Source: Halopiger goleimassiliensis
GTDB taxonomy: Archaea; Halobacteriota; Halobacteria; Halobacteriales; Natrialbaceae
Direction of reading: 5' to 3'
Assembly (NCBI RefSeq): GCF_000455345.1
Contig: NZ_HG315690.1
Span: 1,811,360-1,875,359 of the forward strand
DNA length: 64,000 nt
The stretch's first letter is position 1; each line of letters begins with the position of its first letter. Under the pieces are notes generated by a model. It saw nothing but the letters and a program-made list of their open reading frames with translations, was not told the origin of the DNA and ran no database searches. Made by a program: the position numbers and the translations under genes. Shown here piece after piece: positions 1-64,000 of the stretch.

Positions 1-2723
1 GCAACTTCCTTCCCGACCTGCCAGGCGGGCTTGGCCGGTACCTTCCGCGGATCGAGTGTGTAGAAGTTCCGCGCCGTGGGTAACAGGTCGACGCCGCCGC
101 GGGTCGGCGCGCCCGATCCGCCGGGCGGGACGTACTCGCCCGAGAGCGCGTCCACGGTGCGGGGAATCTCGTCTTCGGCACCCTGCACGCGGGGCTGGGC
201 CTCCTCGCAGATGTACGCAAGGACCTTCCGCAGGTCGTCGTGAGCGCCAGACTTCGCCCGCGCGTCGCCGATCGTATCGAGATCGACGACGAGCAGGTTC
301 ATGTTCACCTCGTCGTCGGGACCGGCCTCGCGCTCTGATTGAGGAACGTCGAAGTCGTGTTCCGCGAGCGTTTCGACCAACTCGAGGCTCGTCTCGTGGA
401 CGACGTCCGCGGCCTCGGCGTAGGTTATCCCCAGCGCCTCGTCGTACTCGCCGGGCGCGTGCAGCATCTTCTCGTAGTCGATGCCGAGCGCGCCGGCCAC
501 GCTCTCACGCAGGCTCGGCGCGCCGGGGTTCTCGAGCCGAGTTAGGGCGACGAGGTACTCCACGAGGCGCTCGTCGGCCGGCGGCTCGGACATCGTGTGC
601 AGGCCGAGCCGGATCTGGGTGGTCTTGACGTCGGTGAGGTACTCGTGGATCCGTTCGACGAGTTCGTCGATGGCGACCTCGTCGCCGTCTACGTCGCCCT
701 CAGCGAGCGTCGAACCGGCTTCGTCCGGACCGCGGACGTCGGCTTTCTCGTCGATGGTGCCCGCGATGCCGAGTTCGACCGCGAGGTCCAGTTCCTCGAC
801 CGTCTCGCGGATGAGCGTCTCGAGGTGCTCGCCGTCGTCGGCCCGGGCGTCCTCCATCCCGGCCTCGCGGTACTGATTCGCGAGTTCCTCGAGTTCCGAG
901 AGTTCGTCGTAGGTGCCCGCCGACCGCATGACGGGCGTGAGGTAGTCGACGATGGCGGCGTAGGATCGGCGCTTGGCCTGCGTCCCTTCGCCGGGGTTGT
1001 TGACGATGTAGGGGTAGACGTTCGGGATATCGTCGATCAGTTGATCGGGCGCGCTCTCGCCGTTCAGCCCGACCGTCTTGCCGGGGAGCCACTCGAGGCT
1101 GCCGTGCGTACCCAGGTGGACCACGGCGTCGGCCTCGAACGTGTTGCGCAGCCAGCCGTAGAACGCGTAGTAGTCGTGGGGCGGCTGCAGGTCGGAGTCG
1201 TGGTAGACCTTCGAGGGGTCCATTCCGAACCCGCGCGGGGGCTGTACGGTGACGAGCACGTTGCCGAACTCGACGCCCGGGATGGCGAACGGGCGGTCGG
1301 GGACGTCGCCCCACTCCTCGACGACGTTCTCCCGGAACCGCTCGTCCGCTTTGGAGAACCACTCCTCGTAGGTGTCGGGTGAAACTACGTCGACCGAGAG
1401 GTCGCGGACGTCCTCCGGCGCGACCCAGCGGTCCTCGAGCGTCAACTGCGACGTCAGCGTCTCGACCAGCGTCTGTCCGTCGTCGGGCGTCTCACCGCCG
1501 AGGTCGTATCCTCGAGCGTCGAGTTCCTCGAGCAGATTCACCGTCGACTCGGGCGAGTCGAGGCCGAACGCGGTGCCGATGCCGTCGTCGCTCGGCGGGT
1601 AGTTGTGGAGGACGACGGCGATCTGCTTGTCTTCGTTCGGCGTGTGGCGCAGTTCGGCCCAGTTGACCGCCAGTCGCGTGGCGTGATCGATGCGGTCCTC
1701 GATCGGGAAGTGGTGTTTCGGCGCGGAGCCGATGCCGGCCTCGTCGTCGGTGTGTTCCTTGCCCGAGATGGGGTGCGTGATGACGTTGCCGTCGAACTCC
1801 GGCAGCGCCACGGAGAGGGCGAGTTCGAACCCCATCACGCCGGTATCGCTGGATTCGTATCGAGAGCGCGAACGCATGGTAGTGATCGTCTGGAGGACCG
1901 GCACGCCGAGCCGATCGAGAAAGACGTCCTCGGCCGACTCGCCCTCGTCGCTGGCCGATCGGCCGCGCTCGTCCATCGACAGCGAGAACATGAAGGAGGA
2001 GAGCACGGCGTCGACGATCGGCTCGCCGTCGTCTAAGAGCCAGTTGTCGGTGACCCACTCGGCGTCCTCCTGCTCGTCAGTGTCTGTTGCGGGGTTGCAG
2101 AAGATCGGCAGGGCGTTCGCGCCCTGCTCCTCGAGCGCGCGGACCTGCGCGTCGACGTAGCGAGTGTTCTCGTGCGTCCAGTGGGATTCGTAGAACCAGA
2201 CGGCGACCGTCGGTTTGTCGGGGTCGTGGGTCTCGAGCAGTTCCTCGTACCCGATCCCGGGGTAGTCGGGGTGGTAGACGCCCTCGGTGGGGAGTTCGGT
2301 TGGCTCGTCGTACTCGAGGTCTCGACCCGCGTACTCGGACGCCACGAACCGACACAGGTTCTCGACGTTGATCGTCCCGCCCTTCTCGAGGTAGTCGTAG
2401 ACGCGGTCGCGGTGTTCGTCGCTGACCGTCGTATCCTCGAAGGCGAACGCGTCGCCGGTCGCCTTGACGATCAGCGGGACGCCCGCATCCTCGAGTTCGC
2501 CCGTCGCGTACTCGTAGCCGGGCATGCTGTCCTCGGCCCCGTGCAGCCAGAAGATCGCTGTCGCGGCGTCGCGCAGTTCGTCGACGAACGCCTCGATTTC
2601 GGCCTCGTCGTCCAGATCGCTCTCCGAGCGCACGACCAGTTCGACGTCCTCGAGGCGCTCGGCGGCCCGGCCGATCGATCCGAGTTCGTTCTCCGTGGCG
2701 GTGTAGATCCCGATCGTAGTCAT
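1..2723 (-). CDS. cobN: Cobaltochelatase large subunit CobN, N-terminal part, cut by the window edge
   Basis: CobN is the large, tetrapyrrole-binding subunit of ATP-dependent aerobic-type cobaltochelatase (cobalamin synthesis); the family also includes magnesium chelatase subunit H. An open frame runs leftward from ATG at 2723 to the window edge, giving about 907 codons, so the C-terminal part of the usual ~1250-residue protein is missing. The N-terminus reads MTTIGIYTATENELG, and the last visible residues contain GRNFYTLDPRKVP, a characteristic CobN motif. The gene is divergent from a ChlI/ChlD fusion that supplies the AAA and VWA parts of the chelatase. Assignment to cobalt rather than magnesium follows from haloarchaea making cobalamin but not chlorophyll. 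Confidence 0.93.
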   Translation of the reverse strand, partial: MTTIGIYTATENELGSIGRAAERLEDVELVVRSESDLDDEAEIEAFVDELRDAATAIFWLHGAEDSMPGYEYATGELEDAGVPLIVKATGDAFAFEDTTVSDEHRDRVYDYLEKGGTINVENLCRFVASEYAGRDLEYDEPTELPTEGVYHPDYPGIGYEELLETHDPDKPTVAVWFYESHWTHENTRYVDAQVRALEEQGANALPIFCNPATDTDEQEDAEWVTDNWLLDDGEPIVDAVLSSFMFSLSMDERGRSASDEGESAEDVFLDRLGVPVLQTITTMRSRSRYESSDTGVMGFELALSVALPEFDGNVITHPISGKEHTDDEAGIGSAPKHHFPIEDRIDHATRLAVNWAELRHTPNEDKQIAVVLHNYPPSDDGIGTAFGLDSPESTVNLLEELDARGYDLGGETPDDGQTLVETLTSQLTLEDRWVAPEDVRDLSVDVVSPDTYEEWFSKADERFRENVVEEWGDVPDRPFAIPGVEFGNVLVTVQPPRGFGMDPSKVYHDSDLQPPHDYYAFYGWLRNTFEADAVVHLGTHGSLEWLPGKTVGLNGESAPDQLIDDIPNVYPYIVNNPGEGTQAKRRSYAAIVDYLTPVMRSAGTYDELSELEELANQYREAGMEDARADDGEHLETLIRETVEELDLAVELGIAGTIDEKADVRGPDEAGSTLAEGDVDGDEVAIDELVERIHEYLTDVKTTQIRLGLHTMSEPPADERLVEYLVALTRLENPGAPSLRESVAGALGIDYEKMLHAPGEYDEALGITYAEAADVVHETSLELVETLAEHDFDVPQSEREAGPDDEVNMNLLVVDLDTIGDARAKSGAHDDLRKVLAYICEEAQPRVQGAEDEIPRTVDALSGEYVPPGGSGAPTRGGVDLLPTARNFYTLDPRKVPAKPAWQVGKEV

Positions 2724-2727
2724 CGCG

Positions 2728-2735
2728 TTTTTAAA
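2728..2735 (+). promoter_or_regulatory. TATA-like box in the 34-bp divergent cobN/chelatase promoter
   Basis: The run TTTTTAAA lies 23-30 nt before the ATG at 2758, the correct spacing for a leaderless haloarchaeal transcript. Only 34 bp separate the two divergent start codons, so the promoters of both chelatase genes must overlap. Confidence 0.5.
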
Positions 2736-2757
2736 CCTCTATTGTATTAGCGCAAAT

Positions 2758-4977
2758 ATGGTTGCAGAGCCCGAGGACAAAAAGCTGTCGTCGCTCCCCT
2801 TCCCGGCGATCGTCGGCCAGGACGAACTGAAGCGCGTCCTGCTCGCGATTGCCGTCAACGACGACCTCGATGGCGGCTTGGTCGTCGGCGAGAAGGGAAC
2901 GGCGAAATCGACCGCCGTCCGGGGGCTGGTCGACCTGCTTCCCGAGCAACGGGCCGTCGCCGACTGCCCGTACGGCTGCGCACCCGACGACCTCGCGCTA
3001 CAGTGTGCCGACTGCCGCGAACGCGACCCGGACGAGATGCCCGTCGAAACGCGGCCCGTCCCGCTCGTGACGCTCCCGCTGGGGGCAACTCGAGATCGCG
3101 TCGTCGGCACCCTCTCGGTCGAGGACGCGCTGGCGGGCGAGGCCGACTTCGATCCCGGCCTGCTGGCTCGCGCACATCGGGGCCTCCTCTACGTCGACGA
3201 GGTGAACCTGCTCGAGGACCATCTCGTGGACGTCATCCTCGACGCCGCCGCCAGCGGGGTGAATCGCGTCGAACGCGACGGGATCAGCGTCTCGCACCCC
3301 GCCGAGTTCACTCTGATCGGGACGATGAACCCCGAGGAGGGCGACCTGCGGCCCCAGCTCCGGGATCGCTTCGCCCTGCAGGCGACCGTCGAGGGCTGTC
3401 GCGAGATCGACCAGCGCGTCGAGGTCATCGATCGGGCGCTCGAGACCGACGCCGCCAATGGTGGTGACGGGACTGACCCCTGGACCGAGTACGCCGACGA
3501 GACCGCGGCCTTACGCGAGGAGGTCGTGCGCGCCCGCGACCGCCTCTCAGCGGTCACCCTCCCAGACGACTTCAAGGCGGAGATCGCCGACCTCTGCCTC
3601 GAGGCCGGCGTCGACGGTCACCGCGGCGACGTGGCGACTGCCCGGACCGCGATGACCATCGCGGCGCTCGAGGGCCGAACGACGGTCATCGAGTCGGACG
3701 TCCACGAGGCTGCGGGCTACACCCTTCCTCACCGGCTCCGGAGCACGCCCTTCGAGGACGAACCCGATCTCGCGGACCTGCTCGAGGAGCGGTTCGACGA
3801 GGAGTCGCCGGACGAGGGAAACGGCGACGACGAGACCGGTGAGGACGCCGACGGCGACGGTGACGAGACGGACCGCAGCGACGACGCAGGAACCGAGTCC
3901 GGCGACGAAGGTATCGATGGCGACGGCGGCAGCGAAGACGGACCCGACGGCTCGAGCGACGACGGCGACGCCGACGGAGACGACGGATCGGACGAGTCCG
4001 GTGCCGAACGCGGCCCCGAGAACGCGGACGATGCGGCGAGCAGTGAGCCGTCACCGGCCGAGGCTGGCGGTGATCCCGACGAGCCGGGGTCCTCGAGCGA
4101 TCGCAGGTCGGGAGACGGCGACGGTGACGAGAGCGACGACGAGGACGTCCAGCCGATCGTCCCTGGCCAGCAGCGCGCCGAGATCGCCGAAGTCGGCGAG
4201 GCGACCGCCCCGGACCTCGAGACGCCCGACGTGGAGAGTACGGACGCGACGACCGCGGGCGGTTCGCGGGCAGGCACGGGTCCGAGCACGGACAACCGCG
4301 GGGCTCGCGTCCGGACTGAACCCGCCTCGGGCGACGGGTCGATCGACGCGGCGGCGTCGGTTCGCTCCGCCGCCGCGCGCGGGGACTCCCGCGTGCAGAA
4401 ACGGGACCTCCGACAGTCGGTCCGTACCGGCGAGACCTCGGCGACGATCGTCTTCGCGGTCGACGCCAGCGCCTCGATGCGGCCCGCGATGCGCACCGCG
4501 AAGGGGGTCGTCCTCGACCTGTTGCGAGACAGCTACGAACACCGCGATCGGGTCGCCTTCGTCGCCTTCGCCGGCGAGGACGCGGCGGTCCTGCTTCCGC
4601 CGACCGACAGCGTCTCGCTGGCAGCACGCCACCTCAAGGAGTTGCCATCGGGCGATCGGACGCCGCTCCCCGCGGGCCTCGAGACGTCTCGGCGCGTCCT
4701 CGAGCGCGCCGACACCGACGCCGCGGTCGTCGTCCTCGTCACTGACGGTCGGGCCAACGTCGCCGACGGGAGTCCGACCGAAGCGACGCGGCGGGCCGCG
4801 CGGAGACTGGCGGCCGCCGACGCGACCGTGCTCGTCGTCGACGCCGGCGACGACTCCCGGGCGGGACTCTCGGACGTCGTCGCGAGCGAGACGGCGGGCG
4901 AACTGGTCTCTCTGGAGGCGCTCTCCCCCGAGACGGTCCGCGCTGTGGCCGACCGGGCCGCGTCGAACGACCGATGA
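2758..4977 (+). CDS. Fused AAA (ChlI-type) and VWA (ChlD-type) chelatase subunit
   Basis: This 739-residue protein is the ATPase motor for metal insertion by CobN. Residues 1-330 form a MoxR/ChlI-type AAA module with Walker A GEKGTAKS at 44-51 and Walker B VDEVN near 146-150. A very acidic, low-complexity linker covers roughly 345-470. Residues 560-739 form a von Willebrand A domain with a MIDAS motif DASAS starting near 569. In bacteria the I and D functions are usually separate genes; the fused form is common in haloarchaea. The ATG is only 34 bp from the divergent cobN start, which supports co-regulation. No CobS or CobT homologue is visible here. Confidence 0.9.
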   Translation: MVAEPEDKKLSSLPFPAIVGQDELKRVLLAIAVNDDLDGGLVVGEKGTAKSTAVRGLVDLLPEQRAVADCPYGCAPDDLALQCADCRERDPDEMPVETRPVPLVTLPLGATRDRVVGTLSVEDALAGEADFDPGLLARAHRGLLYVDEVNLLEDHLVDVILDAAASGVNRVERDGISVSHPAEFTLIGTMNPEEGDLRPQLRDRFALQATVEGCREIDQRVEVIDRALETDAANGGDGTDPWTEYADETAALREEVVRARDRLSAVTLPDDFKAEIADLCLEAGVDGHRGDVATARTAMTIAALEGRTTVIESDVHEAAGYTLPHRLRSTPFEDEPDLADLLEERFDEESPDEGNGDDETGEDADGDGDETDRSDDAGTESGDEGIDGDGGSEDGPDGSSDDGDADGDDGSDESGAERGPENADDAASSEPSPAEAGGDPDEPGSSSDRRSGDGDGDESDDEDVQPIVPGQQRAEIAEVGEATAPDLETPDVESTDATTAGGSRAGTGPSTDNRGARVRTEPASGDGSIDAAASVRSAAARGDSRVQKRDLRQSVRTGETSATIVFAVDASASMRPAMRTAKGVVLDLLRDSYEHRDRVAFVAFAGEDAAVLLPPTDSVSLAARHLKELPSGDRTPLPAGLETSRRVLERADTDAAVVVLVTDGRANVADGSPTEATRRAARRLAAADATVLVVDAGDDSRAGLSDVVASETAGELVSLEALSPETVRAVADRAASNDR

Positions 4978-5076
4978 CGACGGCGAACCGCGGCTCGAGC
5001 GGAGCGGTCGTCCCTGTGCAGACGGCGACGCCAGATCAACATCGATATGGTCACCCTCGCTCGTTATCCGACGAGA

Positions 5077-6705
5077 ATGAGCGATACGGGGGACGACGTC
5101 ACTGACGACGCTGGCGGCTCGGACGCCGAGGTCGCCGTCAGCGAGGATATCGAGTACGGGATCGACGACAAACCACCGCTTGGCGAATCGTTCGTGCTGG
5201 GAATTCAGCACTACCTGACGATGGTCGGGGCGAACATCGCCGTGCCGCTGATTCTGGCTGACGCGATGGGGATGCCAGGTGACGTGGCCGCGCGGTTCAT
5301 CGGTACCTTCTTCGTCGTCTCGGGGATCGCGACGCTCGCCCAGACGACGTTCGGGAACCGGTATCCGATCGTCCAGGGTGCGCCGTTCTCGATGCTCGCG
5401 CCGGCCCTTGCGATCATCACCGTCGTGACCGCCGGCGGCGTCGACGGTGGCGCGGGCTGGGAGACCGCCCTGCTACAGTTACAGGGAGCGATCATCGTCG
5501 CCGCGACGGTCCAGGTCGCGATGGGCTATCTCGGTCTCGTCGGGAAACTCCGACGGTTCCTCTCGCCGGTCGTCATCGCGCCGACGATCATGCTCATCGG
5601 TCTCGCGCTGTTCGACGCCGATCAGATCGTGACCGACGAGCAAAGCTGGTTGCTGTTGGGTCTGACGCTGGGCCTCATCCTGCTGTTCTCGCAGTATCTG
5701 GACGTCAAATCCCGCGCCTTCCGGCTCTACCCGGTCGTGCTGGCGCTCGGGATCGCGTGGGCCGTCGCCGCCACGCTCTCCGTGACCGGCGTCATCACCG
5801 ACGCACACCCTGGCTACGTCGACCTCGCCGACGTCGTCGCTGCGGACCCGGTCCTGCCGATCTATCCGTTCCAGTGGGGCACCCCGGAGATCACGACGTC
5901 GTTCGCGATCGGGATGTTCGCGGGCGTCCTGGCCTCGATCGTCGAGAGCATCGGCGACTACTACGCCGTGGCGAACCTGACCGGCTCCGGAGCGCCCAGC
6001 GAGAAGCGAATCAACCACGGCATCGGAATGGAAGGACTGATGAACGTCTTCTCGGGCATCATGGGGACGGGCGGCTCGACCTCCTACTCCGAGAACGTCG
6101 GTGCGATCGGGCTGACCGGCGTCGCCTCGCGGTACGTCGTCCAGCTCGGTGCCGTCGTCATGCTGCTTTTCGGTTTCGTCGGCTACTTCGGACAGCTCGT
6201 CGAGACCATCCCCGACCCCATCGTCGGCGGGCTGTTCATCGCGATGTTCGCCCAGATCGTCGCCGTGGGCGTCTCGAACCTCCGCCACGTCGATCTGGAC
6301 TCCTCGAGAAACGTCTTCGTCGTCGGCTTCGCGCTGTTCGTCGGGCTGGCCATCCCGGCGTACATGGGGAACTTCGAGACCACCCTCGCGTTCCGCGAGG
6401 CGATCGGCGTCGAGGCCACGCTCGCGCCGTTGCTCGAGGCCGACCCCATCGCAGGGACGCCGGTCGAAGGCTGGCTCGTCGCCGCCGCGATCGCCGTCGT
6501 CGATACGGTCTTCATCATCGGCTCGACGGGGATGGCGGTCGGCGGCCTCGCGGCGCTCGTGCTCGACAACACGATTCCGGGCACCCGCGAGGAACGCGGG
6601 CTCGCGGAGTGGAGTCGCATTACCGAAGACGAATCCGAGTTCGACACCTTCTGGGAACGGTGGGTCGACGCCGAGGATCCGACTGCGGAGACGACTCGGG
6701 AGTAG
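5077..6705 (+). CDS. Uracil-xanthine permease family (NCS2) transporter
   Basis: The protein is an integral membrane nucleobase:cation symporter of about 542 residues, close to the family norm. After an acidic cytoplasmic N-terminus comes LGIQHYLTMVGANIAVPL, the conserved first helix of UraA/UapA proteins, followed by many hydrophobic helices. The central GTGGSTSYSENVGAIGLT segment is the NCS2 signature with QH/ENxG-type substrate residues. I prefer the ATG at 5077 (MSDTGDD), which begins the acidic tail typical of haloarchaeal homologues; an in-frame ATG at 5047 would add ten residues. The exact substrate (uracil, xanthine or another base) cannot be told. The nearby pyrBI genes are consistent with pyrimidine use. 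Confidence 0.88.
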   Translation: MSDTGDDVTDDAGGSDAEVAVSEDIEYGIDDKPPLGESFVLGIQHYLTMVGANIAVPLILADAMGMPGDVAARFIGTFFVVSGIATLAQTTFGNRYPIVQGAPFSMLAPALAIITVVTAGGVDGGAGWETALLQLQGAIIVAATVQVAMGYLGLVGKLRRFLSPVVIAPTIMLIGLALFDADQIVTDEQSWLLLGLTLGLILLFSQYLDVKSRAFRLYPVVLALGIAWAVAATLSVTGVITDAHPGYVDLADVVAADPVLPIYPFQWGTPEITTSFAIGMFAGVLASIVESIGDYYAVANLTGSGAPSEKRINHGIGMEGLMNVFSGIMGTGGSTSYSENVGAIGLTGVASRYVVQLGAVVMLLFGFVGYFGQLVETIPDPIVGGLFIAMFAQIVAVGVSNLRHVDLDSSRNVFVVGFALFVGLAIPAYMGNFETTLAFREAIGVEATLAPLLEADPIAGTPVEGWLVAAAIAVVDTVFIIGSTGMAVGGLAALVLDNTIPGTREERGLAEWSRITEDESEFDTFWERWVDAEDPTAETTRE

Positions 6706-6825
6706 GGTTCGTTCGTCGACGGCTACCGAACCGTCGTCCGAGTCGGCCGCGGCCCCGGCGGCCGGCTGCCGCTACGCTGGCGATCGGTTTGCAATCAGCT
6801 ACCTCGCGTACAGCGAGCGGGGACC

Positions 6826-7452
6826 TTACGCGATGTCGCGGCTCGTGTCGATCGCCACTTCCTCGGTCAACTCGAGTTTGATGGTCTCGGTGGGCTGGCC
6901 GCCGTCGCGGAACTTGGGGATCGCGAGCATGTTCTGGAGGTCGGTGCCCGTGACGGCCGTCTCGAGGTCGAAGACGGCGTCGGCCGCGTGGTGGGTGCGC
7001 GTCCGGTTGGGGGGTTCGTCCGACCCCTTCAGACAGTGCAAGACGGCGATGCTGCCGGTTTCGAGCATCCGGGCCTTGAGGTCGTTGAGGAAGGAGACGT
7101 ACGCCTCCGTGTCGGTTCGCTCGAGCACGTCCATCGTATCGATGATGAGGTTCGCGCCGTCGGGCAACGCCTCGATCAGCCGCGTCGCTTCCTCGAGCGG
7201 GTTCTCGTCGGCGACGTGTCTGACCGTCGGGTTGCCGACGTCGGACGGCGATCGATCGATGGCTTCCCGAATCACGTCGTCGGTACGTTCCGTCGACAGG
7301 TAGAGAGTGCCCCGGATGGCCGTCAGTTCGTACAGGAGCAGTTCCGATTGGCTGGCCGGATCGGCCGTGAACGCGATCACGTAGCCTGGCGGGACGCCGC
7401 CGTCGAGCTTTCGATCGAGGACCTCGATACCCGTTTCCAGCCGACCGTCCAT
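6826..7452 (-). CDS. KaiC/RAD55-like RecA-fold protein without an intact P-loop
   Basis: This 208-residue protein resembles the single-domain KaiC/RAD55-type ATPases common in haloarchaea: it opens with GIEVLDRKLDGGVPPGYVIAF, the usual lead into Walker A. The expected GxxGxGKT/S is replaced by TADPASQSE near residues 29-37, so ATP binding is doubtful. A Walker B-like strand, NLIIDTMD, remains. The protein may be a scaffold or a diverged sensor rather than an active ATPase. It is transcribed away from pyrB and convergent with the permease gene. Its function is unknown. Confidence 0.75.
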   Translation of the reverse strand: MDGRLETGIEVLDRKLDGGVPPGYVIAFTADPASQSELLLYELTAIRGTLYLSTERTDDVIREAIDRSPSDVGNPTVRHVADENPLEEATRLIEALPDGANLIIDTMDVLERTDTEAYVSFLNDLKARMLETGSIAVLHCLKGSDEPPNRTRTHHAADAVFDLETAVTGTDLQNMLAIPKFRDGGQPTETIKLELTEEVAIDTSRDIA

Positions 7453-7598
7453 ACAGTGTCCGACTGTTACTGTAGTACCCGCATAACTCTTTGCTTTCGG
7501 ACGCTCCGCCCGCTACCAGAACCCGCTATGGAAGGGACTGACAGAGCGTCGCCGTCGAACGGTGGCTTCAAGGGTTTTGCAGGACCGTTCACGAACGA

Positions 7599-8531
7599 AT
7601 GCGCCACGACCACCTCATCACGAGCAAACAACTCTCGCTCGAGGACATCGAGACCGTCCTCGACCGCGCGGCAGCAATCGACGCCGACCCGTCGGCGGTC
7701 GCCGATCGACACGCGGGCCGGCTGCTCGGGTTGCTCTTTTTCGAGCCGAGCACGCGGACGAAGATGAGCTTCGAGACCGCGATGAAGCGCCTGGGGGGCG
7801 ACGTCGTCGACATGGGTTCGGTCGAATCCTCGAGCGTGAAGAAAGGGGAGACGCTGGCGGACACCGTTCGGGTCATCGAGGGGTACGCGGACGCACTCGT
7901 GTTGCGCCATCCGAAACAGGGAGCGGCCAAGATGGCCAGCGAGTACGTCGACGTCCCGCTGGTAAACGCGGGCGACGGCGCGGGCCACCACCCGACCCAG
8001 ACGCTGCTGGACCTCTACACGATCCGGGAGAACGCCGGGCTCGAGGACCTGACGATCGGCATCATGGGCGATCTGAAGTACGGTCGTACCGTCCACTCGC
8101 TGGCCCACGCGCTGACGAACTTCGACGCACGACAGCACTTCATCAGCCCGGAGAGCCTCCAGTTGCCCCGCGAGGTCGTCTACGACCTCCATCAGGAGGG
8201 AGACACTCAGGTCCGGGAGCACGAATCGCTCGAGGAGGTCCTCCCGTCGCTCGACGTCCTCTACGTCACGCGCATTCAGCGCGAGCGGTTCCCCGACGAG
8301 AGCGAGTACCAGCAGGTCGCCGGCGAGTACCAGATCGACACCGAGACGCTCGAGGCGGCCAGCGACGACCTGACGGTGATGCATCCGCTGCCGCGCGTCG
8401 ACGAGATCGCGCCCGAGATCGACGACACCGAGTACGCGGCGTACTTCGAGCAGGCTCACAACGGGGTTCCGGTGCGGATGGCGCTTTTGGATCTCCTGCT
8501 GGACGATTCTGGGGGTGAGAACGATGAGTGA
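7599..8531 (+). CDS. pyrB: Aspartate carbamoyltransferase catalytic subunit
   Basis: PyrB condenses carbamoyl phosphate with aspartate in the first committed step of pyrimidine synthesis. The 310-residue length matches the family. Carbamoyl-phosphate-binding motifs are present: STRT at 51-54 followed by KMSFE, and HPTQ at 131-134; HPLPR lies near the C-terminus in the aspartate domain. The stop overlaps the start of the regulatory-subunit gene by eight bases, so the subunits are translationally coupled. Confidence 0.97.
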
Positions 8532-9006
8532 CGACCACGAGCGCCACGACTCCGACCACGAACTGCGCGTCAGCAAGATCCGCGACGGGACCGTCATCGA
8601 TCACGTCCGTGGCGGGCAGGCGCTGAACGTCCTCGCGATTCTGGGCATCGACGGTAGCGAGGGCGAGGAGGTCTCCGTCGGGATGAACGTCCCCTCCGAC
8701 CGACTCGCGCGCAAAGACATCGTCAAGGTCGAAGGCCGGGAACTGAGCCAGGACGAGGTCGACGTTCTCTCGTTGATCGCCCCCGATGCGACGATCAACA
8801 TCGTCCGGAACTACGAGGTCGTCGAGAAACACCGCGTCGAACGCCCCGAAGAAGTCACGGGAGTCCTCTCCTGTCCCAATCCGGGCTGTATCACGACGGG
8901 TGACGAGCCGGTCTCCTCGCGGTTCGAGGTGCTCGAGGACGGCGTCCGCTGTACGTACTGCGAGACGATCGTCCGCGAAGAGATCGCGTCGCTGATCGAA
9001 ACTTAA
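8524..9006 (+). CDS. pyrI: Aspartate carbamoyltransferase regulatory subunit
   Basis: PyrI binds nucleotide effectors and docks on PyrB through a zinc domain. The 160-residue frame contains [15 protein letters not shown] and later GMNVPS, typical of the allosteric domain. The C-terminal zinc site shows the CPNPGC and CTYC pairs. I choose ATG at 8524, which overlaps the pyrB stop; a GTG three codons earlier is less likely. Confidence 0.97.
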
Positions 9007-9118
9007 CTGGGGCGCGAGCGGCGGATAGTCGCCGTCGTTCGGCCCGCGTGACTGTGTTTTGTTGTGACGAATGGTTCCAGAATATCTAAGTAGGAACCGG
9101 TCGTAGGTTCGAACGTAC

Positions 9119-9235
9119 ATGTCACTGTCACGAATCGTCAAGATTCTGGCCGTCCTGGTCGTCATCGCCATCGTCTGGAAAGTCGTCATCAGCGACTCCT
9201 CCGAAGTCGACGTCGAGTACGACCCAGCCGAATAG
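9119..9235 (+). CDS. 38-residue single-span membrane microprotein
   Basis: This short frame starts MSLSRIVKILAVLVVIAIVW and ends with an acidic tail, SSEVDVEYDPAE. It has one hydrophobic helix (residues about 6-25) and an acidic end that resembles other haloarchaeal membrane microproteins. AT-leaning sequence about 25-40 nt upstream could hold a promoter. It stands between pyrI and an unrelated gene with its own spacing. I do not recognise its function; a chance frame is possible, but the composition is protein-like. Confidence 0.6.
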   Translation: MSLSRIVKILAVLVVIAIVWKVVISDSSEVDVEYDPAE

Positions 9236-9289
9236 CACCGTAGTCGACCGTTCCGAACGGCTTACGGGGACGGCGACGTACCACGAGGT

Positions 9290-10129
9290 ATGTACGGCGT
9301 CGTCACGCGTAACGCCGAAGAAATCGAGTGGCCGGAGTTCGACCGCGGCTTCTACGAAGTCAAGGACGTGACCGGCCGGTCCGCCGAACCGATCGAACAC
9401 GGGGTCAACATGGTCTCGTGTTTCGGTGACAACGCGGCCGCGGACGCCGATCCGTCGCTGGTCCCCGTCGACGACATGGGACGGCCGGCGACGAGGGATC
9501 GGGAGTACTTCGACTGGGCCTACATCTGCCCGAGTCGCGAGGATTACCGCGAGGGACTGTTCGACGTCATCGACGACTGCGTCGCCGCGAACGAGGACGT
9601 CCGCCTCGACGACGTCGGCTTCCCGCGCGCGGAGTACTGTCGCTGTGGCGTCTGCGAGCGGAACTTCCAGGAGAGCGACTACGACGATCGGTTCGAGTGG
9701 CGCGCGAGCGTCGTCACCGAGTTCGTCGCCGCGGCGGCCAACCGGATCCCCGGCACCGTCTACATGACGCTGTATCCGGACCCCTACCCCGGCCACCTCT
9801 ACGAGCGGGCCGGCATCGACCTCGAGGCCATCGAGGAGTACGTCGACGAGTTCGTGGTTCCCCTCTACGACACTGCCTACGAGACGACCTACTGGCTCGA
9901 GACCATCGCGAAGGGGTTCGACAGCGCGCTCGAGACGCCGTTCAATATCGAATTGTACGCGGTAAACGTCGATATCGACAACTTGATCCACGCGACGGAG
10001 GTCGCCGAAACCTACGGGAAACGGGTGTTCTTCGGCTACGAGAGTGGCAACGCCCGGGCCGCCCTCCGTCGAATGCAGGCAGAGGAACGCGAGGGCGTCA
10101 CTCACGGTGAACCCGACTCGGACGACTGA
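9290..10129 (+). CDS. Conserved hypothetical, possible TIM-barrel (glycoside hydrolase-like) protein
   Basis: This is a soluble acidic protein of 279 residues. The pattern of alternating strands and helices, the motif DDVGFPRAEYCRCGVCERNF (cysteines near 119-124) and the later GTVYMTLYPDP and FVVPLYDTAY segments resemble glycoside-hydrolase-like TIM barrels with a CxCxxC element. No catalytic assignment can be made. No signal peptide is visible, so it should be cytoplasmic. It is monocistronic as far as spacing shows. Confidence 0.6.
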   Translation: MYGVVTRNAEEIEWPEFDRGFYEVKDVTGRSAEPIEHGVNMVSCFGDNAAADADPSLVPVDDMGRPATRDREYFDWAYICPSREDYREGLFDVIDDCVAANEDVRLDDVGFPRAEYCRCGVCERNFQESDYDDRFEWRASVVTEFVAAAANRIPGTVYMTLYPDPYPGHLYERAGIDLEAIEEYVDEFVVPLYDTAYETTYWLETIAKGFDSALETPFNIELYAVNVDIDNLIHATEVAETYGKRVFFGYESGNARAALRRMQAEEREGVTHGEPDSDD

Positions 10130-10436
10130 CGGGTCCTTGGAGTATCGAATCTCCGAACGCTCGTCCGGTGCCGTGAAACGGTCGGTAACCGCGTCTTACG
10201 ACGGATTCGATCGGTGACGGCTGCGTATTGCGCAGAAATCGTCGGCGTTCGAATCCGTCTCTTCGCTCCACATTCTGTCAACGTAATAATGTTTCAGCCG
10301 GTTCGTCCGGCTCTTCCCGTCGTAACCGACGGCTGCCTTTATTCCGCTCACGATTGCCCTCGGAGACGACCGAGGATCGGATCGACGCCCGACGGACGCG
10401 AGCGGCGCGATAGATCAGGATCCTCGCGTGAGTATC
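10130..10436. other. Non-coding stretch with a small hairpin and AT-rich patches
   Basis: I find no supported gene here. AT-leaning patches occur around 10285-10295 and 10337-10342, and AGCCGG-N5-CCGGCT could form a hairpin near 10297-10313. The stretch probably holds the promoter of the downstream Gln-rich protein gene. Confidence 0.4.
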
Positions 10437-11477
10437 ATGACTGACCAGCAATCCACCCAGACGCGGGAGAACCAAGAGCCGACGATGAACCAGGGGAAAG
10501 AGGCCATGGAGCAGTTGCTGGACCTCCAGCAGAACGTGGCCCGAATGACGCTGAGCGCGTTACAGTGGCAACGGATGGCTCAGCAGCAGGGGATGGAGAT
10601 GACGCGGTCGATGATGGGAGTCGTTCCAGGCCAGCAGCTCACCGAGACGATGCTCGAGAGCTACATCGAGGGGATGGAAGCGATCGTTCCCGAGATGGAG
10701 CGTGCGATCGAGAAGGGCATGGACGCCGCAACCGAGCCCGGCCAGCAGATGGCCCAGGAGATGGGCGCGCAGACCCAGGAACTCGGACAACGAACCCAGG
10801 GGATGGGGGCGCAGCGTCAGCGGATGGGCGAGCAGATGGAGCAGCGACCCCAGGGGATGCCCCGACAGGAACACCAGATGGAGCGGCCGGGCGAACCCAC
10901 CCAACGCGGCCGCCCGACGATGCAACAGGCTGGCGGTAGCCGAGGGCGGCAGCACGGGGAGAGTCAACGACAACGACGGGAACCGATGGCTGGCGGCGAA
11001 TCGACGTCCCAACAGGGATCGACGGCCCCCCAGACTGGGGAGTGGGTGACGCGACAGGGCACTGGTGACCAGCAACCGCCCACTGGGACCGAGGGACGAC
11101 CGCCGTCCGAGTCCGCGTACACCGGCTCGAGTCGACAGGGACAGTACGGACAGCAGCCGTCGGGCCACGAGGGGTCACAGCCCCACGCTGATAGGCAGCC
11201 GCCTGGGGGCTCGCCGTCCCCTCGAGGGAGTACGCAGCAACCGCAGCAACAGCAGGGGCCGCCTGGTCGCGAAAGTCGACAGGCCGGTCCGCCCGAGAGC
11301 CGCGGTCAACCCCACCAGCAACAGCCAGTTCAGGAAGAACGTCGCGAACGGCCAGAGCGGGGCGACGAGTCTGAGTTGGGCGAGAGCGACGAACACGAAC
11401 CGACGGCAGAATCACAGGAACCGCCGGAGCCGCAGACGGGCGAGGAATCCCCCGGACCGGACGGCAACGGACAGTAA
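10437..11477 (+). CDS. Gln/Met-rich helical protein with long Gln/Arg/Pro/Gly disordered tail
   Basis: The ATG at 10437 gives 346 residues; a GTG three codons earlier is possible. Residues about 10-110 look amphipathic and helical (MEQLLDLQQNVARMTLSALQ), reminiscent of phasin-type granule-binding proteins, though I cannot confirm this. From about residue 110 the chain is low complexity, rich in Q, G, P, R and M, with near-repeats such as TQGMGAQRQRMGEQ and RPQGMPRQE, and should be disordered. An arginine- and glutamine-rich tail is unusual for a haloarchaeal cytoplasmic protein, most of which are dominated by Asp/Glu. The gene converges on an acidic repeat protein 96 bp downstream. Function unknown. 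Confidence 0.75.
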   Translation: MTDQQSTQTRENQEPTMNQGKEAMEQLLDLQQNVARMTLSALQWQRMAQQQGMEMTRSMMGVVPGQQLTETMLESYIEGMEAIVPEMERAIEKGMDAATEPGQQMAQEMGAQTQELGQRTQGMGAQRQRMGEQMEQRPQGMPRQEHQMERPGEPTQRGRPTMQQAGGSRGRQHGESQRQRREPMAGGESTSQQGSTAPQTGEWVTRQGTGDQQPPTGTEGRPPSESAYTGSSRQGQYGQQPSGHEGSQPHADRQPPGGSPSPRGSTQQPQQQQGPPGRESRQAGPPESRGQPHQQQPVQEERRERPERGDESELGESDEHEPTAESQEPPEPQTGEESPGPDGNGQ

Positions 11478-11573
11478 CACCGGTCCACCAGCCGGGCGGT
11501 CGACGGAACGGAAACCGACGGGAAACGGCGATGACCGATCGGGAATCGCGACCGGTCGGCTCGAGTCGACGGG

Positions 11574-12260
11574 TTACCGCCTGTCGTCACCGATGACGTC
11601 GTCGTCATCGTCGTCGCTCATGAGACCCTCGTCGTCATCGTCGTCGCTCATGAGACCCTCGTCGTCATCGTCGTCGCTCATGAGACCCTCGTCGTCATCG
11701 TCGTCGCTCATGAGACCCTCGTCGTCATCGTCGTCCCTCATGAGGCCTTCGTCGTCACTTCGTCTTCCCTGGTCGTCGTCACCGATCAGGTCGTCGTCGC
11801 TGTCGTCGCCCATCATGCCCTCGTCGTCGCCGATGATGTCGTCGTCGGTGTCGCGGCTACCGCCGGTCGTGCCTGCGCCGCCGCTCCCGGTCGTCTCGGT
11901 GCCGGGTCGGGGTTCGGATCCGCCGGTATCCATGCCGGTGTCAGTTCGACCACCGGTCTCCGTCCCGGTGCCTGTACCAGTAGTGCCCGTTCCGGTTCCG
12001 GTGTCGGTTCCGCGACCCGAGAGGTCGCTCTCGAGGCGGACCTCGTCGTCGGTCACCGTCGCGACGGATTGCTCCTGGAGCGGGTACGTGTCCTCGTCCG
12101 AACCGCCCCAGCCGAGTTTGGCCTTGATCGTGTCCGTAATGCCTGGGTCGGCCTCGACGTGAGCGGTGCCGTGTTCGACGTCGGCGACGATGCCGACCTC
12201 CTCGCCGTCCGCGTTGACGACGGTCTTGCCGATGTCGTCGTCGGTGAACTCGGGTGACAT
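11574..12260 (-). CDS. PRC-barrel-like protein with Thr/Gly linker and tandem acidic decapeptide tail
   Basis: The first ~85 residues (MSPEFTDDDIGKTVVNADGEEVGIVADVEHG) form a PRC-barrel-like domain of a type widespread in haloarchaea. A Thr/Gly-rich linker (about 95-150) follows, then a tail of about 70 residues dominated by Asp with the repeat DDDDDEGLMS. I start at ATG 12260 because the PRC domain begins there; the open frame upstream encodes basic, non-halophile-like sequence. The tail is encoded by 30-bp DNA repeats, several of them identical. Function is unknown; the tail could bind cations or a basic partner. Confidence 0.8.
   Translation of the reverse strand: MSPEFTDDDIGKTVVNADGEEVGIVADVEHGTAHVEADPGITDTIKAKLGWGGSDEDTYPLQEQSVATVTDDEVRLESDLSGRGTDTGTGTGTTGTGTGTETGGRTDTGMDTGGSEPRPGTETTGSGGAGTTGGSRDTDDDIIGDDEGMMGDDSDDDLIGDDDQGRRSDDEGLMRDDDDDEGLMSDDDDDEGLMSDDDDDEGLMSDDDDDEGLMSDDDDDDVIGDDRR
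11601..11760 (-). repeat. 30-bp in-frame tandem repeat (acidic decapeptide units)
   Basis: Four consecutive 30-bp units (11611-11640, 11641-11670, 11671-11700, 11701-11730) are identical on inspection. A diverged fifth unit follows at 11731-11760 and a partial unit lies on the left. Each encodes DDDDDEGLMS on the minus strand. Identity at third codon positions points to recent expansion by slippage or unequal recombination. Confidence 0.9.
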
Positions 12261-12357
12261 TGCGGTATGACAAACGATTGAGCGGCCCACAACCCTGTTG
12301 CTTGCGCCCGCTTGCGGTTCGAAGGCAATTCCCGGCGATTCGGTCCGTGAGCGCCGA

Positions 12358-13122
12358 TTAGTCGAAGTCGGGTTCGCGATCCTCGAGGAACGCGGCCACA
12401 CCCTCCTCGTGGGAGTCGGAGAACCGGGCCTGGACCTGGAGCGTGTTCTCGTAGTCCAGCGCCTCGGACCAGTGACGGGCCATGTTCTCGTGCATCGCCT
12501 GTTTCATCATGCCGATAACGTCCGTCGGTCGTCGTCCCAGTCGATCGACGGTCTCGGCGACGCGGTCGTCGAGTTCGTTGGCGGGTACGGCGTCGTTGAT
12601 CAGATCGAGCTCCGCCGCCCGCTCGGCGTCGAAGAACTCGCCCGTAAAGGCAAGCTTCTTCGCCGCGCGCAGGCCGACGATGTGAGGTAGCATGAACGTC
12701 CCGCCGGTGTCCGGAATCAGCCCGACGCGGACGAACGCACAGGAAAAGGTCGCGTCTTCGGCGGCGTAGGCGATATCGGAGAGCGCGACGACGGCCAATC
12801 CCGCGCCGACGGCGTCGCCGTTGACCTTCGCGACGATCGGCACCGGCGACTCGAGCATCGCCTCGACGAGTCGACCGAACGTCTCGGTAACTTCGGCGTA
12901 GGCCTGTTGGGGGGACTCGGGGGTCTCCGCGAGCATCTCGAGGTCGCCGCCGGCGCTGAAGGCCTCGCCCTCGCCGCTGATAACGACGGCGTCGTATTCG
13001 TCGGGGGAAGCGGCCTCGATCCGATCGGCTAACTCGGTGACCGTCTCCCGCGTCAGGGCGTTCATCGCCCCCGGTCGATCGAACGTGAGTTCTAGAACGT
13101 CGTCGGTGCGCTCGACGTGCAT
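12358..13122 (-). CDS. Enoyl-CoA hydratase/isomerase family protein
   Basis: This crotonase-fold protein of 254 residues acts on acyl-CoA thioesters, probably hydrating enoyl-CoA in beta-oxidation. GEGEAFSAGGDLEML near residues 50-64 is the CoA-binding/oxyanion segment; NGDAVGAGLAVVALSDIAYA is the second crotonase signature. In canonical hydratases two Glu residues are catalytic; here the second signature lies before VRVGLIPDTGGTFMLP, which keeps an Asp rather than Glu, so isomerase or another crotonase activity is possible. I chose ATG 13122 because upstream codons do not look coding. Confidence 0.88.
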   Translation of the reverse strand: MHVERTDDVLELTFDRPGAMNALTRETVTELADRIEAASPDEYDAVVISGEGEAFSAGGDLEMLAETPESPQQAYAEVTETFGRLVEAMLESPVPIVAKVNGDAVGAGLAVVALSDIAYAAEDATFSCAFVRVGLIPDTGGTFMLPHIVGLRAAKKLAFTGEFFDAERAAELDLINDAVPANELDDRVAETVDRLGRRPTDVIGMMKQAMHENMARHWSEALDYENTLQVQARFSDSHEEGVAAFLEDREPDFD

Positions 13123-13384
13123 ACCTCGAGCATGGATCGGTCGCCGCTTAACGGTACAGGAATCCGAACGGAGCGTCACGATTCGTTCGGCGATGCTACG
13201 AGCGGACGGACCCGTCTCGGAACCGGATCGGCTACGGAGACGGCACGAACGCGGAAGAACCCGGAGACGCTCGCTCGAGGCCGCCTAACCCTGTCTGGGT
13301 CGTTTCCGAAACTAGTGAGATCTGCCAGTTGTCTGGGGAAATACCCAAAGGAAAGTAATTACCGCTGTAAATGGTAAATCAACC

Positions 13385-14137
13385 ATGAAACGACGTGTGC
13401 TTCTTGCATTTATGACGACTATCACAGGTGGTCTTGTCGCAGGCTGTATCGATAACTCGACTACAACAGACAACGAGGAGACTGACTCGTCCACAACAGA
13501 CAGCAAAAAGAACGAGAGTCTGACGCCATCAGACTATGAAGAATGTCCTCTAAGTGTAATTAGGGAAAATCATCTTCCCAGTGAGGCAGCAGAAGAAGTA
13601 ACGAAAGCGCTGGAAGACGGATCGTACGAAACGAGTGAACAACTCTATTTAGAAGAGATACTGGGTGTCGATCCCACTTTCATTCAGAGTATCGTAGATG
13701 ACCAACGTCGATACTACAGAGCAGAGATCGATTCGGACGGTGAGAAGACGACACTCGTGCTGGAAGAAGGCCTTCCCACGAATGATACTACAGTAGATAT
13801 CCACAACCAGTCACACAGTGAATTGACGCTATCGCTCAACATCCTTTACGAACCGTTCTCGGATACGTTCGAGCCTAAAACGATAGTCGACGACGGGTTC
13901 GAGGTCGACGCTAGAGATAGTATCACGCTGGATGACCATGATCTTCGTTACGGCGAGTACAAGCTCGAGGCCACGGTCGATTCCGCAGAAACGGTGGAAG
14001 ACGGTCCCGTATCAGTAGAGATGGCGAGAGGGTTCGATGGAATCTATATCGATGAGGATAGGAACATCAAATTTGGCGAATATACGCACGATATGGTCCC
14101 ATGTGCGTGGAAATCAGACGGACAACTTGATCGCTGA
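13385..14137 (+). CDS. Predicted lipoprotein of unknown function, AT-rich gene
   Basis: The 250-residue product begins MKRRVLLAFMTTITGGLVAGC: a signal peptide with lipobox LVAGC, giving a lipid-anchored surface protein. A Thr/Ser/Asp-rich linker (about 23-47) precedes a soluble domain with several predicted beta strands (TTVDIHNQSHSELTLSLNI). Codons are AT-richer than those of all neighbours, and the flanking DNA is AT-rich too, suggesting recent acquisition. No family is recognised. It is not obviously in an operon. Confidence 0.8.
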   Translation: MKRRVLLAFMTTITGGLVAGCIDNSTTTDNEETDSSTTDSKKNESLTPSDYEECPLSVIRENHLPSEAAEEVTKALEDGSYETSEQLYLEEILGVDPTFIQSIVDDQRRYYRAEIDSDGEKTTLVLEEGLPTNDTTVDIHNQSHSELTLSLNILYEPFSDTFEPKTIVDDGFEVDARDSITLDDHDLRYGEYKLEATVDSAETVEDGPVSVEMARGFDGIYIDEDRNIKFGEYTHDMVPCAWKSDGQLDR

Positions 14138-14457
14138 TTAAAATATAACACTTTATATTTATTACTTCGGAAATATTCTTCCTGTAGTTCGTTCGGACAT
14201 GGCAGGGAAGATACTCCGTGTACTAATTAGAGAAGTTTCCCTGAGCGAACTCACCACGTCAGTTGATACGTCTGCTAAGAATGTTAGTTAAGCCCAGAAA
14301 TTGACAGAATCAACCACTCATCTGGGTGTATGATATCGTCTACGAACCGCCGCGGAGGGTCCGAGCCGTTCGACTCGAGCCCGCCGCGATCGGTCGCTTC
14401 GATCGGGAGCGCCGGGCCGGGTGAAACCCGGACGACGGTCGGCCGGGATCGGACAGC
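14138..14457. other. Non-coding AT-rich stretch after the lipoprotein gene
   Basis: No convincing gene. AT-rich sequence to about 14330 matches the composition of the lipoprotein gene and then returns to GC-rich DNA. A 30-codon open frame at 14199-14291 is present but has no recognisable features. AAAATATAACACTTTATATT at 14141-14160 could act as a terminator or promoter. Confidence 0.4.
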
Positions 14458-15126
14458 TTAGTCCGACGGGATTGGGGGGGCGGTCGTTTCGTCCTCGGCG
14501 ACGTTCAGTTCGGACGTGACGAGTGCACGGTAGGCCCGTCGCAGCCGCTCCGAGAGCGCCTGGTGGGAGATGTCCAGCTCCTCCGAGAGTTCCTGCATCG
14601 ACACCTCGCGGGGAATCTCGAAGTAGCCGTGGTCGATGGCCGCCACGAGCGTCTCGTACTGGCGTGGGGTGAGGCCACACTGGGAGTGGCTCTCCTCGGC
14701 CAGGTCGTAGAGGCGGACGATGGTCGGCGAGACGTCGTCCTCGACGAGGCGATCGTAGAGCGAACTGACGCTCTCGCGATCGACCACCCGGATGCTGATC
14801 AACCAGGTGCCGCTCGAGGCCGACGCCGAGAGGACGGTCCCGCCCTCCTCTAAGACGAGTTCGAAGACGTCGACCGTCTCCGGATCGAACTCGATGTCGT
14901 AGAGCCAGCGGTCCTCGTCGCTGCTGATCAGGGAGAACTCCCCGATCGCCGACGCGTCCTCGAGTGCAGTCTCGACCTCGTCCTGGCTCGCGCCGGAGAG
15001 CCACAGGCCGTGGCCGCTCGAGGCGATCACCCGCTCCATCTCGCAGTTGAGGGATGGGACCGCCTCGAAGAGCTCGCCCAATCCCGTGCCGTCGGCCGGA
15101 ATCTCGATATCTGCAATCGATGTCAT
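14458..15126 (-). CDS. Bacterio-opsin activator-type HTH transcription regulator
   Basis: This 222-residue protein has an N-terminal sensory-type domain and a C-terminal HTH-10 domain: LTPRQYETLVAAIDHGYFEIPR followed by LSEELDISHQALSERLRRAY, the signature of haloarchaeal Bat-like regulators. The nearest operon, 15.4-21.6 kb, encodes molybdenum reductase genes. In Halobacterium a Bat-like protein (DmsR) is associated with dms genes, so a role here is plausible but is inference from position. It is transcribed in the same direction as that operon, about 230 bp downstream of mobB. Confidence 0.85.
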   Translation of the reverse strand: MTSIADIEIPADGTGLGELFEAVPSLNCEMERVIASSGHGLWLSGASQDEVETALEDASAIGEFSLISSDEDRWLYDIEFDPETVDVFELVLEEGGTVLSASASSGTWLISIRVVDRESVSSLYDRLVEDDVSPTIVRLYDLAEESHSQCGLTPRQYETLVAAIDHGYFEIPREVSMQELSEELDISHQALSERLRRAYRALVTSELNVAEDETTAPPIPSD

Positions 15127-15357
15127 GCGTCTCGCTCCTTGCTACAACAGGGACCGGCATAACCCCACTTCCAACAAGATTAGCGCCGACGAAACCGACT
15201 GTCTCCTCGTAGAAACTTTTCTTTCTGGAGTTCTGTCATCGATCAATTCCTTCGTTTCTGGGGCAGTGTCACGACGGTTGTGAGAGACTCGAGAGAACTT
15301 TGCCATCGATGAGTCGAAGAATCTCTGGCCGGGCGGAGTGAGGCGTCGGTTCACCGA

Positions 15358-15909
15358 TCACGACCCGTCGGCATCCCGGATCGTGATCCCCTCGAGCGAC
15401 CGAACCGTCTCGACGAGCGCCTCGAGGTCGTCGTCGCCGCGTCCGACGACGTCGCCGCCGACCGCGTCGGGGTCGCGATCCCCGACGAGAATCGTCGGCA
15501 GTGGCGCGGCCGTGAAACCTTCCACGACGACGACGTCGTAGCCTCGTCGGGCGAGACGCACGAGCGTACTCGCGAGCGTTCGCAGTTCCGGATCGTCACG
15601 GGCGGCCTCGAGCAACGGTCCCTCGAGAACGCCCTCGGGCAGATCGCATGAATCCCGCTTGCCACGGCTGCTGACCTCGAAGGTGAGTTCCGGCGTGATG
15701 CCGACGACCGTTTCCGCGCCGGCGGTCCGGTGGCGATGGGTGTCGGTCCCCGGATCGTCGACCTCGATATCGTGGTGGATCGACTTCACGGTCGCGACGC
15801 GATCGCCGCGGTCGGCGAGCGCTGGGACGAGCCGTTCGACGAGCGTCGTCTTGCCGGCGTCGCTCGGCCCGGCGAGACAGACGGGACGGATCACAACGGC
15901 GCTAGCCAT
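15358..15909 (-). CDS. mobB: Molybdopterin-guanine dinucleotide biosynthesis protein B
   Basis: MobB is a GTP-binding P-loop protein that helps form or deliver the guanine dinucleotide molybdenum cofactor used by DMSO-reductase-family enzymes. The 183-residue protein shows Walker A GPSDAGKTT near the start, then VKSIHHDIEVDDPGTDTHRHRTAGA and VVVVEGF, typical of MobB. ATG 15909 places the P-loop about 13 residues in, as usual. It lies in the same orientation, 133 bp downstream of the chaperone gene, which supports a shared role in maturing the molybdoenzyme. Confidence 0.9.
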   Translation of the reverse strand: MASAVVIRPVCLAGPSDAGKTTLVERLVPALADRGDRVATVKSIHHDIEVDDPGTDTHRHRTAGAETVVGITPELTFEVSSRGKRDSCDLPEGVLEGPLLEAARDDPELRTLASTLVRLARRGYDVVVVEGFTAAPLPTILVGDRDPDAVGGDVVGRGDDDLEALVETVRSLEGITIRDADGS

Positions 15910-16042
15910 ATACCGACAGTAACGCTGGAACCCCATGATCCGTTCGAGTCGACGACGGCAAGGGGCGAAAACCGAACGGGGAGAATCGGAGGCCGACGAC
16001 CGTGACCGACCCCGCGGGAGCCGACGCGTGAACGACGAGCAG

Positions 16043-16852
16043 TTATTTCGGTTCGTTTCGGCCCCTCATCGGCATCTCGGGGGTGGTCTGGTTCGATCCC
16101 GTCGGGGACGGGTTCGAACCACAGGTACCACAGCGGAAGTCACCGCCGTCGTCGCCGACGAGCCCCTCCGTCGGTGCCGGCGGTGCCTCGTCGAACACGT
16201 CCGGCTCGATACCGAACTGGTCGGCGTCGGCGGCGATGAGAGCGTCGACCAGATCGGCCAGCGCCTCGAAAAACGCCACGTCAGAGTCCTCGTGGACGGT
16301 GTCACGGAATCGCGGCGTCCAGCGACCGAGGTGATCCTCGAGGAAGTCCGCCTGTGCGTTCGTGACGACCTCGACGCCGGTCTCGTCGCCGTCGAGGTCG
16401 AGGTAGGCCGTCTGGAGCGCGAGGTGCGAGAGGAACTCGAGTTCGAGACAGAGGTGGTCGACGCGCTCGCGGTTGCCGTCCCGAGGCTCGAGGTCGAACG
16501 CGCGGTAGAACCCCGCGATATCCGCCAGCGTGTCGGTGCTGGTCACGAGCGTACCGGGCCCGTACTCGATCTGGTAGAGCTGGATCTCGCCGCCCTTTTC
16601 GAAGCCGAACAGGCTCGCCCAGTCCGAGTAGAGGTCCGCAACGCCGTCTGCGTCTTTCGGGGCCGTCTCGACGACCGACTCCGCGTGCGTTCGCAGGGCC
16701 TCGGCCTCGAGCGCCGCGGCGGATTCGAGCACCTGCTCGGCAAACTCGCCCGAGAGCAGCGCCGCTTCGAGTTCGTCGTCCGGGCGGTCGAACGAAAGCG
16801 ACGCGAGCTTGTACAGTCGTGCGCGGTGAACGTGGGTTTCCGGGTCAGTCAT
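16043..16852 (-). CDS. TorD/DmsD-type molybdoenzyme chaperone
   Basis: TorD-family proteins bind the Tat signal and help insert molybdenum cofactor into the apo-enzyme. The 269-residue, mostly helical protein contains LYKLASLSFDRPDDEL at the N-terminus and YSDWASLFGFEKGGEIQLYQIEYGP plus DHLCLELEFLSHLA, the conserved core of the family. The C-terminus carries an extra tail with a CGTCG motif near residue 240. It begins nine bases after the iron-sulfur subunit stop, consistent with one operon. Confidence 0.88.
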   Translation of the reverse strand: MTDPETHVHRARLYKLASLSFDRPDDELEAALLSGEFAEQVLESAAALEAEALRTHAESVVETAPKDADGVADLYSDWASLFGFEKGGEIQLYQIEYGPGTLVTSTDTLADIAGFYRAFDLEPRDGNRERVDHLCLELEFLSHLALQTAYLDLDGDETGVEVVTNAQADFLEDHLGRWTPRFRDTVHEDSDVAFFEALADLVDALIAADADQFGIEPDVFDEAPPAPTEGLVGDDGGDFRCGTCGSNPSPTGSNQTTPEMPMRGRNEPK

Positions 16853-16861
16853 GGTCGACGA

Positions 16862-18055
16862 TCACGTGATGTCGAGTCGGTAGACGTCGTTCTCCGCGTC
16901 GAAGCGGTCGCGTTCGTACTGCGGTTCCTCCATCGGCACGCGGGCGACGACCGAGCCGCTTCCGTCGTAGCCGATCGCCTCCTCGTCGGTGACTTCGAAC
17001 TCCTCGATGCGCCACTCGGTCGAACCCATCAGGTGCAACAGCCCCCGCAGCTTGCGGTACTCCTCGTCACCGCGGCGGGCCGCACGGTAGGTCTCTTTTG
17101 CCTCGGAGACGCCGGGTCCGAACATCTGGAACAGGTAGTCGTCGGGCACGTTGATCGGCGGAATGTAGTAGACGTTCGGCTCGAGTCCCAGTTGCGGGTA
17201 CAGCGGCTTGGCGACCTCGACCTCGTGGACGAGGTAGTCGATGGGGTTCGACGGGTCGTGCTCGCCACGGGGATTGACCCAGCCGTGTTGGCGGATCTTG
17301 CCGAGACAGTTCTCGAAACACTGCGGGACCTGTCCCTGCTCGACTTTCGGGTAACACCCGACGCACTTCTGGGAGTTGCCAGCCTCCCGGTTGAAGATCG
17401 ACTTCCCGTACGGACAGGCCCGCACGCACTCTTGCATCGCCTGACAGCTGTCCTCGTCGATGAGGACGATGCCGTCATCCTGGCGCTTGTAAACCGCCTG
17501 CACGGGACAGGCACCCGCACAGCCGGCGAAAGTGCAGTGGTTGCACACCCGCGGGAGGTAGAAGAACCACATCGGGTGGGTCTCCTCCTGAATGTGGGTA
17601 TCCGATTCGAAGGATTCGCCGGCCGGTTCGTCCTCGCCCATGTTGGGGTGAGTCCAGTCCTCGTCGTCGGGCCGGTATCCCTCGATCCCCTCGCCGTGGA
17701 AGTTTCCGGGATCGTCGTCGGGTACTTGCTCCTCCCAGTCGATGTCGTTGGCCTCGAAGATCGTGTCACCCTCGTAGACGCCGTCCGAGCCCCACTCCTG
17801 GACCCCGAGCCGATCGAGGATCTCCTTGTCCCACTCGAGGGGGTAGGAGCCGTAGGGCTTGGTCTCGACGTTGTTCCAGAACATGTGCTCCTGGCCCTCG
17901 CCGCTGGTCCAGGTCGTCTTGCACGACATCGTACACGTCTGACACGCGATACACTTGTTGATGTCGAACACTGCTCCCCACTGCCGGTCCGGTCGAGACT
18001 CGGCGTAGGGGTACTCCATCTCGCGTCCGATCTGCCAGTTGTACACTTCAGCCAT
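16862..18055 (-). CDS. Molybdoenzyme iron-sulfur (beta) subunit
   Basis: This 397-residue electron-transfer subunit resembles NarH/DdhB/EbdB-type beta subunits of type II DMSO-reductase enzymes. Four cysteine groups are visible: CIACQTCTMSC near 36-46, CNHCTFAGCAGAC, CQAMQECVRAC and CVGC...CFENC. The third group has CQAMQEC, where NarH has a tryptophan in place of one cysteine (CRGWRMC), so cluster composition may differ. No signal peptide is present, consistent with export by hitch-hiking on the Tat catalytic subunit encoded 17 bp upstream. Confidence 0.9.
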   Translation of the reverse strand: MAEVYNWQIGREMEYPYAESRPDRQWGAVFDINKCIACQTCTMSCKTTWTSGEGQEHMFWNNVETKPYGSYPLEWDKEILDRLGVQEWGSDGVYEGDTIFEANDIDWEEQVPDDDPGNFHGEGIEGYRPDDEDWTHPNMGEDEPAGESFESDTHIQEETHPMWFFYLPRVCNHCTFAGCAGACPVQAVYKRQDDGIVLIDEDSCQAMQECVRACPYGKSIFNREAGNSQKCVGCYPKVEQGQVPQCFENCLGKIRQHGWVNPRGEHDPSNPIDYLVHEVEVAKPLYPQLGLEPNVYYIPPINVPDDYLFQMFGPGVSEAKETYRAARRGDEEYRKLRGLLHLMGSTEWRIEEFEVTDEEAIGYDGSGSVVARVPMEEPQYERDRFDAENDVYRLDIT

Positions 18056-18072
18056 CGGTGATCACCTCGGTG

Positions 18073-21000
18073 TTAGTCGTCGGATTGGCTCGCAAAACCG
18101 CCGCTCAGATACTCTTCCATCGTTTCGTCCTCCTGGGTCGGTCGGATACCGCGGTCGACCGGCTCCCAGTCGCCCTCTCCCTCGAGGCCGCCGTCTTCGG
18201 CCTTCTCGATCTTCACGAAGGACTCCTTGGGCGCGCCGTTGGCCGCGTGGACGTCCGGCTCGAACCCGACGTCCATGTTCTGTCCAAACATGTCCTTGCG
18301 GGGCATCGAGTCGGTCATCCAGGTACGGCGCAGCCAGGTGGTCGTCATCGACTGGTGGCCGCCGCTGCGGTACATCGCCACGTAGTTCGTGTCCTCGGCC
18401 TGGGCCTTCCCGTCGTCGCGCTCCTGCTGGGCCTCGTAAGTCCTGTGAGAGGCCTGGCTCACGTTCATCCAGCTACGGGTCACGCCCTGTGGAAGGCTGG
18501 GCTGGTACCGGAGTCGCATCAGCGCGCGGGTGTAGTCGGCGTCCTCGTCGTCGGGATCGTAACTCGGGAACGGACGGTCCGAGGGATCGGCGTCTACCCA
18601 CACGTAATCGCCGTCCTGCAAGTCCTCGTCGCGGGCGTCCGCGGGATTCATCTCGATGTAGCCCTCGCCGACGAACGGCTTTCGCTCGTCGAAGGTATCC
18701 CGTCCCGTCTCGCGGCCCATGTCGCCGTAGTTGCTCCACCAGACCGCCATCTGCTTCAGGTCGGCACCGAAGGTGTGGGTCCCGTGGCGGTACTTCGGCG
18801 TCATGTAGACGTAGTCGTACCCCTCCTCGAGGTCGGTCAGCGGGTGGCTGGTCTCGACTAGCTCATCCGACGACCGCACGACGTTTCGGACCTGTCGGTC
18901 GTTGGTGTCGCGGGCCTTCTCCTCACTGTTCCACCCCCGATCCTCGGGCGTCTCGGGCGCGACCACCGGGCTGTCACTGTCGTCGACGATGACGTTCGGC
19001 TCGTAGGGGGTCGCGTCCATCGGCTCCCGGTGCAGCGGGATGTGTTCGCCGGCCTCGGCGAACTCCTCCTCCTCGCGGAAGAACTCGAGGCGACCCGTCT
19101 TCGTGTACCAGGGCTGGGAGTCCTGGATCTGCTCGTTGCCGACGTGCTTGGGGTAGGTCCGCGTCATGATGATCGCCGGCGTCCCGTCGCGGGCGTCCTC
19201 GAGCAGTCCCTCGACGTCGTAGCCCTTTACGGCGTTCGAATGGTCGAGGATGCGCTGGAGGTACGGTTTGGCCCGGTGTTCGTCCTCGTCGATGAACGCC
19301 CAGTAGTCGGCGAAGCGGTCGTCGCCGGTGAGGTCGGCGAGCTTCTCGGCGACGCCCTTGTAGTGCTGGGCGTCGTTGAGTGTGTCGTAGATCCGGCCGA
19401 TCTCGGTCTCCGGCATCGTCGTGATGAAGGGGTTCGTGACGGAGGCGGTGATGTCGTGGACGTGGTGCTCGGCCCACGAGTCCGCCGGGAAGACGATGTC
19501 GGAGTACTCGCAGGTCATCGACCACCACCACTCGTTGGTGAAGAACGCCTCGATCTTCCCGGTCCGCATCATCTCTTCGATGACCTTGTAGGCCCCCTTC
19601 GCGTTGCCGAGGATGGAGTTCGACCCCGACACCCAGATCGACTTCGTGGGCGTGTGCATGTGGGTCTCGCCCTGGAAGTACTCCCCGTCGACCTTCAGCG
19701 GCTTGTCGAGGTTCGTGTAGAAGTGCGCGGAGTGGGCGTTCCACCGCTTGTCGGTCGAGGCGGGTTCGTCAGGGTCGAGTTCGGGATCGAACGGATCCTC
19801 GTTGGCGTACTGACCGACGCCGTTGAAGTACGCCATCCGGTAGTTACCCGAATAGCTGCCGACGTTACCGGTCCGATAGCCGACGTTCCGGGTCAGCGAC
19901 GCCAGCAGGAACGCGGCGCGACCGTGCTGGTCGGCGTTCGCGTAGTGGTTTGGCCCCATCCCGGTCAGCAGCATCGTGCTCTGTTTGTTGTCGGCGAAGT
20001 CCCGGGCCAAGTTCTCGACGGCCTCGGGCGAGGTCCCCGTGATCTCGGCGGTCGACTCGAGGTCCCAGGTCTCGACCAGGTATTCCTTGATCAGGTCGAA
20101 CACCGTTCGGACCTCGACCGTCTCGCCGTCGGCGAGTTCGACCTCGAACGCGCCCTCGATCGTCGCGGGAACCTCGAAATCCTCGCCGATGTCGTCGCGG
20201 GTAACAGGCTCGAACTCGTCGCTCCCGGCGTCGTGGACCACGAAGTCGCCCCACTCGCGGCGCAGTTCCTCGGTGATGACCTGTTCGTCGATGGTCGTCA
20301 CGTCGACGCCAGGCCGCTCCGACTCGTCGCCAACGGCGTCGGTCTTCTCGAGGTCGGCCGGTTCGTAGTCCGCGAAGAGATCGCTGGCCCGCAGGAGTTC
20401 GTGCTCGTCCATCCGGACCAAAAGCGGCAGGTCCGTGTGCTTGCGGACGTAGTCCTCGTCGTACAGCCCCTCTTCGATGATCTCGCGGGCCGCGCCGAGG
20501 AACAGCGCCGAGTCGGTCGCCGGCCGGACCGTGATGAGTTCGTCGCACTTCGAGGCGGTCGCGTTGTAGTCGGTGAAGATGCCGGTGAGCTTCGACCCCT
20601 TCAGTTTGGCCTCGGTCAGCCAGTGACAGTCGGCCATCTTCGAGGTCAGGTAGTTGATCCCGTCGAGCACGATGTGGTCGGCGTACTCGATGGAGGCGAG
20701 GTCGAAATCGACCGTCTGCTGACCGGTGACCATCGTGTGGCCCGGCGGCAGGTCGGTGTGGAACGAGTAGTTGTCCAGCCCCATCGCGCCCAGAGCCTCG
20801 TCCTCCGAGACATCCCGGACGTAGTTGTCCAGCAGCGCCATCGAGTTGGCGTTGCGGTACTGCCCGAACAGCTTGATGACGCCCAGAAGCGGCATCCCGC
20901 CGCGGAACTTCATCGTCCGGACGCCCGCGCCCTGGGTCTCCTCGACGACGCGCTCGTCGTAGCCCTGCTCGAGCAGCCGTTGCATCCCCTCCTCGCCGCT

Positions 21001-21609
21001 GTAGTGTTCGGCGAGCTCCAGGAAGGTGCGGGCGGCGTACTCGTGGGCCTCCGCCTGGGAGACCTCGACGAAGTCGTCCTCGCCGCGGTTGGCGTATTCC
21101 TCGGGCATGGAGCCGTCGTCCTCGCGCGGGAAGCCGTCGTCGACCCACTGCTTGAACCCCTCGCGGATCATCGGGGCCTTGACGCGGCGCTCGTTGTAGA
21201 AGCGCTCGACCATTGCCAGCCCCTTGTTACAGACCCGCGGGTCCCACCGCTGGGACGCCTGGTTTCCCTCGAGGTCCGTCGCCTCGCCGTAGTTCATCGA
21301 CGGCCCGAGGCGTGTGATCTCGCCGTTCTTGACCGCGGCCTCGAGATAGCAGTTGTGAGTGTCATTGGGGGTGCAGGTAAGCATGTAGGAGTCGTCGGGC
21401 TCCCACACGTTGCGATAGTGTTCTTCCCACTCCGTGTTGGGATACTCCTCGAGCGGATTCATCGGGTCCGCCTCCTCGGCGTCCTCGTCGGTCTCCTGCC
21501 CGAGTCGCCGGAAGCCGAGGTAGCCGAGGCCGGACGCACCCGCGATCCCGGCGGCGGCCGCACCGAGTTCGCGACGCGTCAGATCGAGTCCGGAGTCGTC
21601 GTCACTCAT
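18073..21609 (-). CDS. Molybdopterin oxidoreductase catalytic subunit, type II DMSO-reductase family, Tat-exported
   Basis: The 1178-residue protein starts MSDDDSGLDLTRRELGAAAAG, with a twin-arginine signal, and is therefore exported folded. The iron-sulfur region reads CTPNDTHNC (residues 79-87), with another Cys near 127. A segment TDLPPG aligns with NarG's CDLPPA, whose Asp ligates molybdenum, placing it in the type II (NarG/DdhA/EbdA) branch. Later segments (GMGPNHYANADQHGR, EWWWSMTCEYSDIVFPADSWAE) are typical. Substrate cannot be read off: nitrate, DMSO/TMAO, chlorate or another oxyanion are all possible. Beta subunit, chaperone and mobB follow in one direction. No membrane gamma subunit is encoded nearby. 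Confidence 0.92.
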   Translation of the reverse strand: MSDDDSGLDLTRRELGAAAAGIAGASGLGYLGFRRLGQETDEDAEEADPMNPLEEYPNTEWEEHYRNVWEPDDSYMLTCTPNDTHNCYLEAAVKNGEITRLGPSMNYGEATDLEGNQASQRWDPRVCNKGLAMVERFYNERRVKAPMIREGFKQWVDDGFPREDDGSMPEEYANRGEDDFVEVSQAEAHEYAARTFLELAEHYSGEEGMQRLLEQGYDERVVEETQGAGVRTMKFRGGMPLLGVIKLFGQYRNANSMALLDNYVRDVSEDEALGAMGLDNYSFHTDLPPGHTMVTGQQTVDFDLASIEYADHIVLDGINYLTSKMADCHWLTEAKLKGSKLTGIFTDYNATASKCDELITVRPATDSALFLGAAREIIEEGLYDEDYVRKHTDLPLLVRMDEHELLRASDLFADYEPADLEKTDAVGDESERPGVDVTTIDEQVITEELRREWGDFVVHDAGSDEFEPVTRDDIGEDFEVPATIEGAFEVELADGETVEVRTVFDLIKEYLVETWDLESTAEITGTSPEAVENLARDFADNKQSTMLLTGMGPNHYANADQHGRAAFLLASLTRNVGYRTGNVGSYSGNYRMAYFNGVGQYANEDPFDPELDPDEPASTDKRWNAHSAHFYTNLDKPLKVDGEYFQGETHMHTPTKSIWVSGSNSILGNAKGAYKVIEEMMRTGKIEAFFTNEWWWSMTCEYSDIVFPADSWAEHHVHDITASVTNPFITTMPETEIGRIYDTLNDAQHYKGVAEKLADLTGDDRFADYWAFIDEDEHRAKPYLQRILDHSNAVKGYDVEGLLEDARDGTPAIIMTRTYPKHVGNEQIQDSQPWYTKTGRLEFFREEEEFAEAGEHIPLHREPMDATPYEPNVIVDDSDSPVVAPETPEDRGWNSEEKARDTNDRQVRNVVRSSDELVETSHPLTDLEEGYDYVYMTPKYRHGTHTFGADLKQMAVWWSNYGDMGRETGRDTFDERKPFVGEGYIEMNPADARDEDLQDGDYVWVDADPSDRPFPSYDPDDEDADYTRALMRLRYQPSLPQGVTRSWMNVSQASHRTYEAQQERDDGKAQAEDTNYVAMYRSGGHQSMTTTWLRRTWMTDSMPRKDMFGQNMDVGFEPDVHAANGAPKESFVKIEKAEDGGLEGEGDWEPVDRGIRPTQEDETMEEYLSGGFASQSDD

Positions 21610-21889
21610 GGTACCACCCTGCACCGGACGTGCAAGAGAGATCGGCGGGCGATGCGGCCACCTGCCGAACCGGAGGACAGCGGTCGGTCGTTGGTCGTCC
21701 GTGTGCCATGCGCAGTTGAGCCTGCACGATCCTCACATAAACTGAGCCGGTGATTTCCCACGCGCTGGGGACCGGGTCGAATACTCCCTGTGAATAGTGG
21801 GGATTTATATTCGTCGCGGACTCCCCGGTCGGAAGTTCCTATCCTCCAAACAGCCCGAAAAATACCGCGTCGAACGCGCCGAAGTCGGG

Positions 21890-23176
21890 TTAGGCGGCCG
21901 ATTCGGACATCGCTTCCGGCTCGTCGGCCTCGAGTTCGACGAGCCAGCCGTTCCGTCCGAGGTCGGTCATCGATACCGAGAGATCGCGACCGTCACGCTC
22001 GAAGTTCTCCCGGACGATCGCCGCGAGTTCCCGGGGTTCGCCGCGGGTGAGGACCGACACCGTACCGTCGGGGTCGCGGTCGAACTCGGTGATCGCTTGC
22101 TGATGACCGGCCGACGGCGGCAGTCCGCGTACATCGACGGCGTCCGCCGGTGGTTCGGGATCGCTGTTCGCCTCCCAGAACTGCTTGACGGTCTCGCCTA
22201 GTGCGGCGATCGCGGCCGCGCCGTCCGTGTCCAGGTCGGTAAACGATCGCTCGAGCGGCTCGCGCAGGGCAGGATCGAACGGCACCGATTCGACCTCGGC
22301 AACGGCGTCTTCGGTGATCGCGTCCTGAAGCCCCGTCGCCGTCGCGTCGTACGGACCGTCCTCCCCGACCATGTTCGGGACGACGCCGATCGTCTCCACG
22401 TCGTTGGCCGTAAACAGCGCGCCGGTTCGTTCCGTCGCGCGGACGCTCGCGTCAGTCGGGGTAGTAACCAGCAACGCGCCGTCGATCCGGGCCTGCTGGA
22501 CGATCGTGTACACCGCATCGCCGATCCCCGGCGGCAGATCGACGAGCAACACGTCCCTGTCGTCCCAGACGGCGTCACCGAGCAGGTCGGAGACGACCTC
22601 GTGAACCATCGCACCGCGCCAGGCGACCGGGCCGTCGTCGGCGATCAACTCGAGGCTGAGGACCTCGATGCCGTCGGCATCGACCGGTTTGGGGCGGCCG
22701 GAAGGCGTCTGGTGGACCGGTCCTTCCGCATCCAGGCGGTCGGGAACGTCGGGGGCGTAGACGTTCGCGTCGAAGACGCCGACGTTCAAGCCGGCCTCGG
22801 TCAGCGCCTTCGCGAGCGCGACGGTGATGGTCGTCTTGCCGACGCCGCCTTTGGCGCTTGCGACCGCGATCAGCGTATCGACGCCGGTGATCGTCAGGCC
22901 GCCGTCTCCGACCCCGGGGTCGGCTGCCTCGACGCGGACGTGGTCGACGCCGGCAGTCGCCAGCCCCGCTCCCCGTAGCTGGTCGGTCACGCGCTCGACC
23001 ATCAACCGATCGAGCCGATCGACGACGACGGTGAACGTGACGACGCCGTCCTCGAGGTCGACGTCCTCGACCAGTTCTTCGCTGATCGGATCGCCGCCGG
23101 CGACCTGTACCTCGCGAACCCGGTCGACGACCGCCCGCTGGATCTCATCGTCGGTCCTGGAACCGTTCGCGGTCAT
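21890..23176 (-). CDS. Mrp/ApbC-like P-loop ATPase with MIP18-like N-domain and DUF2249-like C-domain, without cysteine
   Basis: The 428-residue protein has three parts. Residues about 8-90 resemble a diverged MIP18/DUF59 domain. Residues about 100-340 are an Mrp-type ATPase with deviant Walker A ASAKGGVGKTT and LLVDLPPGIGD. The C-terminal ~80 residues (VDVRGLPPSAGHQQAITEFD...) look like DUF2249. Mrp/Nbp35 proteins usually carry a CxxC that holds a bridging iron-sulfur cluster; I find no cysteine anywhere in this protein. It is 280 bp upstream of the molybdoenzyme gene in the same orientation, so a maturation role is plausible but not shown. Start 23176 is the ATG before the MIP18-like domain. 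Confidence 0.85.
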   Translation of the reverse strand: MTANGSRTDDEIQRAVVDRVREVQVAGGDPISEELVEDVDLEDGVVTFTVVVDRLDRLMVERVTDQLRGAGLATAGVDHVRVEAADPGVGDGGLTITGVDTLIAVASAKGGVGKTTITVALAKALTEAGLNVGVFDANVYAPDVPDRLDAEGPVHQTPSGRPKPVDADGIEVLSLELIADDGPVAWRGAMVHEVVSDLLGDAVWDDRDVLLVDLPPGIGDAVYTIVQQARIDGALLVTTPTDASVRATERTGALFTANDVETIGVVPNMVGEDGPYDATATGLQDAITEDAVAEVESVPFDPALREPLERSFTDLDTDGAAAIAALGETVKQFWEANSDPEPPADAVDVRGLPPSAGHQQAITEFDRDPDGTVSVLTRGEPRELAAIVRENFERDGRDLSVSMTDLGRNGWLVELEADEPEAMSESAA

Positions 23177-23267
23177 GTACACGCGTACAGTCCGACCCGG
23201 TATTTCACTCGGCGGCTCTTCCCACCACCTGGGAAGTCCGGCACCTCGAGCCGACCGTCGGTGCCGG

Positions 23268-23930
23268 TCAGAACAGTTCCACGCGGATTCCGTCGTCCTC
23301 GAGTTCGTCCGCGAACGCCTCGGCGTCGGTCTCGATGGGATCGAACGTGTCGTAGTGTTCGGGCAGGACGAGTTCGGCACCGACGCTGCGGGCGAAGTCG
23401 CCGGCCTCGTGGCGATCCATCGTGAAGTGGCCGCCGATCGGCGGCACGAACACGTCGGCCGTGATCGACTCGTGGTGCGGGTGGAAGTCGGTGTCCGACG
23501 GGAAGAAAACCGACGCGCCCTCGAGGTCCAGCAGCAGGCCGATCACTTCGCCCTCGGCGTGGAACGGCTCGCCGTCCTCGTCGACGTGGTCCCCCTCGGG
23601 GTCGTTGTAGGCGGGCATCGTCTCGACGTCGATGCCGGCGACGGTCGTCTCCCCTTCGTGTGGCAGCCCGATCACGTCGAACGTGAGGTCACCCGTATCG
23701 ATCGCCTCGTAGGCCGCGATCGTCGGATCGTCGCCGGTGACCGCCTCGATAGCCGTCGGATCGTAGTGGTCGAAGTCGTCGTGCGTGACGAACACCACGT
23801 CCCCGTCGCCGGGTTCGCCCTCGAGGACGTCGCCCCACGGATCGACGTAGATGATCCGGTCTCCGGTGTCGATGCGGACGCTCGCGTGCCCGAGTCGTTC
23901 GAACTCGAGGCCGTCGTACTCGACCGTCAT
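23268..23930 (-). CDS. Metallo-beta-lactamase-fold hydrolase
   Basis: The 220-residue protein starts MTVEYDGLEFERLGHASVRI, the opening of UlaG/YycJ-like MBL-fold proteins. The usual HxHxDH motif appears as THDDFDHYD (second His replaced by Asp), as in some UlaG-type proteins. Further metal-binding candidates are FFPSDTDFHPHH and GGHFTMD. The substrate is unknown. ATG 23930 avoids a non-conserved nine-residue extension. Confidence 0.82.
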   Translation of the reverse strand: MTVEYDGLEFERLGHASVRIDTGDRIIYVDPWGDVLEGEPGDGDVVFVTHDDFDHYDPTAIEAVTGDDPTIAAYEAIDTGDLTFDVIGLPHEGETTVAGIDVETMPAYNDPEGDHVDEDGEPFHAEGEVIGLLLDLEGASVFFPSDTDFHPHHESITADVFVPPIGGHFTMDRHEAGDFARSVGAELVLPEHYDTFDPIETDAEAFADELEDDGIRVELF

Positions 23931-23999
23931 GATCGGCACTGACGACGCGGGGAACAAAATAGCCCGGTCCCGGATAGGGGCGGGTCACACGGAAGACGG

Positions 24000-24734
24000 T
24001 CACTCCGGATCGACGGTATCGATCCGGTCGGCCAGCCAGTCGGCGACGGTTTCGACGGCGTCGGGATCGGTGCCGGTGATCTTCAGGCGGTTGTAGCCCT
24101 CCGTGTCGGGGTAGCTGCCGATCGTCGCGTCGAACCGATCGCGGGCTGCCGCGAGGTCGTCGACCATCGACCCCTCCGGCTGGGGGGTGTACAGCGTGCG
24201 TGAGACGGCATCGCCGTCGAACTCCTCGGCGACGAGATCGAACAACGCCTGCATCTCGCTCGGGACGCCCGGAAAGGCGTAGACGTTCTCGAAGACGAAT
24301 CCCGGGCACAGTCCCGCAGGGTTGAGCAACGTCCGGCTTCCCTCCGGAAGCGCCGCCCAGGCGTCGACGTCGATCTCCAGTTCGTAGGCCTCGACCCGCT
24401 CCGGGTTCCGATCCCGGTAGGCCGCCACGGTCTCGACGACGTCCTGATGAACGTCGTCGTCGACGACCAGCGGCCGATCGAAGACGTCGGCGATGGCGTC
24501 GGCAGTGACGTCGTCGTGCGTACCGCCGAGTCCGCCGGTGACGAGGACGGCGTCGAAAGCCTCGCGCCACTCGTCGACGGTCTCGGCGATCAGCGCCCGG
24601 TCGTCGGGGACGGTGAGAATGCGGACCACGCTCGAGCCCCGATCCGTGATCCGACTCGCGAGCCACGTCGCGTTCGTGTTGGTCGTATCGCCCGCCAGGA
24701 CCTCGTCGCCGACGGTGAGGATCGCGACCTCCAT
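24000..24734 (-). CDS. CinA/MoaB-like nicotinamide-nucleotide-associated protein
   Basis: The 244-residue protein begins MEVAILTVGDEVLAGDTTNTN, the CinA N-terminal (MoCF_biosynth) motif, and contains VTGGLGGTHDDVTADAIA and NPAGLCPGFVFENVYAFPGVPSEM. This is the COG1058 domain alone; the C-terminal amidohydrolase domain of bacterial CinA is absent, as in most archaeal versions. The COG1058 domain has ADP-ribose pyrophosphatase activity in characterised members. Codon frame upstream of ATG 24734 is basic and cysteine-rich, so is not included. Confidence 0.88.
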   Translation of the reverse strand: MEVAILTVGDEVLAGDTTNTNATWLASRITDRGSSVVRILTVPDDRALIAETVDEWREAFDAVLVTGGLGGTHDDVTADAIADVFDRPLVVDDDVHQDVVETVAAYRDRNPERVEAYELEIDVDAWAALPEGSRTLLNPAGLCPGFVFENVYAFPGVPSEMQALFDLVAEEFDGDAVSRTLYTPQPEGSMVDDLAAARDRFDATIGSYPDTEGYNRLKITGTDPDAVETVADWLADRIDTVDPE

Positions 24735-24917
24735 CGCTGGATTCCAGGGCTGGCGTGGACAAAAGCACCTCGGTCGGCAAGGGTTCACTGGCGCAATCTG
24801 CAGGAGACACTAGCGTCCGTCTCGGAAACACTCACCGATACTGCCAACGACGAGCCATAACCATTGGAATTGGACGGTTTTATGTATCGGAGTGTTGCCC
24901 TACGGGCAAGGGGTACA

Positions 24918-25241
24918 ATGGAAACGGAACCACGACAGGACGACGCTGCAGTTCGCACGGCGGCAGAAGCGACGGCTCACGAGTTCTCCTCGAACGGGCC
25001 CGCCGCGGTCGCCGTCGTCGATGCGGTCTCCGCCGTCTCCGGCACCGACCCGATCGATCTCCCGCCGCTGTACGAGACGATCGATCCCGACGCCGTAAAC
25101 GCCCTCCTCGAGGCGTCCGATCCGGACTCGCCCGTTCGGATCGAGTTCTCGTACGCTGGGTACGACGTGGTGCTTCGCGACGGGCCGAGAGTAACCGTCC
25201 GGACCGACGACTTGGATCCCGAACCCGAGGACGACGGGTAA
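24918..25241 (+). CDS. HalOD1 output-domain protein
   Basis: This 107-residue protein consists of little more than a HalOD1 domain (AVVDAVSAVSGTDPIDLPPLYETIDPDAVNALLEA...VRIEFSYAGYDVVL), a haloarchaeal module proposed to be a signalling output. Stand-alone copies are numerous in these genomes. The ATG at 24918 is preferred over an upstream frame with atypical residues. No operon partner is evident. Confidence 0.85.
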   Translation: METEPRQDDAAVRTAAEATAHEFSSNGPAAVAVVDAVSAVSGTDPIDLPPLYETIDPDAVNALLEASDPDSPVRIEFSYAGYDVVLRDGPRVTVRTDDLDPEPEDDG

Positions 25242-25278
25242 CCGCCACTCGGAGCGTTCCTACGGGGGTGGGAGCGCC

Positions 25279-25629
25279 TTACTTCACGCGTCGCGGACGC
25301 CGATCCGGCGGCCACGCCGGCAGTTCGTCGGCCACCTCGAGGAGTCGCTCTACGGTGTCGTCCTCCTCGAGCGCGATTCGATCCCCGTCGCTCTCGTAGC
25401 TCACCACGCCGTGCTCGTCCAGTTTCGGGAGATGCGTGTGTATCAATCGAACCCGCGCTCGATCGACGTACTCGTCCGGAACGGACTCGGGATCGATCCG
25501 ATGGCGACGGGCGGCGACCGCTCGCGCGAGCGTCGATAGCTCCGGATCGGATCGTCGTGTCGATAATTCGTGGACGACGTGCTGTCGGTCTGCGCTCGCG
25601 AGAACGTGGTAGGCGTCGGTTCGTTCCAT
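25279..25629 (-). CDS. Haloarchaeal winged-helix protein (DUF7344-like)
   Basis: The 116-residue protein MERTDAYHVLASADRQHVVHEL... ends with a winged-helix segment LIHTHLPKLDEHGVVSYESDGDRIAL, a layout typical of small haloarchaeal HTH regulators. The family name is from memory and was not searched. It converges with the HalOD1 gene 37 bp away. Targets unknown. Confidence 0.75.
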   Translation of the reverse strand: MERTDAYHVLASADRQHVVHELSTRRSDPELSTLARAVAARRHRIDPESVPDEYVDRARVRLIHTHLPKLDEHGVVSYESDGDRIALEEDDTVERLLEVADELPAWPPDRRPRRVK

Positions 25630-25842
25630 ATCGGAAGCCAATCGACTGGAGACAAAGAACCGCTCTCCTAACTCTGTTGGGTGGCAGTCGAACGTGATCG
25701 GTTCTGCTTCGAACTCACCTCCCGCTTGTTAGACGGCCGCCATATGAGGGATTGGCCACTCGAGTAAAGTAACAGCAACTGAATTATCGGGTGACAGAAC
25801 GGAGCGGGGCCACCGCGGCCGCGCTGCCGCGAATCGAACACC

Positions 25843-26013
25843 ATGCAACCGAGCCAATCGACACCGGGACGAACCGTACAGCGCTACTGGGACGAGTTAT
25901 CGCAGTCGGCTCGCGTGGCGGTACTGCTGACTATCTACGGTGTGATCGGCGTCACACTGGTCTTCGGCCTCGGGCTGGACGGCGCAGCGATGGGCGGCTG
26001 GACCGGCCTCTGA
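25843..26013 (+). CDS. 56-residue single-span membrane protein
   Basis: The frame starts MQPSQSTPGRTVQRYWDEL and has one hydrophobic helix (about 26-44, VAVLLTIYGVIGVTLVFGL) with a short exit. It lies at the start of the terminal-oxidase region next to another microprotein, so an oxidase accessory or assembly role is conceivable. No family recognised. Confidence 0.6.
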   Translation: MQPSQSTPGRTVQRYWDELSQSARVAVLLTIYGVIGVTLVFGLGLDGAAMGGWTGL

Positions 26014-26093
26014 GGGCCTGGAGAGATCGACGACGAGCGGTCTGCAACCAGCACTTGACGAGCCACCGGCCGAACCACTGGCCGCGACCACGG

Positions 26094-26219
26094 TTACGGC
26101 GGTATCGTGGCCCCAGTAAAGGCGACCAGGTAGACGATCGCGGCCACGAGCGCGAGGCCGAGCACGGCCATCAGGAACGCGAACGTCCCCTCGGGAGTGT
26201 AGATCGAGGGACCGGGCAT
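26094..26219 (-). CDS. 41-residue single-span membrane protein near cox genes
   Basis: MPGPSIYTPEGTFAFLMAVLG leads into one long hydrophobic helix and a short PP end. Small hydrophobic subunits of this size accompany haloarchaeal heme-copper oxidases, and the gene sits about 450 bp from coxB. Assignment as an oxidase subunit is inference from position; the frame itself looks genuinely coding. Confidence 0.62.
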   Translation of the reverse strand: MPGPSIYTPEGTFAFLMAVLGLALVAAIVYLVAFTGATIPP

Positions 26220-26337
26220 ACAGCAGTCGAACGTACGGGATCCGGTCGGTTAAACCCTCTCGTGACATCGGACGAACAGCCCCGACGTCGCGGGTTCGGA
26301 ATCTCGAGACCGCGACTCCACCCGACGCAGCGTTCGG

Positions 26338-26574
26338 TCACCCGCTTCGAGCCCGGTTTCGGTCACGCTCGATTACCCGTGCGACGACGTACGTCGCGAT
26401 CAGCAAGAGGACCAACGGAAAGAGCGTGAGCGTGTGGGTGAGCAGGACGGGAAGTGGATCGAACGACCACGGGGACGCGCTCTCGAAGAGGAGGGAAAAG
26501 TACGCGAGGATCACCAGCGGAACCGCGTTGATCGAGGCGTCGACCGCCGTTTCCCGGGAGAGCCACTCCAGCAT
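26338..26574 (-). CDS. Small two-helix membrane protein (DUF6684-like)
   Basis: From ATG 26574 the product has 78 residues: MLEWLSRETAVDASINAVPLV, a first helix, then a second helix (TLTLFPLVLLLIATYVVA) and a basic end. An upstream ATG at 26601 would add nine residues. Such proteins are repeatedly found divergent from coxB in haloarchaea (from memory, not searched). It may help assemble the oxidase. Confidence 0.72.
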   Translation of the reverse strand: MLEWLSRETAVDASINAVPLVILAYFSLLFESASPWSFDPLPVLLTHTLTLFPLVLLLIATYVVARVIERDRNRARSG

Positions 26575-26670
26575 GTTCCTCCCTTCGACTACGGGGACCA
26601 TAAGCCGTATCCACGAACCCGATACGTGCAGCGTTCGGCGACGATAGATCAACGTTGCTGACAAACGCTT

Positions 26671-27483
26671 ATGGCGGGGGTTACTGTAGCCACCCGGAAG
26701 ATGAGGGGCGAACGTCGCACCATCGTCTTCGTCGGTGTTCTGGCCGTGCTGGCGGTCGCCGCCGTCCCAACCGTCGCCGTCGCCGGATCGGTGACGGACC
26801 AGTTGATCCGCAGGCTCAACCGCCAGTTGCTCTATATCGCCGTTCCGATCGCGGTCCTCGTCGAGGCGATCCTCGCGTACACGGTCTGGCGGTTCCGCGA
26901 CAACGACGAGCCGGAGCCGACCAAGGAGAACCGACAGCTCGAGATCACGTGGACGCTCGCGACGGCGCTCGTCCTCCTGTTCGTCGGGACGGCGTCGTTC
27001 TACGTGCTGGCCCAGCCGACGGTGTCGACGGTGCTCGACGATCCCCACGGCAGCCACGAACCCGGTAACGCCCCCGAGGACGCCGTCGAGGCCCACGTCG
27101 TTACGGAGCAGTGGAACTACACGTTCGAGTACCCGAACGAGAACGTGACGACCTCGGAGTCGCTCGTCCTGCCCGCGAACCGGACGATCTACCTCTACGT
27201 CACCTCCGAAGACGTGATACATTCGGTCCACGTCCCCGAACTCGGCCTGAAACAAGACGCCATCCCGGGCGAGTACCACCTGTTGCGGACCGAACCGACC
27301 CAGGAGGGCGAGTATCGCCTCTACTGCGCGGAACTGTGCGGTCGCGGCCACCCCGAGATGCTGTCGACCGTGCGGGTCGTGAGCGAGGACGAGTACGAAT
27401 CGTGGCTCGAGGGTGAGGCACTCGACCCGGACGCCGGCGGCGACGCGTCGACGAACGAGTCGACGATCGACGGCAACGCATGA
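26671..27483 (+). CDS. coxB: Cytochrome c oxidase subunit II
   Basis: Subunit II accepts electrons through the binuclear CuA centre and passes them to subunit I. The 270-residue protein has a signal/anchor helix, a second helix near 45-65 and 80-100, then a cupredoxin domain. CuA ligands are present: His184 in VIHSVH and C219-x3-C223-x3-H227-x2-M230 in CAELCGRGHPEM. An acidic tail follows. The stop overlaps the next ATG (ATGA at 27480), so the next membrane protein is co-translated. ATG 26671 is the first start of the frame; 26701 is a shorter option. Confidence 0.95.
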   Translation: MAGVTVATRKMRGERRTIVFVGVLAVLAVAAVPTVAVAGSVTDQLIRRLNRQLLYIAVPIAVLVEAILAYTVWRFRDNDEPEPTKENRQLEITWTLATALVLLFVGTASFYVLAQPTVSTVLDDPHGSHEPGNAPEDAVEAHVVTEQWNYTFEYPNENVTTSESLVLPANRTIYLYVTSEDVIHSVHVPELGLKQDAIPGEYHLLRTEPTQEGEYRLYCAELCGRGHPEMLSTVRVVSEDEYESWLEGEALDPDAGGDASTNESTIDGNA

Positions 27484-27902
27484 ACGGGAATCGAATCCGG
27501 AGCGCCGTCGCCGGCGGAATCGCCGCGACCGCCGTGTTGTCGCTGTTGCTCCTGTTGCTCGAGGTCCAGACCCGGTCGGCGATGGAGCTCTTCTACGTCA
27601 TCGCCCGCTTTATCGGAACGCCGGACGACCCCGCCGCCGGCTTCGCCCTGTTCGCCGTCGCCGGGACGGTCGCCTGGCCGTTGCTGTTCGTCGCGCTCGA
27701 GCCGTACCTCCCCGGAGGGCCGGATCCGGCTGCCCGGGGCGTCGCGTTCGCCTCGCTGCTGTGGGTGCCGTTCGTGATCACGGGTCGGGGGGACATCGGC
27801 GGGCCACTGCTCGCGTTATTCGTCGCGTACACGCTGTTCGCCCACTGGGCGTACGGCTTCACCCTCGGTGCGGTGTACGGTCGGCTGCTCGGCCCCGCAT
27901 AG
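27480..27902 (+). CDS. DUF6789-like four-helix membrane protein
   Basis: The 140-residue protein has four hydrophobic segments and ends LFAHWAYGFTLGAVYGRL. It resembles the protein encoded at 29941-30483 (shared pattern: ARGV-FA---W--F-I and AHW-YG--LG-V--RL). Its gene overlaps coxB by four bases and precedes coxA, so it is probably an oxidase-associated accessory factor. Exact role unknown. Confidence 0.78.
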   Translation: MNGNRIRSAVAGGIAATAVLSLLLLLLEVQTRSAMELFYVIARFIGTPDDPAAGFALFAVAGTVAWPLLFVALEPYLPGGPDPAARGVAFASLLWVPFVITGRGDIGGPLLALFVAYTLFAHWAYGFTLGAVYGRLLGPA

Positions 27903-28059
27903 CCGCACTCGGACGCACGGAACCGATGTTCGAGCGCACCGTAACCCCCGATTTCGATCCCCGGGGAGGCAAACCTTTACCTCACCTTCGTTGAAGACGG
28001 CGGTGGCCCTGGAGCGGACGGGTCGTGCGTCCGCCTCCATCATAGGGACACCGAACACG

Positions 28060-29916
28060 ATGCTGGATACGATACCGGGAGTCGCGCTCGCCGTGATCGG
28101 ACTGGCCGCGCTCGCAGCCTACTACCGTCTTCGGAGCGATCGGCCGGCGAGATCGTTCGCCGACGGCGGTACGACCTCGGTGACCGTCGGTCTGACCGGT
28201 GTTGAGAAGCCCTCCGGCGTCCTGCGGTGGCTCACGACGGTCGACCACAAGGACGTCGGGCTGCTGTACATCCTGTTCGGGACGGCCGCGGCGCTGTGGG
28301 GCGCGACCGACGCGATGATGATCCGGACCGAACTGCTGGTCCCCGAGAGCGCCGTCTGGAACGTCGAGACGTACAACGCCGTGTTCACCACGCACGGGTT
28401 CACGATGCTGTTTTTCTTCGTGACCCCGGTGTTCACGGGCATCGCCAACTACGTGTTGCCGCTGTTGCTCGGTGCCGACGACCTCGCCTTTCCGCGGATC
28501 AACGCGATCGCGTTCTGGCTCCTTCCGCCCTCGCTCGTCATGGTCCGTGGCGGGCTGATCACGGACGTCATCGGGACGGTCGTCGGCGTGTTCCCCGTCG
28601 ACGTGACCTTCTTCGAGGCGCTCGAGCCGGTTGCGATGGGGTGGACGATGTACACGCCGCTGTCGGTCGAGATGGCGAACCCGCAGATCAGCGTCGCCCT
28701 CCTCGGCCTGCACTTAAGCGGGATCGCGACGACGATGGCGGCGATCAACTTCATCGTCACGATCTTCACGGAACGCCCCGACGATCTGGGCTGGGATAAG
28801 TTGGACATCTTCTCGTGGAACATCCTGGTCACGAGCGGGTTGATCCTGCTGGCGTTCCCGCTGCTGGGCAGCACGCTCATCATGCTGTTGCTCGATCGTA
28901 ACTTCGGAACGACCTTCTTCGCGATCGAGGGCGGCGGGCCGATGCTCTGGCAGCACCTGTTCTGGTTCTTCGGCCACCCCGAGGTCTACATCCTCGTACT
29001 GCCGGCGTTCGGGCTGATGAGCCTCATCCTGCCGAAGTTCTGCGGGCGGCGGCTGTTCGGCTTTCGGTTTATCGTCTACTCGACGATCGCGATCGGGATC
29101 CTCTCCTTTGGCGTCTGGGCCCACCACATGTTCGCGACCGGGATGGACCCCCGGCTGCGCGCCAGTTTCATGGCCGTCTCGCTGGCGATCGCGATTCCCA
29201 GCGCCATCAAGGAGTTCAACTGGATCGCGACGATGTGGAACGGCCGCCTTCGGCTCGACGCGCCACTGATCTGTATCATCGGCGGTATGAGTACGTTCGT
29301 CGTCGGCGGCATCACGGGCGTCTTCCTCGCGTCGGTGCCCGTCGACCTCGTGCTCCACGACACCCACTACGTCGTCGGCCACTTCCACCTGATCGTCGTC
29401 GGCATCATTCCGCTCGCGATGGTCGCCGCCAGCTACTACTGGTTCCCGCTGATCACCGGCCGGATGTACAACCGGCGACTCGCGCGGGTCCAGACGATTC
29501 TGCTGGTCGTCGGCACATTCGTCACGTTCATCCCGCTGTTGATACTCGGCTATCGGGGAATGCCCCGCCGGTACGGGATCTACCCCGCGGAGTTCATCAC
29601 GCTCAACCAGGTCGCCTCGCTCGGGGCCTTTCTGCTGGGCGTGAGCGTCCTCCTCTGGGTCGTGAACGTGGTCCAGTCGGCCCGCGTCGGCCCGGTCGTC
29701 CGCGACGCCGACGTCTGGAACCTCAAGGAGACCGGCCAGTTCACCCGCGAGTGGCAGTGGTTCGAGGAGCGCCTCGAGGAGCGGCGGGCCGAGCCCGCGA
29801 CCGGCGAATCGGGATCGGGGTCGGAGTCCACTCGAGCGACCGACGACGATGGAGCCGAGGAAGGGACCGACGAGCGCGACACCCTCGAGGACTCCGACGA
29901 CATCGACGAGACGTGA
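28060..29916 (+). CDS. coxA: Cytochrome c oxidase subunit I (heme-copper oxidase, A type)
   Basis: Subunit I contains the oxygen-reducing centre and proton channels. The 618-residue protein carries the low-spin heme ligand His112 (TTHGF) and second ligand His443, CuB ligands His306 (GHPEVY, with crosslinked Tyr310), His355 and His356, and heme a3 ligand His441 (THYVVGHFH). GHPEVY also places Glu308 as in A-type oxidases. The C-terminal ~40 residues are an acidic tail. I start at ATG 28060 (MLDTIPG), since the upstream open frame is basic and non-conserved. A subunit III gene follows after three small genes. Confidence 0.95.
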   Translation: MLDTIPGVALAVIGLAALAAYYRLRSDRPARSFADGGTTSVTVGLTGVEKPSGVLRWLTTVDHKDVGLLYILFGTAAALWGATDAMMIRTELLVPESAVWNVETYNAVFTTHGFTMLFFFVTPVFTGIANYVLPLLLGADDLAFPRINAIAFWLLPPSLVMVRGGLITDVIGTVVGVFPVDVTFFEALEPVAMGWTMYTPLSVEMANPQISVALLGLHLSGIATTMAAINFIVTIFTERPDDLGWDKLDIFSWNILVTSGLILLAFPLLGSTLIMLLLDRNFGTTFFAIEGGGPMLWQHLFWFFGHPEVYILVLPAFGLMSLILPKFCGRRLFGFRFIVYSTIAIGILSFGVWAHHMFATGMDPRLRASFMAVSLAIAIPSAIKEFNWIATMWNGRLRLDAPLICIIGGMSTFVVGGITGVFLASVPVDLVLHDTHYVVGHFHLIVVGIIPLAMVAASYYWFPLITGRMYNRRLARVQTILLVVGTFVTFIPLLILGYRGMPRRYGIYPAEFITLNQVASLGAFLLGVSVLLWVVNVVQSARVGPVVRDADVWNLKETGQFTREWQWFEERLEERRAEPATGESGSGSESTRATDDDGAEEGTDERDTLEDSDDIDET

Positions 29917-29940
29917 GAACGGTGCCGGTCGGGGGTCCGC

Positions 29941-30483
29941 TCACACCGAGTGTTGCGGAACGTATGCGAGTCGCTCCATCACCTGCCCGAGTGCGTAGCC
30001 GTAGACCCAGTGCGCCAGAAGCGACAGCCCCAGAAAGAGCGCGCCGGCGTACTCGCCCGGCCAGAAGGCGATGATAAAGCCCGTCCACATGACCGTCGCG
30101 AACGTGACGCCGCGGGCGGCCCGGGGCTCCCTGGGCGGCAGAAACGCACCCGCGACGACGAACAGCAGCGGCAGGGCGATTGCCCCACCGACGACGAACA
30201 CGACGACGCCCAGCAGGAGGTTCGGCTCGAGGCCGAGTACCCGGCCGAGTTCGGCAACGTCGACGAGCGCATCCGCCTCGAAGAGGTCGAAAAACGCCGG
30301 CGGCACGAAGAGGATCGGAACCATCGCGAGCAGGCCGACGGCCCCGCCGGCGAACGCCGAGAGCACGACCCGCAGGGTGATGTCGAGTTCGGCACCGAGG
30401 TCGTCCTGGTCCAGCGGCGCACCCGAGACCGCCTGCGCTTGCTCCGCGGTCGCGTCCGATCCCGTCTCGTCGCGCTCGCTCAT
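29941..30483 (-). CDS. DUF6789-like membrane protein, paralogue of the 27480 protein
   Basis: The 180-residue protein has an acidic 35-residue N-terminus and four hydrophobic helices, with ARGVTFATVMWTGFIIAFW and LLAHWVYGYALGQVMERL matching its neighbour at 27480-27902. It is transcribed opposite to coxA and ends 24 bp after it. Two paralogues therefore flank coxA on opposite strands. Function unknown, likely oxidase-related by position. Confidence 0.78.
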   Translation of the reverse strand: MSERDETGSDATAEQAQAVSGAPLDQDDLGAELDITLRVVLSAFAGGAVGLLAMVPILFVPPAFFDLFEADALVDVAELGRVLGLEPNLLLGVVVFVVGGAIALPLLFVVAGAFLPPREPRAARGVTFATVMWTGFIIAFWPGEYAGALFLGLSLLAHWVYGYALGQVMERLAYVPQHSV

Positions 30484-30608
30484 CGTCGTTCGTCGGGCCG
30501 TACGACGAACCGGCTAATAACTGTCGGGCAGGCCGTCGCCGCTCGAGGTAACGCACCCCCGACGACGCCCGGCGATTCGTTTTAGTTCGGCGGCGTTGGT
30601 GGGCAGAT

Positions 30609-30695
30609 ATGGCCCGAAAGGAGTTGCTCGCCCTGCTGCTGGCTGCCGTCTCGATCGGCGTCTTTCTCATCGGCTTCGTCGTCGTCCTGGTCTGA
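30609..30695 (+). CDS. 28-residue single-span microprotein in the cox cluster
   Basis: MARKELLALLLAAVSIGVFL continues to a hydrophobic end. The frame is almost entirely one transmembrane helix with a basic N-terminus. Tiny hydrophobic subunits are known from several heme-copper oxidases, and this gene lies between oxidase genes. Coding is plausible from composition and position but not proven. Confidence 0.55.
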   Translation: MARKELLALLLAAVSIGVFLIGFVVVLV

Positions 30696-30708
30696 CCGAC
30701 CCATCGGG

Positions 30709-31128
30709 TCAGTGCTCGAGGCTCCGCTCGCCGGTCCGGCCGCGACTCGAGACGACGGGTCCGCCGAATCCGGCGACGACCAACAGCGCGCCCGCTCCCA
30801 GGACCACGGCTGCCCGCACGGCGATACCGTCGGTTGCCGCGGCGTCGACGAGCGCGGCCGGCGTGACGGCGGGCGAGACGGCGATCCAGACCGCCGCGCT
30901 GGCGAGGGAGACGACTGCGCCGATGAGCCGCAGCGGTCGCCACGGCGTCGCCGCGTAGCCGGCCTCGTGGAGCATTCCCGCGAAACTCGCACCGACGGCG
31001 AGGACGCCGGCGACGGCGATCACCACCAGCCCGAACAGGATGCCGGCCTCGGCGGCGACGATCCCGAACGCGGCGACCAGGGGCCACGCGCTCGAGCGGC
31101 GCGGCTCGGGGTCGGACTCGGCGTCCAT
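30709..31128 (-). CDS. Cox-cluster membrane protein (DUF7541-like)
   Basis: ATG 31128 gives 140 residues starting MDAESDPEPRRSSAWPLVAAF with four hydrophobic helices. The open frame extends upstream with basic, non-halophilic residues that I reject. The gene is divergent from coxC and belongs to the same oxidase neighbourhood. The family label is from memory. Confidence 0.75.
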   Translation of the reverse strand: MDAESDPEPRRSSAWPLVAAFGIVAAEAGILFGLVVIAVAGVLAVGASFAGMLHEAGYAATPWRPLRLIGAVVSLASAAVWIAVSPAVTPAALVDAAATDGIAVRAAVVLGAGALLVVAGFGGPVVSSRGRTGERSLEH

Positions 31129-31271
31129 ACCTCGGGCCTCCACGCGAAGGGGTAAGAAGCTGCTGTCGGCCGTCGGGATAGGCCGGACGAACCGGCGCGA
31201 CTGAATCGACGCCCCACAGCGAGCGATTCGCCGGGGCGGTGTTTTTGTCCGAATACGTCGTCGACGGGAGT

Positions 31272-32165
31272 ATGGGGTCCGCCGTCGACGGCGACTCGAG
31301 CGCGCAGGCCGCAGGCGAGGACGGGGACGGCGACGGAGACGGCCACTCGTCGCCCGCACCGCGGGACTGGCCGCGCGGGTTCGGTGAGGCAAGTTGGTGG
31401 CCGCTGGTCACTGCCGTCGGCATCGCCGGCCTGTACTTCGGCGGCGCGTTCGCGCTTCTCTCACGAGGGGAGGAGCCGCTCGTCGGGCAGTGGCTTCCGC
31501 CGCTCGTGCTCGTCGGCGGCGTCGTAATCTTCCTCGGCGGATTGTACGGCTGGACGTACCACGGCTTCGTCAGCGCGTACTGGGACCGGACAACGGGAGG
31601 CGCGGACGTGCGGGCCGGAATCGATCTGCGCTGGGGAATGGTGCTCTTCCTCGCGACCGACGTCATGACCTTCAGCGCGGGCTTCGTCTACTACTTCTTC
31701 GTCCGGACGGGCGAGTGGCCGCCCGGCGAACTCCCCGAGTTGCTCTCGTCGCTCGTCCTCGTCAACACCGCCGTCCTGATCGCGAGCAGCGTGACGTTGC
31801 ACGTCGCACACGAGGGGATCCGTGACGGGCATCGACGGCGGTTTCTCGGCCTGCTCGGCGTGACGGTGCTGCTCGGGCTCGTCTTCGTCGGCGGCCAACT
31901 CCTCGAGTACTACGAACTCCTGGTCGTGGAGGGAACCGGCGTCACCGACGTCTTCGGGAGCGCGTTTTTCGCCCTGACGGGCCTGCACGGCCTTCACGTC
32001 GCGCTGGGCGTGGTGGTACTCGGGGTCGTGTTCGTCCGCGCGCTCGCGGGCCAGTTCGACGCCGACCGACACGTCGCCGTCTCGACGGCGTCGATGTACT
32101 GGCACTTCGTCGACCTCGTGTGGGTCGTCCTGGTCGTGATCCTGTACGTCGGGTCGGTGGCGTAG
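31272..32165 (+). CDS. coxC: Cytochrome c oxidase subunit III
   Basis: Subunit III stabilises the oxidase core. The 297-residue protein has an acidic, His-containing N-terminus, then seven hydrophobic segments with WGMVLFLATDVMTFSAGFVYYFFVR and FALTGLHGLHVALGVVVL, and the C-terminal YWHFVDLVWVVLVVILY, all hallmarks of the family. ATG 31272 is chosen; an alternative start eleven codons earlier is unlikely. Confidence 0.95.
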   Translation: MGSAVDGDSSAQAAGEDGDGDGDGHSSPAPRDWPRGFGEASWWPLVTAVGIAGLYFGGAFALLSRGEEPLVGQWLPPLVLVGGVVIFLGGLYGWTYHGFVSAYWDRTTGGADVRAGIDLRWGMVLFLATDVMTFSAGFVYYFFVRTGEWPPGELPELLSSLVLVNTAVLIASSVTLHVAHEGIRDGHRRRFLGLLGVTVLLGLVFVGGQLLEYYELLVVEGTGVTDVFGSAFFALTGLHGLHVALGVVVLGVVFVRALAGQFDADRHVAVSTASMYWHFVDLVWVVLVVILYVGSVA

Positions 32166-32274
32166 TGAGCCGACGACCGGAGCTACTGTGTAGCCAGTAT
32201 CCGGAACGCGAGCCGGCTGTCGGGAGCCGGAGTTTCTATACCCCCCGCGTGGTAGGCGAGCCAACTCCCTCGCA

Positions 32275-34836
32275 ATGACGGACTGTACGCTCTGTGGGTT
32301 ACCCGTCGGAAACCGACCGATCCGCGACGACGCGGTCGAGGGGACGTTCTGCTGTCGTGGCTGTCTCGAGGTCCACCGCGCCGTCGAGCGCGAGAGCGAC
32401 GGGAACGGAGCCGCGGACGGGACCGTGCCGCTCCCGGACGCGATCGAGGCGCTCGAGGACGACCGGTCGACGGACGACACCAGTGGCGACGAAGCGGGCG
32501 AAGCCGACCACCTCGAGACCGCCTTTTTCGCCCTCGAGGGGATGCACTGTACGACCTGCGAGCGATTTCTCGAGACGGTCGCGACCGAGACGGAGGGAAT
32601 CCACGGCGCGCGGGCGAGCTACGCCACCGAGATGATCCGGCTGCGGTACGATCCTACAGCGATCGACAGAGACGACCTTCGGGCGGCGATCAGCGGCTTC
32701 GGCTACAGTGCGCGCGAACCCGGAGACGACGCGAACCACGCGGGACGTCGCTTCGATTTCGGCCAGTACCGGATGATCGTCGCCGTCCTGCTCGCGATGC
32801 CCGTCATGGCACCGTACCTGCTGTTCGTCTACCCGACCTACCTCGGGATCTACCCGGAGTCGTTCCTCTACGGCTCGACGATCCGGACGATGGTGTTCGT
32901 CCCGCTGGTCCTCTGGAGCAGCCTCATCGTGCTCGGACTCGGGTACCCGATCTTCCGTAGCGGCTACGTCAGCCTCGCCGTCGGACGACCGAACGTCGAC
33001 GTACTCGTCTCGATCGCCGTACTCGCCGCCTCCGTCTACTCGCTTGCGGCCTTCGCGGTCGGCTCCCGGCACCTCTACTTCGACGTCGCGGTGATGGTCC
33101 TGGTCATCGTCACCGTCGGCAACCGCCTCGAGACGACCGTCAAGCGACGGGCGATCGACACCCACGCGGAGCTGGCCGCGCCCCGCGAGACGACCGTCCA
33201 GTTGGTTGCGGAGGACGGCTCGCTCGAGGAGGGTTCGCGCGAGGACTGCGACCCGGGGGATCGGATAGTGGTCAGCGCCGGCGATCGGATCCCCTTCGAC
33301 GGGACGGTCCGCGAGGGGTCGGGAACGGTCGACGAGTCGTTCCTGACCGGCGAGTCGGTCCCGCGGCCGGCGACGGTCGGCGATCGAGTCGCCGGCGGCA
33401 CCGTTCTGGCCGACGGCACGCTAACCGTCGAGATCGACGCGGACTCGAGTACCCAGGATCGGCTCGTCGAACTGCTGTGGGAGGTCCAGAGCACCGAGAG
33501 CGGTGCCCAGCGGCTCGTCAACGCCTTCGCAGTGGCGTTCGTGCCGCTGGTCGTCGCGCTCGCCGGAGCGGCCGCCGGATGCTGGCTGCTGGCCGGCGAG
33601 TCGGCGGGTGCGGCGCTGCTGATCGGCCTCTCCGTGCTGGTGGTCTCGTGTCCGTGCTCGCTGGGGATCGCGACGCCGCTGGCGCTTGCCACGGGACGCG
33701 AGCGCGCGGCCGAGCACGGCGCGGCCGTCGTCTCGGCGAACGTCTTAGAGCGGATCACTGACGCCGAAAACGTCGTCTTCGACAAGACCGGGACGCTGAC
33801 CACCGGCGAGATGACCGTCGAAACCGTCGTCGCGGACGACCCGGAACGGGTGCTCGAGTACGCGGCGGCCGTCGAATCGCGGTCGAACCACCCGGTCGCG
33901 ACGGCGATCGTCGACGCGGCACCGGCGGGCGGCGTCCAGGAGGGGGTCCGCGAGGTCGACGACCTCGAGCGCGAGGCGCGAGCCGTGTCGGCGACCGTCG
34001 ACGGACGGCGAGTGCGGGTGGGACACCCGGAATCGTTCGGTGCCCCCACGGAATCGACGGACGACTCCGCGAGCGACGCTCGAGCGTGGTCGTTCCCCGA
34101 CCGCCATGCGGCGGCCGTCGACTCCGCACGGGAGCGGGGGTGTCGGCCGATCGCCGTCGGCTGGGACGGTGCCGTCCGTGGCGTCGTCGCGATCCGAGAC
34201 CGGCCGCGGGAAAACTGGGAGCGCGTCGTCGCCGAGGTGGCGGCCGCGGACGACACGCGGCGGGTGGTCGTCCTCACCGGCGACGACGAACGTGCGACCG
34301 GCTGGTTGCAAGCGCATCCCGACGTCGACGACGTCTTCGCCGGCGTGCGCCCCGAATCGAAGGCGGCCATCGTCCGCCGACTCCGCGAGGACGGCCCGAC
34401 GACGGTGATCGGTGACGGCACCAACGACGCGCCGGCGCTGGCCCGGGCCGACATGGGCATCGCCCTCGAGAGCGGCACCGACCTCGCGATGAACGCGGCC
34501 GACGTCGTCGTTCGGGACGACGACCTCGAGTCGATCCCCGCGGTGTTCGAGGTGTCGCGGACGACGCGCCGGCGGATTCGGCAGAACCTCGCGTGGGCGG
34601 CCGGCTACAATCTCGTGGCGATTCCGCTGGCGATGGCCGGTGCGATCAACCCGCTCATCGCCGCCGCGATGATGGGCGCGAGCAGTCTCGTCGTGGTACT
34701 CAACTCGGGACGGGGATCCGTTCGCGGTGGCCTCGGGGCGGCGAGCGACCGGACGCGGCGATGGGGGCCGACGGGGACCGGCGACGCTCGAGACGCTCAG
34801 CCCGCCGACCGAACGAGAGACGAGACGACCGGGTAG
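32275..34836 (+). CDS. Copper-type P1B ATPase (CopA/CcoI-like)
   Basis: This 853-residue pump moves copper across the membrane using ATP. An N-terminal metal-binding segment CTLCGLPVG...FCCRGCLEVH (residues 4-35) resembles that of FixI/CcoI pumps. It is followed by an HMA domain with GMHCTTC, a membrane CPC motif (459-461), the phosphorylation site DKTGT from Asp503, SNHPVATAI, and GDGTNDAPALA. The N-terminal metal-binding module and its place next to coxABC suggest it loads copper for oxidase assembly rather than resistance; that is inference. Separated from coxC by 109 bp. Confidence 0.9.
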   Translation: MTDCTLCGLPVGNRPIRDDAVEGTFCCRGCLEVHRAVERESDGNGAADGTVPLPDAIEALEDDRSTDDTSGDEAGEADHLETAFFALEGMHCTTCERFLETVATETEGIHGARASYATEMIRLRYDPTAIDRDDLRAAISGFGYSAREPGDDANHAGRRFDFGQYRMIVAVLLAMPVMAPYLLFVYPTYLGIYPESFLYGSTIRTMVFVPLVLWSSLIVLGLGYPIFRSGYVSLAVGRPNVDVLVSIAVLAASVYSLAAFAVGSRHLYFDVAVMVLVIVTVGNRLETTVKRRAIDTHAELAAPRETTVQLVAEDGSLEEGSREDCDPGDRIVVSAGDRIPFDGTVREGSGTVDESFLTGESVPRPATVGDRVAGGTVLADGTLTVEIDADSSTQDRLVELLWEVQSTESGAQRLVNAFAVAFVPLVVALAGAAAGCWLLAGESAGAALLIGLSVLVVSCPCSLGIATPLALATGRERAAEHGAAVVSANVLERITDAENVVFDKTGTLTTGEMTVETVVADDPERVLEYAAAVESRSNHPVATAIVDAAPAGGVQEGVREVDDLEREARAVSATVDGRRVRVGHPESFGAPTESTDDSASDARAWSFPDRHAAAVDSARERGCRPIAVGWDGAVRGVVAIRDRPRENWERVVAEVAAADDTRRVVVLTGDDERATGWLQAHPDVDDVFAGVRPESKAAIVRRLREDGPTTVIGDGTNDAPALARADMGIALESGTDLAMNAADVVVRDDDLESIPAVFEVSRTTRRRIRQNLAWAAGYNLVAIPLAMAGAINPLIAAAMMGASSLVVVLNSGRGSVRGGLGAASDRTRRWGPTGTGDARDAQPADRTRDETTG

Positions 34837-34925
34837 CTCCGCGGAGCGGTTCCTGGGGTTGCGAGTCGACCACTCGAGTCGTTGCGGGACGGCGGCCGCC
34901 TCCCGTTCGAATCCCTCTAATCGCT

Positions 34926-35108
34926 TTGCTCGTCACGAAACCGTTCGTCGGAAAAGCGGGCCGGGCGCGATTTGAACCACGCCGAGACGTACCTGCTCGT
35001 TCGCTCCGCTCACTGCGCGGGCTGCGACTCGTCTACTTCAAATCGCTGTAGCCGCATTGCTCGTCACGGCATTGGTCGGACCAAAAGCGGGCCGGGCGCG
35101 ATTTGAAC
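34926..35108. repeat. Direct repeat of the tRNA-Lys 3' end and downstream flank
   Basis: The 26-bp sequence at 34952-34977 is repeated exactly at 35083-35108, where it is the 3' end of the tRNA-Lys gene plus flank. Twelve further bases, TTGCTCGTCACG, also recur at 34926 and 35057, again at an offset of 131. The left copy has no tRNA body. This resembles an attachment-site scar at a tRNA gene. Confidence 0.8.
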
Positions 35109-35161
35109 ACGCGACCGTCTGATTAAGAGTCAGACGCTCTGCCGGACTGAGCTACCGGCCC
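35088..35161 (-). tRNA. tRNA-Lys (anticodon CTT)
   Basis: On the minus strand a full cloverleaf is visible: acceptor GGGCCGG/CCGGCCC with discriminator G, D-arm GCTCAGTCCGGCAGAGC, anticodon arm TCTGA-CTCTTAA-TCAGA (anticodon CTT), and T-arm with GTTCAAATC. No CCA is encoded and no intron is seen. An AT-rich TATA candidate lies about 27 bp upstream. Confidence 0.96.
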
Positions 35162-35185
35162 TGTGCCTCCGACTTTTCGTCGGTC

Positions 35186-35196
35186 GGTAAAATACG
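35186..35196 (-). promoter_or_regulatory. TATA-like box for tRNA-Lys
   Basis: Minus-strand sequence CGTATTTTAC lies 25-35 bp before the tRNA 5' end at 35161, matching an archaeal TATA position. Confidence 0.45.
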
Positions 35197-35305
35197 TTTC
35201 CCCTCGACGGCGCTGTGACAGCGACGGTCACACCCCGCGTTTCCCCCGTCCAACGCGGCGCTGGCCCTGACAGTACCACGACGTAACAATCTTCGGGAGG
35301 GTTAA

Positions 35306-35326
35306 GTGTGGTCGGTCCGACCACAC
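35306..35326 (+). promoter_or_regulatory. 21-bp perfect palindrome between TATA and start codon (putative operator)
   Basis: GTGTGGTCGG-T-CCGACCACAC has two perfect 10-bp arms and a 1-bp centre. It ends five bases before the ATG at 35332, and a GGTTAAG TATA-like box (35299-35305) lies immediately upstream. Binding here would cover the transcription start of a leaderless mRNA. Confidence 0.65.
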
Positions 35327-35331
35327 ACCCA

Positions 35332-36780
35332 ATGAGTACGGGGGTTACGATCTCGTCGATTTCTGACTATGCTATCTTGGGCTGCGGGAGCGTCGGCTAC
35401 GCGGTCGCCGAGGAACTCGTCGAGCAGGGCAAGGACGTGCTGATCATCGACCGCGACGAGAGCCGCGTCGAGTCCCTGCGCGATCAGGACCTGGACGCTC
35501 GAACTGCCGACATCCGCGAAGCCGAGGCCGCCGAACTCGTCGCCGACCGCAACGTCGTCCTCATCCTCGCCTCTGACGTCGAATCCAACAAGCGAGCCCT
35601 CGAGCACATCCGCGACCGGAACGGCGACCAGTTCGTCGTCGCCCGCGCGAGCGACCCCGTCTCGGGCGACGAACTCGAGGAACTGGGTGCAGACGTAGTC
35701 ATCAACCCCTCGTCGGTGATCGCCGACTCCGCCCTGCGGGCGCTCGAGTCGGGCGAACTCGAGTACAACGCGGGCAAACTCGCCGAGTTGCTCGAGGAGA
35801 CGACATCGCGGCTGGCGATCGTCACCCAGGACAGTCCGGATCCGGACTCGATCGCGTCGGCAGCGGCGATGCAGGCGATCGCCGACCACCTCGACGTCGA
35901 ATCGGACATCGTCTACCTGGGCGACGTCGGCCACCAGGAGAACCGCGCGTTCGTCAACCTGCTGGGGATCGACCTCGTGCAGTGGGACGAGATCGAGGAT
36001 TACGACGTGTACGACACGGTCGCGCTGGTCGATCACGCGACCTCACCGGAGATGGACCTCCCGGTCGACGTGGTGATCGACCACCACGAACCGGACGGGG
36101 AGTACGACCCCGAGTTCGTCGACATCCGGCCGAACATGTCCTCGACGTCGACGATCATGACGAAGTACATCCAGGAGTTCGACATGAACGTCTCCGAGGA
36201 GGTCGCCACGGCCCTGCTGTACGGCATCCGCGCGGAGACCCTGGATTTCAAACGCGACACGACCCCCGCCGATCTCACCGCCGCGGCGTACCTCTACCCG
36301 TTCGCCAACCACGACACCTTGGAGCAGGTGGAGTCGCCGTCGATGTCCCCCGAGACGCTGGACGTCCTCGCGGAGGCCATCGCCAACCGCGACGTCCAGG
36401 GGAGCCACCTCGTCTCCAACGCCGGCTTCGTCCGCGACCGCGAGGCGCTGACCCAGGCCGCGAGCCACCTCCTCAATCTCGAGGGCGTCACCACCACCGC
36501 CGTCTTCGGCATCGCCGACGAAACCATCTTCCTCGCCGGGCGCTCGAAGGACATCCGCATCAACATCGGCAAAGTGTTAGACGACGCCTACGGCGAGATG
36601 GGCGAGACCGCCGGCCACTCCACCCAGGCCAGCGCGGAGATTCCGCTCGGCATCTTCACCGGCATCGAAATCTCGGAGGACAACCGGGACACGCTGCTCG
36701 AGTTGACCGAGGAGGCGGTCAAACGGACGCTGTTCGACGCGATGGGCGTCGACGGCACGGAAGGCTCGAACGGCTCCTGA
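35332..36780 (+). CDS. RCK-N (TrkA-type) plus DHH/DHHA1 phosphoesterase
   Basis: The 482-residue protein begins with a Rossmann/RCK-N domain (AILGCGSVGYAVAEEL, residues 14-29; later VIIDRDESRVESL-type pattern). From about 160 it is a DHH phosphoesterase with DSIASAAAM and VVIDHHEPDG (Asp250, His251, His252), followed by a DHHA1 domain with FGIADETIFLAGRSKDI. DHH-DHHA1 proteins hydrolyse short RNAs (NrnA) or cyclic di-AMP (GdpP/DhhP). The RCK part suggests nucleotide or redox sensing. The substrate is not determinable here. A perfect palindrome sits just upstream. Confidence 0.88.
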   Translation: MSTGVTISSISDYAILGCGSVGYAVAEELVEQGKDVLIIDRDESRVESLRDQDLDARTADIREAEAAELVADRNVVLILASDVESNKRALEHIRDRNGDQFVVARASDPVSGDELEELGADVVINPSSVIADSALRALESGELEYNAGKLAELLEETTSRLAIVTQDSPDPDSIASAAAMQAIADHLDVESDIVYLGDVGHQENRAFVNLLGIDLVQWDEIEDYDVYDTVALVDHATSPEMDLPVDVVIDHHEPDGEYDPEFVDIRPNMSSTSTIMTKYIQEFDMNVSEEVATALLYGIRAETLDFKRDTTPADLTAAAYLYPFANHDTLEQVESPSMSPETLDVLAEAIANRDVQGSHLVSNAGFVRDREALTQAASHLLNLEGVTTTAVFGIADETIFLAGRSKDIRINIGKVLDDAYGEMGETAGHSTQASAEIPLGIFTGIEISEDNRDTLLELTEEAVKRTLFDAMGVDGTEGSNGS

Positions 36781-36834
36781 TCGGGCTACTCCCGTCGGCG
36801 ATGCCAACGTTCTGGGGTCCCCGGCTCCAACGTT

Positions 36835-37491
36835 CTATTTACTGACGTACTGCTCGTCTCGGACTGTCGGAAGCTGCCAGTCGTAGGTCACCGCTACCAA
36901 TCGCGTCCCGACGGTCACGATCGCACAGAGGGCGGCGGCGACGCTACCAGTCGTCCCGACAGCGGTAGCCGCCCAGTACGCGGTGCCACCCAGTACCGCA
37001 CAGCTGGCGTAGAAATCGGTAAACAGGATAAACGGGGCTCGGTCCAGCAGGATATCGGCGAACGCCCCGCCGCCGACTGCGTTGATCGTCGCGATGGCGA
37101 CGACGCCGAACGCCGAGACGGTCGCCTCCGTCGCGACGATCGCACCCGTCGTCGCGAAGGCGGCGAGGCCGATCGCGTCCGCGACGAGCGTGACCGGGTG
37201 GGTGTCCACGGACGAAACGAACGTGGAGAGCCCGATCGCCAGGCCGACGCCGAACAGACCCAGCCCGATCTCGAGGGACGACTGCAGCGCGAGCGGCACG
37301 CGCGTCACGAGGAGATCCCGCGTCGCGCCGCCGGCGAAGGCCATCGCCAGCCCGACGACCGCCACGCCGAAGACGTCGAACTCCTCGCGGATCGCCTTCG
37401 TCGATCCGACGAGCGCGAACGCGACCAGCCCGATCGTGTTCATCGCGGCAAAGGGGTCGCCAAACAACACACCGAGAAGTCCCGAACCCAT
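36835..37491 (-). CDS. TRIC-type cation channel family protein (UPF0126)
   Basis: The 218-residue membrane protein has seven hydrophobic segments and two repeats. The first carries FAGGATRDLL and the second VGGGAFADILL, the GG-containing pore motifs of prokaryotic TRIC channels. It probably conducts monovalent cations. It converges with the RCK-DHH gene 54 bp away, which is suggestive since RCK and c-di-AMP systems control K+ flow, but a link is unproven. Confidence 0.87.
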   Translation of the reverse strand: MGSGLLGVLFGDPFAAMNTIGLVAFALVGSTKAIREEFDVFGVAVVGLAMAFAGGATRDLLVTRVPLALQSSLEIGLGLFGVGLAIGLSTFVSSVDTHPVTLVADAIGLAAFATTGAIVATEATVSAFGVVAIATINAVGGGAFADILLDRAPFILFTDFYASCAVLGGTAYWAATAVGTTGSVAAALCAIVTVGTRLVAVTYDWQLPTVRDEQYVSK

Positions 37492-37648
37492 TGCGGCCGC
37501 CTACGCGCGGCCCCGTCTTGAGGGCTCCGTCACGGGACTGCCGGCACGTACGGTCCTGCTGGTCCCGGGGGACCGGAACGACGCGAGGAGAAGTCCTGAT
37601 GCGATCGATGCGCCGAACGGATCGCGACGATCGACTCGAGAAAGGAGG

Positions 37649-37942
37649 TTACGCGATGACTTCGTCCTCTTCCTCGTCGGGATCACGCACGCGCTCGACG
37701 ACGTCGTTGACGAGGATGACGTCGCCGACGGCCCGTACCCAGCGGTAGGGGACGATGACGCCGCGCTCGCTGCGTGCTTCCTCGCGGAACAGTTCGCCGT
37801 TGAGATTGCCGAGCGCGAGACCGGTGACGGCTTCGCCGTTGAGATTGAGCTGGAGGTCCTCGACTTCGCCGACGAAGACGCCGCTGTTCGAGTACACCTC
37901 GCGACCGACGAGAGAGGTTATTTCTTGCGGAGTATCGTCCAT
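37649..37942 (-). CDS. PRC-barrel domain protein
   Basis: MDDTPQEITSLVGREVYSNSG leads a ~75-residue PRC barrel with VFVGEVEDLQLNLNGE and GVIVPYRWVRAVGDVILV. This ~97-residue form is highly conserved in haloarchaea. The start at 37942 is used; another ATG at 37954 adds four residues. Function unknown; RimM-like barrels bind RNA or proteins. Confidence 0.85.
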   Translation of the reverse strand: MDDTPQEITSLVGREVYSNSGVFVGEVEDLQLNLNGEAVTGLALGNLNGELFREEARSERGVIVPYRWVRAVGDVILVNDVVERVRDPDEEEDEVIA

Positions 37943-38049
37943 ATCCGTCCCCATGCGCGGGTCACTCTTAATTCTTGGTCAGACGTGACAGTCGTGGCAC
38001 GCTATGGCTCGCCCGCTCGCTCGAGGGGATACCCGCGTTCGCTCGCAGG

Positions 38050-39192
38050 TTAGCCGTCGAGAACCGCGTCGACGGCGGCGTGGTCCGTCAAGAGCGTCCG
38101 CATCCGATCGACCGTCTCGGCGTCCCGCGTCCGGCCGCTACGGACGACGTCTTCTGCGCGCTCGACGGTCGTCAGCGTGTCCGTCTGAACCGCGAGGATC
38201 GGCAGTTCGGCCTCGGCCGCCTTCCCGAGGATGGTGCCCGACGGGCGGTGGCCGCCGGTGAGGATCAGACACCGCACGCCCGGGGCCTCGAGCGCGGCGG
38301 TGTGGACGTCGGCCCGGTCGCCACCCGTGATGACGGCGGCGTCTTTCGTCCGGCGGAAGTGCCTGAGCGCGCTGTCGGCGCTCATGGCCCCGACGGTGAA
38401 CCGTTCGACGTAGGCGTCGGTGCCCTCCTCGACGAGGACCTCGGCGGCGAGTTCCTCGGCCAGTTCGGCGACCGTGACGCCCGAGAGGTCCCGCTCGCTC
38501 GGCAACACGCCGACGACCTCCACGCCGCGGCTCTCGAGCGCGGGGACGACGTCGGTCTCGAGCTGGTCGTAGGCGGCGTCGGGGACGTCGTTGAAGACGA
38601 CGCCGACGAGTCGGTCGCCGAACGTCCGGGCGGCGGCGAGCACGTCGTCGACGTCGCCCGGAACCTCGTAGGGGGCGACCAGCAGCACTCGCGCGTCCAG
38701 CAACTCGGCCAGGTCGGCGTCGGTGAGGTCGACGATACCCCCGACGTCGTACTCGCCGGCCCCTTCGACGAACATTCGGTCCCGGTCGGCGGCGAGCGTC
38801 TCGAACGCCTCGCCGACGCGGTCGCGAAGCTCGTCGGGGTCCTCCCGGCCGCGGATCGCCTGCTCGACGAACGTCGGCGAGTAGACGATCGGCTCGAGGT
38901 CGTGCAGCTCCGCCTCGAGGTCCAGCAGTTCGCGGGCGAGCAACGGGTCCTCGTCCAGGGTCTTGCCGACGTTGCTCTCGAGGCGGGTCCCCTTCGGTTT
39001 CATGTAGCCGACGCTGTCGCCGTTCTCGTGGGCGAGTTGCGCCAGCGCCAGCGTGATGCCCGTCTTGCCGGTGCTCTCCTCGAGCGAGGCGACGAGGAGC
39101 GTGTCGGCGTCGGTCGGGGTGCGGTCGCTCGCTGTCGTGGTGGTCTCTGTGTCGTTTCCCTCGGCGTTCGAGTCGGTATCGGTGTCGGTCAT
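38050..39192 (-). CDS. DRTGG-domain/phosphotransacetylase-like P-loop protein
   Basis: The 380-residue protein has an N-terminal dethiobiotin-synthetase-like P-loop domain (LLVASLEESTGKTGITLALA) and a C-terminal DRTGG-type domain (FTVGAMSADSALRHF, VITGGDRADVH). Similar two-domain modules precede the phosphotransacetylase domain of some Pta proteins, but the catalytic Pta domain is absent here. Its start overlaps the end of the ADP-forming acetyl-CoA synthetase gene by four bases (39189-39192), so the two are co-translated; a regulatory role in acetate metabolism is likely but inferred. Confidence 0.82.
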   Translation of the reverse strand: MTDTDTDSNAEGNDTETTTTASDRTPTDADTLLVASLEESTGKTGITLALAQLAHENGDSVGYMKPKGTRLESNVGKTLDEDPLLARELLDLEAELHDLEPIVYSPTFVEQAIRGREDPDELRDRVGEAFETLAADRDRMFVEGAGEYDVGGIVDLTDADLAELLDARVLLVAPYEVPGDVDDVLAAARTFGDRLVGVVFNDVPDAAYDQLETDVVPALESRGVEVVGVLPSERDLSGVTVAELAEELAAEVLVEEGTDAYVERFTVGAMSADSALRHFRRTKDAAVITGGDRADVHTAALEAPGVRCLILTGGHRPSGTILGKAAEAELPILAVQTDTLTTVERAEDVVRSGRTRDAETVDRMRTLLTDHAAVDAVLDG

Positions 39193-41285
39193 AGTTCCTC
39201 CGTGTCCACGGTGAGTCTGAGGTCGATCGCCTGTACGCCATCGGGCCCGGCGACGAGCGGGTTGACGTCGAGTTCGAGGATCGACGGGAAGTCCGTCACC
39301 AGCTGTGAGAGCCGTTGGATCGTCTCGACGACGCTCTCGACGTCCGCCGGCTCGCGACCCCGAGCGCCCCGCAACAGCGGCGCGGCCTGGATCTCGTCGA
39401 TCATGTCGCGGGCCTCCCCCTCGCCGATCGGGGCCACGCGAACCGACGTGTCCTCGAGGATTTCGACGAAGATCCCGCCCAGTCCAAATAGCAGGAGGGG
39501 GCCGAACTGGGGATCGCGGTTCATCCCGACGATGGTTTCGGTGCCGGCCTCGAGGTCGACCTGCTCCTGGATCTGGACGCCGACGATGGTCGCGTCGGGC
39601 TGGTAGTTGCGGGCACGGGCGACGAGGTCCTCGTAGGCGTCCCCGACCTCCTGGTCCGGAACGCCCACCTTCACGCCCCCGATGTCGGACTTGTGGGAGA
39701 TGTCGGGACTGACGATCTTCATCACCACGTCGCCCTCGATCGACCGGGCGACCTCCCGCGCCCGGGCCGGGTCGTCGACGATCTCGCCGTCGGGCGTCGG
39801 GATGCCGTAGGCCTCCAGCAGGGCCATCGACTCGACGCCGAGGCGGTTGTCCTCGCGCTTCCCGGCTCGAGCGAGGATTTCACGGGCGCGATCCCGGTCG
39901 ACGTCGAACGTCTCGGGCTCGTCGATCGACCGCTGGCGGACGTCGCGGTAGCGGGCCAGTGCGTCGAGTCCGGCGACGGCCCGCGAGGGATCGAAGTAGT
40001 TCGGGATGCCGAACTCCCGCAACACCTCCTCGGCGGCGCGCGCTCGAGCCCCGCCCATCAGGCAGGTGACGACCGGTTTCTCGTACTCGTCGCGCTTCTC
40101 GATGACGACCTCCGCGAGGCGGTCGTACTCGAGGACCGCCGTGGGCGCGCTGACGACGACGGCGCTGCCGACGTTCGGATCGTCGAGCGCGATCTCGATG
40201 GCCTCGGCGAACCGGGCGACGTCCGCGTCGCCGATGGCGTCGATCGGGTTGTAGACGTTGGCCTCGTCGGGCATCGCCTCGGAGAGCCGGTCGATCGTCT
40301 CGTCCGTGAAGTCGGCCATCTCGAGCGTCGAGTCGCCGATGGCGTCCGTCGTCAACACGCCGGGACCGCCAGCGTTCGTGACGACGGCCACGCCGTCCGA
40401 GTCGGGTTCGGGCAGTCCCGACAGCGCCCGCGCGTAGTCGAACAGTTCCTGCACCGAGTTGGCGCGGATGACGCCGGCCTGCTCGAGGCCGGCCTCGTAG
40501 GCGCGCTCGCTGCCGGCGATCGCACCGGTGTGCGAGGAGGCGGCCTGTGCACCTGCGTCCGTGCGGCCGGACTTCACGAGGACGATCGGCGTCTCCTTGG
40601 CCACCTCGCGGGCCGCCTCGACGAACTCGTCGCCCTCGTCGATCCCCTCGAGGTAGCCGATGACGACGTCGGTGTCGGGGTCATCGCCCCACTCGCGCAC
40701 GAAGTCGGTCTCGTCGAGGACGGCCTTGTTCCCGAGCGAGACGACGTCGCGGAAGCCGATCCCCTGCTCGTTGGCCCAGTCGAGGACGGCCGTAATGAAC
40801 GCGCCCGACTGGCTCATGAAGGAGATCGATCCCTCCAGGGCGTTCTCGGGGCCGAACGTCGCGTTCATGCCGACCGGCGTCGACATCACGCCGAGGCTGT
40901 TCGGCCCGACGACGTTCAGGTCGTACTTCGCGGCGATCTCGCGCAGTCGACGCTCGCGTTTCGCGCCCTCCCCGCCGGTTTCGGAGAAACCGGCCGTGAT
41001 GACGACCACGTTCTCGGTCCCGGCTTCGCCGAGTGCCTCGACGGTCTCGAGGACGACCGGCGGCGGCACCACGACCACCGCCAGATCGATCGGCGGTGCG
41101 CGTTCGACGTCGGGATAACACTCGAGCCCCAGTACCTCGTCGCGGTCCGGGTTGATCGGCACGATGGTCCCCGAGAAATCCGCCTGCAGGTTCTCGAGGA
41201 TCGCCCGGCCGACGGCACCCTCGCGGTCGGTCGCGCCGACAACGGCGACGGACTCGGGGGCGAAGAGATCGGATAACCGTCCCAT
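39189..41285 (-). CDS. ADP-forming acyl/acetyl-CoA synthetase, alpha-beta fusion
   Basis: The enzyme converts acetyl-CoA, ADP and phosphate to acetate, ATP and CoA (or the reverse). The 698-residue protein has the alpha part (CoA-binding Rossmann fold, VAVVGATDREGAVGRAI) with active-site His252 in SSHTGAIAG, and the beta part with an ATP-grasp domain (GDVVMKIVSPDISHKSDIGGV). Fused alpha-beta subunits are typical in haloarchaea. Its co-transcribed partner is the DRTGG protein. Confidence 0.94.
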   Translation of the reverse strand: MGRLSDLFAPESVAVVGATDREGAVGRAILENLQADFSGTIVPINPDRDEVLGLECYPDVERAPPIDLAVVVVPPPVVLETVEALGEAGTENVVVITAGFSETGGEGAKRERRLREIAAKYDLNVVGPNSLGVMSTPVGMNATFGPENALEGSISFMSQSGAFITAVLDWANEQGIGFRDVVSLGNKAVLDETDFVREWGDDPDTDVVIGYLEGIDEGDEFVEAAREVAKETPIVLVKSGRTDAGAQAASSHTGAIAGSERAYEAGLEQAGVIRANSVQELFDYARALSGLPEPDSDGVAVVTNAGGPGVLTTDAIGDSTLEMADFTDETIDRLSEAMPDEANVYNPIDAIGDADVARFAEAIEIALDDPNVGSAVVVSAPTAVLEYDRLAEVVIEKRDEYEKPVVTCLMGGARARAAEEVLREFGIPNYFDPSRAVAGLDALARYRDVRQRSIDEPETFDVDRDRAREILARAGKREDNRLGVESMALLEAYGIPTPDGEIVDDPARAREVARSIEGDVVMKIVSPDISHKSDIGGVKVGVPDQEVGDAYEDLVARARNYQPDATIVGVQIQEQVDLEAGTETIVGMNRDPQFGPLLLFGLGGIFVEILEDTSVRVAPIGEGEARDMIDEIQAAPLLRGARGREPADVESVVETIQRLSQLVTDFPSILELDVNPLVAGPDGVQAIDLRLTVDTEEL

Positions 41286-41381
41286 CGCTCGAATATTGGG
41301 CGACGGACACGTTAAACGTGTGGCGTGGTCCCGCTGCGTGGGAGCGGTCGCCTCCCGACCCTAGCGGTGGCGGCAGTGCGA

Positions 41382-42395
41382 TCAGTGCGTCGAGATCGCC
41401 GCCGTCGACCGACTCGAGGCGGCGATCGTCAGCAGGTAACAGGCGATGGCGACGACGACGATCGAGCCACCGGGCGGGAGGCCGCCGGCGATCGAGACCG
41501 CGAAGCCCCCCAGAATGGCCACCTCGCCGAACAGGATCGAACAGAACAGCGTCTCGCGGAAGCTGTGGGCGATCTGGGTCGCGGCCGCGACCGGGACGAC
41601 GAGCATCGCGGCGACCAAGATTACGCCCAGGATCTGCATCGCGCCGACGACGACGACGGCGGTCATGACGATCAACAGCGTGTTGTACCACGTGACGTTG
41701 AGCCGGGCGACCCGGGCGGCCTGCTCGTCGAACGTGATGAACAGCAGTTGCTTGTACGTCGCGACGACGACGGCGACGACGACGATCGAGAGTACTGCCA
41801 TCAGGCGCGCCCCAGCGGGCGTAACCACGGAGGCGTTGCCGTAGAGGTAGTTCTCGAGGTCGATGCCGGTCATGCCGCGGCCGTAGCTGATGATGAGGGT
41901 TCCGACGGCGAAGCTTCCGGTGAGCATGATCGCGATGGGGACGTCGCCGTAGGTGTCCGTCCGCTCGGCGAGCCACTGGACGCCGAGCGCGCCGAGGATG
42001 CCGACGACCAGCGCCGCGAGCAGCAAGGAGACGCCCAGATCCGTCGTCGCGCTGAACAGCAGGCCGATGGCGACGCCGGCGAACGCGGTGTGGGCGAGCG
42101 TCTCGCCGATCAACGCCATCTCGCGATGGACGAGGTACGTCCCCACGAGCGGGGCGACGATCCCGATCAGTACCCCGGTCGCGAGCGAGCGCCACATGAA
42201 CGGGTGTCTGAAGACGCTCGTCCCGAGGACGTGATCCAGCAGTCGACCGACGATGCGGTACTGTTCGTACAATGCCCCGGCGACGGGATAGGCCTGCAGG
42301 TAATCGAGGGCGAGAAAGGCGACCATGGCGGTCGCGAGCAGCCCCGTCGCGACGATCCCGCCGAGTTCCAGCCGATGTCTCGTCTCGCGGTGCAT
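41382..42395 (-). CDS. znuB: Metal ABC transporter permease (ZnuB-like)
   Basis: This 337-residue membrane protein is the channel subunit of an ABC-3 family importer. It has nine or so helices and family motifs MALIGETLAHTAFAGVAIG and TYKQLLFITFDEQAARVARLNV. The gene ends the operon znuA-znuC-znuB; 31 bp separate it from the ATPase gene. Zinc is favoured by the His-rich binding protein; manganese or iron cannot be excluded. Confidence 0.9.
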   Translation of the reverse strand: MHRETRHRLELGGIVATGLLATAMVAFLALDYLQAYPVAGALYEQYRIVGRLLDHVLGTSVFRHPFMWRSLATGVLIGIVAPLVGTYLVHREMALIGETLAHTAFAGVAIGLLFSATTDLGVSLLLAALVVGILGALGVQWLAERTDTYGDVPIAIMLTGSFAVGTLIISYGRGMTGIDLENYLYGNASVVTPAGARLMAVLSIVVVAVVVATYKQLLFITFDEQAARVARLNVTWYNTLLIVMTAVVVVGAMQILGVILVAAMLVVPVAAATQIAHSFRETLFCSILFGEVAILGGFAVSIAGGLPPGGSIVVVAIACYLLTIAASSRSTAAISTH

Positions 42396-42426
42396 ATCTC
42401 GTCTGTCAGTGTCTCGGTGTCACGTC

Positions 42427-43164
42427 TCAGTGGTGATGGTGGACGACCTGTCCCGTCGCCCCGTAGGCATCGGTCAGCGCGTCGCTCTCGACGAACGACT
42501 CCGTGTCACCGTGGTGGTACAGCTCCGTGTTGATACAGGCGATCCGGTCCGCCCGGTCCGTCACGACGCCGATGTCGTGCTCGATGAGGATGATCGTGAT
42601 CCCGTCGTCGTTGAGCGACTCGAGCAGCTGGTAGAAGGCGTCCCGCGACTCGGCGTCGACGCCGACCGTCGGCTCGTCGAGTGCGAGCAGGTCCGCTTCG
42701 GAGGCCAGCGCCCGGGCGATGTAGGCCCGCTGGCGCTGACCGCCCGAGAGCTGGTTGACCTGCCGGTCCGCGAGGTCCGCAATGCCGACCGTCTCGAGGG
42801 CGTCGGCGACGATTTCGCGGTCTTCCTCACGGACGCGGCCGTGGCCGACGTGGGCGAACCGACCCATGGTGACGGCCTCGCGGACGGTGACCGGCATCGT
42901 CCCGCCGCGGCTGGTCGCCTGCTGGGAGACGTAGCCGATCCGCTCGCCGTCGTCGAACTCGTCGACGGGCTCGTCGAAGAGTTCGATCCGGCCGCTGTCG
43001 GGCTCGAGCAGACCCAGCATCAGCTGCAAGAGCGTCGTCTTTCCCGAGCCGTTGGGACCGATCAGCCCCAGGAAGTCGCCAGCGTGGACGGTCAGCGAGA
43101 CGTCGCGGACCGCGGGCTGGTCGCCGTAGGCGAACGTGACGTGATCGAGGTCGACGACGATCAC
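42427..43164 (-). CDS. znuC: Metal ABC transporter ATP-binding protein (ZnuC-like)
   Basis: The 245-residue ATPase has Walker A GPNGSGKTT, Q-loop, signature LSGGQRQRAYIARAL and Walker B LLALDEPTVGVD followed by the H-loop IILIEHDIG. The C-terminus ends VVHHHH, a short His tail. It overlaps the binding-protein gene by four bases (43161-43164). Confidence 0.94.
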   Translation of the reverse strand: MIVVDLDHVTFAYGDQPAVRDVSLTVHAGDFLGLIGPNGSGKTTLLQLMLGLLEPDSGRIELFDEPVDEFDDGERIGYVSQQATSRGGTMPVTVREAVTMGRFAHVGHGRVREEDREIVADALETVGIADLADRQVNQLSGGQRQRAYIARALASEADLLALDEPTVGVDAESRDAFYQLLESLNDDGITIILIEHDIGVVTDRADRIACINTELYHHGDTESFVESDALTDAYGATGQVVHHHH

Positions 43165-44261
43165 TGTGCGTCTAGTGCTTCTCTGAACGCGGGGACGTTT
43201 ATCTCTTCCATTTGTTCGCGGTACCCCCAGCCCTCGTCGGCCCAGGAGGCGAGCGTTCCCGAGACCGTCGAGAGTGCCATCGCGTCGGTCGCGTCGCTGC
43301 CCTCGAGGATCGTCTCGACCGCGTCGGGATACTCGCCTTCGGGTGCGTCGAAGGCGTCGTAGAGGATCGTGTCGATCCCCGCCTCGTCGATGAGTTCGAT
43401 GGTCTCGGAGATGTCCGCGTGGTCGGGCTCTTCCTGCGGCGAGACGCCGATCGGCGTGTGGATCTCGAACCCGTAGCGCTCCTCGAGGTAGGTAAAGGAG
43501 TCGTGGCCGGCGAGCACGACCGTGTCGTGGTTCGCCTCAGCGACCAGTTGCTCGAACTGTTCGTCGATCTCCTCGAGGACGGCCCCGTACTCCTCCGCGT
43601 TGGCCCGGAACGTCTCCTCCTCGTCGGGGTGGGCCTCCGCGAGGCCGTCGGCGACGTTTTCGACGATCTCCTCGGCGATGACCGGGTCGAGCCAGGCGTG
43701 GGGATCGACCGACGCCCGGTCGTGGTCACCGTCGTCGTGCTCGTCGTGGCCTTCCTCTTCGTGGTCGTGGTCGTGACCGTCGTCGTGGTCGTGGTCCTCC
43801 TCGTGATCGTCGTGTTCCTCGTCTCCGTGGTCGTCGTGTTCTTCGTCCCCGTGGTCGTGATCGTGGCCCTCGTGGTCCCACTCGAGCAATCGGTCGTCGA
43901 GCCCTTCGAAGCAGTCGACGACGATCACGTCGTCGTAGTCCTCCTCGAGGGTCGTCGCGATGTCCTGTGCCCAGGCGAACTCGGGCGTGTCGAGATAGAG
44001 GAAGAGGCCGGCGTCGGCGACGTTTCGAGCCAGGTCCCCCGGCGGGTTCCAACCGTGGCCCGACTCTCCGGTTCCCACCGGATTCTCGAAGGCCATCACG
44101 TCGCCGCCAACCTGCTCGGCCCAGTCGTACAGCGCGAAGAGCGCGGCGTACCCCGTTTCGTACTCCCGATCGGCAGCGCCGACGTCGTCGAGACAACCGG
44201 CGAGCGTGCCCGCCGCGAGGAGGCCAGCGCCCCCCAGCAGCGAACGTCGCGTGTGGTTCAT
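43161..44261 (-). CDS. znuA: Metal ABC transporter substrate-binding lipoprotein (ZnuA-like) with His/Asp-rich loop
   Basis: The 366-residue cluster A-I binding protein starts MNHTRRSLLGGAGLLAAGTLAGC: a twin-arginine-like lipoprotein signal with lipobox at LAGC. Residues about 130-185 form an extreme His/Asp/Glu-rich loop (repeats of HDHD, HDDH, HDHE), a zinc-ZnuA trait. Conserved ligands follow in VDPHAWLDP and LAGHDSFTYLEERYG. The loop argues for zinc. Transcription starts the operon with znuC and znuB. Confidence 0.93.
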   Translation of the reverse strand: MNHTRRSLLGGAGLLAAGTLAGCLDDVGAADREYETGYAALFALYDWAEQVGGDVMAFENPVGTGESGHGWNPPGDLARNVADAGLFLYLDTPEFAWAQDIATTLEEDYDDVIVVDCFEGLDDRLLEWDHEGHDHDHGDEEHDDHGDEEHDDHEEDHDHDDGHDHDHEEEGHDEHDDGDHDRASVDPHAWLDPVIAEEIVENVADGLAEAHPDEEETFRANAEEYGAVLEEIDEQFEQLVAEANHDTVVLAGHDSFTYLEERYGFEIHTPIGVSPQEEPDHADISETIELIDEAGIDTILYDAFDAPEGEYPDAVETILEGSDATDAMALSTVSGTLASWADEGWGYREQMEEINVPAFREALDAQ

Positions 44262-44282
44262 ATCCGGGAGTACGTGCGGCCG

Positions 44283-44323
44283 CCTATAAGAGTTATTATT
44301 CTAAACGAGGTTGTTAATAACTC
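44283..44323 (-). promoter_or_regulatory. znuA promoter with inverted-repeat operator candidate
   Basis: A TATA-like CTTATAGG (44283-44290, minus strand) lies about 25 bp before the znuA ATG, fitting a leaderless start. Directly upstream is GAGTTATT-N18-AATAACTC (44290-44297 and 44316-44323), a perfect 8-bp inverted repeat. A metal-dependent repressor is expected for such an importer. Confidence 0.6.
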
Positions 44324-44370
44324 GAGCCAGGTATCGGGCGGGTGGCTAGTAACTTCGCCGCCGAATAGGG

Positions 44371-44847
44371 TCACTCGGTGACGGCGGCCGGTTCCGCGTC
44401 GGCGTGCTGGCGCAGGACCGTGGGATCGATCGGGAACACGGCCTCCGGCGTGCCGGCGGCAGCCCAGACGGTGTCGAACGCGAGCAGCGCCTCGTCGAGG
44501 ACGACTGGCACGGCCCTGTCGTGACAGAACGGCGGGACGCCGCCGATCGACCAGCCGAGTTCCTCCCGGATGCGGTCGGGATCGGCCATCGACACCGCGC
44601 TCTCGGGGGCGTCGAAGGCGTCCCCGAGCGCGCCCTCGTCGACGCGGTTCGCGCCGCTGGTCACGGAGACCACCAGCGAGCCGTCGACGTCGAACGCCAG
44701 CGAACTGGCGATCTGAGCGACGTCACAGCCGACGGCAGCCGCGGCGTCCTCGGCGGTCTTCGTTCCCTCGGGAAACTCCTCGACGTCCGGGTCGAACCCG
44801 TACTCCTCGCGTGCTCGCTCGCGAAACGTCTCGGCGCGTGGATGCAT
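44371..44847 (-). CDS. YbaK/ProX-like aminoacyl-tRNA deacylase
   Basis: The 158-residue protein shows the YbaK fold: EFPEGTKTAEDAAAAVGCDVAQIASSLAFDVDG, GANRVDEGAL, and IGGVPPFCH, which matches the IGGVxPxG-type conserved motif. Members remove mischarged amino acids from tRNA (Cys-tRNAPro and others). It is transcribed alone. Confidence 0.87.
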   Translation of the reverse strand: MHPRAETFRERAREEYGFDPDVEEFPEGTKTAEDAAAAVGCDVAQIASSLAFDVDGSLVVSVTSGANRVDEGALGDAFDAPESAVSMADPDRIREELGWSIGGVPPFCHDRAVPVVLDEALLAFDTVWAAAGTPEAVFPIDPTVLRQHADAEPAAVTE

Positions 44848-44881
44848 CGCTCCCCCGTTGCCCGTCCGCCCTGAAAAACGT

Positions 44882-45304
44882 TCACTCGAGCGAGACGGTC
44901 ACCCGAACGCCGTCGCGACGTCGGTACGCCGCGGTTGCCGCCGATCCCGAGTCCCTGACGACCTCGAAGGCGTCGAAGCGGACGACGAGCCGTCCCGGAT
45001 CGATCGTCGCCCGGAGCAGCGGGCCGCGACTCGTCACGACGACGTACGGCGGCCCAGCGACCGGATTCGCTTCGAGTTCGTGTCCCGTCGCGTCGACCAC
45101 GTCAGCGAGCACCGATGGCATCGTCTCGAGGACGCCACGACGCTCGAGCGTCTCAGCCAGCGCGTCGGCGATCGCTCCGCCGTCGGTCGGACGGGATCCG
45201 GTCCAGTCGGCGGCGACCGCGTCCGCACAGTCGTCGATCGTGGCGACGAGATCCGCGTGGTCCGTCTGCACTCGTCGTCTGGCCGCGCGTACGGGATGCG
45301 ACAC
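44882..45304 (-). CDS. Conserved haloarchaeal hypothetical protein (DUF7988-like)
   Basis: The 140-residue protein MSHPVRAARRRVQTDHADLVATI has a helical first half and a beta-rich second half (PYVVVTSRGPLLRATIDPGRLVVRFDAFEVVR). No catalytic motif is visible. It lies 34 bp upstream of the YbaK gene in the same direction, so could be co-transcribed with it. Family name from memory. Confidence 0.7.
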   Translation of the reverse strand: MSHPVRAARRRVQTDHADLVATIDDCADAVAADWTGSRPTDGGAIADALAETLERRGVLETMPSVLADVVDATGHELEANPVAGPPYVVVTSRGPLLRATIDPGRLVVRFDAFEVVRDSGSAATAAYRRRDGVRVTVSLE

Positions 45305-45353
45305 GGGCGTCCAGAGGAGCGCGCTCCACTACAACCTCACGGCTCGCTCGACG

Positions 45354-46511
45354 TCACTCCCGCTCGATCGCGCCGATCCGGAGTTGCTGGACGTGCGCGA
45401 GCAGTCCCCTGGCTCTCCGCCGCCAGTCCGACGGCTCGCGGCGCTCGAGTTCGCGTCGGAGTCGTTCGTTCTCCGTCTCGAGGTCCCGCGCCCGCGCCTC
45501 GAGGTCGTCGACCCGGTCCTCGAGCCGGTAGCGGCGGCGTCGCTGCGCCCGCAGGTCGTTTCGCAGCAGGTCGCGTTCGCGCTCGAGTCGCTCCACCTGC
45601 GCGCCGAGGTGGTCGCGTTCGCGCTGTCCGTCGTCGACGAACGGCTCGCGGTCGCTCTCGGGGATCGAATCGTGGGTCGTGGGCTCCGTATCGGTGTCTT
45701 CCGCTCGTTGCTCTTCGTCGGCCGTGTCGAGGTAGCCGATACCGACGGCGTTGACGACCCCGCCCACGAGCAGGATGAGCCCGCCGAAGTAGAGCCACGT
45801 CAGCAGCAGGATGATGCCGCCGACCGCCCCCGCGGACTCGGAGTCGGCCGCGAAGCCGACGTAGACCCGGAACAGCGACTGCAGGGCCATCCAGCCGAGG
45901 GCCGCGAAGAGGACGCCGGGAAGGACCTGCCGAGGAGCGACGTCGACGTCCGGGAAGTAGTAGTACATCGGGAAGAACGCCGCCGTGAGCACGACCACGA
46001 GCAACAGCGACTGGAGCGTTCCCTTGAGCGGAAATTCGGGGAGGAAGGCGAACAGGATGCCGGCCGCGGCCGCTGCGAACAGCGCGCCGCCGAGCGCCCC
46101 GAAGACGATCAGCGCGTCGACCAGCCCGTCGACGAACGATCCCTCGTCGCTCGGACCGAATATCTCGGAGAACGCCGTATCCAGTCCCCGAAAGATCTTC
46201 AGCGACCCCCAGATCAGGACCACGACCCCGACCAGCGTGGACCCGGCCGTCGCCGGCGAGTCCTCGATCGACTCTTCCACCAGCAACTGGCCGCTCTCCG
46301 GGAGGAACCCCTCCGTGGTCTCGGTCACCTGCGCGGCGAACCCCTCGTCGCCGACGACCGTCACCAGGAAGAAGACCAGCACGAGCAGCGGCAACAGCGA
46401 GATGAACGCCTGGTAGGCGATCCCCGCCGCCATGAAGGGAACGTTCTTCTCCTGGATGCCGTCGACGACGGCCTTTCCGAACGCCAGTCCACCGCGGAGG
46501 TCCGGAGACAT
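45354..46511 (-). CDS. YihY/UPF0761-type membrane protein with C-terminal coiled coil
   Basis: The 385-residue protein has six hydrophobic segments with NVPFMAAGIAYQAFISLLPLLV and AVGGIILLLTWLYFGGLILLVGGVVNA, the signature of the YihY (formerly 'RNase BN') family. A C-terminal ~120 residues is acidic then Arg/Glu-rich and heptad-like (LERERDLLRNDL..., LETENERLRREL), predicting a coiled coil not found in bacterial members. ATG 46511 is chosen (MSPDLRGG). Function unknown. Confidence 0.85.
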   Translation of the reverse strand: MSPDLRGGLAFGKAVVDGIQEKNVPFMAAGIAYQAFISLLPLLVLVFFLVTVVGDEGFAAQVTETTEGFLPESGQLLVEESIEDSPATAGSTLVGVVVLIWGSLKIFRGLDTAFSEIFGPSDEGSFVDGLVDALIVFGALGGALFAAAAAGILFAFLPEFPLKGTLQSLLLVVVLTAAFFPMYYYFPDVDVAPRQVLPGVLFAALGWMALQSLFRVYVGFAADSESAGAVGGIILLLTWLYFGGLILLVGGVVNAVGIGYLDTADEEQRAEDTDTEPTTHDSIPESDREPFVDDGQRERDHLGAQVERLERERDLLRNDLRAQRRRRYRLEDRVDDLEARARDLETENERLRRELERREPSDWRRRARGLLAHVQQLRIGAIERE

Positions 46512-46601
46512 ACGCCAAGGCGCGGACCGGATCGGCAAAGGAAGTCGGCTTGCAACGCCCGCCCGCTCGTCGAGCGCCACGCACGGAAACCAACAGCCAA
46601 C

Positions 46602-47600
46602 TCAGTCGTCCTCGAGCAGCGACGCGACCTCCTCGCGGGAGGGCAACGCGGCCATCGCTCCGGTTTCGGTCGTCGCCGTCGCCGCGACCGCGTTCGCGAA
46701 CGCCAGCGTCGAGTCGATCGACCGACCCTCCCGCAGTGCGCTGATCGACCCCGCGACGAACGCGTCACCTGCACCCGTCGTATCCACGGCGTCGACCGCA
46801 AATCCCGAGTGTTCGGCGAGGGCTACGTCCGCACCCCCGTCGTGCCACGGCGCTCGAGCGGCGGTCGCAACCACGGCCCCCTCGTCGCCGCGCGTGACGA
46901 GCGCCGTGTGGGGCCCGCTCTCGTCCGCGGCGTCGGCGAGTACCGATCGGGCGACGTCCCGCGGCGTCTCGCCCGCGAATCCGAGCGCCTCGAGTTCCGC
47001 GACCGTCGCCTTGCAGACGTCGACGTGTGCGAGCGCGTCGCGACAGATCCGCGCGAAAGTCTCGTCGTCCGGCCACAACTCGGCTCTGGCGTTCGGGTCG
47101 AACGACACCGTACAGCCAGCCGCCGTCGCCCGCTCGAGCAGGTCCAGCGTCGCCTCCCGCGAGCGGCCGGTCGCGAGCGTCACGCCCCCCGCGTGGACCC
47201 ACTCGAGAGCTTCGAGCGTCTCGTCGTCGATCCGACCGGGCTCGAGACGCGTGTCGGCGGTCCCGTCGCGGTAGAACGTGAACGCGCGGTCGCCCGCCGC
47301 GTCGTGGGTGACGAACGCGAGCGTCGTCTTCGCCGCCGGATCGCGCTCCACGAAGGCGTCGGGAATCCCGTAGTCGGCGAGCACGCCCTCGAGGTAGCGC
47401 CCGAAGGGATCGTCGCCGACGCGGGTCCAGAACAGCGGCGGCGCGCCGAGCGTCGCGAGTCCGACGGCGACGTTCGCCGGCGCGCCGCCCGCTCGTCGTT
47501 CGAAGCCCGCGACGTCCTCGAGTGGTCCCGGTCGTTCGGGGATGAAGTCGATCAGCGTCTCGCCCGCGACGAGGACGTCCCGTGACGGATCGCGGTCCAT
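46602..47600 (-). CDS. PfkB-family carbohydrate kinase
   Basis: PfkB enzymes phosphorylate sugars such as fructose or 2-keto-3-deoxygluconate. The 332-residue protein carries the N-terminal signature (RRAGGAPANVAVGLATLG) and the C-terminal DTTGAGDAFVAGSI with catalytic Asp. Length and motifs fit fructokinase or KDG kinase; substrate cannot be set. ATG 47600 precedes MDRDPSRDVLVAGETLIDF. Confidence 0.9.
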   Translation of the reverse strand: MDRDPSRDVLVAGETLIDFIPERPGPLEDVAGFERRAGGAPANVAVGLATLGAPPLFWTRVGDDPFGRYLEGVLADYGIPDAFVERDPAAKTTLAFVTHDAAGDRAFTFYRDGTADTRLEPGRIDDETLEALEWVHAGGVTLATGRSREATLDLLERATAAGCTVSFDPNARAELWPDDETFARICRDALAHVDVCKATVAELEALGFAGETPRDVARSVLADAADESGPHTALVTRGDEGAVVATAARAPWHDGGADVALAEHSGFAVDAVDTTGAGDAFVAGSISALREGRSIDSTLAFANAVAATATTETGAMAALPSREEVASLLEDD

Positions 47601-47719
47601 ACGACGCTGTACGGTACCGACCCGTGTAGCAGGTTCGGTACCGATCGACGAACGCGATTTTCTCCCCCTGGACCGGTTCGAAAAGATATATCGCGTTGCC
47701 GAACCGACGACCGAGGGAG

Positions 47720-48844
47720 ATGGATACACCCTCCAGACGCCGGTTGCTCGCGACTGCCGGCCTCGGCCTCGGGGTCGGTGTGGCCGGCTGTCTATCGAAC
47801 GGCCAGACGACGAAGGAACCACCTGGCACCGAGGATGTGGCCCCGCTCGAACGGTGGGTGCCGGCGACGGAGGACGAGGCGTTCTACGTCCAGTATACGG
47901 ATCTCGAGGCCGTCCGCGCCCACGAGGACGAACTCGCTTCGAACGCGTTCGAAGCGGTGTCGTCGGTCCCGTTCGAGCCGGCCAAAAGCGCCGTCGAGGA
48001 TGTCGCTGGCGAGTCGACGTCCGCGTATGCGCTCGAGTACCGGTCCGAGCGGCTCGAGTACGCCGTCGTCGGCGGCGCGTTCGATCCGGCCGACGTCGAC
48101 GGTGGCTCCGAACGCGGCGAGTTCGACGATCTCGTGACGACCGAACTCGAGGATTCTCCGTTCGAGGTCGCCGTCTCGACCGACGCGGTCGTCGCCGCCA
48201 ACGCGGACGCTGGCAGCCTCGACGACGTGCTCGCGACGTGTGTCGCCGAGGGTGAGCGACGCGTCGCCTCCGACGACGCCTACGAGACGCTACTCGAGCA
48301 CCTCGCCGGCGAAGCGGTCGTCATCGCCGCAGTGGACGGTACAGAGTCGAGCGTCGTTCGCGGGGCCGGGCAGGCCTGGACGTTCGACGGATCGGAAACG
48401 ACGTTCACGCTGACCGCCGTCACCGACGACGAGGAATCGATCGAGCCGAATCTGCTCGCGGAAGACGTCGAAGACGTCACGGGTGTCGCCGATCCATCCG
48501 TCGAGACGGAGAACGAGGTGACGATGGCCGGGACGACCGTTCCGACGAACGAGTTCGAGTACGTCGACCTGCTCGCAGGAGGGATCCCGAACGATACCGA
48601 ACCGGACCCGATGGCCTCAGTCGACTTCCTGGTCTCGGAAACGTCGGTCCAGATCGCCCTCCTCTCACTCAGCGCCGCGGAAGCCCTCGAGATCCGGGTC
48701 GACGGCGAGACCGTCGAAACGCTGACCGCCGCAGGGCAGTCCGCCGAACTCGAGTTCGAGGAGGGCGACTCCGCGACGATCGTCTTGGCAGCAGTAACCG
48801 AGGAGGCCGAACTGATCGTGATGGAAGAAGACGTCGAGTTCTGA
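47720..48844 (+). CDS. Tat-dependent lipoprotein, unknown function
   Basis: MDTPSRRRLLATAGLGLGVGV gives a twin-arginine-like signal with lipobox VAGC. The 374-residue mature domain is acidic, with no recognised enzymatic motif; late segments such as ALSSLSAAEALEIRV-like strands suggest beta structure. Upstream is the divergent kinase gene; the aldehyde dehydrogenase gene converges 18 bp downstream. Confidence 0.8.
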   Translation: MDTPSRRRLLATAGLGLGVGVAGCLSNGQTTKEPPGTEDVAPLERWVPATEDEAFYVQYTDLEAVRAHEDELASNAFEAVSSVPFEPAKSAVEDVAGESTSAYALEYRSERLEYAVVGGAFDPADVDGGSERGEFDDLVTTELEDSPFEVAVSTDAVVAANADAGSLDDVLATCVAEGERRVASDDAYETLLEHLAGEAVVIAAVDGTESSVVRGAGQAWTFDGSETTFTLTAVTDDEESIEPNLLAEDVEDVTGVADPSVETENEVTMAGTTVPTNEFEYVDLLAGGIPNDTEPDPMASVDFLVSETSVQIALLSLSAAEALEIRVDGETVETLTAAGQSAELEFEEGDSATIVLAAVTEEAELIVMEEDVEF

Positions 48845-48862
48845 TCCGGTTCCAGCGCGGCC

Positions 48863-50332
48863 CTAGAGGATGATGCTCTTCGTGCGCATCATCTCGTGGA
48901 TCGAGGCGTCGAGCCCTTCGCGGCCGATGCCCGAATCCTTGTTGCCGCCGAAGGGGACGTCGCCGAGTCCGTGGCTCGGCGCGCCGTTGATGCGGACCGC
49001 GCCGGCTTCGACGCGCTCGGCGACCCGCATCGCGCGCTTGTAGTCGCTGGTGAAGACGGCGGCGTCGAGCGCCAGGTCCGAGCCGTTGGCGATCTCGAGG
49101 GCCTCTTCCTCGTCCTCGAAGGTCGTCACGGCGGCGACGGGACCGAACTGCTCCTCGTCGATGATGCGGGCGTCGTGGGGGACGTTCGCCAGTAGCGTCG
49201 GCTCGAAGAACTGGTCGGCGAGGTCGTCGGGGACGCCCTCGGGGGCGTACCGCTCGCCGCCGCGAACCAGGGTGGCTCCCTTCTCGACGGCGTCGTCGAC
49301 GAGTTCCTGGACCCACTCGGCCTGGTCTTCGCTGATGAGCGGGCCGACGGTGGTGTCTTCTTCGAAGAGGTCGCCGGGCTGCCAGGCGTCCATCTGCCCC
49401 TCGATCAGCTCCACGACGTCGTCGTGGACCGACTCGTGGGCGAGCACCCGGGAAACGGCCGAACAGCGCTGGCCGGCGTACTTGAACGAACCCTTGGCGC
49501 AGTTGCCCGCGACGTCGGTGAGGTCGGCGTCGTCGAAGACGATCGCCGGCGCGTTGCCGCCCAGTTCCATGTGCAGGTTGACCATCCCGCTCTCGCGGGC
49601 GACGTGTTTACCCGCGCCCGAAGAGCCGGTCATCGCGATGGCGTTGACCCGATCGTCGCCCGCGAGAACGTCACCGATCTCGCTGGCTTCGCCGGGGACG
49701 AAGTTGAACGCGCCGTCCGGGATCCCGTCGACCTCGCTGATGACGTCCGCGAGGATCGCCGCCGAGACCGGGGTCTTGCTCGCGGGTTTCAGCAGGACGC
49801 TGTTGCCGGCGGCGAGTGCAGGGGCAACCTGTAACGCCGTCGTGGCCAGAGGGTAGTTGTACGGCGTGATACACAGTACCGCACCGATCGGCTCGTGTTT
49901 GACGATGGCCTGCCAGCCCTCGTGGCCCTCGGTCGAGCCCTCGCGGAACTCGCCCTTGCTGACGATGTTGCGCGCTTCCTCGGCCGCACGGTCGAACCGC
50001 GTCGCGGCCTGTTCGACCTCGCCCCGGGCCGAGGAGATCGGTTTGCCTGCCTCACGGACGATGACCTCCGCGAGTTCCTCCGCGCGGTCGCGCAGGCCCT
50101 CGGCGATGGTCTCACACCACTCCGCACGCTCGACCACGGAGGTCTCGCGGAGTTCGGGCTTGATCTCGTGGGCCGCCTCGAGTGCCGATCGAGCGTCCTC
50201 GGGATCCGCGGCTGCGACGCGGGCGAACTGGCCGCCGGCGGCCAGATCCGAGACCTCGAGTTCCGCCTCGGGTTGGTGCCACGTGCCGTCGATGAAGATT
50301 CCCTCTCGCCGCTGTGCGACTCTGGTAGCCAT
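48863..50332 (-). CDS. NAD(P)-dependent aldehyde dehydrogenase (possibly GapN-like)
   Basis: This 489-residue enzyme oxidises an aldehyde to an acid. Motifs: ITPYNYPLATTALQVAPALAAG, GSSGAGKHVA, catalytic Glu in LELGGN-type MELGGNAP, and catalytic Cys in YAGQRCSA. The overall character (ITPYNYPL, EQFGPVAAV) is close to non-phosphorylating glyceraldehyde-3-phosphate dehydrogenases and lactaldehyde dehydrogenases. ATG 50332 gives the normal start. Confidence 0.92.
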   Translation of the reverse strand: MATRVAQRREGIFIDGTWHQPEAELEVSDLAAGGQFARVAAADPEDARSALEAAHEIKPELRETSVVERAEWCETIAEGLRDRAEELAEVIVREAGKPISSARGEVEQAATRFDRAAEEARNIVSKGEFREGSTEGHEGWQAIVKHEPIGAVLCITPYNYPLATTALQVAPALAAGNSVLLKPASKTPVSAAILADVISEVDGIPDGAFNFVPGEASEIGDVLAGDDRVNAIAMTGSSGAGKHVARESGMVNLHMELGGNAPAIVFDDADLTDVAGNCAKGSFKYAGQRCSAVSRVLAHESVHDDVVELIEGQMDAWQPGDLFEEDTTVGPLISEDQAEWVQELVDDAVEKGATLVRGGERYAPEGVPDDLADQFFEPTLLANVPHDARIIDEEQFGPVAAVTTFEDEEEALEIANGSDLALDAAVFTSDYKRAMRVAERVEAGAVRINGAPSHGLGDVPFGGNKDSGIGREGLDASIHEMMRTKSIIL

Positions 50333-50445
50333 ACGTGTCCCTTCGCGCCCCACATTGAAAATGTTTACTCAGGTCCGGAAAAATGAACGAGGGGGTAGGG
50401 CCGCGTTCCAGTAACAAAACCGGAGTAGGAATATAGAAACATATC

Positions 50446-50490
50446 TTTCCGAACTGGAAACGAAATTTTCTGTATGAGTAGCATTTAAGT
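50446..50490 (+). promoter_or_regulatory. dpsA promoter region
   Basis: AT-rich DNA precedes dpsA. CATTTAAGT (50482-50490) is a TATA-like box about 30 bp before ATG 50518. Upstream, TTTCC-GAACT-GGAAA (50446-50460) is a short inverted repeat that might bind an iron or redox regulator. Confidence 0.45.
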
Positions 50491-50517
50491 GGTTTGCGAC
50501 CGTACGATAGGGTACAG

Positions 50518-51063
50518 ATGAGCACCCAGAAGACCGTCCGTCAGTCCGCCGACGTCGTCGAGGAGAACGAACTCCGTCTCGAGCAGGAGAAGGCCGAACA
50601 GATCGTCGACGCACTCAACACGGAACTGGCGAACGCGTACGTGCTGTACCACCAGCTCAAGAAGCACCACTGGGTCGTCGAGGGTGCCGAGTTCCTGCCG
50701 CTGCACGAGTTCCTCGAGGAGGCCTACGAACACGTCGAGGAGGGTGCGGACGTCATCGCCGAGCGCGCCCAGGCGCTGGGCGGTGTCCCGGTCTCGGGAC
50801 CGCGCAACCTCGAGGAGCGTGCCACCGTCGAGTTCGAAGGCGAGGACGTCTACGACGTCCGCACGATGTTCGAGAACGACCTCGAGATGTACGGCGACAT
50901 CATCGAGTCGATGCGGGATAGCATCGAACTCGCCGAGAACCTCGGCGACCACGCGACGGCCGAAATCCTCCGTGAGATCCTCGTCGAACTCGAGGAGGAC
51001 GGCCACCACTTCGAACACTACCTCGAGGACGACACGCTGGTACTCGAGGAAGCGACGAAGTAA
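50518..51063 (+). CDS. dpsA: Dps/ferritin-like iron storage protein
   Basis: DpsA stores iron and protects DNA from oxidative damage. The 181-residue protein has the Dps four-helix core with LYHQLKKHHWVVEG and LHEFLEEAYEHVEEGADVIAERAQALGG, containing the His/Asp/Glu ferroxidase ligands. ATG 50518 (MSTQKT) follows an AT-rich promoter. Likely induced by iron or peroxide. Confidence 0.94.
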   Translation: MSTQKTVRQSADVVEENELRLEQEKAEQIVDALNTELANAYVLYHQLKKHHWVVEGAEFLPLHEFLEEAYEHVEEGADVIAERAQALGGVPVSGPRNLEERATVEFEGEDVYDVRTMFENDLEMYGDIIESMRDSIELAENLGDHATAEILREILVELEEDGHHFEHYLEDDTLVLEEATK

Positions 51064-51239
51064 CGCTGCGGACGGCGATCGATCTCGTTTTTCGACGCGA
51101 GCGGATTCGGTTCCCCTGAGGGGACTGGCTCCCGGCGTTCTCGAGCGAACTTCGTGAATCCGGAATCGGGTGCTCGTAGACCCCGATGGTCGGATTCGCG
51201 TTCGGGACTTATTTACGGCGTCGAACACGTTTTCGTGTC

Positions 51240-51458
51240 ATGTCTCGAGACGGTCCGGGATTCCTCGAAGACCTCGTGTTGCTGTGGCTGACCCTCGTCG
51301 TGTGGATCGGCCTTTCCGAGTTCGCGGTCACGACGCTGAACGTCGACGGCGTCGTCGCAACGGTCGTGGCGCTCGGCATCGGGACCGTCGTCGCGTTCGT
51401 CGGATTGTACGGCTACTACCGCCTCTTCCTCGACGAGAAGCCGCTTCAGTCCGCGTGA
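51240..51458 (+). CDS. Small two-helix membrane protein
   Basis: From ATG 51240 the product has 72 residues, MSRDGPGFLEDLVLLWLTLV, with two hydrophobic helices and a short polar end. An upstream start would add 18 Arg-rich residues. No family recognised. It is the last host gene before the displaced chorismate mutase 3' end. Confidence 0.7.
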   Translation: MSRDGPGFLEDLVLLWLTLVVWIGLSEFAVTTLNVDGVVATVVALGIGTVVAFVGLYGYYRLFLDEKPLQSA

Positions 51459-51511
51459 GAAGATGCGGGAGCGAGCAGATGGAGCGAGAGGAGTACGCCG
51501 TGGCGCTTTCG

Positions 51512-51541
51512 TTACCGATTCTCGCGCTGCTCGACCTTGTT
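51512..51541 (-). pseudogene. Displaced 3' end of the chorismate mutase gene
   Basis: Read on the minus strand, 51541-51512 encodes NKVEQRENR followed by TAA, preceded by a CTA Leu codon at 51542-51544. This equals the C-terminus of the intact chorismate mutase ending at 52327. The codons here (CGG, GAG, CGC) match host GC-rich usage, so this is probably the ancestral 3' end separated by an insertion. Confidence 0.85.
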
Positions 51542-51626
51542 TAGGTCTCTAATTCACGTTACGCTGTTTTGTGTACTTTACTGGTTTTTCTCAGCTTTTT
51601 ACCGAGTGAACGGGTTCATACCAGTA

Positions 51627-51658
51627 TTTTTAAGCGTGCATGTAGTACTGTGTACTAC
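51627..51658 (+). promoter_or_regulatory. vapBC promoter with palindromic operator
   Basis: TTTTTAAG (51627-51634) is a TATA box 26-33 bp before the vapB ATG at 51660. Between them is GTAGTAC-TGT-GTACTAC (51642-51658), a perfect 7-bp inverted repeat. This position suits autorepression by the VapBC complex. Confidence 0.7.
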
Positions 51659-51659
51659 G

Positions 51660-51917
51660 ATGGCGACGAAAACGATTTCACTCGATGAAGAAGCTTATGA
51701 GCGGCTGAAAGCCCGAAAAAAAGAGGGGGAAAGCTTCAGTGAAACCGTCAAGCGTCTTGCCGGGGAACGGTCGTGGAACGAGGTCACGGGAATTCTCTCC
51801 GAGGACGAGGCGAGAGACCTCGAGGCCGCGATCGAGGAGGGACGGACGAAGTCCGGTGAGCGGGGTGACCGCCTCACAGCAGAGTTAGACGAAGCCGTAG
51901 ACGAGACATCGGAATGA
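51660..51917 (+). CDS. vapB: VapB-type antitoxin
   Basis: The 85-residue protein MATKTISLDEEAYERLKARKK has the ribbon-helix-helix start typical of archaeal VapB antitoxins (DUF217-like), then an acidic C-terminal part that would wrap and inhibit the toxin. Codon usage is AT-richer than in the neighbours. Its end overlaps vapC by four bases (ATGA). A palindrome lies just before the ATG. Confidence 0.92.
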   Translation: MATKTISLDEEAYERLKARKKEGESFSETVKRLAGERSWNEVTGILSEDEARDLEAAIEEGRTKSGERGDRLTAELDEAVDETSE

Positions 51918-52306
51918 TTCAGGACACATCGTTCATTATTGACCTATTACGTGGCGATGAAGACGCAAAACGTCTCCTCGATATCGTTGAAAAAGAAGCA
52001 CGACCGGAAAAAGTGTCCTCCGTAACGGTTTTGGAGCTCTACGAGGGCGTTGCTCGGTCTCAAACACCGGATACGAAGCGAGAGCGAATTCTCGAGATAT
52101 TAGAAACAAAGCACGTCGTGAGCGCCGACCACACCGTAATGCGAAAAGCCGGAAAGCTCTCTGGTGCGCTGATCAATGACGGCGAACGGATTGAGCGGGA
52201 AGACTGTGTTATCGCTGCGACTGCGCTTCTCAACGACGAACCGGTTGTCACGAGAAACACCAAACACTTCGAACGTATCGGCGGCCTCGAAGTACGGTCT
52301 TACTGA
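51914..52306 (+). CDS. vapC: VapC-type PIN-domain toxin
   Basis: The 130-residue PIN-domain ribonuclease has the acidic catalytic residues expected: Asp4 in MIQDTSFIIDLL, Glu41 in VTVLELYEG, and Asp97 in EREDCVIAATAL, followed by VVTRNTKHFERI. Free VapC toxins usually cleave tRNA or rRNA; the target here is unknown. It is co-translated with vapB. Confidence 0.93.
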   Translation: MIQDTSFIIDLLRGDEDAKRLLDIVEKEARPEKVSSVTVLELYEGVARSQTPDTKRERILEILETKHVVSADHTVMRKAGKLSGALINDGERIEREDCVIAATALLNDEPVVTRNTKHFERIGGLEVRSY

Positions 52307-52326
52307 GGTCGTGATCGCGTGAGGCG

Positions 52327-52650
52327 CTACCTATTTTCACGCTGCTCGACCTTGTTCAGTTCGATCAACAGCCGGAAGATCGCCTTCACGAGGTTCGCGT
52401 CGACGTCGAACTGCTCGGCGTTCTCGCCGGCCCGGTCCATGACCTGCTGTTCCTGCTTCTCGTCCGTCGTCGGCAGGCCCCGTTCCTCCTTGACCTGCGC
52501 GATCGTATCCGCGACGTAGGTTCGCTGGGCGATCAGTTCGACGATCTCGCGGTCGATCGTCTCGATCTCCTCGCGCAGTTCGTCGAGGCTCATCTCCTCC
52601 GGCGTTCTGTTCTCCGGCGTCCCGCCGTCCGTGGCTGTGTCGTCAGTCAT
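52327..52650 (-). CDS. Chorismate mutase (AroQ type), 3' end replaced by element DNA
   Basis: The enzyme turns chorismate into prephenate for Phe and Tyr synthesis. The 107-residue protein has the AroQ pattern: MSLDELREEIETIDREIVELIAQRTYVADTIAQVKEERGLP, with Arg and Lys active-site residues, and FRLLIELNKVEQ at the end. The last codons (AGG, GAA, CGT) are unlike the GC-rich gene body and duplicate the displaced sequence at 51512-51541. Start overlaps shikimate kinase by four bases. Confidence 0.93.
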   Translation of the reverse strand: MTDDTATDGGTPENRTPEEMSLDELREEIETIDREIVELIAQRTYVADTIAQVKEERGLPTTDEKQEQQVMDRAGENAEQFDVDANLVKAIFRLLIELNKVEQRENR

Positions 52651-53519
52651 GTCGTTTGTGTCCCGTCCGTCCGCGTTTGCAGTAACCGTGTCGTTCCCTC
52701 GCGCTCTTCCCAGCGGTCCCGTACCCCCTCGAGCGTCTCCTGGTCGCCGACGGCGACGTAGCTGGGACCGGTCCCGGACAGCGAGACGCCCTCGACGTCG
52801 GGCAGGGCCTCGAGCAGCGGCCCGGTCGGGAACCCGAGCGCACCACAGAACGCGAAGCCGTTGACGGTCATCGCTTCGCCGTAGCGCCCGTCGAGCGCGA
52901 GTTCCTCGATCAGGGTGGCCATCGGGGCCAGCCGTTCGCAGGCCGCGACGTCGGCGTCGGCGCTGAACGACTGCTCCGGCGGCGTGTAGACCAGCGCGTG
53001 CCAGTCCGGTTCGTCGCGAGCGAGCAACGCGTCGGCCGTGTTGTCGGTGACGGTGACGCCGCCGAGCATGCTCGCGCTGGCGTCGTCGAACGCTCCCGTC
53101 ACGGTGACGCCGGCGTCGCGGGCCGCGCGCACGCCGAGCCGACAGGCGTCGATCCGATCGACCGCGTCCCGGACCTCGAGCGCGTCGAGCGTCGCGAGCA
53201 CGGTTGCGTTCGCGGCGGCGCTGGAACTCTTGAGCCCGGAGGCCATCGGCACCTCGCTGTCGGTTCGAATCCGCGCACCGACGTCGGCCCCCTCGAGGCC
53301 GGCCGTCTCGGCGTACTCGTCGATCGTCACCGCCACGCAGCGCTCGACGAGCGACGTGTCCGCGTCGGGTTGGCCCGCGACCTCGCCGACGATCTCGCCG
53401 TCGTTGGTCAGTTCGACGGTGGCCGTCGTCTCGAGGTCGATGGCGAACGCCGATCCGACGCCGGTCGCGAGCGCGTTGAGAACCGTGCCGGCTGCTGGGG
53501 CGACGGCGCGGCCGTCCAT
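52647..53519 (-). CDS. aroK: Shikimate kinase, archaeal GHMP type
   Basis: This enzyme phosphorylates shikimate in the aromatic amino-acid pathway; archaea use a GHMP-family kinase unrelated to bacterial AroK. The 290-residue protein has the GHMP motif MASGLKSSSAAANA near 90-104 and a C-terminal SLSGTGPSYVAVG. It is co-translated with chorismate mutase, forming an aromatic operon. Confidence 0.93.
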   Translation of the reverse strand: MDGRAVAPAAGTVLNALATGVGSAFAIDLETTATVELTNDGEIVGEVAGQPDADTSLVERCVAVTIDEYAETAGLEGADVGARIRTDSEVPMASGLKSSSAAANATVLATLDALEVRDAVDRIDACRLGVRAARDAGVTVTGAFDDASASMLGGVTVTDNTADALLARDEPDWHALVYTPPEQSFSADADVAACERLAPMATLIEELALDGRYGEAMTVNGFAFCGALGFPTGPLLEALPDVEGVSLSGTGPSYVAVGDQETLEGVRDRWEEREGTTRLLQTRTDGTQTT

Positions 53520-53694
53520 ACGAACTCAGACTCAGACGCCGTATTTACGGCTGACGGTATCCCGAAGTTCGGCCGCAAGGGCAACCCAGTGGGTACCGTT
53601 CGTCTCGAGCGTCGGCCGACCAGGTAGCATCGCTGAAGCGAGTGATGGCTCCCGGAACGTGTCGCTTTTCCCCGGTCCGATCGAACGATCGGGC

Positions 53695-54186
53695 ATGAGC
53701 GCACGCAGCAACGTCGCCCCGAGTACGATCGGGGTCGATCTCGTCGAGGGCGGCGTCGTCGTCGAGTACCTCGACGGGCGAGAGGTGTTCTACCACGGAC
53801 CTCCCGAACCCGTCGAAGGCGCGATCACGACGCCACCCGGCAAGAACGTCCACGTCCTCGTGACCGATCCCGACGGCGTCGAGGGCGTCATGACCTACGT
53901 CAACGACCGGGACACCCACGACGACATCCTCGAGACGACCGGCGTCGGCCGGGTCCTGCTCGACGCCGACGACGAGGAGGTGCTGTTCCCGGGCGTGACC
54001 GTCACGACGGAGGCTCACTCGATCCGGGTCGAGGCAGACCTCGAGGTCGTCGACGGCCGCGTGTTCGTCTTCGCCGAGGACGACCTGAGCGAACACGCCT
54101 ACGAACTGGTCGGTTCCGACTACGACGGCGACGACGGAGCAGACGGTCGGGACGACACCGAGACGGAGGATGACCCACGCCCCTGA
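53695..54186 (+). CDS. Haloarchaeal conserved protein (DUF5796-like)
   Basis: The 163-residue protein MSARSNVAPSTIGVDLVEGG has GVVVEYLDGREVFYHGPPEPVEG and ETTGVGRVLLDADDEEVLFPGVTV, a beta-rich pattern that I associate from memory with DUF5796. Its C-terminus is acidic. It precedes an 81-residue protein by two bases, so the pair is probably an operon. Function unknown. Confidence 0.78.
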   Translation: MSARSNVAPSTIGVDLVEGGVVVEYLDGREVFYHGPPEPVEGAITTPPGKNVHVLVTDPDGVEGVMTYVNDRDTHDDILETTGVGRVLLDADDEEVLFPGVTVTTEAHSIRVEADLEVVDGRVFVFAEDDLSEHAYELVGSDYDGDDGADGRDDTETEDDPRP

Positions 54187-54188
54187 CG

Positions 54189-54434
54189 ATGCCCCTGCAG
54201 AAACCCTGGCGCGACCTGGATCGCGACGCCGTCGCCGGCGCGCCGGATCGCCCGGGCGTCTACGAACTCGGCGACGGCGACGGGACCGTCCTGGCCGTCG
54301 ATCACGGCGTGCTCCGGGACGAACTCAAGACGGCACTGGCCTACGGCGACGGTAGCCGCGTGCGCTGGACCGAGACCCACACGCTCGAGGCGGCACGCGA
54401 ACGCGCCGCCGAGCACCGCGAGCGACTCGAGTAA
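54189..54434 (+). CDS. Small protein with GIY-YIG-like start (DUF7508-like)
   Basis: The 81-residue protein contains PGVYELGDGDGTVLAVDHG, which resembles the first strand of GIY-YIG nuclease-like domains (PGVYxL), and then HTLEAARERAAEHRERL. A full nuclease active site is not present. Role unknown. Confidence 0.7.
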   Translation: MPLQKPWRDLDRDAVAGAPDRPGVYELGDGDGTVLAVDHGVLRDELKTALAYGDGSRVRWTETHTLEAARERAAEHRERLE

Positions 54435-54485
54435 CGCACCGGTCGACCCGCGAACGGTCCGCTCGGGACGTCGGTCTCTTCCGAC

Positions 54486-54620
54486 CTACTGGATGTAATC
54501 CGGCTCGGAGTCGTCGCATCGCTTCTCGTGTTCGGCCGCGTCGGCCTTCTCGTCGAACAATAGCCCGCAGGTCTCACACTCCCACCAGGTCTCGTCGTCG
54601 CGCTCGGTCTGGACGACCAT
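54486..54620 (-). CDS. 44-residue zinc-finger microprotein
   Basis: MVVQTERDDETWWECETCGLL continues with FDEKADAAEHEKRC: a C2-HC-type zinc finger (Cys, Cys, His, Cys). The ATG at 54620 is set by the short conserved form; the frame continues far upstream in a non-coding way. Such tiny zinc fingers are common in haloarchaea. Confidence 0.78.
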   Translation of the reverse strand: MVVQTERDDETWWECETCGLLFDEKADAAEHEKRCDDSEPDYIQ

Positions 54621-54721
54621 ATGGAGGCGTTCACCACGGGCGGCAAAAGGCGTTTCTCCGGCGACAGTGCCGTCTCTTCCTCGAGTCGGCGGTGCGGGGT
54701 CGATCGCGTCGTCGTGGATCC

Positions 54722-55630
54722 CTACGTCTCGAGTTCCGTCAGTTGCTCGACGTCGGGAATGGCCTCGCTCGCGGAGGTGATCTGTTGCATCCGCTGTTGG
54801 TGTTTGGTGTAGGCGTACTCCGACAGCTCCGAAGGGGAGGGGCCGGGGCCGCTCTCGGTGCTCGCGCCGCCGTCGCCCGTCAGGCTCTGCTGGACCAGCG
54901 GCACCAGTTCGTCGACCGTCTCCTGCAGGAGATCCGGATCGATCTCGTCGTTCATCACGAGGTCCTTGAGCTTCGCCATCCCGAAGCCGACGTGGCGTCC
55001 CTCGTCGCTGCGGACCAGTTTCAGCCCCTCGACCAGCCCCGGGAGGTCCGGCAGGTCCGGTTCGTTCTCGCCGTAGGCCAGCGTGAGCCCGTAGTAGCCC
55101 GTCTGGGCGAGGATCCCTTCGATCGTCAGGTGGTAATGACAGTGGGCCTTCGCGCGGTTTTCGGGGGTATCCTCCTCGAGCAGGCGCGCCATCGCACGCT
55201 CGTTTCGCTCGAACAGTTCGTCGTATGGCTCGTTGAACCACTGCTCGTCGGTCGGCGACGATAGCTCCTGTCCGCGGCGCTTCTCCTCCGTGTGGATCAC
55301 CTCCCGCCAGTAGCGGTCGAAGAAGTCGGTGTGTTTCGACTCCTCGTACAGCTGGGTAGTGATGAACAGCTGATCCTCGATGTCCTCCAGCACCACCGCG
55401 AGTGGCGCAAGGTCCTCGGTGACCGACTCCTCGCCAGCGCCGAACAGCGCCAGGGACTGTTTGAGGCTCTCGAAGGCCGGGTCGGGGAGTTCCGCAGCGC
55501 CATCCCGGTCGGCTTCGAGGTCGATCTCGTGGGGGTCCCAGTGTTTCTCCACGGCGTTGCGGTAGTAGTTGTACGGACGGATCGAGGTCTCGAGTTGCAT
55601 CTCGGGCGGGGATCGTTCGTCGGTCGCCAT
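54722..55630 (-). CDS. R2-like (ribonucleotide reductase small-subunit-like) di-metal oxidase
   Basis: The 302-residue helical protein has two E-x-x-H metal motifs: EESKHTDFF and SDEGRHVGFG, along with Glu in EDIEDQLFITTQ and HLTIEGILAQTGYYGL. This matches R2lox, the R2-like ligand-binding oxidase, which assembles a Mn/Fe site. No large ribonucleotide reductase subunit is encoded here. The substrate of R2lox proteins is largely unknown. It is divergent from an HTH-10 regulator. Confidence 0.85.
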   Translation of the reverse strand: MATDERSPPEMQLETSIRPYNYYRNAVEKHWDPHEIDLEADRDGAAELPDPAFESLKQSLALFGAGEESVTEDLAPLAVVLEDIEDQLFITTQLYEESKHTDFFDRYWREVIHTEEKRRGQELSSPTDEQWFNEPYDELFERNERAMARLLEEDTPENRAKAHCHYHLTIEGILAQTGYYGLTLAYGENEPDLPDLPGLVEGLKLVRSDEGRHVGFGMAKLKDLVMNDEIDPDLLQETVDELVPLVQQSLTGDGGASTESGPGPSPSELSEYAYTKHQQRMQQITSASEAIPDVEQLTELET

Positions 55631-55685
55631 CGTACCCCATCATACACCGGGTTTTTACATGAATTTGTATCTCGTACAGTAGGGT

Positions 55686-55692
55686 GTTTAAG
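55686..55692 (+). promoter_or_regulatory. TATA-like box for the HTH-10 regulator
   Basis: GTTTAAG lies about 25 bp before the ATG at 55714, consistent with leaderless transcription. Confidence 0.5.
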
Positions 55693-55713
55693 TCAGGGCG
55701 CGGAAAGAGGCGT

Positions 55714-58609
<2,896 letters not shown>

Positions 58610-58660
58610 GCGGACGCACACGTACGGAACGAGACCGGGATACAGAGAAGGGGAACGGTC

Positions 58661-58855
58661 TCAGCAGAAGTAGACCCAGAACTCGTGTCCCTCGGGGCAG
58701 TTGACGACGCTGTACTCTCCGAAGAGCGCGCGCGACGTTCGTACCTTCGGCTCGAGGTCCCCATCGGGAATCGTCACCTCGGAACGCAGAGTACAGTGTG
58801 GACATTCGACCGCTTCGATTCGTTGTCGGCCGTTCGCGGTGGGTGGTGCAATCAT
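58661..58855 (-). CDS. Small zinc-ribbon protein
   Basis: The 64-residue protein MIAPPTANGRQRIEAVECPHC has a CPHC pair and a final CPEGHEFWVYFC, forming a likely zinc site. The open frame extends to 59068, but those residues are Ser/Thr-rich and low complexity, so ATG 58855 is preferred. Function unknown. Confidence 0.68.
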   Translation of the reverse strand: MIAPPTANGRQRIEAVECPHCTLRSEVTIPDGDLEPKVRTSRALFGEYSVVNCPEGHEFWVYFC

Positions 58856-59316
58856 GGTGTTGCTGGTCGTTTCTCCGGCGTAGCACGACGTCGACGGCTC
58901 CGTTCGGTGGTTGCAGTCGGTGCTCCCGGTGCTGCGGAACGAGACGCCCCGAGGGGCCGTCGACCGGTCGGTCGTAACTCCGTCGAACGGCACCGCGTCG
59001 GGTAGCAGCGACGAGCGGTCCGTCGGGGGCCGTCGTTCAGTAGTCTGTTCTACGTTACCAAGGGACATCTATCTACCGCGTCAAAATGGACGTACCGACC
59101 GGGGATCGACTCGACCGGACGGCTTTCGCCTCGAGACGGCGCGCCGACCGGCTCAGGGTCGTTCGAACGCGATCGTCGCACCCTGGCTCGACCACCGTTT
59201 GTCTCGGCCGCTCACTCCGTGAGCGCCCTCGCAAAATCTGTCCGGCGAGAGCTTTGCTCTCGCTGACCTTCGCTCACTTCGTTCGCGAAGAGACCAAAAC
59301 GCCTAGCGACCGCCGC
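58856..59316. other. Non-coding region with three hairpins before thiolase 3' end
   Basis: No convincing gene. Three hairpins are clustered: CGCTCA-N5-TGAGCG (59209-59225), GCGAGAGC-TTT-GCTCTCGC (59245-59263) and CTTCGC-N11-GCGAAG (59268-59290). They lie just downstream of the thiolase stop (thiolase is on the minus strand) and may act as a terminator. Confidence 0.55.
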
Positions 59317-60459
59317 TCAGTGGAGCTCGAACTCGATCGCCGCACCCTGACCGAAGCCGACGCACTCCGTGGCGATGCCGCGGTCGACGCCCTCGCGGTT
59401 CATCTCGTGGATCAGGGTGACCGGGAGGCGTGCGCCCGAGGCACCCAGCGGGTGGCCGATGGCGATCGCGCCGCCGTTGACGTTCAGCCGGTCCATCGGG
59501 ATGCCCAGTTCCTGCGCGGAGTAGATCGTCTGGCTGGCGAAGGCCTCGTTGATCTCGAAGAGACCGTAGTCGTCGATGTCGCGACCCGCGCGCTCGAGCA
59601 GTCCCTCCGTGGCGGGGACGGGACCGACGCCCATGATCGTCGGATCGACGCCGGCGACGTAGCTGGTGCCGACCTCGGCCATGATCTCGAGGCCCTGCTC
59701 CTCGGCGAACGCCTTGCTCGTGATGAGCAGTCCGGCCGCGCCGTCGGCAATCTGGGAGGCGTTACCGGGCGTGACCGTGCCGTCCTCCTTGAAGACGGTG
59801 GGGAGGTCGGCGAGTTTCTCGGTCGTCGTGCCAGGGCGCAGTCCTTCGTCCTCGTCGTGGACGCCCTCGTCGGTCTCGAGGGGCACGATTTCGTCGTCGA
59901 ACCGGCCCTCCTCGGTCGCTTCGACGGCGCGTTGCTGGCTGCGCGCGCCGAACTCGTCCTGCTGTTCGCGGGAGATGTCGAACTCCTCGGCGACCTTCTC
60001 GGCCGTCACCCCCATCTGGAGGTTCTCCATGCCGTAGACCTCGTCGAGTTTGGGGTACATCGAGCCGCTGTCGGCCGCGCCCATCTTGACGCGGCTCATG
60101 CTCTCGACGCCGCCGGCGAAGACGACCTCCTGTCGGCCGGCCCGGATCGCGTCCGTCGCCTGGATGATCGCCTGTGCCGAGGAGGCACACTGTCGATCGA
60201 CCGTCGTCGCCGGGACGTTCTCGCCGAGATCGGAGAACAGCGCGATCTGTCGGGCGATGTTGTTGCGCTGTTCCTCGCGCTGCTGGGCACAGCCCCAGAC
60301 GAGGTCGTCGACCTGCTCGCTGTCGATGCCGGTCTCCGCGAGCATCTCGTTCACGAGGGGAATCGAGAGGTCCTCGCTGCGGATGTCCGCCAGCGCACCG
60401 TCTTCTTTGCCCTGTGCCGTCCGAACCGCACTCACGATCACTGGTGTCGTGTCTCCCAT
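59317..60459 (-). CDS. Thiolase (acetyl-CoA acetyltransferase family)
   Basis: The 380-residue thiolase joins or cleaves acyl-CoAs, e.g. two acetyl-CoA to acetoacetyl-CoA. Catalytic Cys91 is in [10 protein letters not shown], and [17 protein letters not shown] plus [11 protein letters not shown] carry the His and second Cys. It may serve fatty-acid breakdown, isoprenoid or PHA synthesis. ATG 60459; a palindromic operator lies immediately upstream. Confidence 0.92.
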
Positions 60460-60464
60460 AATTG

Positions 60465-60491
60465 ATTAACATCGTTAATGGCACTTATAAC
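60465..60491 (-). promoter_or_regulatory. Thiolase promoter with 15-bp inverted repeat
   Basis: On the minus strand a TATA-like TTATAAG (60485-60491) is about 29 bp before the ATG. Between them is ATTAAC-GAT-GTTAAT, a perfect 6-bp inverted repeat (60465-60479), placed to block a leaderless transcript. Confidence 0.65.
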
Positions 60492-60657
60492 CACACGCTT
60501 CCGGTCGGCACGGGACGGGATTGGCCACGCGTCACCGCTGGAGCGGCCCGGTGTGTCGAATCCCTGCCGACGGACGCCATCCACGGGACCGACGGCCCGA
60601 CGTGCGCCCGAATACGTGTGTTTTATAACCGTCACCGGCCAACCGCGTCGTACGACT

Positions 60658-60966
60658 ATGCCGAACTCCAATGGCCCTCGTCAGGGAACCCGGAACAAAC
60701 TCGCGAACGATCCTCGAGACAGCGGTACGTCCCCGCCACAGCGCGCGATTCAGGAGTACGAGACCGGCGAGAAGGTCCACCTCAAGATCGACCCGAGCGT
60801 CCACAAGGGCCGGTTCCACCCGCGCTTCGACGGACAGACGGGTGAGGTCGTCGGCAAACAGGGCAACGCGTTCAAGGTCCGGATCACCGACGGCGGGAAG
60901 GAGAAGACGCTGATCGTCGGTGCCGCCCACATGCGCGCCCAGAACCGCTCGGAAGACCGCGTCTGA
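60658..60966 (+). CDS. rpl21e: Ribosomal protein eL21
   Basis: The 102-residue protein [21 protein letters not shown] includes [21 protein letters not shown], typical of archaeal L21e in the large ribosomal subunit. TTTTATAAC at 60621-60629 is a TATA box. It starts the cluster with rpoF and DUF655. Confidence 0.96.
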
Positions 60967-60972
60967 GCCACG

Positions 60973-61329
60973 ATGACGATCTTCAAGGAGATCGTCGACG
61001 AGGAGTATCTCACCGTCTCGGAAACGAAGGAACTCCTCGCCGACATCGAGGCCGAACGCGCGCTGGACGAGGATCGTGAGCTGCGCTACGAACTCGCGCG
61101 GGCGATCGAGCACGTCAACCGCTTCGCCGTCTTGGAGCCCGAGGAGGCCCAACAGCTCGTCGACGAACTGCAGGAGTTAGAGAAGGTCGACGAGCCCACG
61201 GCGTACAAGATCGCCAACCTCCTGCCGCGCAACCGGGACGAACTGCGATCGGTGTACGCACAGCAGCGCTATTCGCTGTCCGGGGACGAACTCGACGAGA
61301 TTCTCGACGTCGTCGCGAAGTACGCGTAA
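60973..61329 (+). CDS. rpoF: RNA polymerase subunit Rpb4/F
   Basis: Rpb4 (F) with Rpb7 (E) forms the RNA polymerase stalk. The 118-residue protein MTIFKEIVDEEYLTVSETKEL and LLPRNRDELRSVYAQQRYSLSGDELDEILDVV match archaeal RpoF. Six bases separate it from eL21, a conserved archaeal pairing. Confidence 0.95.
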   Translation: MTIFKEIVDEEYLTVSETKELLADIEAERALDEDRELRYELARAIEHVNRFAVLEPEEAQQLVDELQELEKVDEPTAYKIANLLPRNRDELRSVYAQQRYSLSGDELDEILDVVAKYA

Positions 61330-61460
61330 CGCGACGTCTCCTGTTCGTTACGAATCGCTCGAGGGGCGTCCACTCCCGACGTTCGTTCGGTGGCAACGCT
61401 CGCTCACCGGGATGATAGCGAGCCGACTCTTTAAGTACGCCGTCCCCGTATCCACAGCCA

Positions 61461-62057
61461 ATGAGCGAAGCGGACAGCGACGGGACGGACGTGCGTCGCG
61501 CGGTCGTGTTGGATTACCTCGCCCACGGACTGTCGGACGACGCCCGGCCCCAGTACGAGAAGTCGCCCGCGGGCTACGCCCTCGACGTCGAGGACTTCTC
61601 GCTGTACGAAGTCGCGTTCGACGAGGACGAACGGCTCACCATCGGCAGCGATGTCGTCGTCGAACCCGCCACAGAACGCGAGGTCGTCCTCGAGGCCCGC
61701 GAAGTCGAGTACGAGGACCTCTCGTCCGGAGCCCAGTCCGAGCTCGAGTACGTCGTGGCCGACCTCGTCGAGGAACAGGAAGCGCGGTTCGTCGACTTCT
61801 ACAACGAGGCCCAGCCGATCACGCTGCGGCTCCACCAGCTGAACCTGCTGCCGGGCATCGGGAAGAAACTCCGCAATAGCATCCTCGACGAGCGCAAGCG
61901 AAAACCGTTCGAGAGCTTCGAGGAACTCTCCGAGCGCGTCTCGGGGCTCCACGACCCCGACGAGATCCTGGTCGAACGGATCCTCGAGGAACTGCGCGAC
62001 GACGACCTGAAGTACCAGACCTTCGTCGGCCGCGAGGAGGAGACCGACGGCCAGTAG
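61461..62057 (+). CDS. DUF655 helix-hairpin-helix protein
   Basis: The 198-residue protein has a DUF655 core and a helix-hairpin-helix (LNLLPGIGKKLRNSILDER) that probably binds nucleic acid. It normally sits between rpoF and ksgA (rsmA) in archaea. Here it is followed by an acetyltransferase and no ksgA is visible before the window ends. Confidence 0.9.
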   Translation: MSEADSDGTDVRRAVVLDYLAHGLSDDARPQYEKSPAGYALDVEDFSLYEVAFDEDERLTIGSDVVVEPATEREVVLEAREVEYEDLSSGAQSELEYVVADLVEEQEARFVDFYNEAQPITLRLHQLNLLPGIGKKLRNSILDERKRKPFESFEELSERVSGLHDPDEILVERILEELRDDDLKYQTFVGREEETDGQ

Positions 62058-62132
62058 GCTGACGGATTCGATCCTGCGACGGACCCACACACCTGGCCAA
62101 CGGCTATTGTCGTCCGATCGGTATCGAGTCGC

Positions 62133-62543
62133 ATGGACGTTCGACGACTCGAGGACGAGCAGGAGCGCCGTGCCGCCGTGCCGATCCTCCGACAACTCTG
62201 GACCGACGCGGATCCGGCGGCGGTACTCGAGTGGACCGGCGCGGACGACTACCACTGCTGCGGCGGATTCGTCGACGGCGACCTCGTCGGGGTCGCTGGG
62301 GTCCTCCAGGGTGAGTTCCTCCACCACACCCGCCACGCCTGGCTCTACGACCTCGTGATCGACGACCCGCGTCGCGGGGAGGGGTACGGGACCGAACTCC
62401 TCGAGTTCGTCGAACGGTGGGCGGCCGAGCGCGACTGCGAGTACGTCGCGCTCGCCTCGCCGCAGGCCAGGGGCGACGTGCACGACTACTACGAGTCCCG
62501 CGGCTACGAGCGGTGGGGGTACGTCATCGAGACCGAACTGTGA
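62133..62543 (+). CDS. GNAT-family N-acetyltransferase
   Basis: The 136-residue protein has the GNAT acetyl-CoA-binding pattern DLVIDDPRRGEGYGTELLEFVE followed by GDVHDYYESRGYERWGYVI. Substrate unknown. It occupies the place where ksgA is usual. Confidence 0.85.
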   Translation: MDVRRLEDEQERRAAVPILRQLWTDADPAAVLEWTGADDYHCCGGFVDGDLVGVAGVLQGEFLHHTRHAWLYDLVIDDPRRGEGYGTELLEFVERWAAERDCEYVALASPQARGDVHDYYESRGYERWGYVIETEL

Positions 62544-62621
62544 GGGTGCCGGGTTCCCGTCGGGCCGGTCGAGTCGGCCGCGAGTCCGAACGACGCAAGG
62601 TCTATCCCTCCCGACCGGCAT

Positions 62622-62975
62622 ATGACGGATATGGACTTCCCACCGAACGAAGGACTCGAGCAGGAGGAGGTCGACGAACGCGTCGACGAGGCTATCGCGA
62701 ACAACGACGTCGTCCTCTTCATGAAGGGGACCGAACTCATGCCCCAGTGTGGCTACTCCCGCCGGGCGCTGGGCCTGATCGACCAGTACCGCGACGAGTA
62801 CGAGACGGTCGACGTCCTCGAGTCGCTCGACGAGTACCGCACAGCCCTGGAGCGACACAGCGGCTGGGAGACCATCCCCCAGACGTTCGTCGACGGCGAG
62901 TTCGTCGGCGGGTCGGACGTCCTCGCCGAACTCGAGGAGCGGGACGAACTGGCCGAGACGCTCGACGCAGTCTGA
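62622..62975 (+). CDS. Monothiol glutaredoxin (CGYS type)
   Basis: The 117-residue protein MTDMDFPPNEGLEQEEVDERV has KGTELMPQCGYSRRAL, where the active-site motif is CGYS rather than the usual CGFS, then PQTFVDGEFVGGSDVLAEL. Monothiol glutaredoxins transfer iron-sulfur clusters. Start is 62622 or 62631. Confidence 0.88.
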   Translation: MTDMDFPPNEGLEQEEVDERVDEAIANNDVVLFMKGTELMPQCGYSRRALGLIDQYRDEYETVDVLESLDEYRTALERHSGWETIPQTFVDGEFVGGSDVLAELEERDELAETLDAV

Positions 62976-63068
62976 CGGTTTCGCGATCTCCGTCTCTTCC
63001 GGAACCGGTTTTTCGATCGCCGGGGCTAAATTTATCCGGACGTATCGGTAACGTAGTTAATAGCAGAT

Positions 63069-63078
63069 CATATAAGTC
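63069..63078 (+). promoter_or_regulatory. TATA-like box for the 63129 gene
   Basis: CATATAAGT at 63069-63078 lies about 55 bp before the ATG, so the transcript would have a leader of roughly 25-30 nt. Confidence 0.45.
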
Positions 63079-63128
63079 ACGCGCCCGTATTCGGCAGTAG
63101 CGACTCTCGCCGCAATCATCCCCCCACT

Positions 63129-63710
63129 ATGTCAACAGAGGAATCCAGACACGTATATCGGTTGCACTCGACGCTCGAACTGCCCCTCGAAGACCTGCGC
63201 GACCACCTCGAGGAGGCGAAGTTCCCGGACGGCATCGAGGACGTGGAGATCACGCGGCGAAACAACACGCTCATTCTCAAGGCCGTCGCCGAGGACCAGT
63301 CGGTGAGCAAGTACACGCCGACCGCGCAGTTGAAGGCCAGCGTCACCGAAAACCGGGTCTACGAGGAAGAGCCCGACGAGCGGCGCAACTCCTTCCGCTG
63401 GGACGAGGAAGAGGAAGAGGAGATCGAGTCCGAACTCGTCGAGTTCGCGGCGTTCAAGGGCGACCGCGAGACCGTCCTGCAGAACTCGCTGTTGCAGTAC
63501 GAGATGTTCCTCGTCCTCTGTGAGATCGCCGAAGCCGCCGAGAAGGGGACCTTGACTGCCATCTCGGAACGCGACGGCGAACTCGAGGCTACCCGGATCG
63601 TCGAGGGGGAACAGCGGCCCGCCGATATCGAGGTCGTCGAAGGACCGCGCGATCACGGTTCCGGCGAGACGGGCGTCAACTGGCGGGACAACAAGTTCAT
63701 CAGCGACTGA
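63129..63710 (+). CDS. Conserved haloarchaeal acidic protein (DUF7110-like)
   Basis: The 193-residue protein MSTEESRHVYRLHSTLELPLE has an acidic Glu run near residues 95-103 and conserved ends. No catalytic motif is visible. The family name is from memory. It is transcribed alone. Confidence 0.75.
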   Translation: MSTEESRHVYRLHSTLELPLEDLRDHLEEAKFPDGIEDVEITRRNNTLILKAVAEDQSVSKYTPTAQLKASVTENRVYEEEPDERRNSFRWDEEEEEEIESELVEFAAFKGDRETVLQNSLLQYEMFLVLCEIAEAAEKGTLTAISERDGELEATRIVEGEQRPADIEVVEGPRDHGSGETGVNWRDNKFISD

Positions 63711-64000
63711 GAGTAGAAGGAGGTTTCGACTCGAACAGTGTTTCGCCGTCGATAGCCCGCAACGTAGCTCTCGCGTTCCTTTCGTACCCCTCGTTACGAA
63801 TCGTTCGTCCGTGGCCACGGATTTTACTCGGGGATGAGTGATTTCATTGGTCCGGGGGATAGCGTTTTCAGGATGCAGCGCTACTGCTGCAGGGGTACCA
63901 ACGTTCTGTTTCACTCGGTTAAAACATCACGAATATCGCATAAATAGTTCATTTTGTCAGTAACTGTCCGCCACCCCGGGAATCCTTTTTGTGGTATTGT
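63711..64000. other. Non-coding end of window
   Basis: No gene is supported. TGCAGC-N6-GCTGCA (63874-63891) could form a hairpin, and AT-rich sequence from about 63915 may hold a promoter for a gene beyond the window. Confidence 0.45.

Follow-up and report, generated by a model that had tools for sequence, protein, structure and literature searches.

The 26-bp repeat beside the tRNA-Lys(CTT) gene in the window (the whole stretch of 64,000 nucleotides of Halopiger goleimassiliensis DNA that was analysed) belongs to a unit that recurs, with the sequence of the respective tRNA, behind many tRNA genes of the order Halobacteriales. These units share a regular anatomy, are specific for the tRNA that they follow, are spread across the order, and differ as whole units between relatives. 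With moderate confidence, we interpret the repeat as one unit of a tRNA-anchored, RtT-like cassette array that is renewed by recombination at tRNA-end repeats. A one-locus curiosity of E. coli thereby becomes a wider architecture tied to tRNA genes as integration sites, and dozens of tRNAs per genome in hundreds of genomes offer natural replicates for asking what the units do. The units also bear on tRNA 3'-end integrity in integration hotspots and on the tracking of a tRNA sequence by a downstream hairpin.

The repeat beside tRNA-Lys(CTT)

The tRNA-Lys gene (anticodon CTT) lies on the minus strand at 35087-35161 (ARAGORN; Rfam RF00005, 67.7 bits). An earlier sequence-only reading of the locus had reported a 26-bp exact copy of its 3' end at a distance of 131 bp, lacking a tRNA body, together with a 12-bp match at the same offset, and each of these points is confirmed. 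The 26-mer AAAAGCGGGCCGGGCGCGATTTGAAC forms an exact pair at 34952-34977 and 35083-35108, separated by 105 bp, with these two occurrences in the whole 64 kb, and the 12-mer TTGCTCGTCACG is found at 34926-34937 and 35057-35068, again 131 apart. In the repeat search, a single 72-nt pair with a spacing of 131 is obtained, in which 57 of 72 positions (79%) are identical. In the same search, the T-arm turns up again in inverted orientation (TTCAAATCGC, 35037-35046), a feature that the earlier reading had overlooked, as it had the same arrangement at the second tRNA-Lys gene (TTT) of the genome, where copies of that tRNA's own 3' end lie 213 and 344 nt downstream. The tandem array that had been offered as one option is thus seen at tRNA-Lys(TTT), and in relatives as well. 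A chance origin of the repeat is ruled out because it recurs at other tRNAs, each time with that tRNA's own sequence.

Anatomy and folding of the unit

On the tRNA strand, the parts follow one another as tRNA, TTTT, a spacer (the H1 position), the inverted T-arm GCGATTTGAA, an inner hairpin, TTCAAATCGCGCCCGGCCCGC (the direct copy of the tRNA 3' end), TTTT, and a decayed second unit, all on the minus strand of the window. The original of the 26-bp repeat (35083-35108; exact copy test) comprises the tRNA 3' end, from T-loop to discriminator, plus TTTT. The H1 position (35047-35086, placed by eye against relatives) comes next; many copies at other places have a tandem-GA hairpin there, and in this one it is degenerate. 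The hairpin H2 has as its 5' arm the inverted T-arm copy (35037-35046; repeat search and covariation), as its inner part AGACGAGTCGCAGC ... ACGTCTCGGCGTG (34978-35036; fold z), and as its 3' arm the direct copy of the tRNA 3' end with TTTT, without a tRNA body (34952-34977; repeat search and exact copy test). Farther out, the H1 stretch of the decayed second unit (34915-34951; exact copy test) contains the 12-bp match at 34926-34937, and AGAGGGATTCGAAC at 34906-34919, as read from the sequence, is probably the remnant of that unit's inverted T-arm, its closing direct copy having been lost.

H2 (34967-35046) is more stable than its shuffles, both as RNA (z -2.31) and as DNA (z -2.86). Neither the window's H1 (35047-35086; z -0.60) nor the H1 stretch of the second unit (34915-34955; z +1.57) is more stable than its shuffles, and the minimum free energy structure of the whole 131-nt unit does not have the H1+H2 shape. 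Since H1 does not fold and the complete unit does not adopt this shape, the window unit is best regarded as a worn copy.

Covariation between the arms was measured over 279 haloarchaeal units: on average, 9.28 of the 11 positions in the 5' arm of H2 pair with the direct copy, a figure that drops to 8.15 (sd 0.045) once arms are shuffled among units (z=25). Accordingly matched arms are carried by tRNAs with other T-loops, namely GAATTGAA for TTCAATTC, GATTCGAA for TTCGAATC, and GGTTCGAA for TTCGAACC. Pairing of the arm peaks at positions 54 to 61 and weakens outward; 42 of 232 units score high for an arm that continues into the acceptor part, where 6.6% would be expected.

A strand test for folding as RNA or as DNA, carried out in three versions, gives a mixed result. 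Where a unit's direct copy is intact, transitions in the T-arm stem lead to G.T (25/713) more often than to A.C (8/1127), as expected if the tRNA-sense strand folds, although two positions dominate. In the inner stems there is no G-U preference: G.T and A.C number 13 and 10 for H1 and 65 and 61 for H2, and the anchored counts are 7:7 and 4:1.

The H1 loop and the H2 apex often take the form stem-GA-(AC or GC)-loop-(GT or GC)-GA-stem, and GNA triloops (GAA, GGA, GTA, GCA) are frequent behind tandem G-A in the apices of haloarchaeal units. Loops of the GNA type behind tandem G-A are very stable in DNA. A kink-turn or K-loop reading of H1, made by eye only, was set aside, as the inner pair varies between A-T and G-C in the sequences inspected.

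Own-specific units behind other tRNA genes

Three genomes, each from a different haloarchaeal family and the first of them the window's own, were compared; a copy of the gene's own 3' end follows 25 of 42, 24 of 43, and 16 of 45 tRNA genes, respectively. A copy was counted when a stretch within about 330 nt downstream differed from the tRNA's own T-loop-to-discriminator sequence at no more than 5 of 20 positions, whole tandem tRNAs being excluded; the denominators are the ARAGORN tRNAs in the pieces examined, from which tRNA-Trp and some intron-containing tRNAs are absent. The same criterion applied upstream, as a control, yields 1/42, 1/43, and 1/45. For the same flanks, the mean number of mismatches of 20 is 4.2, 4.2, and 5.3 against the own ends, versus 8.2, 8.1, and 8.3 against the ends of other tRNAs. 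In two other genomes of the phylum, which we guess to be methanogens, none of 32 tRNAs has a true own-end copy, a count that sets aside three of 16 tRNAs flagged in one of them (G353), two being whole tandem tRNAs and one a 5-mismatch chance match.

About 40-65% of the tRNA genes have no unit. Those without one in all three genomes include three Ala genes, Gln-CTG, Thr-GGT, Thr-TGT, Ser-GCT, Leu-CAG, and Arg-TCG, and the carriage of a unit tends to recur at the same tRNAs across families (p 0.007, 0.19, and 0.008). Haloarchaeal units are shorter than 300 nt in 283 of 284 cases and mostly measure 100-140 nt, and the direct copy is free of mismatches in 165 of 281 units (admitted at up to 4 mismatches). 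TTT follows the last copy in 57 of 192 cases, versus 98 of 192 after the tRNA. A stricter pattern, consisting of T-arm, inverted T-arm, and T-arm at fixed spacings with a single T-loop sequence, has nine matches in the window's own genome, every one of them at a tRNA gene (eight at listed tRNAs and one, by eye, at tRNA-Trp), and the two haloarchaeal megaplasmid matches examined adjoin tRNA-Ser and tRNA-Val genes. This tRNA-Trp gene (L009:738-908) has a long intron, on account of which ARAGORN missed it; it is also absent from the list of the tRNA search, and it is followed by a unit.

Taxonomic distribution

The strict pattern occurs in 204 of 293 genomes of the order Halobacteriales, representing 63 of 78 genera, and the reversed pattern, used as a control, in 0. 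In a sample of the phylum, it is found in 15 of 28 genomes inside the order and in 0 of 118 outside it. A Lys query matches all 125 genomes of the family, which is no evidence by itself because the query includes the tRNA.

A scan of named genomes with the strict pattern returned at least 118 stretches, mostly from haloarchaea, two Haloferax loci (L190 and L207) being among them. Among the matches listed, 19 carry non-haloarchaeal titles, and 11 of these stretches look unrelated. Also among the matches listed, five non-haloarchaeal units adjoin a tRNA: two from candidate-phyla bacteria (L186, L223), two from Woesearchaeota (L136, L160), and one (L149) titled only 'Euryarchaeota archaeon', which may be close to haloarchaea. 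Of the others among the matches listed, L188 is partial, L226 is an array with no tRNA in the piece examined, and L137 is a tandem full tRNA. Own-3'-end copies are present at further tRNAs in a Taylorbacteria genome (2/11), two Paceibacterota (3/12 and 2/5), two Woesearchaeota (2/6 and 1/7), and the Euryarchaeota record (5/7), these counts covering the tRNAs in the few loci fetched from the genomes with non-haloarchaeal units and from that of L226; some of the copies have no clear H2, e.g., L423 (Phe) and L443 (Ile). In four loci of candidate-phyla bacteria (L186, L223, L423, L437), a motif like CTGAACATGTAATGTTC or CTGAAACTGTAAGTTTC, which would form a further small hairpin, lies near the direct copy; such a motif was not seen near it in haloarchaea. 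As for virus-borne units, the five pattern matches in a viral collection all look unrelated, and none is a unit at a tRNA.

Unit turnover and islands at tRNA-Lys(CTT)

Behind the same tRNA-Lys(CTT), the units of relatives differ in inner type and in number. The clearest case is a pair of loci, L022 with the order tRNA-H1-H2a and L029 with tRNA-H1-H2b-copy-H1-H2a, the latter longer by one 131-bp period; their downstream flanks are 94-97% identical, and the register shifts between H1 and the inverted arm. In L031, an extra proximal unit is present relative to L356, and the register shifts at the sense T-arm; this pair is weaker because the sequences beyond the array diverge. The register shifts of these whole-unit differences fall at the repeated T-arms, and ordinary slippage between repeats could be an alternative source of the differences. 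The count of 41/65 for tRNA-Lys loci, from which five Lys(TTT) loci were left out, is not a rate, since the Lys loci compared were the best-scoring ones and L336-L355 were chosen for a lost flank.

Islands delimited by the same sequence occur within the family, where the proposal that tRNA-Lys(CTT) serves as an attachment site is borne out. A search of 18 genomes located a second core on the same contig and strand at about 6.2 kb (G063), 34.4 kb (G067), 36 kb (G042), and 38.6 kb (G094), so that four islands of 6-39 kb sit between tRNA-Lys(CTT) and a copy of its 3' end (loci L406-L412). A tyrosine recombinase gene is found at the far core in all three islands checked (G063, G067, G042); the encoded proteins match Pfam PF00589 (Phage_integrase) at 1.1e-8, 5.4e-7, and 5.6e-17, as well as PHROG integrases. 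In all four islands, the unit sequence then follows the far core. Because the unit lies beyond the far attachment copy in every case, it was resident before the island arrived, and because the islands insert between tRNA and unit, tRNA-Lys is an integration site and the window copy a resident cassette. Islands ending in the 26-bp sequence, which the earlier reading had suggested looking for, therefore exist in four instances, yet they use tRNA-Lys itself, and the unit moves away together with the old 3' end. That reading had also reasoned that a copy conserved across the genus, with no insertion ever found there, would speak against an attachment site: the copy is indeed conserved far beyond the genus, but insertions do exist at this place. 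For annotation, a partial tRNA 3' end near a haloarchaeal tRNA should be treated with caution, as it is often a resident unit and not the end of a genomic island.

In L336-L355, which were selected for a non-matching downstream flank, foreign sequence mostly stands directly behind the tRNA. The tRNA-proximal ends of L342, L343, L353, and L355 resemble each other, as if related elements had visited several genera.

Comparison with known systems

To our knowledge, the two-arm design is otherwise known from a single E. coli gene cluster. There, the RtT/RttR repeats of tyrT-tyrV (RF00391), for which the work of Boesl and Kersten is said to be the primary source, form tandem units behind a tRNA, each ending in a direct copy of the 3' end of that tRNA, and an inverted copy, GGGGAAGGAT, closes a hairpin with the direct copy, the same arms being paired in the Rfam consensus. 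Haloarchaea show both traits: the unit behind a tRNA ends in a copy of that tRNA's 3' end, and the inverted copy forms a hairpin with it. Behind tyrV, copies of the tRNA-Tyr 3' end lie at 155, 333, and 511 nt, giving a period of 178; unlike the haloarchaeal copies, they include CCA and have a damaged T-loop. A further difference is that haloarchaeal genomes contain versions specific to many individual tRNA genes, with closure over the T-arm. The one E. coli locus examined (L452) contains four RtT matches, annotated as the small RNA RttR, three of them behind tyrV; the fourth (L452:1364-1495) lies between the two tRNA-Tyr genes. RF00391 has no match in six haloarchaeal genomes, the window shows no RtT up to an E value of 1, and Rfam finds only tRNA above the gathering threshold in the window. 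These searches rule out identity with an RNA known to Rfam, and, given the shared arms and the missing RF00391 match, the haloarchaeal units are RtT-like in architecture but not members of RF00391.

In integron arrays, each unit ends in a hairpin site (attC) with inverted arms, and the units stand behind a fixed first site. The haloarchaeal units are similar in their arrangement as an array behind a fixed first site and in the inverted arms at the end of each, which may form a comparable folded site, but their length leaves no room for genes and their arms follow the tRNA. Integron membership is ruled out, as no match to the integron integrase model TIGR02249 exceeds the cut-off in 21 genomes, the weaker matches being read as general tyrosine recombinases.

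In archaea, tRNA 3' ends are attachment sites, as reviewed in PMC8371274, and the Haloquadratum islands described in PMC3119063 have tRNA repeats of 22 and 43 nt and a partial copy of tRNA-Thr at their boundaries. Haloarchaeal islands of tRNA-targeting tyrosine recombinases are similar in that they attach at a tRNA 3' end and have a direct copy of that end at their far side (PMC8371274, PMC3119063). The units differ from such islands in being mostly 90-180 bp long, in having an inverted T-arm, in offering no room for a recombinase gene, and in lying outside the islands. The palindrome-associated transposable elements (PATEs) of Haloquadratum (PMC3119063) are also short and non-coding with hairpins near both ends, whereas the units are bound to tRNA 3' ends and duplicate them. 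Dispersal away from a target gene, as for MITEs or PATEs, is not seen in the nine strict matches of the window's own genome or the two plasmid matches. The accessible part of PMC7714728 lists Haloferax circular RNAs without mention of such a unit. A literature search that covered a minority of the subscription journals found no description of the haloarchaeal units.

Origin and function of the units

Recombination between repeated copies of a tRNA 3' end agrees with the order of the parts, the own-specific arms, and the changes by whole units. In the cassette interpretation, which we hold with moderate confidence, a unit would span the tRNA T-loop and acceptor end, the H1 position, the inverted T-arm, and H2, closed by the next direct 3'-end copy. 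Recombination at the T-arm repeats would add units, lose them, and keep them matched to the tRNA, probably with help from tyrosine recombinases of the kind that attach at tRNA 3' ends; insertions would survive only where they rebuild the tRNA 3' end, and transcription may extend from the tRNA into the units, which would then fold in the manner of E. coli RtT. This interpretation is weakened by the failure of the window's H1 to fold and of its whole unit to take the H1+H2 shape, the missing integron integrase, the lack of a unit at a tRNA in the viral collection, slippage as an alternative, the tRNAs that carry no unit, and the mixed strand test. A bolder version, in which T-arms are the landing site of a recombination system and cassettes carry a folded site of inverted and direct T-arm, forming a non-coding counterpart of integron arrays in haloarchaea, some DPANN, candidate-phyla bacteria, and E. 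coli RtT, is speculative and rather unlikely in our estimation.

The units might instead be a functional part of the pre-tRNA, which we consider a real possibility albeit clearly below an even one. H1 and H2 would then fold in RNA, processing enzymes would meet a tRNA-like 3' end in H2, from which a predicted small RNA would arise, and matching to the tRNA would be kept by gene conversion under selection. The architecture shared with RtT, a repeat that has a small-RNA annotation in E. coli and presumably yields such an RNA there, agrees with such a role, as do the drift of the T-arm stem to G-U over A-C on the tRNA-sense strand, the folding of H2 beyond its shuffles, and the tendency of the same tRNAs to bear units in different families. 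It is harder to reconcile with the absence of the G-U preference from the inner stems, the many tRNAs without a unit, the variation of unit type and number at one tRNA between relatives, and the lower frequency of TTT after the last copy than after the tRNA. An origin without function, in which the direct copy arises by plain duplication or as a by-product of integration and template switching during replication perfects an adjacent quasi-palindrome into the inverted arm, would suit the match of that arm, which is closest over the T-arm beside the inner hairpin and fades outward, with a high-scoring acceptor extension in only the minority of units given above. We regard this origin as improbable, however, because it leaves unexplained the regular H1-H2 order, the inner types shared by different tRNAs, and the persistence of similar units across genera (e.g., G086, with 88% identity over 279 nt including the tRNA itself). 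The proposal of the sequence-only reading that the repeat is a scar, the attachment-site remnant of a lost element integrated at the tRNA-Lys 3' end, can draw on the direct repeat of that end and on the relatives, in which tRNA-Lys is a real attachment site and four islands share the terminal core. It has nevertheless become very improbable: own-specific units with hairpin and inverted arm stand behind many unrelated tRNA genes throughout the order, the unit is outside the island in four of four cases, and both megaplasmid matches examined also adjoin tRNA genes. Nor does the locus hold an element remnant that is absent in relatives, a comparable stretch being present in relatives and behind other tRNAs.

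Other features of the window

Two further repeats were observed in the window. A 30-bp tandem repeat at 11599-11764 (5.6 copies, 96% matches) lies within overlapping open frames on both strands, and overlapping short tandem repeats with periods of 6 to 45, rich in GTC/GTG, occupy 43718-43877.
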